A stretch of 38,802 nt of DNA from Bacteroidota bacterium. GTDB taxonomy: Bacteria; Bacteroidota; Bacteroidia; Chitinophagales; UBA10324. Made by a program: the position numbers and the translations under genes. The stretch's first letter is position 1; each line of letters opens with the position of its first letter. This document shows, piece after piece, positions 1 through 38,802 of the stretch. The stretch is taken from positions 1 through 38,802 of the forward strand of contig BJGQ01000029.1 of the NCBI GenBank assembly GCA_014190575.1. Reading direction: 5' to 3'. The notes beneath the pieces are model-generated. The model was not told the origin of the DNA. It did not search any database and was given only the letters and a program-made list of their open reading frames with translations.

Positions 1-817
1 CCCAAGCTGAAGAAAGCTTAGATTCAGGCTTTTACTTTCATGTGCTTGCCGGGCATTTTGTTTTCTGTTCAATATTCCGGGTCATAGGCAACAAAATATT
101 TTTTATTCGATTGTAGACGGTTTCAATTTTAAGCCATAATTATATTTCAATTAGATTACCCTTCTGCATGCTTCAGGGTGATATTGATGCCTATAAATTC
201 AGTCCTGGTTGTTAAAAGATTTTGCGGGCACATGCACAAGTCTTTTTGAAGTAGTGTAATGCAGGTTTTTCTTGTTTACAATTGTTAATTATTTGTTGTA
301 AAAACTTCATTGTCAGTTGTTAGTGTTATAAATTCAGTTATTAAACAGAATATGAAATGTGCAATGGCTGCTTTGTCAGCTCTATAAATAATTTATGAAA
401 CAGTAAAAGTCCAGCAAACAACTTACAACAAGGTGTTGCTAGTTACTGAGAGAAAGGATGAAGCAATGAATGGGTGTTGCAATGCAACAGAGGCTGGTTT
501 TGAATTTTAATAAAATATTTTTATTGTATAAAAGAAGGGTGACAGATGGTTAAAATCAGGCCAAAACTGTATGGTAAATAAAGGAAAACAAGAGGCTAAA
601 AAATAATTATTTTCAGGTGGCATGCGGTTGAATAAAATTATAATAAAAACCGGCTGAAACCCTTATTGGGTGCTATTTTCAGCAATTTGGGGTGCAATAA
701 TACAAAAAATAGAAACACCTGATTTTATCAATGTTACATTGTACGATTGACTGAAAAATAAATTTGGAAACCGCTGTTTCCATTTCTTAAGTTTGGATTT
801 CATCAAAAACTAAAACG
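1..817. other. gene-poor left end, no supported gene
   Basis: I see no convincing coding region on either strand. A short open frame at 3-116 (37 codons, running in from the left edge) could be the tail of an upstream gene but has no recognisable motif. The stretch is AT-rich. A 13-base palindrome with sequence GTTGCAATGCAAC lies near 475, and a promoter-like pair for the next gene lies at 739-766. Confidence 0.5.
739..766 (+). promoter_or_regulatory. Bacteroidota-type promoter for FN3 protein
   Basis: TTG at 739-741 and TAAATTTG at 759-766, 17 bases apart, match the Bacteroidota sigma-A pattern TTG-N17-23-TAnnTTTG. The expected 5' leader to the ATG at 818 is about 45 bases. Motif match only. 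Confidence 0.5.
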
Positions 818-1438
818 ATGAAAAAATTAGTTGTTCGCTTAGGGTTGTCAAGATTGACGGTCCTAGGATTTTTGCAGTTTGTAGAATACATTCTGCAGCA
901 AATGACGGGGAATGTAAATTTTCCGACACCAATACCTGACCTTGCGGCCATCAAATTTAAAATGCTGGCTTACAAGCAGGCAATTACAGATGCCGAGCAA
1001 AGAATTGCAGGGGCAATTGAATTGCGTAACCAGTTGCGGTTCGATCTTTCCATAATGCTGAAGAACCTGGCTAATTATTGTGTTCAGGTTGCCAATGGCG
1101 ATCCGGCGGTTTTCAGCACCAGTGGTTTTGAAATGAAACGGACCCCAACACCGGCTCCTGACCCGCTTGATCCGGTACAAAACCTTCGCATGCAAAATAC
1201 CGGCACTGATACAGAATTGCGGTTGTTATTTAAATCGGTTAGGTATGGTAAAAGCTACGAGGTATGGATGAGCCCGTTAAATGATACTAATTTTACTTAC
1301 CTAACTACAGTGTCGGCACAGCGGTTTGTGCTGCGAGACCTTACACCGGGCGTTCGTTATTTCGCGAAGGTTCGCGCCATAGGCCCAAAGGGAATAAAAG
1401 GTGGATTTAGTGATGTGGCCAGTAAGATTGCAGCATAA
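818..1438 (+). CDS. FN3-domain protein of a Bacteroidota family
   Basis: A 206-residue protein of unknown function. Residues 1-115 are mostly helical, with a Thr-Gly-Asn-x-Asn-Phe-Pro-Thr-Pro stretch at about 30-40 and a helical pair up to a Pro-rich linker (about 109-118). Residues 118-206 look like a fibronectin type III domain, including the LTPGVRYFAKVRAIG strand typical of FN3 domains. No clear signal peptide is visible; the basic N-terminus is not followed by a long hydrophobic core. Small proteins with a helical N-domain and one FN3 domain are common in Bacteroidota. It is monocistronic by appearance, with a promoter-like pair at 739-766 and a strong terminator at 1528-1556. The ATG at 818 is preceded by an A-rich leader. 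The fold is likely, the role unknown. Confidence 0.75.
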   Translation: MKKLVVRLGLSRLTVLGFLQFVEYILQQMTGNVNFPTPIPDLAAIKFKMLAYKQAITDAEQRIAGAIELRNQLRFDLSIMLKNLANYCVQVANGDPAVFSTSGFEMKRTPTPAPDPLDPVQNLRMQNTGTDTELRLLFKSVRYGKSYEVWMSPLNDTNFTYLTTVSAQRFVLRDLTPGVRYFAKVRAIGPKGIKGGFSDVASKIAA

Positions 1439-1527
1439 TTAATGTTTGTGATTTTTTGCAGCTTAGTAATTGCTTAGCTTAGGCTGGGTTTAATAAGTAA
1501 GGTTTAAGTTAGTAATTGGTTGAAAGG

Positions 1528-1556
1528 AACCCCGGCAGAAATGCCGGGGTTTTTTT
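1528..1556 (+). terminator. intrinsic terminator after FN3 gene
   Basis: A perfect 10-base stem (1528-1537 pairing with 1542-1551, core CCCCGGCA/TGCCGGGG) closes a GAAA tetraloop and runs into a T tract. It lies 90 bases after the FN3 stop codon. It is the clearest intrinsic terminator in the window. Confidence 0.9.
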
Positions 1557-1640
1557 ATCGATGATTAACATATACTTAACGAAAATTTTCATCTTTATTA
1601 GTACAGGCAACCGAAGTTTGCCTTATAAATACAAATTCAA

Positions 1641-1739
1641 ATGTCAAGTTTAATTTTAGTCTGCGCCATTTTTGTTATTCTGTTCTGCTATATCGGATTC
1701 AGTCTGGCTGCGTACAATAAGAAGAGCAAGAATAACTAA
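1641..1739 (+). CDS. 32-residue single-pass membrane microprotein
   Basis: An ATG-initiated frame of 32 codons ending in TAA. After four residues, the next roughly 20 are almost all hydrophobic (LILVCAIFVILFCYIGFSLA), followed by a Lys/Asn-rich tail (YNKKSKNN). This is the layout of a small N-out/C-in membrane protein, with positive charges after the helix. It sits alone between the terminator at 1528-1556 and the near-parS site at 1777-1792. No function is known to me. The alternative is a chance hydrophobic frame; the well-formed helix plus basic tail argues for a real gene, but conservation would have to show it. Confidence 0.5.
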   Translation: MSSLILVCAIFVILFCYIGFSLAAYNKKSKNN

Positions 1740-1776
1740 GCAAAAAAATTGCTGGTAGGGTGCTATTTCTTGTGCA

Positions 1777-1792
1777 TGTTTCACGGGAAACA
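1777..1792. promoter_or_regulatory. near-parS palindrome, copy 1
   Basis: The 16-mer TGTTTCACGGGAAACA differs at one central base from the canonical ParB-binding parS site (TGTTTCACGTGAAACA). With one flanking base on each side it forms an 18-mer that recurs exactly at 2417-2434. It lies in the spacer after the microprotein. ParB binding is inferred, not shown. Confidence 0.6.
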
Positions 1793-1847
1793 TTAGCTAT
1801 ATGATTTTATGAATCAATGAATTAGCATTATAGAAGCAGCTTCCTGG

Positions 1848-1975
1848 CCCTCCTTATTAGGAGGGAACAATACAGCGGAAGAAATATTCAATTACCAGAT
1901 TTTGATAATAGGACTCTGATCATAATTCAATATTATATTTAATAACCATAACGAATTCCCCTAAAATAAGAGGGG
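1848..1975. repeat. two small G/C hairpins, REP-like spacer
   Basis: Two short inverted repeats stand out in AT-rich spacer DNA: CCCTCCT-tatt-AGGAGGG at 1848-1865 and CCCCT-aaaataag-AGGGG at 1958-1975. The second lies just downstream of the minus-strand ybeY stop and could help end its transcript, but it lacks a clean T tract on that strand. They resemble degenerate REP-type spacer hairpins. Confidence 0.35.
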
Positions 1976-1989
1976 TTAAGGGTGTGTTT

Positions 1990-2412
1990 TCACCTGCTTT
2001 CCCATAGATTCAAATAGAACTCTTCTTTGGATCGCATCACTTTTTTGTGTGCAGGTAATTTGTCTTTGTATCCACATAGATGCAATACACCATGAAAGAG
2101 TACACGGTGCAATTCTTTTTCGAACGATTGTTTAAAAGTACTGGCATTTTCCTTCACACGATCAATGGATATAAACACATCGCCTGAAACCTCATCGTTT
2201 ACACAATAATCAAAAGTAATAATATCGGTAAGTGTATTGTGTTTAAGGTATTGCTTGTTGAGGTTCAGCAGGTAACTATCGGTACAAAAAATATAATGAA
2301 GATCTCCGATTTCGTGCTCCTCCGAATAGGCGAGGAGCTGAATAAATTCAGATAGTTTTTTTGTGTTCTTTAATTTGAATGAAGGTATAAGGGAATGAAA
2401 CTCAATTGGCAT
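1990..2412 (-). CDS. ybeY: YbeY endoribonuclease (rRNA maturation)
   Basis: A 140-residue member of the YbeY/UPF0054 family, a metal-dependent single-strand endoribonuclease acting in 16S rRNA 3' maturation and 70S quality control. The hallmark is HGVLHLCGYKD near residue 110, corresponding to the family motif HGxLHLxGYDH. The first two metal-binding histidines are present; the third is replaced by Asp, which I believe is usual for Bacteroidota YbeY. The upstream LADIITFDY-like stretch (here DIITFDYC) and GDVFISIDRV also fit. Length is normal. It is the last gene of a minus-strand run with the RsbW-like ATPase (27-base gap) and DUF4175 protein. A near-parS palindrome occupies the gap directly before its ATG. 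Confidence 0.93.
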   Translation of the reverse strand: MPIEFHSLIPSFKLKNTKKLSEFIQLLAYSEEHEIGDLHYIFCTDSYLLNLNKQYLKHNTLTDIITFDYCVNDEVSGDVFISIDRVKENASTFKQSFEKELHRVLFHGVLHLCGYKDKLPAHKKVMRSKEEFYLNLWESR

Positions 2413-2417
2413 ACGAA

Positions 2418-2433
2418 TGTTTCACGGGAAACA
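2418..2433. promoter_or_regulatory. near-parS palindrome, copy 2
   Basis: An exact second copy of TGTTTCACGGGAAACA, in the same orientation and 641 bases from copy 1. It fills most of the 27-base gap between the RsbW-like gene and ybeY, where a ribosome binding site for ybeY would lie. Two exact 18-base copies so close together are unlikely by chance. Confidence 0.6.
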
Positions 2434-2439
2434 TATTGA

Positions 2440-2850
2440 TTAGATAGAAAAATGAATAGCCACTTTGCTGCCGTTATCACTGAATTCAACCTGATCGGCA
2501 AGAGCTTTCATCAGAAAAATACCGCGACCGGTTATTTTTTCAATATTGGCGGGGTCTGTAGGGTCCGGTATATTATTAAAATCGAATCCGGTTCCGCGGT
2601 CTTTAACAGTAAAGACAACTTCCTTGTCTTTTTTATCAACCCGAAGAAGAACTGATTTTGAAACATCGTTTTTATTACCGAGTTCAATGGCGTTTTTAAC
2701 CGCTTCGCCAACTGCTACCAGCATATTGTTTCTGATATCTTCGCCTAACCCGAGAGTAGTTCCGATATCGTCAATCATGGCTTCTACCCTGTGCATACTG
2801 TCGATGTGAGAGGGTAATTCTATTTCGGCGTGTTTCATTTCCGTAATCAT
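2440..2850 (-). CDS. RsbW-like GHKL ATP-binding protein
   Basis: A 136-residue single-domain histidine-kinase-like ATPase of the RsbW/SpoIIAB type (HATPase_c_2). The N box reads EAVKNAIELGN (about residues 49-59), the G1 box DRGTGF (about 90-95) and the G2 box GRGIFLM (about 113-119). Classical RsbW proteins are anti-sigma serine kinases, but in Bacteroidota no cognate SigB is usual, so the substrate is open; no anti-anti-sigma factor is visible in the window. It sits 17 bases after the DUF4175 gene and 27 before ybeY, probably in one transcript. The first ATG is used; a second at codon 5 is also possible. Confidence 0.85.
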   Translation of the reverse strand: MITEMKHAEIELPSHIDSMHRVEAMIDDIGTTLGLGEDIRNNMLVAVGEAVKNAIELGNKNDVSKSVLLRVDKKDKEVVFTVKDRGTGFDFNNIPDPTDPANIEKITGRGIFLMKALADQVEFSDNGSKVAIHFSI

Positions 2851-2867
2851 AAGAGAACAAATGTAAT

Positions 2868-5800
2868 TTACTTCGATAATGTTTTAAAGTAGTCTTCCAC
2901 TAAACTTTTGTAAAATGGTTGCAGGTCGGGAGAAACAGTTTTGTACAGTTCCAGTTCGGCTTGCTTCTTTTTCAGGTATTCTTCCAAGGAGGGAGGAATG
3001 GGTCTCGACATTTCGTTTCCGCTTTGCGACTCGCGTTTGTTATCCTGATCGCGCTCGCGTTCGGCATTTTCTGCATCCAGCAATTTATTCAGAATTTCCT
3101 GCTGGCGTTTCAATGTTTCAGGAGTCAATTGCTTGTTCAATAATTCCTTTTCAGTTTCTTCCATTTGATCCTGTAATTCACCAAGATTTCCCATTGAACC
3201 CTTGCCATCCTTATTCATTTGGTCATTCAGTTGACGAAGCATTTCGCGAATGGCACCTTGCTCTTGAGCCAGTTTTGCGGCTTCTTCACTTGGTAATCCA
3301 CCAGAACCCTCGCCAGGCTTCTGTCCTGGCTTTTGCCCTGGTTTTTCGCCCGGTTTTTTACCATCCTTCATTTTCTCGCCCAACTCATTCATTTTATCAT
3401 TGAGCTGTTTTTGCATTTGCCCCATTGAGCCCGGTTTTGGCTTGGAACCACCCGGTTTTTTACACATTGCATTCCCGGGTTTTGCATTTGCCATTTGTTG
3501 CTGCATTTGCTGCATCACTTCATCAAACATCAGCGCCAGATTGTTTATATCAGTCATAATAAATTGCTGATTAGCGGCTGCAATATTCGGCTGGCGGGCT
3601 TCCAGGTTTGAAATAGACAAATCTGAATTCTTTTTGATGTCTGCTATTTGCTCATTTGCAAATTGCTTTATTTGAAATACCTTTTTACTCAATTCCTGAA
3701 TGCTGTCTTCCACCATTTTAAAGTCGGCCTGTAAATCTTTTTGGTCCTTCATTATCTGAAGATACTTCGGATTATAAATGTTGGTGGTTTTGGTTTGATC
3801 AATGAGGTCTTCCTGTTCGAATGAAATTTTAATTAAGTTGTCAAGTATCTGCCTGATGGCCTGCATATCCAGTTCTGCCTGTTCTTCTTCAGCGCTTTGC
3901 ATAGCTGCATCCATCTTATCAGCCAGTTGCTTCATTTTATCTGCAGCACTCTTCTGACTTTTTGATGCTTTGCTGTTGCTTTTCTTCTGTAACTCGCTGC
4001 CAGCCTGCTTTTGATCGTTATCAATGGATTCTTCATCCGATTTTGAATCAGGCATTTCTGTTGGATCATCCAACTCCTTATTCAGTGAATCCAATTTCTC
4101 CAAATCCTTTTGAACATCATCAAACTTCTTGTTTAAATCATCTTGTTTTTTGTTGAGGTCTTCAGGAGAATCCTTTTTGTTTTCTGTATCCTTGCTTAAA
4201 TCGTCCTGTTCTTTTGAAAGTTCTTTTAATTTGTCTGAAGTTGCTTCCATCTTCTGTTCGAACTCCATTTTCTTAAACAAAGAAAGCATCCGGTCCAATT
4301 CCTTTTGAAGTTCTTCATTATTAGCCTTCTGATCCTTCAATTTGTCCATCGCATCATCCTTATTCATCTTCTCCATCATCTCTTTAATTTTATCCATCAT
4401 GGACTTCATTTCGGGTGTAAGCACTTGATTGGCAAGTTCCTGCAACTGCTTTTGTTTTTCTTTTAATTCAGGTGAAAAATTTTCAAACTGATTTTGTTGA
4501 GCTGCATTTTCATTCATTTTCTGCTGCACATTTTCCACATCCTTCATCACCTGTTTTTGCTTTTCCAGCAGGTCATCCATTTTCTTTTTGTCTTCCCAGT
4601 TCAGGTCTTTCTTCTGCATTAATTCATCACTGAGTTTCTGTAGCTCTTCGGTAATTTTTTGTGCTGCACTTAGTGATGACTGAAGTTTTTCTTTAATGTT
4701 ATCGTTGTTTTTCTCTGTTTGATTTTCCAACTCTTTCAATGAAGGCATTTGATAAACCATTGCCTGTGAGCGTGATGATTTACTACCATTCACATCATCA
4801 TTGTCCCAGACTTCAAAGAAATAATCAACACGATCACCCGCCTTTAACTGAATGTTTGATACATTCCATACATAAGAGAAATGATCATTTTTGTCTTTCG
4901 AAATCTGAATAGGAATTGATTGCAAATTACTCTTTCCGGAATCTTCGTGTTGAATTTGAAATTCGAGTTGCAGTTTTTTCAATCCATAATCATCAGAAGC
5001 ATCACCTGCGAAATACATAATCTGGTGTTCGGTGCTATCCTGCATTTGAGCCACTGAAATCTGAGGATATAAATCAGGCATGACAGTGACTATGTATTTT
5101 ACAGAATCTGCATTGTTTAATTGATTACCTGAAAGCAGCAATGTGTAAGGAAAATCCTTCATCATTCTGCGCTGAAATAAAAACGAACCGCTTCCTTCGT
5201 TGCGGGTAGAAGTAGTTGAGTCGGATAATCGGAAAGAAATGGTTGAAGTGTTCTTCGAAAAAAACCGCCACTTGATTCGAGTGCCTTGCGGAACAACCAA
5301 ATCACCGATGTTTTGCATGGATTCATTTTTCCGTCCGATGTATGCAGGATATTCCAACGAGGTTTCAAATTTGAGAATCACCGGCTTAGGAAGCACTTCG
5401 ATTTTATAATCCCTGGAATTAAAACCACCGGCACTCAGATTAAAATTTACGGATGATTGAAGTCTTGAAAATTGATAGGCGAAAGTGTTTTTATTTTTCT
5501 TCTCCAATTGGTATGGATAACCTTCGTACTGCACAAATACTTCGTCGGGAAGCGCATTGCCATTGACTTTCACGAGCAGTTCATAATCTTCGAACTGAAC
5601 AGCGGTCAAATTTTTATTTTGAATAACGAATTGAAACGGAGCCAGCTTTTCAAATGCAGTTTGATTGTGAATGAGCCTCGATGCACTATCGCGAAGAATA
5701 TTAGGTGCGGCAAATAAAATAAAAACAAGCACCAGCAGAGGAGGAACAAGAAATCGTAAATACTTTCGGTTGCTGCTGTATTGAACCGCAGATGTAAACG

Positions 5801-6230
5801 GCACAGGTTTTAATAGCGCTGCTTTCTGATTAATACTTGCTTCAATCAACGAAGCATCTTGCACTGATAAAGCTTGTTCACGCAGCTGTAAAATATTAAG
5901 AAGTCTATCCTGAACTTCTCTAAAGTGATTACCGACAATTCGAGCGGCCTCTTCGTGAGAAATAATTTTTCCTAAACGGAAGTAATGAATCAACGGAAGT
6001 ATAACCAATCGTAATAACACTATGAAAGCGATAGATATCAAGCTCCAGAAGAGAATTGCACGAACAGTGGTTCCGAAATAAAAATAATATTCAGAAACTG
6101 CTGCCACTAAAAATGCGCCAATTAGCAAACCAACCGACAGTATAGCACCACGAACCAATCGGTTCATGTAATACTTGCGGATGAAGGCATCGAGCTTGAG
6201 GAGGAGTAAACTATATGCGCTTTCGTTCAT
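2868..6230 (-). CDS. DUF4175-family membrane coiled-coil protein
   Basis: A 1120-residue protein matching the Bacteroidota DUF4175 family in length, layout and neighbours. The N-terminus has two membrane helices (about 25-46 and 52-75) and a third near 157-175. Residues about 190-500 look like beta-rich Ig-like modules, probably periplasmic. Residues about 510-1050 are long, highly charged coiled coils rich in Lys, Glu and Gln, with Met-rich blocks. Near 935-985 is a low-complexity Gly/Pro/Lys run of KPGQ-type repeats. The C-terminus is short and globular. Function is unknown; its length and envelope placement suggest a structural or tethering role. It is first in the run with the RsbW-like gene and ybeY. 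A -7 box TAACTTTG lies at 6268-6275. Confidence 0.85.
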   Translation of the reverse strand: MNESAYSLLLLKLDAFIRKYYMNRLVRGAILSVGLLIGAFLVAAVSEYYFYFGTTVRAILFWSLISIAFIVLLRLVILPLIHYFRLGKIISHEEAARIVGNHFREVQDRLLNILQLREQALSVQDASLIEASINQKAALLKPVPFTSAVQYSSNRKYLRFLVPPLLVLVFILFAAPNILRDSASRLIHNQTAFEKLAPFQFVIQNKNLTAVQFEDYELLVKVNGNALPDEVFVQYEGYPYQLEKKNKNTFAYQFSRLQSSVNFNLSAGGFNSRDYKIEVLPKPVILKFETSLEYPAYIGRKNESMQNIGDLVVPQGTRIKWRFFSKNTSTISFRLSDSTTSTRNEGSGSFLFQRRMMKDFPYTLLLSGNQLNNADSVKYIVTVMPDLYPQISVAQMQDSTEHQIMYFAGDASDDYGLKKLQLEFQIQHEDSGKSNLQSIPIQISKDKNDHFSYVWNVSNIQLKAGDRVDYFFEVWDNDDVNGSKSSRSQAMVYQMPSLKELENQTEKNNDNIKEKLQSSLSAAQKITEELQKLSDELMQKKDLNWEDKKKMDDLLEKQKQVMKDVENVQQKMNENAAQQNQFENFSPELKEKQKQLQELANQVLTPEMKSMMDKIKEMMEKMNKDDAMDKLKDQKANNEELQKELDRMLSLFKKMEFEQKMEATSDKLKELSKEQDDLSKDTENKKDSPEDLNKKQDDLNKKFDDVQKDLEKLDSLNKELDDPTEMPDSKSDEESIDNDQKQAGSELQKKSNSKASKSQKSAADKMKQLADKMDAAMQSAEEEQAELDMQAIRQILDNLIKISFEQEDLIDQTKTTNIYNPKYLQIMKDQKDLQADFKMVEDSIQELSKKVFQIKQFANEQIADIKKNSDLSISNLEARQPNIAAANQQFIMTDINNLALMFDEVMQQMQQQMANAKPGNAMCKKPGGSKPKPGSMGQMQKQLNDKMNELGEKMKDGKKPGEKPGQKPGQKPGEGSGGLPSEEAAKLAQEQGAIREMLRQLNDQMNKDGKGSMGNLGELQDQMEETEKELLNKQLTPETLKRQQEILNKLLDAENAERERDQDNKRESQSGNEMSRPIPPSLEEYLKKKQAELELYKTVSPDLQPFYKSLVEDYFKTLSK

Positions 6231-6267
6231 GAAGTAAATGTAGTGTACACTGAAAACAAAAATTGTG

Positions 6268-6275
6268 CAAAGTTA
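6268..6275 (-). promoter_or_regulatory. -7 box upstream of DUF4175 gene
   Basis: On the minus strand this reads TAACTTTG, an exact TAnnTTTG match, 38 bases before the ATG. I found no TTG at the expected -33 distance, so support is partial. Confidence 0.35.
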
Positions 6276-6417
6276 TTGTGCCTGTAAATAGAAGATTAAA
6301 AATAGTTGTTGAAGTATTACAACCAAAACAATTTACCGACAACAATCAGAAGATGTTGGTGAAAAGTATTTTCCACAAAACACAACTGCCTGTTGCTTTC
6401 TATTATTGCATTCAATT

Positions 6418-7116
6418 ATGAATGCAAAATACAAACACATTTTCTTCGACCTTGATCATACGCTGTGGGATTTTGAAAGCAACTCGCACGAAACCCTGCT
6501 CGATTTATTTGAAGAATATTCTGTCTTGAAAACAAGTATTGACGACAAGGATCATTTCATAACCCGGTACTATTATCACAATGAAATTTACTGGGAGCAA
6601 TTCAGAAAAGGAGAGTTGAGTCGTGAAGATTTACGACACATCCGATTCCGTACCACCCTTAAAGAATTTAATATTGTTGATGAAGAACTGGTTCAACAAT
6701 TAGCGGTTGCCTATTTGGAAATACTTCCAACAAAAACAAATTTGTTTCACGATACACTTGAGGTGCTTGACTACCTCGTTACTAAATATTCACTACACAT
6801 CATTACTAATGGCTTTGAAGAAATACAATTTAAAAAAATAGTGAACACCGGTATTGGAAAATATTTCAAGTACATAATAACATCAGAGGCAGCCGGTAGT
6901 CAGAAACCCAACCCTGCAATATTCAATTTTGCTTTACAACTAACGAACGCAGAAATAAAAAACAGTTTGTTTGTTGGCGATAGTATTGAAGCAGATATCA
7001 ACGGAGCAAAAGCCGTAGGAATGGATTATGTGTTTTACAATCCAAAGAAAATTCTTCATGAAGAAATTGTTATGCATGAGATTTCACAGCTGAGCGAGTT
7101 GAAGAAAATAGTGTAG
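6418..7116 (+). CDS. YjjG-family HAD nucleotidase
   Basis: A 232-residue haloacid-dehalogenase hydrolase, closest to the YjjG noncanonical pyrimidine nucleotidase subgroup, which dephosphorylates odd or oxidised pyrimidine nucleoside monophosphates. Motif I is FFDLDHTLWDF with the nucleophile Asp at residue 11 and Asp13; the WDF after the loop is characteristic of YjjG. Motif II is ITNG near 133, motif III the Lys in QKPNP near 163, and motif IV GDSIEADI near 190. A helical cap lies between motifs I and II. I chose the ATG at 6418 over an in-frame TTG at 6406 because the family starts just before motif I. It is monocistronic, divergent from the DUF4175 run and convergent with the next gene. 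Confidence 0.9.
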   Translation: MNAKYKHIFFDLDHTLWDFESNSHETLLDLFEEYSVLKTSIDDKDHFITRYYYHNEIYWEQFRKGELSREDLRHIRFRTTLKEFNIVDEELVQQLAVAYLEILPTKTNLFHDTLEVLDYLVTKYSLHIITNGFEEIQFKKIVNTGIGKYFKYIITSEAAGSQKPNPAIFNFALQLTNAEIKNSLFVGDSIEADINGAKAVGMDYVFYNPKKILHEEIVMHEISQLSELKKIV

Positions 7117-7141
7117 CTTATTTCAGGACGAGACATATAAA

Positions 7142-7173
7142 ACAAAAAAGCCTGCATCTTATGATGCAGGCTT
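7142..7173 (-). terminator. terminator of zinc peptidase gene
   Basis: A perfect 11-base stem (7148-7158 with 7163-7173, AAGCCTGCATC/GATGCAGGCTT) with a four-base loop lies between two convergent genes. On the minus strand it is followed by a T tract (TTTTTTGTT), so it best serves the minus-strand peptidase gene. The plus-side T tract is weak, but the stem may act on both transcripts. Confidence 0.8.
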
Positions 7174-7194
7174 CAAAAATATTTTCAATAAAAA

Positions 7195-7875
7195 TTAATT
7201 TCTACGATTCAAAAAACTCAAGTAGTAAAGCAAGGTTGCAATAGAAGCAAGAGCTGCAATTACATAAGTTGATGCCGCCCATTTCAACCCGTTTCGAGCT
7301 TTATCGTGTGCTTCTCTTCCCATAATATTTGTGCTGTCTAACCATATTAATGCCCGGCGACTTGCATCAAATTCCACGGGCAAAGTAATTATGCTGAATA
7401 AAGTAGTTACAGCAAAAAGTATGACACCTGCTTCCAGTAATTGCGGGAATGACCTTAACATCATAACACCGGCAAACAAAATCCATTGAACATATTTTGA
7501 TGAAAAACTTACTGCAGGAACCAGCGCACTTCTTAATCCCAACCAGATATATGCATGTGCATGTTGCACTGCGTGGCCGCACTCGTGCGCCGCAATAGCA
7601 GCCGAGGCAACGCTTCTGCCATTATATACATCAGTTGAAAGATTTACTGTTTTGTTAGCCGGATTATAATGGTCAGTTAAAAAACCATCAACTGATGTTA
7701 CGGTCACATCAAGTATTCCGTTGTCGCGCAACATTTTTTCGGCAACTTCTTTTCCGCTGAGACCGCTTTCAATGGGTATCTGAGAATATTCAGCCATGCG
7801 GCGCTTCAGCAAGCCGCCAACAATTAAGCCAACCACTAAAAAAATAAGAGAGAGAAAAATGAATGAACCACCCAT
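7195..7875 (-). CDS. YugP-type membrane zinc metallopeptidase
   Basis: A 226-residue integral membrane peptidase of the YugP/COG2738 family. Residues 4-22 form a first membrane helix. The zinc motif HECGH is at 97-101 (within AAHECGHAVQH), and the PVEFDAS stretch near 166-172 supplies the likely third ligand Glu plus the conserved Asp-Ala-Ser. Further helices lie near 113-130, 137-163 and 200-220. The family is widespread and its substrates are poorly known; membrane-protein quality control is a fair guess. Length is normal. It stands alone, with a good promoter-like pair at 7908-7939 and a terminator at 7142-7173. Confidence 0.9.
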   Translation of the reverse strand: MGGSFIFLSLIFLVVGLIVGGLLKRRMAEYSQIPIESGLSGKEVAEKMLRDNGILDVTVTSVDGFLTDHYNPANKTVNLSTDVYNGRSVASAAIAAHECGHAVQHAHAYIWLGLRSALVPAVSFSSKYVQWILFAGVMMLRSFPQLLEAGVILFAVTTLFSIITLPVEFDASRRALIWLDSTNIMGREAHDKARNGLKWAASTYVIAALASIATLLYYLSFLNRRN

Positions 7876-7907
7876 GTTTTAAATTATTGTTTTTTGTTTT
7901 AGTAACG

Positions 7908-7939
7908 CAAATGTAATGCCTTTAAAATTTGACGAACAA
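7908..7939 (-). promoter_or_regulatory. Bacteroidota-type promoter for zinc peptidase
   Basis: On the minus strand a TTG (7937-7939) is followed after 21 bases by TACATTTG (7908-7915), an exact TAnnTTTG. The leader to the ATG at 7875 is about 27 bases. This is one of the best promoter matches in the window. Confidence 0.55.
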
Positions 7940-7956
7940 AACCTGACTTTATTGCA

Positions 7957-9060
7957 CTACATTTTTTTATCCTTGTAATAAAAGTTATAGGAATTAAAAC
8001 CGGTTTTTACTTGAAGCACATCAAAGTCTAAGCGTATATTGTCATAGGATTGTGAAGGCAATTCAATCATTTTTCCGAAAGTATAAAAACGAATTTCGTT
8101 TGATTGGGTAAAATAGTAAAGTGAACTTTGGCTTAACTCCAATTTCACAGGAATAAAATTTTCGAGCCTGGTGATTTGTCCTTGATAAAAAAGTGAAATA
8201 CCACCTGTGCCGTTTTCGAATACTAACATGTTATCTTTTATGCGAATGAATTGCGGATTCAACACACTGGTTTCAATAATTTTTCCATCATAAAATATTT
8301 TTAATTCTCCTGATCCATCAATGTATGCAGCCATATCATTTCCAACTAATACCGAAGCCATTTTTTTCATGCCGGTTCCAACAGGCACAGCACCCAAATC
8401 AAAAGTTTCACCTTTGTAAAAAACTTTTAAATCATTGTAATAATCACGATAAACAACAATGTTTTTCCCGGCATTAATCATTTGTGGCGCCTGACTTTCT
8501 TGTTCCATAATATCACCATCATAAAAAATATTGAATTGGTCATATTGTGTAACCCAGGCAAAAATATTGCTGCCGGCAGCGCTCAGCGTAACTGGATTTC
8601 CCAAACTGTTTTCTTCGAGCCGAATAATTTTTCCTTTCCAATATAAATTGTAAACATATTGTCGGTCGTCAAAATAGCCAACCACACTATCGCCATAAGC
8701 AAAGCTGGTGTTATAGTCAGCAAGCTTGGTAATTTTTCCATTATCAAAAACACAAAGGGTTGCTTGGTTTTTAAAAACAACCAAATTGTTGGTTGCATAG
8801 AAATCTGTGGTATAGCCCTCGTTAATCTGTTGTGGTTTGCCGTTGTAATAAATTTTGAAGTTCTTTACATTATCAATGAACGGAACACAATTTCCTCCAA
8901 TCAGAAAATATTTTGGCTGTAAATAATCAGCTTGCTGAATATTAAAATTATCGAACACAAAAAATCGTCCGTCCTGATTTACATAAGCAGAAAGCGGTTG
9001 CGCGTTTCCGGAAATAAAAAATAACAACAGTAAAATAACAGGCAGAAACAATTTTTTCAT
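7957..9060 (-). CDS. secreted protein with repeated beta-strand units
   Basis: A 367-residue protein, not recognised. The first 20 residues are a clear signal peptide ending near GNAQ, which supports the ATG at 9060 rather than the one six codons upstream. The rest is made of irregular 45-55 residue units that each carry a strand of the form (I/L)FYDGKI or FYKGET followed by an aromatic-rich strand, suggesting a beta-propeller or stacked-sheet fold. It has no T9SS tail and no cysteine pattern. Some units mirror the tail style of Bacteroidota hypothetical secreted proteins. It diverges from the gene at 9173. A role in the periplasm or at the surface is inferred from the signal peptide only. 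Confidence 0.7.
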   Translation of the reverse strand: MKKLFLPVILLLLFFISGNAQPLSAYVNQDGRFFVFDNFNIQQADYLQPKYFLIGGNCVPFIDNVKNFKIYYNGKPQQINEGYTTDFYATNNLVVFKNQATLCVFDNGKITKLADYNTSFAYGDSVVGYFDDRQYVYNLYWKGKIIRLEENSLGNPVTLSAAGSNIFAWVTQYDQFNIFYDGDIMEQESQAPQMINAGKNIVVYRDYYNDLKVFYKGETFDLGAVPVGTGMKKMASVLVGNDMAAYIDGSGELKIFYDGKIIETSVLNPQFIRIKDNMLVFENGTGGISLFYQGQITRLENFIPVKLELSQSSLYYFTQSNEIRFYTFGKMIELPSQSYDNIRLDFDVLQVKTGFNSYNFYYKDKKM

Positions 9061-9172
9061 CGCAGTAAAACTAAGCATTGAGCTTATTAATTTCAGAACG
9101 ATAAACTCAAAGAAACATTTTTGAGCTAAAGGATGATGAAATGTTTTTATGTTCGCTGTCAGAAGAAACTAA

Positions 9173-9964
9173 ATGATTAAACAATTTTTTTTCGGCACAA
9201 CCGATTCTCCGATATACATGTTTCATCATGCACTTGGTGCATTGCTTATTATAATTTTAACTTGTTTTCTAATTGCCATTCTTATCAATTGGATTTCCGA
9301 AAGAAAAAAAACACAAGTAAAAGTTTCTCCAGATAAAATAATTACTGCTATACCAGTTGAAGTTGTTAAAGAAAAAATCGAGGAACAAAAACCAATTGAA
9401 AAACCAGTTGAATTAAAACCTGAGCTAAAAGCAGAAGAAAATAGTCCTTCAATAGAAATAAATTCTTTAATCACAGTTGTTCAGGAAATAAAACAAACAG
9501 CACCAGAGCAGGAATTTGAAATTACTGTTTATGAAGAAGCAGTTTGCAATCTGCGCGAGCATTTATTTCTATTAACTGAAATTTTATTAAATAAAAAATT
9601 AACAGAGCTTGATTGGGACAAACGAATTCCGGAAGCCGCATCACTTGATTACCGAAGTTACCATCGCCTGCTGTTTTTATTAATTAATCTGAATCCTGGT
9701 ATTGAACAAACCACTTCGCGATTCAAATTGGTTTTAGAAACCACAAATGAAGTGGCCATCAATCATCAGATTTATTTTCGAAACTGGATGATGCCACATG
9801 AAATGATTTCAGCTTTTAAAACCGGAAACGATTTCTCCTCAAACAAAAAAGAAATAGCACTCGCAGTAAAAATTGCCCAACAAAAAACCTGGAAGCTGCA
9901 AGCATCATCATCAGAACAAGGCACCATGATTAATTTATTAATGAAGCTTTCGATTCCGAAATAA
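9173..9964 (+). CDS. membrane-anchored hypothetical protein
   Basis: A 263-residue protein, not recognised. Residues about 20-42 form one strong membrane helix, followed by a basic stop-transfer patch (SERKKTQ). Residues 50-95 are a Lys/Glu/Pro-rich linker (EKPIEKPVELKPELKAE type), as in energy-coupling or spacer segments. Residues about 115-263 form a mixed alpha/beta cytoplasmic or periplasmic domain without a known motif. It starts a plus-strand run with the MFS transporter (31-base gap) and the MORN/TonB-C protein, so a shared transcript is likely. The TonB-like layout of helix plus Pro-rich linker is suggestive, but the C-terminal domain is not TonB-C. Confidence 0.65.
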   Translation: MIKQFFFGTTDSPIYMFHHALGALLIIILTCFLIAILINWISERKKTQVKVSPDKIITAIPVEVVKEKIEEQKPIEKPVELKPELKAEENSPSIEINSLITVVQEIKQTAPEQEFEITVYEEAVCNLREHLFLLTEILLNKKLTELDWDKRIPEAASLDYRSYHRLLFLLINLNPGIEQTTSRFKLVLETTNEVAINHQIYFRNWMMPHEMISAFKTGNDFSSNKKEIALAVKIAQQKTWKLQASSSEQGTMINLLMKLSIPK

Positions 9965-9995
9965 TTATTATCAATATGAATTACCTATTGAACCA

Positions 9996-11213
9996 ATGAA
10001 CCACGAAACCAATCATAAAATTCTGAACATCGCTGTCATTGTTGCGGCGCTAGGCTACTTCGTTGATATTTATGATTTGATTTTATACCTGTTGGTTCGT
10101 GTTCCGAGTTTGCATGCCATAGGAATTCCGGATGCACAGATGAAGGAAGTAAGTATTCAACTGTTCAATTATCAAATGGTAGGCATGTTGCTCGGCGGAA
10201 TTGTGTGGGGAATTCTTGGCGATAAAAAAGGAAGAATGACCGCCTTGTTTCTTACAATACTTATTTACTCACTCGCAAATATTGCAAACGGATTTGTTGA
10301 AACAGTGGAGCAATACAAGTGGCTTCGGTTTATAGCTGGCTTCGGTTTAGCAGGAGAACTCGGGTTAGGAATAACATTAGTAGCCGAATCTATGAGCAAG
10401 GAATCACGCGGCTATGGAACCATGATTGTTGCTGCTATTGGTTTACTGGGTACAGTGCTCGCTTACTTAATTTCAGAATGGGGGTGGCGCGAAACTTACT
10501 GGCTTGGTGGAGCACTTGGTCTCGCCTTACTGGGTTTAAGAATTTACATTCACGAATCAGGCATGTTTCATCAGGTAAAAACACAATCTGTATCGCGCGG
10601 CAATTTTTTAAGTCTGTTCAACAACCGAAAACAATTTACCAAGTACCTGCTTTGCATTTTAGTTGGCTTGCCTGTTTGGTTTGTCATTGGCATTCTTATT
10701 ACTTTTTCCAATGAGTTTGCCGCTTATTTTCATGTTGATGGGGGCATAGTTCCATCTAAAGCAGTGGTGCTGCATTACATTGGTGCAAGTATCGGCAGCA
10801 TTGTTACAGGAGTGCTCGGCCAGGTTTTACACTCCCGGAAAAAATCTTTAAATATTTCCATCCTCTCATTATTGTTATTTACGATTGGGTACTTTTTTTG
10901 CTTTAACGCAAGCTCAACAATTTTTTACACTGTAATTTTTCTCATGGGAATTTCACAAGGATACTGGGGAGTGTTCGTCACTGTTGCTTCCGAACAATTC
11001 GGCACTAACATTCGCAGCACCATCACCACCACTGTTCCGAACTTTGTTCGCGGTGCAGCTGCAATCATGACCACGCTGTGGCAAAGCATGTCAGTATCTA
11101 TGGGAATCTGGAATGCCGCAATAATTATCGGCGGTGTTGTAATCTTGCTTTCTCTTATTGCTACTTACTTAATGGAAGAAACTTTTGGAAAAGAATTAAA
11201 TTATACTGAATAA
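9996..11213 (+). CDS. MFS transporter
   Basis: A 405-residue major facilitator superfamily protein with about 12 membrane helices. The motif A loop between helices 2 and 3 reads GDKKGR at residues 75-80, and RFIAGFGLAGELGLG (helix 4) is typical of the sugar-phosphate/metabolite:H+ symporter branches. Asp24 and Asp27 in helix 1 (VDIYD) are acidic residues that could take part in proton coupling. The substrate cannot be told from the sequence. It lies 31 bases after the membrane-anchored gene and 23 before the MORN/TonB-C gene, in the middle of a probable three-gene transcript. Start ATG at 9996 fits a short cytoplasmic N-terminus. Confidence 0.88.
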   Translation: MNHETNHKILNIAVIVAALGYFVDIYDLILYLLVRVPSLHAIGIPDAQMKEVSIQLFNYQMVGMLLGGIVWGILGDKKGRMTALFLTILIYSLANIANGFVETVEQYKWLRFIAGFGLAGELGLGITLVAESMSKESRGYGTMIVAAIGLLGTVLAYLISEWGWRETYWLGGALGLALLGLRIYIHESGMFHQVKTQSVSRGNFLSLFNNRKQFTKYLLCILVGLPVWFVIGILITFSNEFAAYFHVDGGIVPSKAVVLHYIGASIGSIVTGVLGQVLHSRKKSLNISILSLLLFTIGYFFCFNASSTIFYTVIFLMGISQGYWGVFVTVASEQFGTNIRSTITTTVPNFVRGAAAIMTTLWQSMSVSMGIWNAAIIIGGVVILLSLIATYLMEETFGKELNYTE

Positions 11214-11236
11214 AAAAATCAATCACAACTTACATC

Positions 11237-12355
11237 ATGAATAAAAAATATTTTTTAGCCATCATCATTTCACTCATTCAATTTACTGCTAAAGCACAAT
11301 ACAAACCTGAAGATCAAGTACGACCTACAATGCTTTCTGAAAGCATTATTTATGAAGACGACGATACAAATAAACTCGGCGTTTTCTCTCGTTATTTTTT
11401 TGATAATGTAACCGAAACCGGAAATTATTTACACGGTAACCGAACCGGCGATTGGTATTTTTTTGATTTGAATGGAGGCATGATGTATCGCGGACATTAT
11501 AAGAATGGTTTAAAAACAGGCAAGTGGGAATATTTTGATAGTAAAGGAATTCTCCGATGCGAAATTTATTTTAAAAGCGGATTGGCTGATAGTACCTGGA
11601 CCGGATATTCTATTTACAAACTTCCCATTTATAAAGCAACATATAAATACGGAGGAATAACCGACACGCTTTTTACTTATCACGAAAATGGTATTCATTA
11701 CACAACCATGATCTATCGTAACGGTTCACCCTATTCAGTAGTCGGTCAGTGGGATGTATATGGCAATCCCGTTGAAAGCGGAAGTTTTAAATTCGGAACC
11801 GGAAACCTTTTACACTACTATCCATATGGCCAATTGTATTCAACTGAACAATACACCGGCGGAAGTTTAAATGGCGATGCCAAGTACCTGAATATTGATG
11901 GAATAAAAAAAGCTTATGGAATCAATGTAGACAATGTAAAAAAAGAAACATGGACCTATCTTAATTACGATGGCACTGAAGTTCCATTTGCTACTTACGG
12001 AAAAACAACAACTCCGTTTGATCTGAATATGAGTTACGACTCCACCAACAAATCAATATTCACACCTGCCGAATATCCCGGTGGTAATAAAATGTACAAA
12101 GATTTTTTATTGAAGAACCTGATCTACCCTGAAGATGCACGCAAAATAAAAATTCAGGGAACCGTTTGGCTCAATTTTGAGGTTGACGAAATCGGCCACA
12201 TTCACGATGTAAAAGTTTATAGCCGCATTGGCGAGGGCTGCGATGAAGAAGCCGAATTCCTTATTAAGAACATGCCCAACTGGCGACCCGCCATGCAAAT
12301 GGGGATTCCTGTTAAGTCAAGAATTTATCTTCCTGTTGAATTTAAACTGGAGTAA
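11237..12355 (+). CDS. MORN-repeat protein with TonB C-terminal domain
   Basis: A 372-residue exported protein. Residues 1-20 are a signal peptide ending in AKAQ. Residues about 55-240 hold MORN-like (YwqK-type) repeats, seen as GNRTGDWYFFDLNG, YKNGLKTGKWEYFDSKG and similar units. Residues about 275-372 form a TonB_C domain: PGGNKMYKDFLLKNLIYPE, then IKIQGTVWLNFEVDEIGHI, then WRPAMQMGIPVKSRIYLPVEF. In Bacteroidota such proteins carry a TonB_C domain without the usual membrane anchor, so they need not drive TonB-dependent receptors. It closes the three-gene run that begins at 9173. Role in the envelope is inferred. Confidence 0.82.
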   Translation: MNKKYFLAIIISLIQFTAKAQYKPEDQVRPTMLSESIIYEDDDTNKLGVFSRYFFDNVTETGNYLHGNRTGDWYFFDLNGGMMYRGHYKNGLKTGKWEYFDSKGILRCEIYFKSGLADSTWTGYSIYKLPIYKATYKYGGITDTLFTYHENGIHYTTMIYRNGSPYSVVGQWDVYGNPVESGSFKFGTGNLLHYYPYGQLYSTEQYTGGSLNGDAKYLNIDGIKKAYGINVDNVKKETWTYLNYDGTEVPFATYGKTTTPFDLNMSYDSTNKSIFTPAEYPGGNKMYKDFLLKNLIYPEDARKIKIQGTVWLNFEVDEIGHIHDVKVYSRIGEGCDEEAEFLIKNMPNWRPAMQMGIPVKSRIYLPVEFKLE

Positions 12356-12476
12356 AAAAAGTATAAAAATTTTTTAACAGATGTTTTCCAAAAAAGGAAA
12401 ATTCTGTCCTGGTACGGTCTACATGCAAGAAGACCACGCACTTTAATTTCACAAAGAAATTTCTAAAATCAATTCA

Positions 12477-12504
12477 TTGCTTTAGCAATTGTATTCTTTC
12501 TTTG
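12477..12504 (+). promoter_or_regulatory. promoter-like pair before uvrA
   Basis: TTG at 12477-12479 and TTTCTTTG at 12497-12504 are 17 bases apart. The -7 box has one mismatch to TAnnTTTG. The predicted leader before the ATG at 12517 would be very short (about 6-8 bases). Confidence 0.4.
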
Positions 12505-12516
12505 CACCCCCGAATT

Positions 12517-15369
12517 ATGAGCGAAGCAATAACCGAAGTTGATTTTGATGTGGAAGCGCTGAATGTTTATGGCGCACGCGTTCATAACCTCAAGAACATT
12601 GACATCAGCATTCCGCGAAATAAATTAGTGGTCATCACGGGCATCAGCGGCAGTGGAAAATCATCACTCGCGTTCGACACCATTTATGCCGAAGGGCAGC
12701 GGCGCTACATGGAAAGTTTTTCGGCTTACGCACGGCAGTTCATTGGAGATATGGAGCGCCCTGATGTAGATAAAATCACCGGGCTGAGTCCTGTAATTTC
12801 CATCGAACAAAAAACAACGAGTAAAAATCCGCGCTCTACTGTTGGTACTGTAACAGAAATTTATGATTTCCTCCGCCTCTTGTTTGCGCGCGCAGCAGAA
12901 GCATTCTCTTATTCGAGCGGTGAAAAAATGCAGCGCTTCAGCGAAGAACAAATTCTCGAACAGGTAAAGAAAAATTTTGCGGAGCAGAAAATAATTGTGC
13001 TCGCTCCGCTGGTGCGCGGAAGAAAAGGTCACTACCGCGAACTGTTCGAACAGGTGCGCAAGCAGGGCTACACAAAAGTGCGCGTAGATGGAAAGTTGCT
13101 CGAACTGAAAGATAAAATGCAGGTGGACCGTTACACCATTCACGACATTGAATTAGTGATTGACCGAATCACAATGGACGATGAATCAGCAGAGCGATTA
13201 AAAAAATCAGTTGAGCTTGCGCTGAAACTCGGAAAAGAATTAATGATGGTGATGGAACACGAAACCGATCGCGTGCATTATTTCTCCCGAGCATTTATGG
13301 ATCCGACTACAGGAATAAGTTACGAAGATCCTTCACCGAACACTTTTTCATTCAACTCTCCTTACGGTGCATGTCAGCAATGCAAAGGTCTCGGATTTAT
13401 TTACCAGGTAAACTGGAAAGAAGTTATTCCCGACGAAACAAAAAGTATAAATGATGGCGCGATAAAACCGATGGGAGAGGTGCGCGAAAATTTTATGTTC
13501 GACCAGTTGCGCGCACTTGCACAGAAATATAAATTCACTTTCTCCACGCCGCTCAATGAAATTCCGAAAGCGGCGCTCAACATTATTCTCTATGGTAGCG
13601 AAGAAGAAAAAGTAGAAGTGAATCTCAACTTCGATGAAGTGCAATCGTGGAATTACAACACCGGATTTGAAGGAGTGGTGAACATGATTAAGCGCCTGTT
13701 CCGCGATACATCTTCTGATACACTGCGCAAGTGGGCAGAAGAATTTATGGAAACAACAATATGCCCCGAGTGTAACGGTGCGCGATTAAAAAAAGAAGCG
13801 CTCTTCTTCAAGATGGATGATAAAAACATTGCGCAATTATCTGCGATGGATATTGCATCGCTGCGCAAATGGATGGAAGGATTGGAAAACCGCATCAGCG
13901 AAAAACAAAAACTGATTGCGCGCGATGTACTGAAAGAAATTCGTGAGCGCCTCAAGTTTTTATTGGATGTCGGATTGGATTATCTCTCGCTCGACCGACC
14001 TGCAAGAAGTATGAGTGGCGGCGAATCGCAGCGCATCCGGCTTGCCACACAAATCGGTTCGCAACTCAGTGGCATCACTTACATTCTCGATGAGCCAAGT
14101 ATTGGTTTGCATCAACGCGATAACGAACGACTCATTACTGCACTCAAACATTTAGCATCGCTTGACAACACAGTAATAGTTGTTGAGCACGATAAAGATA
14201 TTATGCTCGCCGCCGACCACATCATTGATATTGGTCCGCGTGCAGGAGTGCATGGCGGAAAAGTGGTGGCGCAAGGTTCAGTAAAAGAATTTCTGAAACA
14301 CAAATCAGAGACTGCTGATTTTTTAAGCGGAAAGAAAATCATTGCAGCTCCAAAAGAAAGAAGAAAGGGAAACGGAAAATATTTAACACTCTCAGGTGTA
14401 ACGGGCAACAACCTGAAAAATGTAACAGTCAAATTCCCGCTCGGAAAACTGATAGGTGTAACAGGTGTGAGCGGAAGCGGTAAGAGCACGCTCATCAACG
14501 AAACATTGTATCCGATACTCAGCAACTATTCGTATCACTCGCACATGAAGCCGCTGCCATACGCAAAGGTGGAGGGATTGAAAGACATTGATAAAGTAAT
14601 TGAGATTGACCAATCGCCCATCGGAAGAACACCGCGAAGCAATCCCGCAACTTACATTTCAGTGTTCAGTGATATTCGTGATTTGTTCACGATGCTTCCC
14701 GAAGCAAAAATTCGTGGCTACAAACCCGGCAGATTTTCTTTCAATGTAAAAGGCGGCAGATGCGAAGTGTGCGAAGGCGCAGGTATGCGAACCATTGAAA
14801 TGAATTTCCTTCCGGATGTATATGTGAAGTGCGAAAAATGTTTAGGCAAAAGATATAACCGCGAAACGCTTGAAGTTCGCTACAGAGGAAAATCAATCAG
14901 CGATGTTTTGGAAATGACTGTTGATGAAGCCGTGGAATTTTTTGAAAACATGCCGCGCATCCATCGCAAAATAAAAACCATGCAAGATGTTGGTCTCGGT
15001 TATATTCATCTTGGACAACAGGCAACCACATTAAGCGGGGGAGAAGCGCAGCGTGTAAAACTCAGCACCGAACTTTCGAAAAAAGATACAGGTAATACAT
15101 TTTATATTTTAGATGAACCCACAACAGGTTTGCACTTCGAAGATGTGCGTGTGCTGATGGAAGTGTTGAATAAACTCACCGACAAAGGCAATACTGTTTT
15201 AGTGATTGAGCACAACATGGATGTAATAAAACTCGCCGACCATATTATTGATTTAGGTCCCGAAGGCGGACATCGAGGCGGCACAATTGTGTGCGAAGGA
15301 ACTCCCGAACAAGTTGCGAATCATCCCGACAGTTTTACCGGAAAATTTTTGAAGAAGGAATTAGTATAG
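12517..15369 (+). CDS. uvrA: UvrA excinuclease ABC subunit A
   Basis: A 950-residue UvrA, the damage-recognition ATPase of nucleotide excision repair, acting as a dimer with UvrB. It has two ABC ATPase halves. The first Walker A is GISGSGKSS (residues 42-50), the first signature MSGGESQR (from 499), with the first zinc site made of CQQC (from 286) and CPEC (from 416). The second Walker A is GVSGSGKST (650-658), the second zinc site CEVC (749) and CEKC (772), and the second signature LSGGEAQR (from 839), followed by ILDEPTTGLH. All key residues are intact and the length is normal. The ATG at 12517 is chosen over an in-frame TTG at 12502. It is monocistronic and convergent with the glycan operon. 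Codon use looks more GC-rich than in the operon that follows. Confidence 0.98.
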   Translation: MSEAITEVDFDVEALNVYGARVHNLKNIDISIPRNKLVVITGISGSGKSSLAFDTIYAEGQRRYMESFSAYARQFIGDMERPDVDKITGLSPVISIEQKTTSKNPRSTVGTVTEIYDFLRLLFARAAEAFSYSSGEKMQRFSEEQILEQVKKNFAEQKIIVLAPLVRGRKGHYRELFEQVRKQGYTKVRVDGKLLELKDKMQVDRYTIHDIELVIDRITMDDESAERLKKSVELALKLGKELMMVMEHETDRVHYFSRAFMDPTTGISYEDPSPNTFSFNSPYGACQQCKGLGFIYQVNWKEVIPDETKSINDGAIKPMGEVRENFMFDQLRALAQKYKFTFSTPLNEIPKAALNIILYGSEEEKVEVNLNFDEVQSWNYNTGFEGVVNMIKRLFRDTSSDTLRKWAEEFMETTICPECNGARLKKEALFFKMDDKNIAQLSAMDIASLRKWMEGLENRISEKQKLIARDVLKEIRERLKFLLDVGLDYLSLDRPARSMSGGESQRIRLATQIGSQLSGITYILDEPSIGLHQRDNERLITALKHLASLDNTVIVVEHDKDIMLAADHIIDIGPRAGVHGGKVVAQGSVKEFLKHKSETADFLSGKKIIAAPKERRKGNGKYLTLSGVTGNNLKNVTVKFPLGKLIGVTGVSGSGKSTLINETLYPILSNYSYHSHMKPLPYAKVEGLKDIDKVIEIDQSPIGRTPRSNPATYISVFSDIRDLFTMLPEAKIRGYKPGRFSFNVKGGRCEVCEGAGMRTIEMNFLPDVYVKCEKCLGKRYNRETLEVRYRGKSISDVLEMTVDEAVEFFENMPRIHRKIKTMQDVGLGYIHLGQQATTLSGGEAQRVKLSTELSKKDTGNTFYILDEPTTGLHFEDVRVLMEVLNKLTDKGNTVLVIEHNMDVIKLADHIIDLGPEGGHRGGTIVCEGTPEQVANHPDSFTGKFLKKELV

Positions 15370-15420
15370 TAATTTTTTTTGCCGAAAGAGGTTTACAAAA
15401 AATGAATCGTTTATTTATTA

Positions 15421-16569
15421 TTAATAATTTCCAAACACATCAAAATTTCCTTCGGCTGAATCCAATTTTATTTTCAGAAAAGTTGAATCAGAAAATTGAT
15501 TGAGGTAAGTGTCTTTTCTTAATAATTGTAAATATAGTTTAAGGCTTGATTTTTCACTTGCATGAAATGCATCAATCATTTCTTTATCGTTACTCCCGTA
15601 GTTTTCAGGATTAGTGAAATCATAAATCCGAAAACCATTTTCACGAAAAACACGGTTCATAAGTTCATTCAGTTTAAAGAAATAGGGAAAATGTTCGGGG
15701 TATAATTTCATTTCGCTCATCACCATGCTGTTTGCAGGTGGAAGAAAACCTGTAACATTAATTTTATGTTTTTTACAAAACCGCAAAAACAACCTCAGTT
15801 CATTCACCGCACACTTATCAATTGAATTTGTCCATTGTAATTTCCCTTCATCAGTGTTTACATTCTCAATGGCGTTATATATCAGGCATTTTAAAGAATT
15901 AGAATCAGCCAACAATTTTCCATAGTAGCAACTTCCATCTCTCCGAAATCCATGACCGGTATTTCTGGCGCTTATACCAAACCATTCAACCTCAGAATTT
16001 TTTTCCGTCCAAATCTTTTCCCAACTGATTTTTCCATACCACCAATCGTAATAAAAATTTTGCCATGCACTCATTCCACTCCAGTTATTGAACCACGAAT
16101 ACCGATTGTAAACCAAATCGTTCTTTGTTTTTACTGATGAATCGTATCGGGAATTAAACCACCACTGATCCAGACCGAGAATAATTGTTTGCGGTAAATT
16201 TTCTTCGGGTAGCGATTCTAAAAACGCGCGCAATTGTTCCATCCTGTTAAAAACTCCGCCGGTATTATAAAACGGAATGGAGTCTTTAAAAAATGCTGAA
16301 CGGAATTGCAATACTCGTGATGAACCAAGTGCAAGAATCTTCGGCGAACTGTTTTCAACGGCCGCTAACTTGAAATAGTGAGGCAGGTTTGAATAAGCCG
16401 CACCATAAATAAAATTTCGGCGGTCGTTAATTTGCGCTTGTAAAGTTTTATTCAACCAGAAAATTTCTCCGCTTTTATAAAACACCGCAACTGTAAAAAT
16501 TGTAATAGCAGCATACGGAAAAACAAACCGTATAAACCTTGGAATAAACTTTTGGACTTCTCTGTTCAT
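15421..16569 (-). CDS. SGNH-like (DltD/AlgJ-type) partner of MBOAT
   Basis: A 382-residue membrane-anchored protein. One membrane helix spans about residues 13-31. The strand-turn motif LALGSSRVLQF (GSSR at 82-85) resembles block I of SGNH hydrolases with the catalytic Ser, and DAFH at 333-336 resembles the terminal Asp-x-x-His block. This is the layout of DltD, AlgJ/AlgX and similar periplasmic acyl-transfer partners of MBOAT proteins. Its start codon overlaps the MBOAT stop by one base (TGATG), so the two are translationally coupled. It is last in the nine-gene glycan run. Inference: it passes acyl groups onto a surface glycan after MBOAT brings them across the membrane. Confidence 0.75.
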   Translation of the reverse strand: MNREVQKFIPRFIRFVFPYAAITIFTVAVFYKSGEIFWLNKTLQAQINDRRNFIYGAAYSNLPHYFKLAAVENSSPKILALGSSRVLQFRSAFFKDSIPFYNTGGVFNRMEQLRAFLESLPEENLPQTIILGLDQWWFNSRYDSSVKTKNDLVYNRYSWFNNWSGMSAWQNFYYDWWYGKISWEKIWTEKNSEVEWFGISARNTGHGFRRDGSCYYGKLLADSNSLKCLIYNAIENVNTDEGKLQWTNSIDKCAVNELRLFLRFCKKHKINVTGFLPPANSMVMSEMKLYPEHFPYFFKLNELMNRVFRENGFRIYDFTNPENYGSNDKEMIDAFHASEKSSLKLYLQLLRKDTYLNQFSDSTFLKIKLDSAEGNFDVFGNY

Positions 16570-18026
16570 CAGAATTGGAAGTAGATGAATTGTGAGTTAT
16601 TAAAAACGCCAAATGCAAGAATGCTGATGATTAATAAATGATAAGCAGTTAACCGAACCCAACGCGGTTGGTTAATCATTAAATTAAAAAATTCATTTCC
16701 CATCATCAGTCGCTGAACAATTTCTAGAATAATTATTCCGGCAACAGAAAAATATATTATGTCAATTGAAATAATATTAATTCCAAGACCTGAAAAATTC
16801 AGGTGCCATGCTGATGTTATTATTGTGAAAGCATCGGTAACAGAATCAGCACGAAAAAATATCCAAGCGAAGCATACCAGAAAAAAAGTCAGCCATTGTT
16901 TCGTAAGTTTTTTAATAAATGATTTCGCTTTGGATAATTTAATAGATGGTGTTTTCGCTAACAACTTTTCTTCATCAGCATTACCAATTCCAAAATATTT
17001 TTCAACCATAACATAAATTCCATGCAGTGCTCCCCAAACAATAAATGTCCAATTGGCGCCATGCCACAATCCGCTCACTAAAAAAACAATGGCGAGGTTG
17101 ATGTAAATTTTTTTTAAAGAAACCCGACTTCCACCAAGCGGAATAAATAAATAATCACGAAACCACGACGAGAGAGAAATATGCCATCGCCTCCAGAATT
17201 CAGAAACAGAAGCGGACGAATAAGGATTGTCGAAATTTTTCATCAAACGAAACCCCATTACACGCGCAGCACCAATTGCAATGTCACTGTACCCACTGAA
17301 GTCGCAATAAATCTGGTAAGCAAAAAAAATCGTTGCAAGAATAACAGGTAGCCCCTCATATTTTCCGGGATGATTGTAAACTTCATTTATATAAATAGCT
17401 AACCGATCCGCAATCACTAATTTTTTAAAAAACCCCCACGCCATTTGTTTCAAGCCATCAGTTACATTTTGATATTTGAAATCATGCGATTCATAAAACT
17501 GATGAATTAAATTTTGAGGCCGCTCAATTGGCCCGGCAACCAATTGCGGAAAGAACATTACATACAAAGAATAGATACCGAAATTTTTTTCTGCCTTCTG
17601 ATTGCCTCTGTAAACTTCAATTACATAAGCCATGCTTTGAAAAGTGTGAAACGAAAGACCGATGGGAAGAAGAATAGAATAAATATGTGATGGAACAGAG
17701 CAATTAAACAAGTGTGCAACTGAAGAAAAAGTATCAGTAAAAAAGTTGAAATATTTAAAAACAAAAAGTATGAACGCCGTAGAAATTAAACTGGTGATGA
17801 GTAATAGTTTTCGTTTAAAACCTTTTTGTCGCTCCATTAAAATTGCAGCGCTGTAATCAACAGAAATTGTAATGGCGAGAATAAAAATGTATGCCGGAAT
17901 AAATGCCATGTAAAAAAAACAACTTGCACTCAATAACCACAACCACCGAAACCGATGAGGCAACAGAAAATAACCAACGGTTACAATTGGAAAAAAAGGT
18001 AAAAAGGAAAAGGAATTAAATAGCAT
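16569..18026 (-). CDS. MBOAT-family membrane O-acyltransferase
   Basis: A 485-residue polytopic membrane protein of the MBOAT family, closest in style to AlgI/DltB/PatA, which move acyl groups through the inner membrane for polysaccharide O-acylation. Conserved blocks are FFPQLVAGPIERP (158-170), SEFWRRWHISLSSWFRDYLF (275-294, with His282) and SGLWHGANWTFIVWG (318-332, with the invariant His322); a further HGI lies at 335-337. About eleven membrane helices are visible. Length is normal. It lies 61 bases after the methyltransferase gene and overlaps the SGNH-like gene by one base. The pairing argues for O-acylation of the glycan made by this cluster. Confidence 0.92.
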   Translation of the reverse strand: MLFNSFSFLPFFPIVTVGYFLLPHRFRWLWLLSASCFFYMAFIPAYIFILAITISVDYSAAILMERQKGFKRKLLLITSLISTAFILFVFKYFNFFTDTFSSVAHLFNCSVPSHIYSILLPIGLSFHTFQSMAYVIEVYRGNQKAEKNFGIYSLYVMFFPQLVAGPIERPQNLIHQFYESHDFKYQNVTDGLKQMAWGFFKKLVIADRLAIYINEVYNHPGKYEGLPVILATIFFAYQIYCDFSGYSDIAIGAARVMGFRLMKNFDNPYSSASVSEFWRRWHISLSSWFRDYLFIPLGGSRVSLKKIYINLAIVFLVSGLWHGANWTFIVWGALHGIYVMVEKYFGIGNADEEKLLAKTPSIKLSKAKSFIKKLTKQWLTFFLVCFAWIFFRADSVTDAFTIITSAWHLNFSGLGINIISIDIIYFSVAGIIILEIVQRLMMGNEFFNLMINQPRWVRLTAYHLLIISILAFGVFNNSQFIYFQF

Positions 18027-18087
18027 TCAGTAAAAAGTGGTGCGATAAAATTAATACGAATGCAAGAGGCAATTGTTAGGAGCATAA

Positions 18088-18825
18088 TTATTTGCTCAAT
18101 ACAAAACAATAAGTAAAATAATCAGCAAGCGCTGGTTTTCGATTGATCGTTATTGTATCAATAAAAGATAGCATAGGTAATAAAATTTTTATTGAGGGTA
18201 ATTTATTCCATACTGACATACCTCGTGCCGGCACACGCATCACCGGAAAGAATGCAGTCAATTTCAATTCCGATTTTTCAATTAAGTTTTTATAGTGCGC
18301 AAGTGAGCGGAATAAATGTTTATCGGATTCTTTCGTTTCGTTTTTTACTTGTTCGAACATCAAAATTTTTCCGGTTGGTTTTAATATGCGCTTCAGTTCA
18401 TTTAGCCACATCACCGATTCTTCATCATTGATATGCTGAAACACCCAATGCGAAAATGCAGCATCAAATTGATTGTTTCCTTCTGGAATTTTAAAATCAT
18501 TTAGCAGGAAGTACTCAATATTATTTGCTGCGAATTTTTGTTTCGCAGTTTCAATCATTGCAGCATTTGAATCAACGCCGACAACTTTTTTTGAAAGACC
18601 AGAAAGTTTTTTTGAAATGCGCCCTACCCCACAACCAAAATCAAGAATTATATTATCCGAAGTCGGGTGAAGGTTTTTTATGATGTATTTAGTCGTAAAA
18701 TAATTCCGATAAATATTTGAATGCTGCTGCCCGTTTGCAACATCGAGCACCGCATTTTCATTCTGATGTGTAACAGCCGCCTTGTTGAAAAAATCTTCAA
18801 CTTGTTTTTTATCTATTCCGCTCAT
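18088..18825 (-). CDS. class I SAM-dependent methyltransferase
   Basis: A 245-residue methyltransferase with the SAM-binding motif I IILDFGCGVGR (59-69), acidic end of strand 2 in VVGVD (81-85), and a motif II/post-II region FDAAFSHWVFQHI (about 119-131). The C-terminal 60 residues carry the usual substrate-side strands. It could be UbiE/SmtA-like by fold; the substrate is unknown, and in this setting a sugar hydroxyl or carboxyl is the natural guess. Its ATG overlaps the stop of the FemAB-like gene by four bases (ATGA), giving tight coupling. It lies between the acyltransferase and MBOAT genes of the glycan run. Confidence 0.85.
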   Translation of the reverse strand: MSGIDKKQVEDFFNKAAVTHQNENAVLDVANGQQHSNIYRNYFTTKYIIKNLHPTSDNIILDFGCGVGRISKKLSGLSKKVVGVDSNAAMIETAKQKFAANNIEYFLLNDFKIPEGNNQFDAAFSHWVFQHINDEESVMWLNELKRILKPTGKILMFEQVKNETKESDKHLFRSLAHYKNLIEKSELKLTAFFPVMRVPARGMSVWNKLPSIKILLPMLSFIDTITINRKPALADYFTYCFVLSK

Positions 18826-19859
18826 TGCCCGATAAATAATCTTTTTAAAAGATTCCAGAATTTTAATTGTACGGGTTTCAATGCATATCCTGTGTGTTGA
18901 GTTGGAAGTTGTTGCGCACCAAACCGCAATTTGAATTTTGAAATGCCCTTACTGAATTTCAAATTTGACTCTGAAAGTTCAAGAGAAGTTTCACCTAAAA
19001 AATAATTTTGAAATCCATTTACTTTTAAATACTTCATAATTTCCCAATGTAAAAACTGACCGGCACCAATACTGTTTTTAATGGTGCCACCGAAATTATA
19101 AAGCGATGATTTTCCATAATTGTATAGCAAGGCGCCACATAAATAGTTTCCATTTTGTTTTGCAAAAACAAGTTGTGCTGAATGGTTTGACTTAAAAATT
19201 TCATATTCATTTCGGATAAAATTTTTATTCGGGGGGTGAGCATTTTGATTTTTATAGGTTTCATCCAACAATAAAAAAAATAAATCAATATCATTGACAA
19301 ACTCAATGGTTACATTGTTCCTTACAGCTTTAAATATTTCACTCCTATGCTTGGGATTAATTGCTTTCCGTAGTTCATCAATACTTTTTGTTAAATCAAT
19401 CTTGGCAATTCCGATTCTGCTCTCCCAAATTTTTTTATATTCGATTAACGAAATTAGTTTTTCTGTTTCGCCAAAAAAGCTATAAGAATAAAAAGAGGTA
19501 ATTTGTTTTTTCTTTAACCACTTTTTTATTGCAGCTGTTAATTCAAAATATAATTTGCTGAATTCAATATTTTTTGAATCATCAACTAAAATTTCACTTC
19601 CCTGTGTTGCCCTTGTACTTATGGTTCTAATAAAAGCAGGTAATTTTTTTGATTCGTAGAAATAAATTTTAACACCACCAATTAATTTTTCCTGGTGATA
19701 ACATTGAAAATACCACGGCCAATTGTTAAAGTATAATTGTATCTCATCATTAAAAGTGCTTTGCCATATATTGTTACAGCGAAAAGAAAGGAGGTTCCAT
19801 TCGTCGATATTGACGGGTGCTTTGTCAGTTACTACAATATTAAAGTCAGCGACGGGCAT
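18822..19859 (-). CDS. FemAB/BioF2-like acyl- or aminoacyltransferase
   Basis: A 345-residue protein with the double-GNAT look of the BioF2-like (Acetyltransf_6)/FemAB group. Visible features are KIDLTKSIDELRKAINPKHR (about 152-171), the segment before the second domain that is usual in this group, and the C-terminal strand-helix unit ending in SKFKLRFGAQ. Such proteins in polysaccharide clusters transfer acyl or aminoacyl groups to sugar amines. Its frame overlaps the end of the fusion gene by 14 bases and the methyltransferase start by four. No signal peptide. A free amine made by the PIG-L deacetylase could be its acceptor; that link is inference. Confidence 0.7.
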   Translation of the reverse strand: MPVADFNIVVTDKAPVNIDEWNLLSFRCNNIWQSTFNDEIQLYFNNWPWYFQCYHQEKLIGGVKIYFYESKKLPAFIRTISTRATQGSEILVDDSKNIEFSKLYFELTAAIKKWLKKKQITSFYSYSFFGETEKLISLIEYKKIWESRIGIAKIDLTKSIDELRKAINPKHRSEIFKAVRNNVTIEFVNDIDLFFLLLDETYKNQNAHPPNKNFIRNEYEIFKSNHSAQLVFAKQNGNYLCGALLYNYGKSSLYNFGGTIKNSIGAGQFLHWEIMKYLKVNGFQNYFLGETSLELSESNLKFSKGISKFKLRFGAQQLPTQHTGYALKPVQLKFWNLLKRLFIGQ

Positions 19860-22800
19860 GAATAAAAAACTCCTCTTTTAGTTCTTTATATAAATCGAGC
19901 AACTTGTTTTGTTCGTGTTCCCAGTTCAGAATTTTTTTAGTCTGTCGCACATTGTTTTTAAATTCCGTATTCCGCTTTTCCAACTCTAAAAAACCATTAT
20001 AATATGCATTGGGTTCATCGGCGTTTACACACACACCAATTTTATGTTGTTCAATAATTTCCATGTGTTCAGGCTGTGCTGATGCGAGAATCGGAAGTTC
20101 GGCCATCACATAGTGAAACAATTTGTTTTCCAAACCCAACCAGTAACTCATGTATTTTTTATTCCAGGTGCTCAACAATCCATAATCAGCAGCTTGAATG
20201 GTTTTAACAATTTCACCCGGTTGAATGGCGGAATGAAAATAAATATTTTTGAATCCTGACTCGCTCACCCACTTCATAATTTCTTTTTTGTTTCCACCTT
20301 CACCACAAATAAATATAAGCGCAACCCCAGGCTTATTGGCAAATTGTTCAATTGCCACTTCAATGTTTCTTGATTTCCAATAAATAAAAAGCGAAAAGTT
20401 TAAGACGATTTTTGTTTCAGCAGAAATTCCAAGTTCTTGGCGAATGCTTTTTTCAGGAAGTACAATTTCTTCATACTCTGCAAGATTTCGAATAATGACC
20501 ACCTTGTTTTTCAATTCAAAATATTTTTCTAAATCATTGCCAATCGACTTAGAAACTGTGATAACACGATCAATTAATTTACCGGCTTTTTTTTCCCGAT
20601 TTACCTCAAGCTTTCGAACCACATCGGTTTTTATGCGAACCCAAGGAGATGAATGGCTTGAATAATTTATTGGCCATGAATGAAACAGTTCATGAGAATC
20701 ATAAACAAGCAGCGTTTCCGGTCGTTGTTTTTTTATCAATGTGCCAATATAAAGCATTAATTGATCGTGACAATGAAGAATATCAAATGGTTCACGGGCA
20801 ATTTGTTGCGCCATGGCTGATCGGGCAATTGCGTTCTTTAAGTCAAATATTTCTGTACTGAAAATTCTCCTGATTAAAATTCCATCTTTTATTTCTTCAG
20901 CCGGCAGGTCATTCCGCTGAACAGCATAAAGTGTTAATTGATATCCATTGTTCACTAATGTTTTTGCTTCGCGATAAACGCGGCTATCCATTGTGAAAGA
21001 ATTATCGAGCAACATTGCTATTCGTGGTAATTCATTAATAACTACTTCATCATTATTTTTTCTTTCAAGCAACTGGTCATAAAAATTAATCAGCAATTTA
21101 CTTTCGTTTGTCCAGTTAAGTACTTGTTTTGCTTTGACAAGATTTGTGGTATATAATTCTTTGTTCTTAATAATTTCTTTCCAACCGTTGTAATATGCAC
21201 CCGGCTCATCAGGATTTACACATACACCGATATTGTATTTTTCAACTATTGCTTTGTATTCAGGCTGCGCAGTTGAGAGCATTGGAATTTCAGCCATCAG
21301 GTAATTAAAAAGCTTATTGTCCAATGCGTACCAGTAACTCAAATCTTTTTTATTCCATGTTGGAACAATACCCGCATCGCAACCCGACAGATAAGTTGTT
21401 ATTTGATGATGTGGAACTACATCATGAAAAAGAACATTGGTAAAATTTTTCTTCTTTGCATAATCTTCAACTTGCTTTCTGTGTTCATCATCTGAACTGA
21501 TAATGATAAATATAAGGTCATCTTTATTTCCAATCTCATTTAGTACCTGAACCATATTTAAACTCTCGAGATATATATGCGCACCAATAAAGGCTAATAT
21601 TTTTTTATTGTCAGGTATATCGAATTTATTTCGTAAGATATAATTGCGTTCCGGAATTAATTCGTTCACAGGAACATTTCTGATTACAGTCGGCTTTGTT
21701 TTTAGCCTAAAATAATTTTGAAGGTTATCTGCCAAGGATTGATTTACAGTAACCAGATAATCTATTTCACGACCGAATTTTTTCTCGTTCCTGATTTGTA
21801 TTTTACGAACAAACAAAGATTTAAAAATGATGTATGGATTTTTTGTTGTGAAGTTGAGTGGCCATGAATGAAAGAGTTCATGCGAATCATAAATCAAAAC
21901 AGTCTTTGGATTTAACTTTTTAATCATTGCTCCGATATTCAGCATTAAATGGTCATGGCAATGAATGACATCAAAATTATATGAGGCTATTCTTCGTGCC
22001 ACCATTTTTAAATCGCCATAAGATTGAAAACGAAAAATATCTCTGGGAATTATCCGCTCAATTTTAACTTCATTTTTCACCTCTCTGAATGGAAGATCAG
22101 GTGAATACATGCAGAACATGGTCAGGTCAAAATATTTTCCAACCGTAGTTGCTTCTTGTATTACACGATTGTCATTTAAGTAAGAATTATCAAGCAGCAT
22201 TGCCACTTTTTTCCCTTTGACTTTCGACAAGTAAACTTTTGAGCCGCCCCATAAGTTTATTCGCTTTAAAAAACGAGTGATGAATCGTACACGATTAAAA
22301 AAATTAATAATAGAAGGATATGCAGTATGCGGAATTTCAGGCGCTGAAATAATTCTTTCAAACTCGGAAGTGCTGAGCCCGAATTTTTTGAGCACATATT
22401 CTTTATCAGAAGCAGCAAGTTCTGCAGATATTAGAGGTTTGGCCGATTCAATAAGCGCTTCTTCGCGAGTGATTTGTCCTGAACAAATCATTGTGCTCAA
22501 ATGCGACCGACGCTTATCTACATGAAATTTTACAGGCAGTATGTATGATTGATAAAATCGGGTTATAATTGATTCATAATGTTTTCCTCCATAGTCGCGC
22601 CAGTTTAATTCAGAAGTCAGAATTTCCTTTGCATCCTTTCTGTTGTAATAAAAAAGATCCAGAATTTTCACATACTTTATTCCTTTTATCTTTTCATAAA
22701 AATATTTTCGAAACAATCCAAGCTTCGGAAATGTTTTTAGCCGACTAACGCCAAACCGCTTATTAATGGCCTTTATATTTATTAAATCATTTTTGTTATG

Positions 22801-23376
22801 AATCCACCGTTCAGGTAAAATTCCTTCGGTTCGAAAATTTTCACCACTTAAAATATACTTGATTCCATACTTGTTGGCTGTATGATATAAGGTTGCAAAA
22901 ATGGCATGGTCCGAAGTTGCTTCAATATCAATTACAGATGCTTTTAAATAGGCTAACTGCAAATTTTTGAATTCTTCCCAATTAATAACTTTGGTATATA
23001 AATCAATGTTTAATTTTTTAAGGATGTTTGAAATATTGCTTACCGCCAATTCAGAATTCCAGCCATTATCACAATGAACAGCCAATGGACGCAATCCGTA
23101 TTGCTTAACTAAATAGGCCACATAAGTTGAATCTACTCCTCCGCTAACTCCAACTATACAATCATACGCCTTGTTTTTACCGGCGAGTTTTATCTCTTCT
23201 ATTAGTTTTTCTAAATACTTTTCGCGCTCAGGTAATGGAAGCAATCTTTCTGCAGCCTCTTTATCATATAAATGACAATGGTTGCAAACTCCGTTATTAT
23301 CAAAATATATTAGAGGGTCATCAGCAGTGGAAAGTATGCATCGGGTGCAAATCTGGTAGGTGCGGGTTGATTGCAT
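19846..23376 (-). CDS. fusion: N-acetyl-sugar amidotransferase + two glycosyltransferases
   Basis: A 1176-residue triple fusion. Residues 1-385 are a complete WbuX/WbpG/PseA-type N-acetyl-sugar amidotransferase: a zinc ribbon made of CTRC and CNHC in the first 40 residues, then the PP-loop SGGVDSTYV near 80 that binds ATP. This enzyme turns an acetamido group into acetamidino using ammonia from HisH/HisF. Residues about 387-782 and 783-1176 are two full-length GT4-like glycosyltransferases, each with AMLLDNS, HCHD, YDSHELFHSWP, a C-terminal donor-site block around NKLFxYxMAE and a final NW...(N/K)LL...Y motif. Both are related to the separate gene at 24773-25930. No stop or frameshift interrupts it. 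The ATG at 23376 is preferred over the TTG at 23388. It lies 18 bases after the HisF-like gene and overlaps the next gene by 14. I know of no described case of this fusion. Confidence 0.92.
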   Translation of the reverse strand: MQSTRTYQICTRCILSTADDPLIYFDNNGVCNHCHLYDKEAAERLLPLPEREKYLEKLIEEIKLAGKNKAYDCIVGVSGGVDSTYVAYLVKQYGLRPLAVHCDNGWNSELAVSNISNILKKLNIDLYTKVINWEEFKNLQLAYLKASVIDIEATSDHAIFATLYHTANKYGIKYILSGENFRTEGILPERWIHNKNDLINIKAINKRFGVSRLKTFPKLGLFRKYFYEKIKGIKYVKILDLFYYNRKDAKEILTSELNWRDYGGKHYESIITRFYQSYILPVKFHVDKRRSHLSTMICSGQITREEALIESAKPLISAELAASDKEYVLKKFGLSTSEFERIISAPEIPHTAYPSIINFFNRVRFITRFLKRINLWGGSKVYLSKVKGKKVAMLLDNSYLNDNRVIQEATTVGKYFDLTMFCMYSPDLPFREVKNEVKIERIIPRDIFRFQSYGDLKMVARRIASYNFDVIHCHDHLMLNIGAMIKKLNPKTVLIYDSHELFHSWPLNFTTKNPYIIFKSLFVRKIQIRNEKKFGREIDYLVTVNQSLADNLQNYFRLKTKPTVIRNVPVNELIPERNYILRNKFDIPDNKKILAFIGAHIYLESLNMVQVLNEIGNKDDLIFIIISSDDEHRKQVEDYAKKKNFTNVLFHDVVPHHQITTYLSGCDAGIVPTWNKKDLSYWYALDNKLFNYLMAEIPMLSTAQPEYKAIVEKYNIGVCVNPDEPGAYYNGWKEIIKNKELYTTNLVKAKQVLNWTNESKLLINFYDQLLERKNNDEVVINELPRIAMLLDNSFTMDSRVYREAKTLVNNGYQLTLYAVQRNDLPAEEIKDGILIRRIFSTEIFDLKNAIARSAMAQQIAREPFDILHCHDQLMLYIGTLIKKQRPETLLVYDSHELFHSWPINYSSHSSPWVRIKTDVVRKLEVNREKKAGKLIDRVITVSKSIGNDLEKYFELKNKVVIIRNLAEYEEIVLPEKSIRQELGISAETKIVLNFSLFIYWKSRNIEVAIEQFANKPGVALIFICGEGGNKKEIMKWVSESGFKNIYFHSAIQPGEIVKTIQAADYGLLSTWNKKYMSYWLGLENKLFHYVMAELPILASAQPEHMEIIEQHKIGVCVNADEPNAYYNGFLELEKRNTEFKNNVRQTKKILNWEHEQNKLLDLYKELKEEFFIHARR

Positions 23377-23394
23377 GGAATGCCGCAAACTTAA

Positions 23395-24144
23395 CTACCA
23401 ATTCATATCCGAAGAAGAAGGATATGAAATCATTACAGCTTTATGTACGCCCGTATAAACAAACATGCTTCCGGCAGCAGCAGCTGAAGCTCCTGATGAA
23501 ATAACACTTCTTAAATCAGAAAATGAGCCAGCCCCGCCACAACCAATAACCGGTATTGAAACGGCTCTTGAAATTTCTCCGATAAGTTTTAAATCGTATC
23601 CTTTCATTATCCCATCTTGTTGAACAGTTTGAATTAAGATTTCTCCCGCTCCAGCATCTTCCATTTGCATAAGGTGATACTTCCAAGAAGAAATAATCAT
23701 TTTACCTGCAGCAGAATATAAAATGTAATTTCCAAAAAAACTTTTCGTTATATCAATTGAAACAACAATTGTTGAACTTCCAAAGTTTTTTGTGGCCTCC
23801 TTTATTAACGCAGGATTTTCCAATGCGGAAGAATTTAACATCACTTTTTCAACGCCTATTTTTATTAATTTCTCAATGTCTTTTAGCGTTTTAATTCCCC
23901 CGCCATATGAGAGTGGCATAAAACATTCACTTGCCAAATCTTTTATTAAATCGAAATTGATTGTTTGATTTTTTTTAGATGCATCAATGTCGAGTACAAC
24001 AATTTCATCAACTTCCTTTTCATTAAAAATTTTTATGGCATTAATCGGATCGCCGACATACCTGGGTGAAATAAACTTAGTGGTTTTAACGAGTTCGCCT
24101 TGCTGAATTAATAAAACCGGAATAATGCGTGGGCGATGGCTCAT
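23395..24144 (-). CDS. wbuZ: HisF-like acetamidino modification protein (WbuZ/HisF2)
   Basis: A 249-residue TIM-barrel protein of the HisF family, but of the WbuZ/HisF2 branch that serves sugar amidination, not histidine synthesis. The first catalytic Asp of true HisF (in IPCLDV) is replaced: here the strand reads IPVLLI, with Leu12 in its place. The second Asp is kept (Asp131 in SIDIT). Phosphate-binding loops (GGGIK at 81-85 and GGAGS) remain. Its role is to receive ammonia from HisH and guide it through the barrel to the amidotransferase domain. The start overlaps the HisH stop by four bases (ATGA), matching the subunit pairing. The fusion gene follows after 18 bases. Confidence 0.9.
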   Translation of the reverse strand: MSHRPRIIPVLLIQQGELVKTTKFISPRYVGDPINAIKIFNEKEVDEIVVLDIDASKKNQTINFDLIKDLASECFMPLSYGGGIKTLKDIEKLIKIGVEKVMLNSSALENPALIKEATKNFGSSTIVVSIDITKSFFGNYILYSAAGKMIISSWKYHLMQMEDAGAGEILIQTVQQDGIMKGYDLKLIGEISRAVSIPVIGCGGAGSFSDLRSVISSGASAAAAGSMFVYTGVHKAVMISYPSSSDMNW

Positions 24145-24755
24145 TTCAGTTCAGAAAAATTTTTATACAATTCCATTCCGTAACGATGACTTTTTTCGGG
24201 GTGAAACTGAACGCCGTAAATATTTTCTTTTTGAACACCTGAAATGAAATCATATCCATAATGTGTTTGCAGCCACTTGTTTTCTTCATGCACATTTGCA
24301 AGATGAAAGGCATGCACAAAATAAAATCGTTGCTCTTCATTCATTTTTAAAAGTGTAACATCGTTCAGTTGCTCCACCGAATTCCATCCCATGTGCGGAA
24401 CACGAATTTGCTCTGTAGCTTTTTCATTATTGAATCGAACAACATCTGCATCAATCCATCCAAGTCCCAGTTCTTTTCCTTCTTCGCTTTGGTTACACAT
24501 TAATTGCACTCCCAAACAAACTCCAAGAACAACTGTTTTATCGATCAATACTTTTTTGTTCAATATTTCAATCCACCCTTGGTCTTTCAGCAATTTCATT
24601 GCGGTGTCGAATGAACCGACGCCGGGTAGGATAATTTTTTTTGCATCAGCAATTTCAGATGGAATGGAAGTAATAACAGAATCGGCCCCGATTTTTTTCA
24701 GCATGTTTTGTATGCTTGAAATATTTCCGGTGCCGTAATCAATTATGTGAATCAT
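24141..24755 (-). CDS. hisH: HisH-like glutaminase of sugar amidination (WbuY)
   Basis: A 204-residue class I glutamine amidotransferase of the HisH type. The catalytic triad is complete: Cys80 in GVCLGVQ, His185 and Glu187 in FHPEKS. The oxyanion-side PGVGSFD (44-50) is normal. It hydrolyses glutamine to ammonia and hands it to the HisF-like barrel. No hisA, hisB or other histidine gene lies nearby, while an N-acetyl-sugar amidotransferase follows two genes on, so sugar amidination (WbuY role, as HisH2 in Pseudomonas O-antigen loci) is the better reading. Gap to the glycosyltransferase gene before it is 17 bases. Confidence 0.9.
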   Translation of the reverse strand: MIHIIDYGTGNISSIQNMLKKIGADSVITSIPSEIADAKKIILPGVGSFDTAMKLLKDQGWIEILNKKVLIDKTVVLGVCLGVQLMCNQSEEGKELGLGWIDADVVRFNNEKATEQIRVPHMGWNSVEQLNDVTLLKMNEEQRFYFVHAFHLANVHEENKWLQTHYGYDFISGVQKENIYGVQFHPEKSHRYGMELYKNFSELK

Positions 24756-24772
24756 ATATCTGCAAATATGGA

Positions 24773-25930
24773 TTAGCTAATGATTTGTTTATAGAGTTCC
24801 AATAATTTTTTTTGTTCTTGCTCCCAATTTAATTTTTGTTTGGCGTTCACCAATTCAGGATGAAAATTATCCGGTTGCAATAAAATCTGTTTCAATCCTT
24901 TTGTAAATGCTCCCGGAATGTCGGGATCAACACACATTCCTACCTTATTTTCTTCTACAATTTTTTTATATTCAGGTTGAGCGCTCGCCAGAATCGGAAT
25001 TTCAGCCATGATGTAACTGAATAATTTATTGTCGAGTGCGAGCCAGTAACTTAAATCGTTTTTATTCCATGCCGAAACAATTCCTACATCGCAGCCACTC
25101 AGCACACTTGTAATTTGGTTGATTGGAATGAGCGGATGAAAAAACACATTGCTCCAGTTGTTTTCTTCCACCCATTGTTTAAACCAATGAGAATGCGAAT
25201 CATCGCCGGTAATTATCACGAAAGAAATATTCGTGACAGTTACAATTTCTTCAATTGCTTGTTCCATACGCAGCGAGTTTCGATACAAGTGCCCACCGAT
25301 ATAAACCACAATTTTATTTACTGCATCAATTGAAAATTTATTGCGCAGGTAATCACTTCTTTTTAACACAGCTTCGTATCGCGGAATATTTCGAGTGACA
25401 ACTGCTTCTGTTTTCAGGTGAAAATATTTTGTAAGAATATCAGCAATGGATTGATTGACCGTAATGAGGAAATCTGCTTTTCGTCCGTCTGCTTTTTCTT
25501 TTCGTACTTCTAATTTCCGAACAATCCACGATTTCAACCACAATACAAATCCGGGAGATGATACATGCAGCGGCCATTGATGAAATAGCTCGCGCGATTC
25601 GTAAATCAATATTGCATGTGGTTGTTTCTTTTTAATGATTGTTCCGAGGTTTAACATTACCCGGTCGTGACAATGCAGAATGGCAAAATCTGTTTTGGAA
25701 ATAGTTGCAGCAAGCGAGTGTAACAGTCGCTCATTCTTGAACTGATAAATTTCAGGAGTAAAAATTCGATGGATGAAAAGATTGTTTCGTGTTTCTATTT
25801 CCGGAAAATCTTTTTCCTTCATGCAGAATAAATGCAACTCAATATCAAGCGAACACAAACTTTCAACTTCGAGCAATGCCCGACGATCAATGTTTAAAGT
25901 ATTGTCGAGCAAGAGAGCGACTCTCTTCAT
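24773..25930 (-). CDS. GT4-like glycosyltransferase
   Basis: A 385-residue glycosyltransferase of GT-B fold, most like GT4. Motifs seen are LLDNTLNIDRRALLEVESL (about 7-25), HCHDRVMLNLG (86-96), IYESRELFHQWPLH, the WNKNDLSYWLALDNKLF block (about 285-301) and AEIPILASAQPEYKKIVEE. The full length and all these blocks recur twice in the fusion protein at 19846-23376, so the three modules are paralogues. Acceptor and donor sugars are unknown. It starts 6 bases after the PIG-L stop. No membrane helix is present, so it probably acts at the cytoplasmic face. Confidence 0.88.
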   Translation of the reverse strand: MKRVALLLDNTLNIDRRALLEVESLCSLDIELHLFCMKEKDFPEIETRNNLFIHRIFTPEIYQFKNERLLHSLAATISKTDFAILHCHDRVMLNLGTIIKKKQPHAILIYESRELFHQWPLHVSSPGFVLWLKSWIVRKLEVRKEKADGRKADFLITVNQSIADILTKYFHLKTEAVVTRNIPRYEAVLKRSDYLRNKFSIDAVNKIVVYIGGHLYRNSLRMEQAIEEIVTVTNISFVIITGDDSHSHWFKQWVEENNWSNVFFHPLIPINQITSVLSGCDVGIVSAWNKNDLSYWLALDNKLFSYIMAEIPILASAQPEYKKIVEENKVGMCVDPDIPGAFTKGLKQILLQPDNFHPELVNAKQKLNWEQEQKKLLELYKQIIS

Positions 25931-25936
25931 CTTTCG

Positions 25937-26569
25937 TTAGTATATAACTTTCATTACTTCAAATGCCTCGGCAAATTCGCTACCTATTTGCACACCACGA
26001 GCAGTTGCGAGTCCGCGAATGAACCCTTCGTTCAGATAAGCACGGTGCGACTGCGATTTATATGCCTGCAATGCTTCTAATTTTTTCATCACAAATTTTT
26101 CCTGCAACTTGATAAAACAACTGGTTTGAAAATTCAGATTGTTCCAGGGCAATTCGTAACCTAGAATGGAAGCATCTTTAAATGCACGCAGTCCCTCGTT
26201 ATGAATAACCTGATGATCCTGGTGTAAATCGCTGGAGCATGGAAGAAAAACCAATTCGGGTTTCAATTCTTTTTTCAACACCACCATGTCTTCTAAAATA
26301 TTCTGACGAAAAGTGCTGAAATGACGAACATCGTAATCAAATAACCGAAGATTCTCTGAGGGGATACCTAAAATTTTTGTTGCTGCCTTTACTTCAATTT
26401 CTAAAGTATCGGGTGCAAGCCCGGGTTCAAGCGAACGGCGACAGAGCGAAAATGCTGCATAATAAATTTCTTTTCCTTCATCCACAAAGCGAGCAATACT
26501 TCCTCCTAATCCTAATTCACCATCGTCGGTATGTGGAGCCAAAACGAGAATTCTTTTTTTACTGATCAT
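25937..26569 (-). CDS. PIG-L family deacetylase
   Basis: A 210-residue LmbE/PIG-L family zinc deacetylase, which removes N-acetyl groups from amino sugars. The metal motif is APHTDDGELG (11-20) with His13 and Asp16; the usual PHPDD has Thr in place of Pro, a known variant in sugar-modifying members. The second metal/catalytic block is SDLHQDH (113-119). Length is normal. It is the first gene of the nine-gene glycan run, under a promoter-like pair at 26588-26622. Context suggests it exposes a free amine on the sugar, later acylated or amidinated; the order of steps is inference. Confidence 0.9.
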   Translation of the reverse strand: MISKKRILVLAPHTDDGELGLGGSIARFVDEGKEIYYAAFSLCRRSLEPGLAPDTLEIEVKAATKILGIPSENLRLFDYDVRHFSTFRQNILEDMVVLKKELKPELVFLPCSSDLHQDHQVIHNEGLRAFKDASILGYELPWNNLNFQTSCFIKLQEKFVMKKLEALQAYKSQSHRAYLNEGFIRGLATARGVQIGSEFAEAFEVMKVIY

Positions 26570-26587
26570 GATTTTATTTCAACGGCT

Positions 26588-26622
26588 CAAATATAGTTGG
26601 AACTTGTATTGAACTTTTTCAA
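26588..26622 (-). promoter_or_regulatory. promoter-like pair for glycan operon
   Basis: On the minus strand TTG (26620-26622) precedes TATATTTG (26588-26595), an exact TAnnTTTG, with 24 bases between; this is one base more than the usual range. The leader to the deacetylase ATG at 26569 would be about 12 bases. The TTG abuts the stop of the preceding gene. Confidence 0.45.
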
Positions 26623-27867
26623 TTACGGAATCACCACTTTAACAATTGCATTTTTTATTTCATTATTCTGCAATACAGCGATGTAACACCCTGACGACAA
26701 CTTCCAACTAACAGATTGTATGCTTTTATTTTTCTCAATTGGTTGCTCGAAAACTTTTCTCCCAACCATATCAAACAAAATAATAGAGGTGGAAATTTCT
26801 GATTGAAAATAAATCCGTCCATCAGCATAATATATTTTTTCATTGGAAGGAATATTCGACTCAATAATTCCGGAAGATAGTACAGTGAGTGTATGTGTTA
26901 AAGTATCACTCATGCAATGACCGGTTACAATTTGTGTTACAGTATAAGTTCCGGGGGCATAATTATGAGAAGGATCTTGTTGCGTGGATGAACTTCCATC
27001 TCCCAAATTCCACTGAAACTCCAAACCATTTATATCTGTTGATTGAAATGTAACATTATTTCCGGAAACTGAAAAATCAAACCCGGCAAATGGAACATTT
27101 CCACTTTCAAACCAAACCGATAAACTATCGAACACAATTGCATCAGCAGTTTGCTGTAACAGTATGGCAGTAGTATCAGGAATGGTTGAATAATAAGGTG
27201 CACCAATCGGCGATTTTTGAAAAATCATGGCATAAAAAACACAAGCGGTTAAATAAGTTCCATATGCTGAAGGGTGACTTTCATCTGCCTGGTATAAATT
27301 AAATGATAAACTGTCGGCAATAATTTTTTTCCAGGCCATTCCAACGGGAGAAACTGTTGCCTGATTCATCTGGCCCATGTTCAAATAACTTTCGCGCAAA
27401 CCTTGTTGCATTCCTTCGTAAGTACATATTGGAGGATAACTCGCACAGTTTAATGCGTCACCATTTTTTCTACCCCAAGTCATAAAAAAAACAGTTTCTG
27501 TACAAGAGTCATTCGCATGAATTAAGCTATCAATAATTGTAGCGTATGGATACACTTCTGTTTGCACCTGCGATTGTGAAAATGCAGGCATTTGACTTTG
27601 CTCTTGAAGCACGACATAATCCCAGGGTTGTTGCGAAATTTTTGCCTGAGTGGTAGGGTTAGCCGAATGCATTTGAAAAGTATAACCGCTTATTGCGCTC
27701 ATATCCGTAAACAGCGAATCACCTTTAGATAAAGCCAGCTGACGGACAGTAGCGGGCAAATCATTTACATATGTGTAACTGTTTCCTATGAAAAGAACAG
27801 AAGTTGTTTGAGCTGAAATTCTTTGTGTCAGAATCAGCAATAAGAGAAATGCAATTATTTTTTTCAT
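26623..27867 (-). CDS. secreted SGNH esterase with PKD and T9SS tail
   Basis: A 414-residue exported protein. Residues 1-20 are a signal peptide ending in SAQ, which supports the ATG at 27867 rather than one 15 codons upstream that would overlap scpA. Residues about 22-235 are an SGNH-type hydrolase: block I GNSYT (Ser30) and terminal DESH (Asp195, His198), with QEQSQ between. Residues about 260-345 are a PKD-like domain (FQWNLGDGSSST). The last 75 residues form a T9SS type A sorting domain (ILFDMVGRKVFEQ, then LSSGCYIAVLQ). It is likely released or anchored at the cell surface. It lies 26 bases after scpA and before the glycan operon; a link to deacylation of the same glycan is possible but unproven. 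Confidence 0.85.
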   Translation of the reverse strand: MKKIIAFLLLLILTQRISAQTTSVLFIGNSYTYVNDLPATVRQLALSKGDSLFTDMSAISGYTFQMHSANPTTQAKISQQPWDYVVLQEQSQMPAFSQSQVQTEVYPYATIIDSLIHANDSCTETVFFMTWGRKNGDALNCASYPPICTYEGMQQGLRESYLNMGQMNQATVSPVGMAWKKIIADSLSFNLYQADESHPSAYGTYLTACVFYAMIFQKSPIGAPYYSTIPDTTAILLQQTADAIVFDSLSVWFESGNVPFAGFDFSVSGNNVTFQSTDINGLEFQWNLGDGSSSTQQDPSHNYAPGTYTVTQIVTGHCMSDTLTHTLTVLSSGIIESNIPSNEKIYYADGRIYFQSEISTSIILFDMVGRKVFEQPIEKNKSIQSVSWKLSSGCYIAVLQNNEIKNAIVKVVIP

Positions 27868-27893
27868 AAAAAGAATTTTGAACGAAAAATTTA

Positions 27894-28634
27894 TTAAGTG
27901 GTTGAAACCCAAAAATTATTTGCGCCCATTCCTATATTGATGTTGATGAGATTCGATTGAATTAATTCCAACATCGCCAGAAAAGTAAAGATGGCGTGAA
28001 TGCGATTTTCGCAGTGCTCAAAAATTCCAATGAACGGAACATTACTTCCACGACGAACTACTTCCATAATTTTATCTCTTGAACCTTCAATGGAATAAGC
28101 ATATTGAATCACCTTGTGAACCGGTTTGTTCTTGTCTTCTTCGTAACGAGTCATCACTTTTTCAAATGCTTTCAGCAAACGGAAAAGTGTAAGCGTGTGC
28201 AACTCAGCTTCGCCCGATAAACTTTCTGATAAAACTTTTAACTCGCTCACTGTATTTCCGCGTTCAAATTTTCCGGCGCGGTTTTCTTCGAGCTGGCGCA
28301 TTTGTTCCTGCACCTCTTTGAATTTTTTGTACTCCAACAGTTTTGCAACCAACTCATCGCGCGGATCAATCTCATTTCCAGTAGCATCTAAATCTTTTCG
28401 TGGCAATAATAATTTTGCTTTGATTCGCATGAGTGTGGCTGCAACAACTATGAACTCACTTGCCAATTCTATATTCATCAAGCTTGCCTGATGCAGGTAA
28501 TCCAAAAAATCTTTTGTGATTGTGTAAATCGGAATATCGTTAATGTCGAGTTCATCGCGCTCAATAAAAAAAAGCAGCAAGTCAAACGGACCTTCAAACT
28601 GCGGCAGATGTATTTCGTAAGTCTTATTACTCAT
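27894..28634 (-). CDS. scpA: ScpA segregation and condensation protein A
   Basis: A 246-residue ScpA, the kleisin that bridges the SMC heads with ScpB. The N-terminal hallmark FEGPFDLLLFFIERDELDI is present (about 12-30), and the C-terminal winged-helix segment IFTFLAMLELIQ matches the SMC-binding end. Length is usual. The ATG at 28634 is preferred to a TTG at 28643. No scpB or smc is in the window. A -7 box (TACATTTG) sits immediately upstream of the start, suggesting a very short leader. Confidence 0.95.
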   Translation of the reverse strand: MSNKTYEIHLPQFEGPFDLLLFFIERDELDINDIPIYTITKDFLDYLHQASLMNIELASEFIVVAATLMRIKAKLLLPRKDLDATGNEIDPRDELVAKLLEYKKFKEVQEQMRQLEENRAGKFERGNTVSELKVLSESLSGEAELHTLTLFRLLKAFEKVMTRYEEDKNKPVHKVIQYAYSIEGSRDKIMEVVRRGSNVPFIGIFEHCENRIHAIFTFLAMLELIQSNLININIGMGANNFWVSTT

Positions 28635-28640
28635 GCGGGG

Positions 28641-28648
28641 CAAATGTA
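28641..28648 (-). promoter_or_regulatory. -7 box abutting scpA start
   Basis: On the minus strand TACATTTG (exact TAnnTTTG) ends 6 bases before the scpA ATG, so transcription would begin almost at the start codon. No TTG at the right -33 distance is seen. Confidence 0.35.
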
Positions 28649-28729
28649 TTGATTGTTGTATGCAACAGTATGTGTCGGTAATTGGATGTGAATAATCCGT
28701 TATAAAGGCGGAAAATTTAAAAGCATGAC

Positions 28730-30016
28730 TTAATCAAAATAATAACTGCCGGAGTTGAATCGAGGATTTACGATGTTATTATAAATGGAACCAAATTGAT
28801 AACTAAGTCCAACTCCTCCAAAGTAGCGATAATTAGTTTGCAGTTGTTTTATCTGTAATAATATTTCTTCCGGGCTTGCTTCGAGTTTTGGCAATGAAAT
28901 CTGGTCATGAATAATGCTGAATCTTCCATATAAATTAACCGACAATCCTTCAACCAACCTTATTCTCGCATTACCGGAAATAAAAAAGTTGTTTTTGCTC
29001 AAATCATATAAATAAGCTGAACCGGAAATTGTAATGTTTGTACTTCCCCACTTTTGCTTAAAGCTCAATGAACTTTTTAATTTCTGTTGTACTACAGACT
29101 GGTTTATTTTTTCATAAATAGTTTCTTCATTGTACTCACCTGCTTGATATTGAATTTCATAATAAAAGGTCCATAGTTTACGGTTCGATTGCGAATAAGG
29201 AAATACATTATATTCAATAGCAGGGCCTATGCTTGCCATCCATTTTATGTTGTCATAAATGCTGGAGTAATATCCTGAGGTTAACCCCGCTGACCAGTGC
29301 TTACTTAAACTTTTTACATAACTGACTTCACCATATGTTGAATTCGATTCATTTAAATATTCAGTAGAATCATTCAGTTTGTAAATGTTTTTTTGATAAT
29401 TCATTCCTACACTGAAATTCAATTTCATTTTCTCTGTTACTTTATCTGCAGACAAATTTCCATAATACGATTCACTGGTCGATTGCTTTTCGCCATCCCA
29501 GGTTCCATTGCCACTTATTGAATAAACCCAGCTGCGCCAATGGTCAATTGTGTCCTTTGTTGCTGCTGAACTCGAATCTTTTATTGTTGAAGTAATAATA
29601 ATATCATTGGCTATGGTCGTGTGCGCAACATACCGCATCAATCCGATTGAAATAATTTGAGTTAACCCTTTTCGGGTTTCGTCTGAAGTGTTGTTTGAAT
29701 TAGCTGTGTAATACAAGGTGTCGTTTTCGTTTTGAAAAACCTGCTGTCCGAAATAGTAAATGGTATAAGTTGAACCTCCGCTTCCTGTTGATTGGTATGT
29801 AATCAATAAGTGAACATCTGCCTGCATTCGGTCGCGGACAAAATTCACGCAGTTGATTTCTGTGCGCATAAAATCGTCATCGCAATACGGACAATCCAAA
29901 TAAACTTTCACCGCGCCGTTGATACAGGTTTGTTTATTGGTTTGTGCGAATGAAAATTGAATTGATAACAGCAGTATAACAGTGAATGAAAATAATTTGA
30001 TGATTTTTTTTACCAT
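28730..30016 (-). CDS. exported hypothetical protein, outer-membrane-type barrel
   Basis: A 428-residue exported protein. Residues 1-24 are a signal peptide ending in SFAQ. Residues about 30-130 carry a conserved-looking CPYCDDDFMRTEINCVNFVRD stretch (CPYC near 38-41) and GSGGSTYTIYYFGQ; I have seen this N-domain in unnamed Bacteroidota proteins. From about 190 on, alternating strands ending in a C-terminal aromatic (SYYFD) suggest an outer-membrane beta-barrel. No enzymatic motif is present. It stands between scpA and the GH3 fusion with gaps of 95 and 89 bases. Function unknown; the barrel is an inference. Confidence 0.7.
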   Translation of the reverse strand: MVKKIIKLFSFTVILLLSIQFSFAQTNKQTCINGAVKVYLDCPYCDDDFMRTEINCVNFVRDRMQADVHLLITYQSTGSGGSTYTIYYFGQQVFQNENDTLYYTANSNNTSDETRKGLTQIISIGLMRYVAHTTIANDIIITSTIKDSSSAATKDTIDHWRSWVYSISGNGTWDGEKQSTSESYYGNLSADKVTEKMKLNFSVGMNYQKNIYKLNDSTEYLNESNSTYGEVSYVKSLSKHWSAGLTSGYYSSIYDNIKWMASIGPAIEYNVFPYSQSNRKLWTFYYEIQYQAGEYNEETIYEKINQSVVQQKLKSSLSFKQKWGSTNITISGSAYLYDLSKNNFFISGNARIRLVEGLSVNLYGRFSIIHDQISLPKLEASPEEILLQIKQLQTNYRYFGGVGLSYQFGSIYNNIVNPRFNSGSYYFD

Positions 30017-30105
30017 TTCAATTTTGTTTTTTGGAAGAAAAAAATTTCTGTGGTGAAAATACTTTTTTGAATAACGAATGGAAGGTAGAAAAAGTATGGC
30101 TGGAA

Positions 30106-33072
30106 TTATTTATTCAGCGATAAATCATTTGAATTTAAAATGGCTTTATAAATCGCCTCTTGAATATTCTTGCGCACATTGAGTGAATTTATTTTACTGT
30201 TTTCGTCATCGGGAAAAGTGCGGTTCGAGAGGAAAACAAATGTTAACTGGTATTGCGGGTCGGTCCACACACAAGTACCCGTGAATCCCTGATGACCATA
30301 AGTGTTACACGATGCTTCACTGCAACACGGACTTGCTCTGTCGGGATCAGGTTCCGGTTTATCGAAACCCAAACCACGGCGACAAATTTTTCCGGCTTGT
30401 GTGGTAAACTTCTGAACGGTTTCGGGTGAGAAATATTTTTCGCCCCCGTACTCACCTTTGTTCAAGAGCATTTGCATTTCAATGGCTAAATCATTTGCAG
30501 AAGAAAAAACTCCTGCGTGTCCACCAACACCACCCAGCATCGCCGCGCCCTGGTCATGCACAAATCCTCGAATCAATTCGTGCCGATAAAAGTTATCGTA
30601 GTTCGATGGAACAATTCTGTCCAACGAAAATTTATCAGTTGGATTGTAGGTCATGGTTGGCATTCCAAGCGGCGAATAAAAATTTTTGTCAACTAACTCG
30701 TCAATCGGTTTGCCTCTGATTTTTTCAGCAACTGCTTTCAGAAAATAAAAATCAAGGTCACTGTATACATAAGTTCCGCGTGTGTTTATGGGAGACGAAA
30801 GAATTTCCTGCCACATGGTATCAATATACGCAGGGCAGATGTAAATATCTTTTGTCACGCGCACACATTTTTCTTTTGTTGAAATGCTGCTGTAAAGATT
30901 TGCATCCAAACCACCACGCGCATCAAGCGTCCGTTTGTAAAACGGAATGAATGGTTTCAATCCTGCGGTGTGCGTTAGCAATTCTTTAATCACAATAGAT
31001 GATTTGTTTGTGCCTCTTGTTTCGGGCAAGTAATCACCAACAGTTTTATTCAAATCAATTTTTCCTTCGTCATACAGCTTCATGATTTCCATATTGGTGG
31101 CGGCAATTTTTGTAATGGAAGCGAGGTCGTACAAATCATCGTTGCGCACCGAATCAATTTTATCGTAAGTCAGGTAGCCGAAAGATTTCTGGTAAATAAC
31201 TATTCCATCCTTCGCCACTAAAACCTGGCAACCAGGAAATGCTCTGTCCAACAACGCATCATCAACAATCGAATCAATTTTCTTCAGCAAATCTTCGCGC
31301 ACACCAACTTCTTCGGATTGCGAGTATTTTAATCTGATTGTTGCGGTAGTCAGCAATCCAGTTCCCGACGGAATTGTTTTCGAAGCGCTCACCGATAATT
31401 TTCCTTTCGCTTTTATACCACCGAATAAAAGTTGCGCCGCCATTTTTTGCGTGATGGCTTCATCGTTGTAACACTCCAACAGCCAGTTCTTGTCTTCAAA
31501 AAATTTCAGCGCATACGGACTACCGAAAACTGTTACAATGGTTTTTTTCTGCTGACTGATTGCATCAATAAAAGTTTCAGCACTCTGTGTGATTCCGTAA
31601 AAGTCGCTCGACTTTTTATTCATGTTGTGAATGCTAATGATAACGAGATTGTAATCTTTCAGCTTCGTTGCAAGCGCTGCATAATCTTCCTTGCTTGATT
31701 GCTTATCCATCTGAAAACTTTTCACCGGTGCATATTGCTCCAGCATTTCCTGAAACTGATTTCTGCTGAAAGCACCAATGGCAACTGAAGCAATTCGCAG
31801 CGTATCAAGTTTTTTTAATGGAATGAAATTTCCTTTGTTGCGAACGAGAGTCAATGCATTTTCAACTAATTGTTGTTTCAATAATTTTGCTTCGTTGGTA
31901 TTCAAATCTTCATTCAGATTTTTCAACGAGATACTTTGCCGCTTGTTTAATCCGCTCCAGTATTTCGCACGAAGAATTTTTTTCACGCGCTCATCCACTT
32001 CTGCTCTCGTAATAAATCCGCTGTCAATTGCTGCCTTAATTTGTTTGATTGCTTCACCCACATTTCCTGAAAACAGCAACACATCATTACCCGCCAGTAA
32101 TGCCATTGCATCTACTTTTCCGGGGGCAGAATAATTACTCACTCCTTTCATATTCATCGCGTCGGTAAAAATCAATCCCTGAAAACCGAGTTGCTGTTTT
32201 AAAATTCCGGTGACAATTTTTGGTGAAAGTGTTGATGCTCGATTACTGGTCATATCTAATGCAGGAATAAAAAGATGCGCAACCATCATGCTTCCCACTC
32301 CCGCATTAATCATTTCTTTGAAGGGAAATAATTCCAGAGTATCGAGTCTTTGCTTTGAAGCATTGATTACTGGAAGCGCGAGATGCGAATCAGTATCAGT
32401 ATCCCCGTGACCGGGAAAGTGTTTTGCGCAGGCAATCACACCGCCATCTTGCAAACCTTTCATGTAGGCGATTCCTTTTCCTGCAACATTGTATTTGTTG
32501 TCGCCGAAACTTCTGTCGCCGATAACAGGATTGAGCGCGTTGTTATTGATATCTACATCTGGCGCAAAATTTATATTCACTCCGATGCGTTTGCACTGTC
32601 GCGCAATTTCTTTTCCCATTAAATAAATGAGCGAATCATTTTGAATGGCGCCGAGCATTTGTTGTCGCGGAAAATTCATAGTACTATCGAGGCGCATGCT
32701 TAATCCCCATTCGCCATCAATGGCAATCAGCAACGGAACCTTGCTGACATTCTGATAAAAATTTGTGAGCGATGCTTGTCGCCCGGGTCCGCCCTGCATA
32801 AAAATCAGTCCGCCGATTTTGTATTTAGAAATCATGGCGGCGATATTTAATTTTTCTTCCGAACCTTTATTGCTGTATGCAGCCATCATAAACAACTGAC
32901 CCAATCTTTCATCGGGAGTCAAGATATTGAAAATGGAATCAGCCCATGCAGAACTCTCCACTAAAAACGGAGGCACATCGCCGTCAAATAATTTTATATC
33001 CCTTGGTCCGGGCGAAGCCAAAGGCAGAAAAAAAATTACGGCGAGCACAATAAAAACGAACAATTTTTTCAT
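30106..33072 (-). CDS. GH3 beta-N-acetylhexosaminidase fused to serine hydrolase
   Basis: A 988-residue two-enzyme protein with an N-terminal signal anchor. Residues about 45-380 are a NagZ-like GH3 domain: KHFPGHGDT at 217-225, the DSH loop (228-230) and the nucleophile Asp304 in FTDAMNM. Residues about 400-560 form a GH3 C-terminal-type domain. Residues about 595-985 are a class C beta-lactamase-fold serine hydrolase: SITK at 652-655 holds the Ser and Lys, and YSD (770-772) is the second element. HTAGL near 701 is usual for the family. This fusion is known in Bacteroidota and fits periplasmic cell-wall recycling. All key residues are present. It is separate from the genes on either side. 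Confidence 0.92.
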   Translation of the reverse strand: MKKLFVFIVLAVIFFLPLASPGPRDIKLFDGDVPPFLVESSAWADSIFNILTPDERLGQLFMMAAYSNKGSEEKLNIAAMISKYKIGGLIFMQGGPGRQASLTNFYQNVSKVPLLIAIDGEWGLSMRLDSTMNFPRQQMLGAIQNDSLIYLMGKEIARQCKRIGVNINFAPDVDINNNALNPVIGDRSFGDNKYNVAGKGIAYMKGLQDGGVIACAKHFPGHGDTDTDSHLALPVINASKQRLDTLELFPFKEMINAGVGSMMVAHLFIPALDMTSNRASTLSPKIVTGILKQQLGFQGLIFTDAMNMKGVSNYSAPGKVDAMALLAGNDVLLFSGNVGEAIKQIKAAIDSGFITRAEVDERVKKILRAKYWSGLNKRQSISLKNLNEDLNTNEAKLLKQQLVENALTLVRNKGNFIPLKKLDTLRIASVAIGAFSRNQFQEMLEQYAPVKSFQMDKQSSKEDYAALATKLKDYNLVIISIHNMNKKSSDFYGITQSAETFIDAISQQKKTIVTVFGSPYALKFFEDKNWLLECYNDEAITQKMAAQLLFGGIKAKGKLSVSASKTIPSGTGLLTTATIRLKYSQSEEVGVREDLLKKIDSIVDDALLDRAFPGCQVLVAKDGIVIYQKSFGYLTYDKIDSVRNDDLYDLASITKIAATNMEIMKLYDEGKIDLNKTVGDYLPETRGTNKSSIVIKELLTHTAGLKPFIPFYKRTLDARGGLDANLYSSISTKEKCVRVTKDIYICPAYIDTMWQEILSSPINTRGTYVYSDLDFYFLKAVAEKIRGKPIDELVDKNFYSPLGMPTMTYNPTDKFSLDRIVPSNYDNFYRHELIRGFVHDQGAAMLGGVGGHAGVFSSANDLAIEMQMLLNKGEYGGEKYFSPETVQKFTTQAGKICRRGLGFDKPEPDPDRASPCCSEASCNTYGHQGFTGTCVWTDPQYQLTFVFLSNRTFPDDENSKINSLNVRKNIQEAIYKAILNSNDLSLNK

Positions 33073-33504
33073 GTCTTCAAATAAAAAACAACTATGGCGG
33101 TGGATGATTCAATCATTGATACTATTCTCCACAACGATTTGTTTGACTGTTTTATTTCGCCTCTTAATGATAGTAGCAGATAATTTTTAGCCACAGATTC
33201 ACAGAGAATTCTTCATTATAAATTTTAGCAGATTGACACTTAAGATTTCTGTTTCAATTTTATTCGACCTTGAAATTTTAATCACAGTAAATTTTTAGCC
33301 ACAGATTCACAGATTATTCTCTATTGAAAATTAAATCAGATTGACACTGAGGAGAATTATGTGGCAATCAATAATAAATTATTTATTGAGAATCAGAAAC
33401 TAATCTGTGAATCTGTGGCTTTAATTTTTTAGTGACAATCATTGAGTCTGTTGTTTAGAATTTTTTAAAATTCATAAAACTATTTTCGCGATTCAATTTT
33501 TGGT
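33073..33504. repeat. spacer with direct and inverted repeats
   Basis: No gene is seen here. The 24-base run beginning AATTTTTAGCCACAGATTCA occurs at 33182-33205 and again at 33290-33313, each followed about 20-25 bases later by CAGATTGACACT. A reversed copy of AGCCACAGATTCACAGATT lies at 33402-33420, facing 33296-33314. This is the pattern of a REP/BIME-like intergenic element, present as two direct units and one inverted unit. Confidence 0.7.
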
Positions 33505-34731
33505 GTGAAGCAAAAGCAAATTCGAATTCAGGATTACAATTACGAACTGCCGACCGAACTAATTGCGCAGTATCCATTGCCGCAAAGGGATGAAGCGAGA
33601 GTGATTGTTTATCGTGATGGAATTATTTCTGAAAAAGTTTTTTCGCAGGTTGCGGAAATTATTCCTGCTGAAACATTGCTGGTGTTCAACGACACAAAAG
33701 TGATTCGTGCACGGTTGTTTTTTAAATCGGGAGCCGGTGCAACCATTGAAATATTTTGTCTGGAACCTGTTACACCTTTCACTGATTTGCGGCTTGCAGT
33801 TTTTGCACACGAGCCAACTGTATGGCGGTGCATGGTGGGCAATGCAAAAAGATGGAAGGGCGATTCGCTCGAAAAATTTTTTTCGGTTGATAGTTCTATT
33901 TCGAAACTGCGCGCTTCGTTAGTGGAAAAAGAAGGAGAAACTTTCCTGATAAAGTTTGAGTGGGATAATTATGATTTCAGTTTCGCCTCTGTGATTGAAG
34001 CGGCGGGGTTGATTCCATTGCCACCCTACATGCGAAGAGAAGCAGAACAAAAAGATGCGGATTCATACCAAACTATTTTCGGACAACAAGATGGTTCGGT
34101 GGCTGCGCCAACTGCGGGATTGCATTTTACTGAAGCAGTTTTTGAATCGCTGAATCAAAATAAAATTGAAACTGCATTTCTAACACTGCATGTTGGTGCC
34201 GGAACTTTCCGTCCGGTGAAAACTGAAACACTTGAGGGACATCAAATGCATGGTGAGCGGATTTATGTGAACCGGATTTTCATTGAGAAATTATTGAAAC
34301 ACATTTCAGCAGGGAAACCGGTTGCTGCGGTTGGAACTACATCACTCCGCACATTAGAAAGTTTGTACTGGCTCGGAGTAAAATATTCGCTCGGCGATAA
34401 ATCATTTGAACTGAATCAATGGGAGGTTTATGAATCACCGCTGACAGAAATTTCGACAACTGTTACAGATGCATTGCAATCGTTACTGAATTATTTAGAT
34501 GAAGAACAATTGAATGAATTGAGTTGTGTTACACATTTATTGTGTGCGCCAGCTTATCAGTTCCGAACAACAGATATTCTGTTCACCAATTTTCATTTGC
34601 CGCAAAGCACATTGCTGTTATTGGTTTCTGCTTTTATCGGTGATGACTGGAAAAAAGTTTATGACTATGCTTTAAAAAATCGTTTCCGGTTTTTGTCATA
34701 TGGAGATACGAGTGTTTTGTTTCGGAAATAA
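33505..34731 (+). CDS. queA: QueA tRNA ribosyltransferase-isomerase
   Basis: A 408-residue QueA, which transfers the ribosyl part of S-adenosylmethionine to preQ1-tRNA to make epoxyqueuosine. Recognised blocks are the N-terminal YELPTELIAQYPLPQRDEAR, the PTAGLHFT and HVGAGTFRPV pair (about 200-235), GTTSLRTLESL and TNFHLPQSTLLLLVSAFIG. It starts with GTG; no in-frame ATG lies upstream before a stop. It is somewhat longer than the approximately 350-residue enterobacterial form, in line with a Bacteroidota subtype. It stands between the repeat spacer and the first toxin-antitoxin pair. Confidence 0.92.
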   Translation: MKQKQIRIQDYNYELPTELIAQYPLPQRDEARVIVYRDGIISEKVFSQVAEIIPAETLLVFNDTKVIRARLFFKSGAGATIEIFCLEPVTPFTDLRLAVFAHEPTVWRCMVGNAKRWKGDSLEKFFSVDSSISKLRASLVEKEGETFLIKFEWDNYDFSFASVIEAAGLIPLPPYMRREAEQKDADSYQTIFGQQDGSVAAPTAGLHFTEAVFESLNQNKIETAFLTLHVGAGTFRPVKTETLEGHQMHGERIYVNRIFIEKLLKHISAGKPVAAVGTTSLRTLESLYWLGVKYSLGDKSFELNQWEVYESPLTEISTTVTDALQSLLNYLDEEQLNELSCVTHLLCAPAYQFRTTDILFTNFHLPQSTLLLLVSAFIGDDWKKVYDYALKNRFRFLSYGDTSVLFRK

Positions 34732-34749
34732 TAAATTGAAATATCTTTA
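34716..34749 (+). promoter_or_regulatory. promoter-like pair for first TA module
   Basis: TTTG (34716-34719) inside the end of queA and TATCTTTA (34742-34749) lie 22 bases apart; the -7 box has one mismatch to TAnnTTTG. The leader to the antitoxin ATG at 34770 is about 15-20 bases. Confidence 0.4.
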
Positions 34750-34769
34750 CAGCAGAAAACAATTTTAAA

Positions 34770-34991
34770 ATGAGCAATCAGTCAAGTGCGAAAGAGATAA
34801 ATTCTTATTTCAGTTTACTCACTCCGGTTCAGAAAGAATCTGTAATCGGACTGATAAAATCTTTTTTGAAAACTGACAAGCGTATCAGCCGCAAGCAATA
34901 CAATGCTGAATTGAATGCCGCTGAAAAAAGAATTGCGAAAGGAAAATTCAGCAGCCAAGAGGAAGTAGAAAAAGCTGCGGCAAAATGGTAA
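34770..34991 (+). CDS. antitoxin of RelE/ParE-type module 1
   Basis: A 73-residue helical, charged protein in the antitoxin position before a RelE/ParE-like toxin. It has LTPVQKESVIGLIKSFLK (about 17-34) as a helix pair and a Lys/Glu-rich C-terminal helix likely to wrap the toxin. Its stop overlaps the toxin start by 7 bases. This small-addiction-module antitoxin type is common in Bacteroidota. By analogy it represses its own promoter. Confidence 0.8.
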   Translation: MSNQSSAKEINSYFSLLTPVQKESVIGLIKSFLKTDKRISRKQYNAELNAAEKRIAKGKFSSQEEVEKAAAKW

Positions 34992-35290
34992 AGAAAAAGC
35001 GGACAGTTATCTGGGATACCCCAGCCGTTGACGACCTGAAAGAAATTTATGATTATATAAAAATGGATTCGTTGCAGGCAGCACAGAATGTGAAATCTGA
35101 AATTCTTGCAACCACAAAAATTCTTTCTTCCAACCCCGAACTATTTGCAGTTGATTTATTGAAGGAAAATAATGATGGTTCTAATCGCGCGTTTTTTATT
35201 TACAGTTATCGCATCGCTTACAAAATCACCGATGACAATATTTTAATTCTACGCATTCGTCATACAAGCAGGGAACCGGAAGAATATTAA
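34985..35290 (+). CDS. RelE/ParE-family toxin, module 1
   Basis: A 101-residue toxin of the RelE/ParE superfamily. The N-terminal WDTPAVDDLKEIYDYIKMDS (about 10-29), with its helix pair, and the C-terminal RIAYKITDDNILILRIRHTSREPEEY (about 76-101) are typical, particularly the RHTSREP end of ParE-like proteins. ParE-type members poison gyrase; RelE-type members cut mRNA; the sequence alone favours ParE. It overlaps its antitoxin by 7 bases and faces module 2 across 23 bases. Confidence 0.88.
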   Translation: MVKKKRTVIWDTPAVDDLKEIYDYIKMDSLQAAQNVKSEILATTKILSSNPELFAVDLLKENNDGSNRAFFIYSYRIAYKITDDNILILRIRHTSREPEEY

Positions 35291-35313
35291 TTGGAATTTT
35301 TAAAAATAATTTT

Positions 35314-35580
35314 TCAAGGGAAATATTTATAAACCACTGAGCGGTGTAACACTGTTTTCAATGTGATTGCTCCTGCTGACACCTGAATTCCAATCCGATA
35401 ATCATTCACTCTTATTCTTCCGTACCCGATATGAGTAGTAAATAATTTCAGTCCTGTAATTTCATTTGTGTTTTTTGCCTGTTCTATTTCTTCCAATACA
35501 AAAAGAATCTCATCAATCAGTTCTGCGGATTTAATTTTTTCAACCTCCCGCAAAAATCGCTTCGACGATTTTGCAATCAT
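35314..35580 (-). CDS. RelE-family toxin, module 2
   Basis: An 88-residue RelE-like toxin. Features are the N-terminal SKRFLREVEKI, a helix with FVLEEIEQAK, the segment LKLFTTHIGYGRIRVNDYRIGIQ (about 45-67) with its Arg-x-x-Asp-Tyr-Arg core, and the C-terminal LHRSVVYKYFP. The core Arg and Tyr residues are those used by RelE for mRNA cleavage. It is shorter than many RelE proteins, but complete in layout. Its ATG overlaps the antitoxin stop by one base (TAATG). It is tail to tail with module 1. Confidence 0.85.
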   Translation of the reverse strand: MIAKSSKRFLREVEKIKSAELIDEILFVLEEIEQAKNTNEITGLKLFTTHIGYGRIRVNDYRIGIQVSAGAITLKTVLHRSVVYKYFP

Positions 35581-35810
35581 TACTTACTGATGCGCTTTTT
35601 CATTCGCAATAATTCCTTGCGGGTATCGCCTGCTGAAAGCAGACTTTCTTTCTCTGATTTATCCATTGCTTTCATCAATGCTTTTTCTTCTGCTTTTTCA
35701 TATTCATCGAGCGATAAAATTTTTAATGCGGTTTTGCTGTTTGCTAAAAGCGTTTTTAGTGCCTTGCCAATATCAGTTCGCTCGTTGATGTCAATTACAT
35801 AAAGTGCCAT
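35580..35810 (-). CDS. antitoxin of RelE-type module 2
   Basis: A 76-residue antitoxin upstream of the RelE-like toxin. The N-terminal YVIDINERTDIGKALKTLL is a beta strand followed by a helix; the rest is Lys/Glu-rich helix (YEKAEEKALMKAMDKS) suited to toxin binding. It does not resemble the module 1 antitoxin. Its stop overlaps the toxin start by one base. A -7 box TATATTTG lies at 35824-35831, giving a very short leader. Confidence 0.8.
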   Translation of the reverse strand: MALYVIDINERTDIGKALKTLLANSKTALKILSLDEYEKAEEKALMKAMDKSEKESLLSAGDTRKELLRMKKRISK

Positions 35811-35823
35811 TGTAATTTTTTTA

Positions 35824-35831
35824 CAAATATA
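35824..35831 (-). promoter_or_regulatory. -7 box for second TA module
   Basis: On the minus strand this is TATATTTG, an exact TAnnTTTG, 14 bases before the antitoxin ATG at 35810. No clear -33 TTG is present. Confidence 0.4.
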
Positions 35832-35877
35832 AATCTGTTATTCTTTACTGAGAATAAATACTTGTCGCAGAAACGCT

Positions 35878-35961
35878 GTCATTGCGAACATTGTATTCAA
35901 TGTGAAGCAATCTGTTACGCTCACCCGCAACAGATTGCTTCGTGATTACACTCGCAATGAC
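35878..35961. repeat. REP-like inverted repeat
   Basis: Outer arms GTCATTGCGA (35878-35887) and CGCAATGAC (35953-35961) flank an inner perfect pair GAAGCAATCTGTT (35904-35916) and AACAGATTGCTTC (35929-35941). This CATTGCGA...GAAGCAATCTG layout is a well-known dispersed hairpin in Bacteroidota genomes. It lies between the second TA module and the truncated T9SS gene. Confidence 0.75.
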
Positions 35962-35984
35962 AAAGTGAAAGCGAATTGATTGTG

Positions 35985-36140
35985 CTATTCCTTCACAAAT
36001 TTTTTACACCTTATTTTTTTGTTGTTGGAAACAGTGAGCATATAAATGCCGGAAGGCAAATCGGAAATATTGATGTTTATAGAGTTGCCAACTTTCAAAA
36101 AGTTGGCAACTCTCGCACCCAACAAATTATAAATGGTGAT
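35985..36140 (-). pseudogene. severed T9SS sorting-domain tail
   Basis: Immediately after the TAA at 36141-36143 the same reading frame continues for 51 codons to a TAG at 35985-35987. It encodes the rest of a T9SS type A domain: ITIYNLLGARV first, then INISDLPSGIYMLTV and a final KKFVKE tail. These are the segments missing from the CDS at 36141-37397. A single A-to-T change in a Lys codon (AAA to TAA) would explain the break. Confidence 0.8.
36081..36113. repeat. perfect 15-bp palindrome in sorting-domain region
   Basis: AGAGTTGCCAACTTT (36081-36095) and AAAGTTGGCAACTCT (36099-36113) pair perfectly around the loop CAA. On the minus strand it encodes RVANFLKVGNS in the severed tail. It could be a small palindromic element fixed in the coding frame. 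Confidence 0.75.
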
Positions 36141-37397
36141 TTAATTTTCTTCGGGTGAAAGACTGGAGATTTTTATTTCGTTGGTGGCGGGGTTGGGATA
36201 AATATTTATTGCAGATGCATTTTGTTTCACTTCAACTATTGCTGTTGTGTCTTGAATTATTGTTGGGTCGTATCGTGCAACATATCCGCAAGGAGTAGAA
36301 TCATTAATCTGAATCCATCTTCCACCTGCATAAATCATGCTGTCAAATTTTTCAATAGCATGTACTTCATAAGTTGGACCTTTTGGAATGAGCTTCCATG
36401 TCGTGTCATTATAAACAGAAATAAAATTCCAGAGATATGGAAATGCTAAAACTCCTGCCCAATTAGCACCTAAGTATAATTTGTCATCAATAGTTTTTAA
36501 AGTATAAACTGCAATTGGATTATTTCCTGTTGAAGCCCATGTTGTATCATTCCAAACAACTAAACCTGATTCAATTCCTGATGCACTATGACTAAAATCT
36601 CCTCCTGCATAAAGTTTGTTTTTATAAGATGCAAGAGAATATAAAATACAATCAAACTGACCACTGAAACCAATTCCATTTCCTACCGAACTCCAACTTG
36701 TATCATTCCAGCAAGCAATGTTTTTGCAATAAGTGCCCCCTGCATTTTCAAATATTCCGGCTGCATATAGTTTGTTGTGATGAACACATAGTGCATGAAC
36801 TTCGGGAACTGCACCTCCGCTAATGCCTGTACCTACTTGTTGCCATTGAGTTCCATCATATTTTGCAACACGCGAAATTGATGGACTACTTGCATCAACA
36901 AAATATCCTGTGTCACATTTTGTAAATGCACCTCCAACATATAGCGTGTCATTATAAAAGCAAAGTGAATTGAGTGAGTTATTAAATGTTCCGACATTAT
37001 TAAACTCAAAAGTGTTTACATCAAATCTTAATACACCATAAATATCAGCTGCTGTGTTAGATACAGACAGATAAATTTCAGAGCCATGTAAAACCATTGA
37101 AGTAATAACTTGCCCGAAACCATTTCCACTAAATGTTCCGTGATGAATTATTAATTGACTCCAATTTGTTCCATCCCATCTTGCAATATTTGAGGCAATG
37201 ATATTTCCTGTATCAGCGTTGCACGCATCAAAATATCCTCCGACATAGAGTATATGATTAATTGTATCGTTACACATGGAAGCAACTTTATTGTTCTGCG
37301 CATCATTTCCACTTAATCCTCCTTGCAATGGAAACCATTGTTGCGCGCTGCATATTTCAAAACTGAATAAAAATAAAAGCAACAGAATTTTTTTCAC
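36141..37397 (-). CDS. secreted beta-propeller-like T9SS protein, truncated
   Basis: A 418-residue exported protein with a signal peptide (residues 1-18, ending CSAQ). Its body repeats units of the form LY(V/A)GG.F...(N/T)IA.WNDT.W..VG about every 45-55 residues, as in Kelch/propeller-like tip proteins; LYAGGDFSHS and LYAAGIFENAGG are examples. The C-terminus opens a T9SS type A domain (INIYPNPATNEIKI) but stops after SLSPEEN. The rest of that domain follows in frame beyond the TAA (see 35985-36140). The start is GTG. As read, the product would be made but not secreted by T9SS. Sequencing error and stop readthrough are alternatives to mutation. Confidence 0.8.
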   Translation of the reverse strand: MKKILLLLFLFSFEICSAQQWFPLQGGLSGNDAQNNKVASMCNDTINHILYVGGYFDACNADTGNIIASNIARWDGTNWSQLIIHHGTFSGNGFGQVITSMVLHGSEIYLSVSNTAADIYGVLRFDVNTFEFNNVGTFNNSLNSLCFYNDTLYVGGAFTKCDTGYFVDASSPSISRVAKYDGTQWQQVGTGISGGAVPEVHALCVHHNKLYAAGIFENAGGTYCKNIACWNDTSWSSVGNGIGFSGQFDCILYSLASYKNKLYAGGDFSHSASGIESGLVVWNDTTWASTGNNPIAVYTLKTIDDKLYLGANWAGVLAFPYLWNFISVYNDTTWKLIPKGPTYEVHAIEKFDSMIYAGGRWIQINDSTPCGYVARYDPTIIQDTTAIVEVKQNASAINIYPNPATNEIKISSLSPEEN

Positions 37398-37465
37398 GCC
37401 ACTAAATTAAACCTCTGCTTCAATTGTGAATGCATTGTTCAAAACCCCGCGCACTTTAATTTTCA

Positions 37466-37497
37466 TTGAGCGCAGCAATTACTATCAACTAAATTCG
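37466..37497 (+). promoter_or_regulatory. promoter-like pair before mutL
   Basis: TTG at 37466-37468 and TAAATTCG at 37490-37497 (one mismatch to TAnnTTTG) are 21 bases apart. The leader to the ATG at 37541 is about 38 bases. Moderate match only. Confidence 0.35.
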
Positions 37498-37540
37498 CAC
37501 ACTGTTTTTGAGAAACACTGAAACAGTTTTTAAAATTTTT

Positions 37541-38802
37541 ATGTCAGATATCATTTCGCTTTTACCCGATTCCATTGCCAACCAGATTGCCGCCGGTGAG
37601 GTGATACAGCGCCCAGCAAGCGCCGTGAAGGAAATGATGGAGAACAGTATTGATGCCGATGCCACCGAAATAAAACTCATCATCCGCGATGCAGGCAAGA
37701 GTCTGATTCAGGTAATTGACAATGGAAAAGGAATGAGCGACACCGATGCACGCATGAGTTTTGAGCGACACGCTACTTCTAAAATAAAAAATATTGACGA
37801 CCTGTTTCAAATCCGAACCATGGGTTTTCGCGGTGAAGCATTGGCAAGTATTGCCGCGATTGCTCAAGTGGAACTGAAAACAAGATTGCGTGGCGAAGCA
37901 GTGGGAACCGAATTGCTGATTGAGGGCAGCGAAGTTTTGAAACAGGAAACAGTGAGCTGTGCGGAAGGCGCTTCGCTCTCGGTGAAAAATCTTTTTTACA
38001 ATGTGCCGGCGCGCCGCAAATTTTTAAAAAGCAATCCCGTAGAAACAAAACACATCATTGACGAATTCACACGCATTGCACTCGCGCATCCCGAAATAAA
38101 TTTTCAGTTGCATCATAACGGCGTGGAAGTGTATCACCTGAATGCAGGCAATCTTCGTCAGCGCATTGTGGGTTTGTTCGGGCACAATTACAACGAGCGA
38201 TTGGTGCCGGTGGAAGAGCAAACCACTGTTACAAATATCATTGGCTTCATTGGTAAACCCGAAGCAGCGAAGAAAACACGCGGCGAACAATTTTTTTTCG
38301 TGAACAACCGATTCATCAAAAGCAGTTATCTGAATCATGCAGTGACCAGTGCGTTTTATGAATTACTGCCACACGAATCGTTTGCGTTCTATGTTTTGTT
38401 TTTAGAAATTGACCCTGCCCGAATTGATATAAATGTTCATCCCACCAAGCAGGAAATAAAATTTGAAGATGAGCGAATCATTTACACTTTCATTTTATCA
38501 GCAGTGAAACGCGCATTGGGAAAATATTCTGTTTCGCCTTCGCTGGATTTTAATGACGAAAATCGTTTCAATCAGAACACCAGTTTCTCACGGCCGAATA
38601 AAGAAATGATGGATGAACCGAATCCGAAACTGAATCCAGATTATTCGCCGTACAAACAAATTGATACACGCACTCTATCAAATCAAAACAACTGGAAAGA
38701 TTTGTATTCTGATTCGCGCAAGGGAGAAGATGTTGCCATTGTTCCTGATACAGAATTTTCAACCGGAACATTTACCATTCCAAGCCGGTGGGAAACCACT
38801 CC
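37541..38802 (+). CDS. mutL: MutL mismatch repair protein (5' part)
   Basis: About 420 residues of MutL, cut by the window edge. It is the GHKL ATPase that links MutS to strand removal in mismatch repair. Blocks are IANQIAAGEVIQRPASAVKE, the N-box EMMENSIDADA, DNGKGM, RHATSKI, GFRGEALASI and, in the second domain, NVHPTKQEIKF. These give the ATPase (about 1-200) and transducer domain (to about 335). The remaining residues begin the variable linker. Start ATG is clear. It diverges from the truncated T9SS gene. The endonuclease end, if present, lies beyond the window. Confidence 0.96.
   Translation, partial: MSDIISLLPDSIANQIAAGEVIQRPASAVKEMMENSIDADATEIKLIIRDAGKSLIQVIDNGKGMSDTDARMSFERHATSKIKNIDDLFQIRTMGFRGEALASIAAIAQVELKTRLRGEAVGTELLIEGSEVLKQETVSCAEGASLSVKNLFYNVPARRKFLKSNPVETKHIIDEFTRIALAHPEINFQLHHNGVEVYHLNAGNLRQRIVGLFGHNYNERLVPVEEQTTVTNIIGFIGKPEAAKKTRGEQFFFVNNRFIKSSYLNHAVTSAFYELLPHESFAFYVLFLEIDPARIDINVHPTKQEIKFEDERIIYTFILSAVKRALGKYSVSPSLDFNDENRFNQNTSFSRPNKEMMDEPNPKLNPDYSPYKQIDTRTLSNQNNWKDLYSDSRKGEDVAIVPDTEFSTGTFTIPSRWETT

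Follow-up and report, generated by a model that had tools for sequence, protein, structure and literature searches.

To our knowledge, there is no settled answer as to whether WbpG-type amidotransferases act on the acetamido group of the nucleotide sugar, of the lipid-linked glycan or at a later stage. Here we report that the window, which is the whole 38,802-nucleotide stretch of DNA analysed, encodes such an enzyme on one polypeptide with two glycosyltransferases (GTs). It is contig 29 of the metagenome-assembled genome (MAG) G000, from an uncultured member of the Bacteroidota; this MAG is 3.19 Mb long and 98% complete. Little is known about the structure and function of the amidotransferase family (PMC10607449), and a single chain with an amidotransferase and two transferases, together with HisH and HisF2, makes the timing of amidination directly testable. 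Moreover, the fusion indicates which glycosyltransferases go with the amidinated sugar, something that cannot be read from clusters of separate genes, and it unites chemical steps that are carried out by separate proteins in other bacteria.

The fusion gene (19846..23376, minus strand) consists of a single open frame, 1176 aa long when read from the ATG at 23376 and 1180 aa long when read from a possible alternative TTG at 23388; the plus-strand reading of 19846-23376 is full of stops. The initial annotation had described a single frame carrying an amidotransferase (AMT) and two GT modules, and this architecture, AMT-GT1-GT2, was confirmed on the minus strand with module borders that the annotation had placed correctly to within a few residues (385/387/783). 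Module 1 (residues 1-345; 22342..23376, minus strand) is an N-acetyl sugar amidotransferase of the WbuX/WbpG/NASAT type. It matches TIGR03573 over residues 8-343 and model positions 2-343 of 344, with 287.4 bits against a cut-off of 203.2. The NASAT family is defined by a tetracysteine, CxxC..[GN]xCxxC, and a PP-loop, SGGxDS (PMC10607449), and in module 1 the tetracysteine C10-C13-C31-C34 is intact and the PP-loop reads SGGVDS at residues 78-83. In the full-length model, the fold matches that of the solved NASAT (PDB 8wex). The full-model score above the cut-off, both motifs and the HisH and HisF2 partners thus place the module within TIGR03573/NASAT. It is followed by linker 1 (residues 346-390; 22207..22341, minus strand), which is fast-evolving and of low pLDDT.

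The other 790 residues of the protein contain two complete GT4-like GT-B modules, GT1 (module 2; residues 391-770; 21067..22206, minus strand; assigned by Pfam and tree) and GT2 (module 3; residues 786-1170; 19867..21021, minus strand; assigned by Pfam and structure model), separated by the fast-evolving linker 2 (residues 771-785; 21022..21066, minus strand). The profile search that had been proposed for these regions returned both Glyco_transf_4 and Glycos_transf_1 twice (PF13439, 96.2 bits, and PF00534, 54.8 bits; best pieces at residues 799-964 and 582-742), above the Pfam cut-offs for GT domains, which gives each module an N-terminal and a C-terminal Pfam domain. In the model of GT2 (pLDDT 82) the GT-B fold is complete, and VIA-align gives Z scores of about 30 to MshA (29.7) and about 29 to PimB' and BshA; the full-length AlphaFold model has a pTM of 0.37, and its domain contacts are unreliable. 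Both GT1 and GT2 retain the family motifs HCHD, YDSHE(L/M)F and (D/E)NK(L/M)F. The canonical GT4 EX7E motif is missing from GT1, from GT2 and from GT3, an unfused paralogue encoded upstream; in its place stands (D/E)NK(L/M)FxYxMAE, in which the second Glu is replaced by N, S or A in GT1, by H in GT2 and by S or T in GT3, and unfused relatives keep E at this position in most cases and have D in two. We therefore call the modules GT4-like rather than canonical GT4, and catalysis by both of them is not certain. GT1, GT2 and GT3 are three old paralogues, about 40-45% identical within a genome (GT1-GT2 about 43%), and each forms a supported clade in the GT tree.

Since the window is a MAG contig, we considered whether an assembly or frame artefact had fused neighbouring genes. 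However, the full frame recurs uninterrupted in seven MAG assemblies, which leaves this explanation with practically no probability, and its presence in six MAGs beyond our own rules out both mis-assembly and a chance product. The survey for the same domain order that the initial annotation had suggested found the fusion end to end in six further MAGs from the family of the window genome, as an architecture of 1180 aa without stops and with 66-78% identity to the window protein, so that, with the window genome counted, the full stop-free frame is present in 7 of the 16 family genomes searched; three of the six are public Bacteroidota MAG records. Selection has kept the modules and let the linkers drift. 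For each module dN is far below dS in the closest pairs, mean orthologue identity is 70% for AMT, 68% for GT1 and 71% for GT2, and pN/pS is 0.24, 0.26 and 0.26, respectively, versus 0.56 and 0.63 for the two linkers. Constrained modules joined by drifting linkers are the pattern expected of a true multi-domain protein. The fusion is a genuine, conserved and new domain architecture in a known enzyme family, and no new kind of system.

The surrounding genes include a predicted source of ammonia for the amidotransferase. Upstream of the fusion and on the same minus strand lie, in this order, a PIG-L family deacetylase (25937..26569; PF02585; its position beside GT3 is conserved), GT3 (24773..25930; 46% identity to the GT1 module, and placed by the tree), a HisH glutaminase (24141..24755; TIGR01855, 221.8 bits) and an AglZ/HisF2 family protein, the ammonia conduit (23395..24144). 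The latter passes NF038364, a curated model for acetamidino-modification proteins (344.5 bits, cut-off 310), and fails the canonical hisF model TIGR00735 (185.5 versus 294.55 bits). Profile searches found neither another HisH above the cut-off nor a canonical HisF in this 98%-complete genome, and the HisH/HisF2 pair thus looks dedicated to amidination. Ordinary histidine synthesis was ruled out as the role of the pair, HisF2 being of the AglZ type and the canonical pair being absent. Histidine synthesis appears to be missing from the window genome.

Downstream of the fusion, also on the minus strand, are a FemAB/GNAT-like transferase (18822..19859; weak matches, below the cut-offs) whose start overlaps the fusion stop by 14 bases, a SAM methyltransferase (18088..18825; Pfam), an MBOAT O-acyltransferase (16569..18026; PF03062, 101.6 bits) and a DltD-like protein, the candidate MBOAT partner by weak matches and conserved position (15421..16569); several of the gene ends overlap. 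This operon order is maintained in four other MAGs (L040, L041, L042 and L044) as far as the contigs extend. In G062 the operon lies on two contigs (L043 and L117), with the PIG-L-GT3-HisH-HisF2 block intact on one and AMT-GT1-GT2-FemAB-MBOAT-DltD kept together on the other. In G121, HisH and HisF2 precede the fusion, and PIG-L and GT3 are on a separate contig. G121 (L045) is assigned to another genus, yet in both the AMT and the GT1 trees its fusion nests within the genus of the window, beside those of G000 and G103, which suggests transfer of the locus or a genus-boundary problem. Elsewhere in the window (30106-33072, minus strand), a 988-aa frame appears on inspection by eye to encode a glycoside hydrolase family 3 domain with a beta-lactamase-like serine hydrolase C-terminal to it.

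The initial annotation held that the known enzymes stand alone, and our survey bears this out: among 395 genomes of the phylum, TIGR03573 has 70 matches above its cut-off, 69 of them in frames of 342-475 aa, and the single remaining one is the fusion in the window itself. Across 398 genomes of the order, a GT and an amidotransferase are joined only in the seven triple fusions, in G091 and in G025 and G038, and we found no description of an amidotransferase-GT fusion in the literature available as open-licence full texts. The sister-genus genome G091 encodes a permuted protein of 1008 aa that runs from GT to amidotransferase to a decayed GT remnant. Its N-terminal GT groups with GT2 (support 100/100), and the remnant aligns to the GT modules with a best score of 134 against a shuffled maximum of 58. 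This score alone fits any of the paralogues; the position of the remnant after the amidotransferase suggests that it derives from GT1, and the junction there resembles the AMT-GT1 junction of the window. In the tree, the fused amidotransferases fall into a single clade (SH-aLRT 95), and the G091 protein is adjacent to it (81). The simplest history would be either an ancestral AMT-GT1 fusion that gained GT2 at one end in one lineage and at the other end in the other, or a single fusion whose modules were permuted later.

G025 and G038, which belong to a different family of the order, encode frames of about 800 aa in which the amidotransferase follows a GT-like protein of another type; the GT assignment here rests on weak matches, and relatives of the N-terminal part are 436-438-aa proteins whose genes lie downstream of a stand-alone AMT in two further genera of the window family. 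Stand-alone amidotransferases often adjoin GT or GT-like genes, as in the unfused order HisH-HisF2-AMT-(GT-like)-MBOAT of G059 and in GT-HisH-HisF2-AMT on a Massilia plasmid. Two other kinds of WbuX-related protein were seen. In G588, an NRPS-like protein (L105:2022-6041) with condensation-type and adenylation regions, recognized by eye, contains a WbuX-related zinc-ribbon/PP-loop stretch that scores under the TIGR03573 cut-off. In G514, a 678-aa protein (L104:612-2648) has a GATase_6/7 glutamine amidotransferase domain fused to a WbuX-like PP-loop domain and may thus make its own ammonia; frames of similar length are present in G754, G521 and G444.

With regard to the substrate, a NeuB-family synthase (PF03102) has no match in the 98%-complete MAG, which speaks against pseudaminic or legionaminic acid, and amidination of a nonulosonate of the PseA type was rejected on the absence of this supply from the genome. 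Two WecB-type epimerases are encoded elsewhere in the window genome, beside WcaI-like GTs and with no tie to the fusion operon, and WbpB- and WbpE-like relatives of the Massilia cluster were found as matches of 31-40% only.

The function assigned to the modules by family is well supported, and a mechanism that couples them is plausible. In our best explanation, to which we give about an even chance, the fusion is a cytoplasmic enzyme with three modules that assembles a glycan in the manner of WsaE, amidinating an N-acetyl sugar on the growing chain, with GTs adding sugars before and after this step. From the chemistry of the families, HisH would release ammonia from glutamine and HisF2 would pass it to the amidotransferase module, which would activate the acetamido carbonyl with ATP and swap its oxygen to yield an acetamidino group. 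One GT4-like module would attach the N-acetyl sugar to the glycan under construction, which is probably lipid-linked; the amidotransferase would modify this sugar in place, and the other GT module would extend the glycan only once the amidine is present. GT3 and the PIG-L deacetylase may build the preceding part of the glycan, and the FemAB-like, methyl- and MBOAT/DltD-type acyl transferases may decorate the product, which is presumably destined for the cell surface. We infer the order of action, the modification in place, the substrate and the product from this gene content and from precedent. When MMP1081 of Methanococcus maripaludis, the nearest genetic precedent, is lost, sugar 3 lacks its acetamidino group and sugar 4 is absent (PMC2952790). 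Amidination there falls after one transfer and before the next, an order that suits an enzyme with one GT per transfer; the result is archaeal and was reported as unpublished in that review (PMC2952790). It is possible, if on balance improbable, that amidination amounts to a checkpoint within one enzyme, such that the attached GT extends the glycan only after the glycan-borne sugar has been amidinated. If so, the sister-genus protein, with its permuted order GT2-amidotransferase-GT1, would be a rearranged version of this same machine.

The initial annotation had proposed that joining amidination to two transfers points either to direct use of the amidinated sugar or to sequential action of the two GTs on it. 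The coupling of the two activities gains support from the three different GT/amidotransferase fusions, and the permuted protein of G091 and the different-type fusion of G025 and G038 indicate that it has been selected repeatedly or retained through rearrangement. Between the two readings, the MMP1081 precedent favours sequential action of the GTs and disfavours direct use, if by this use as a donor is meant. In such donor-level coupling, a nucleotide-activated N-acetyl sugar would be amidinated and handed directly to one or both GT modules, and the fusion and its recurrence fit such channelling equally well. However, deletion of MMP1081 does not stop transfer of the sugar, which then lacks its amidine (PMC2952790), two GT modules sharing one rare donor would be less expected, and profile searches found no pathway for such a donor in the operon; we consider coupling at the donor level rather unlikely.

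Either form of coupling is compatible with only one GT module, probably GT2, being catalytic and the other serving for binding or as a scaffold. This is suggested by the three paralogues, none of which keeps the second EX7E Glu, and by G091, in which GT1 is a relic and GT2 is intact, so that two active GT modules per chain are not always needed. Nevertheless, GT1 and GT2 are under equal constraint in the main clade and both keep the three family motifs named above, and we regard a single catalytic GT as doubtful. It is in our judgement quite unlikely that the fusion merely sets the stoichiometry or co-expression of independent enzymes without channelling or ordering; fast-evolving linkers and the frequent adjacency of unfused GT or GT-like and amidotransferase genes agree with this, but three different fusions linking the same two activities do not.

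The fusion can be set beside several known systems. With GT4 enzymes of the WcaI/BshA/MshA type, the window protein shares the GT-B fold over a full module, as the Z scores of the GT2 model to MshA and BshA (29-30) indicate; a WcaI-family profile is its best GT profile, and a PIG-L deacetylase gene is close by, as in thiol pathways. It differs in the absence of EX7E from its GT modules, and it falls far under the BshA cut-off (41.9 versus 273.7) and the WcaI-subfamily cut-off (93.9 for the whole protein versus 276). A BshA/BshB bacillithiol pathway was rejected on the BshA score and on that of BshB1 (63.7 versus 182.5 bits). With the WbuX/WbpG NASATs (TIGR03573; 8wex) it has in common the complete domain, the zinc tetracysteine, the PP-loop and the HisH/HisF2 neighbours, and it is distinguished from the other members surveyed, which stand alone, by its two additional GT modules. 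Tandem GT modules are also found in WbdA of E. coli O8/O9a, a multidomain mannosyltransferase without a modifying domain. The closest architectural precedent is WsaE of Geobacillus stearothermophilus, in which a methyltransferase and two rhamnosyltransferase domains are carried on one chain (PMC2943079); both are soluble proteins that combine a sugar-modifying domain with two GT domains, and the likeness is one of architecture only, the modifying domain being an amidotransferase in the window protein and a methyltransferase in WsaE.
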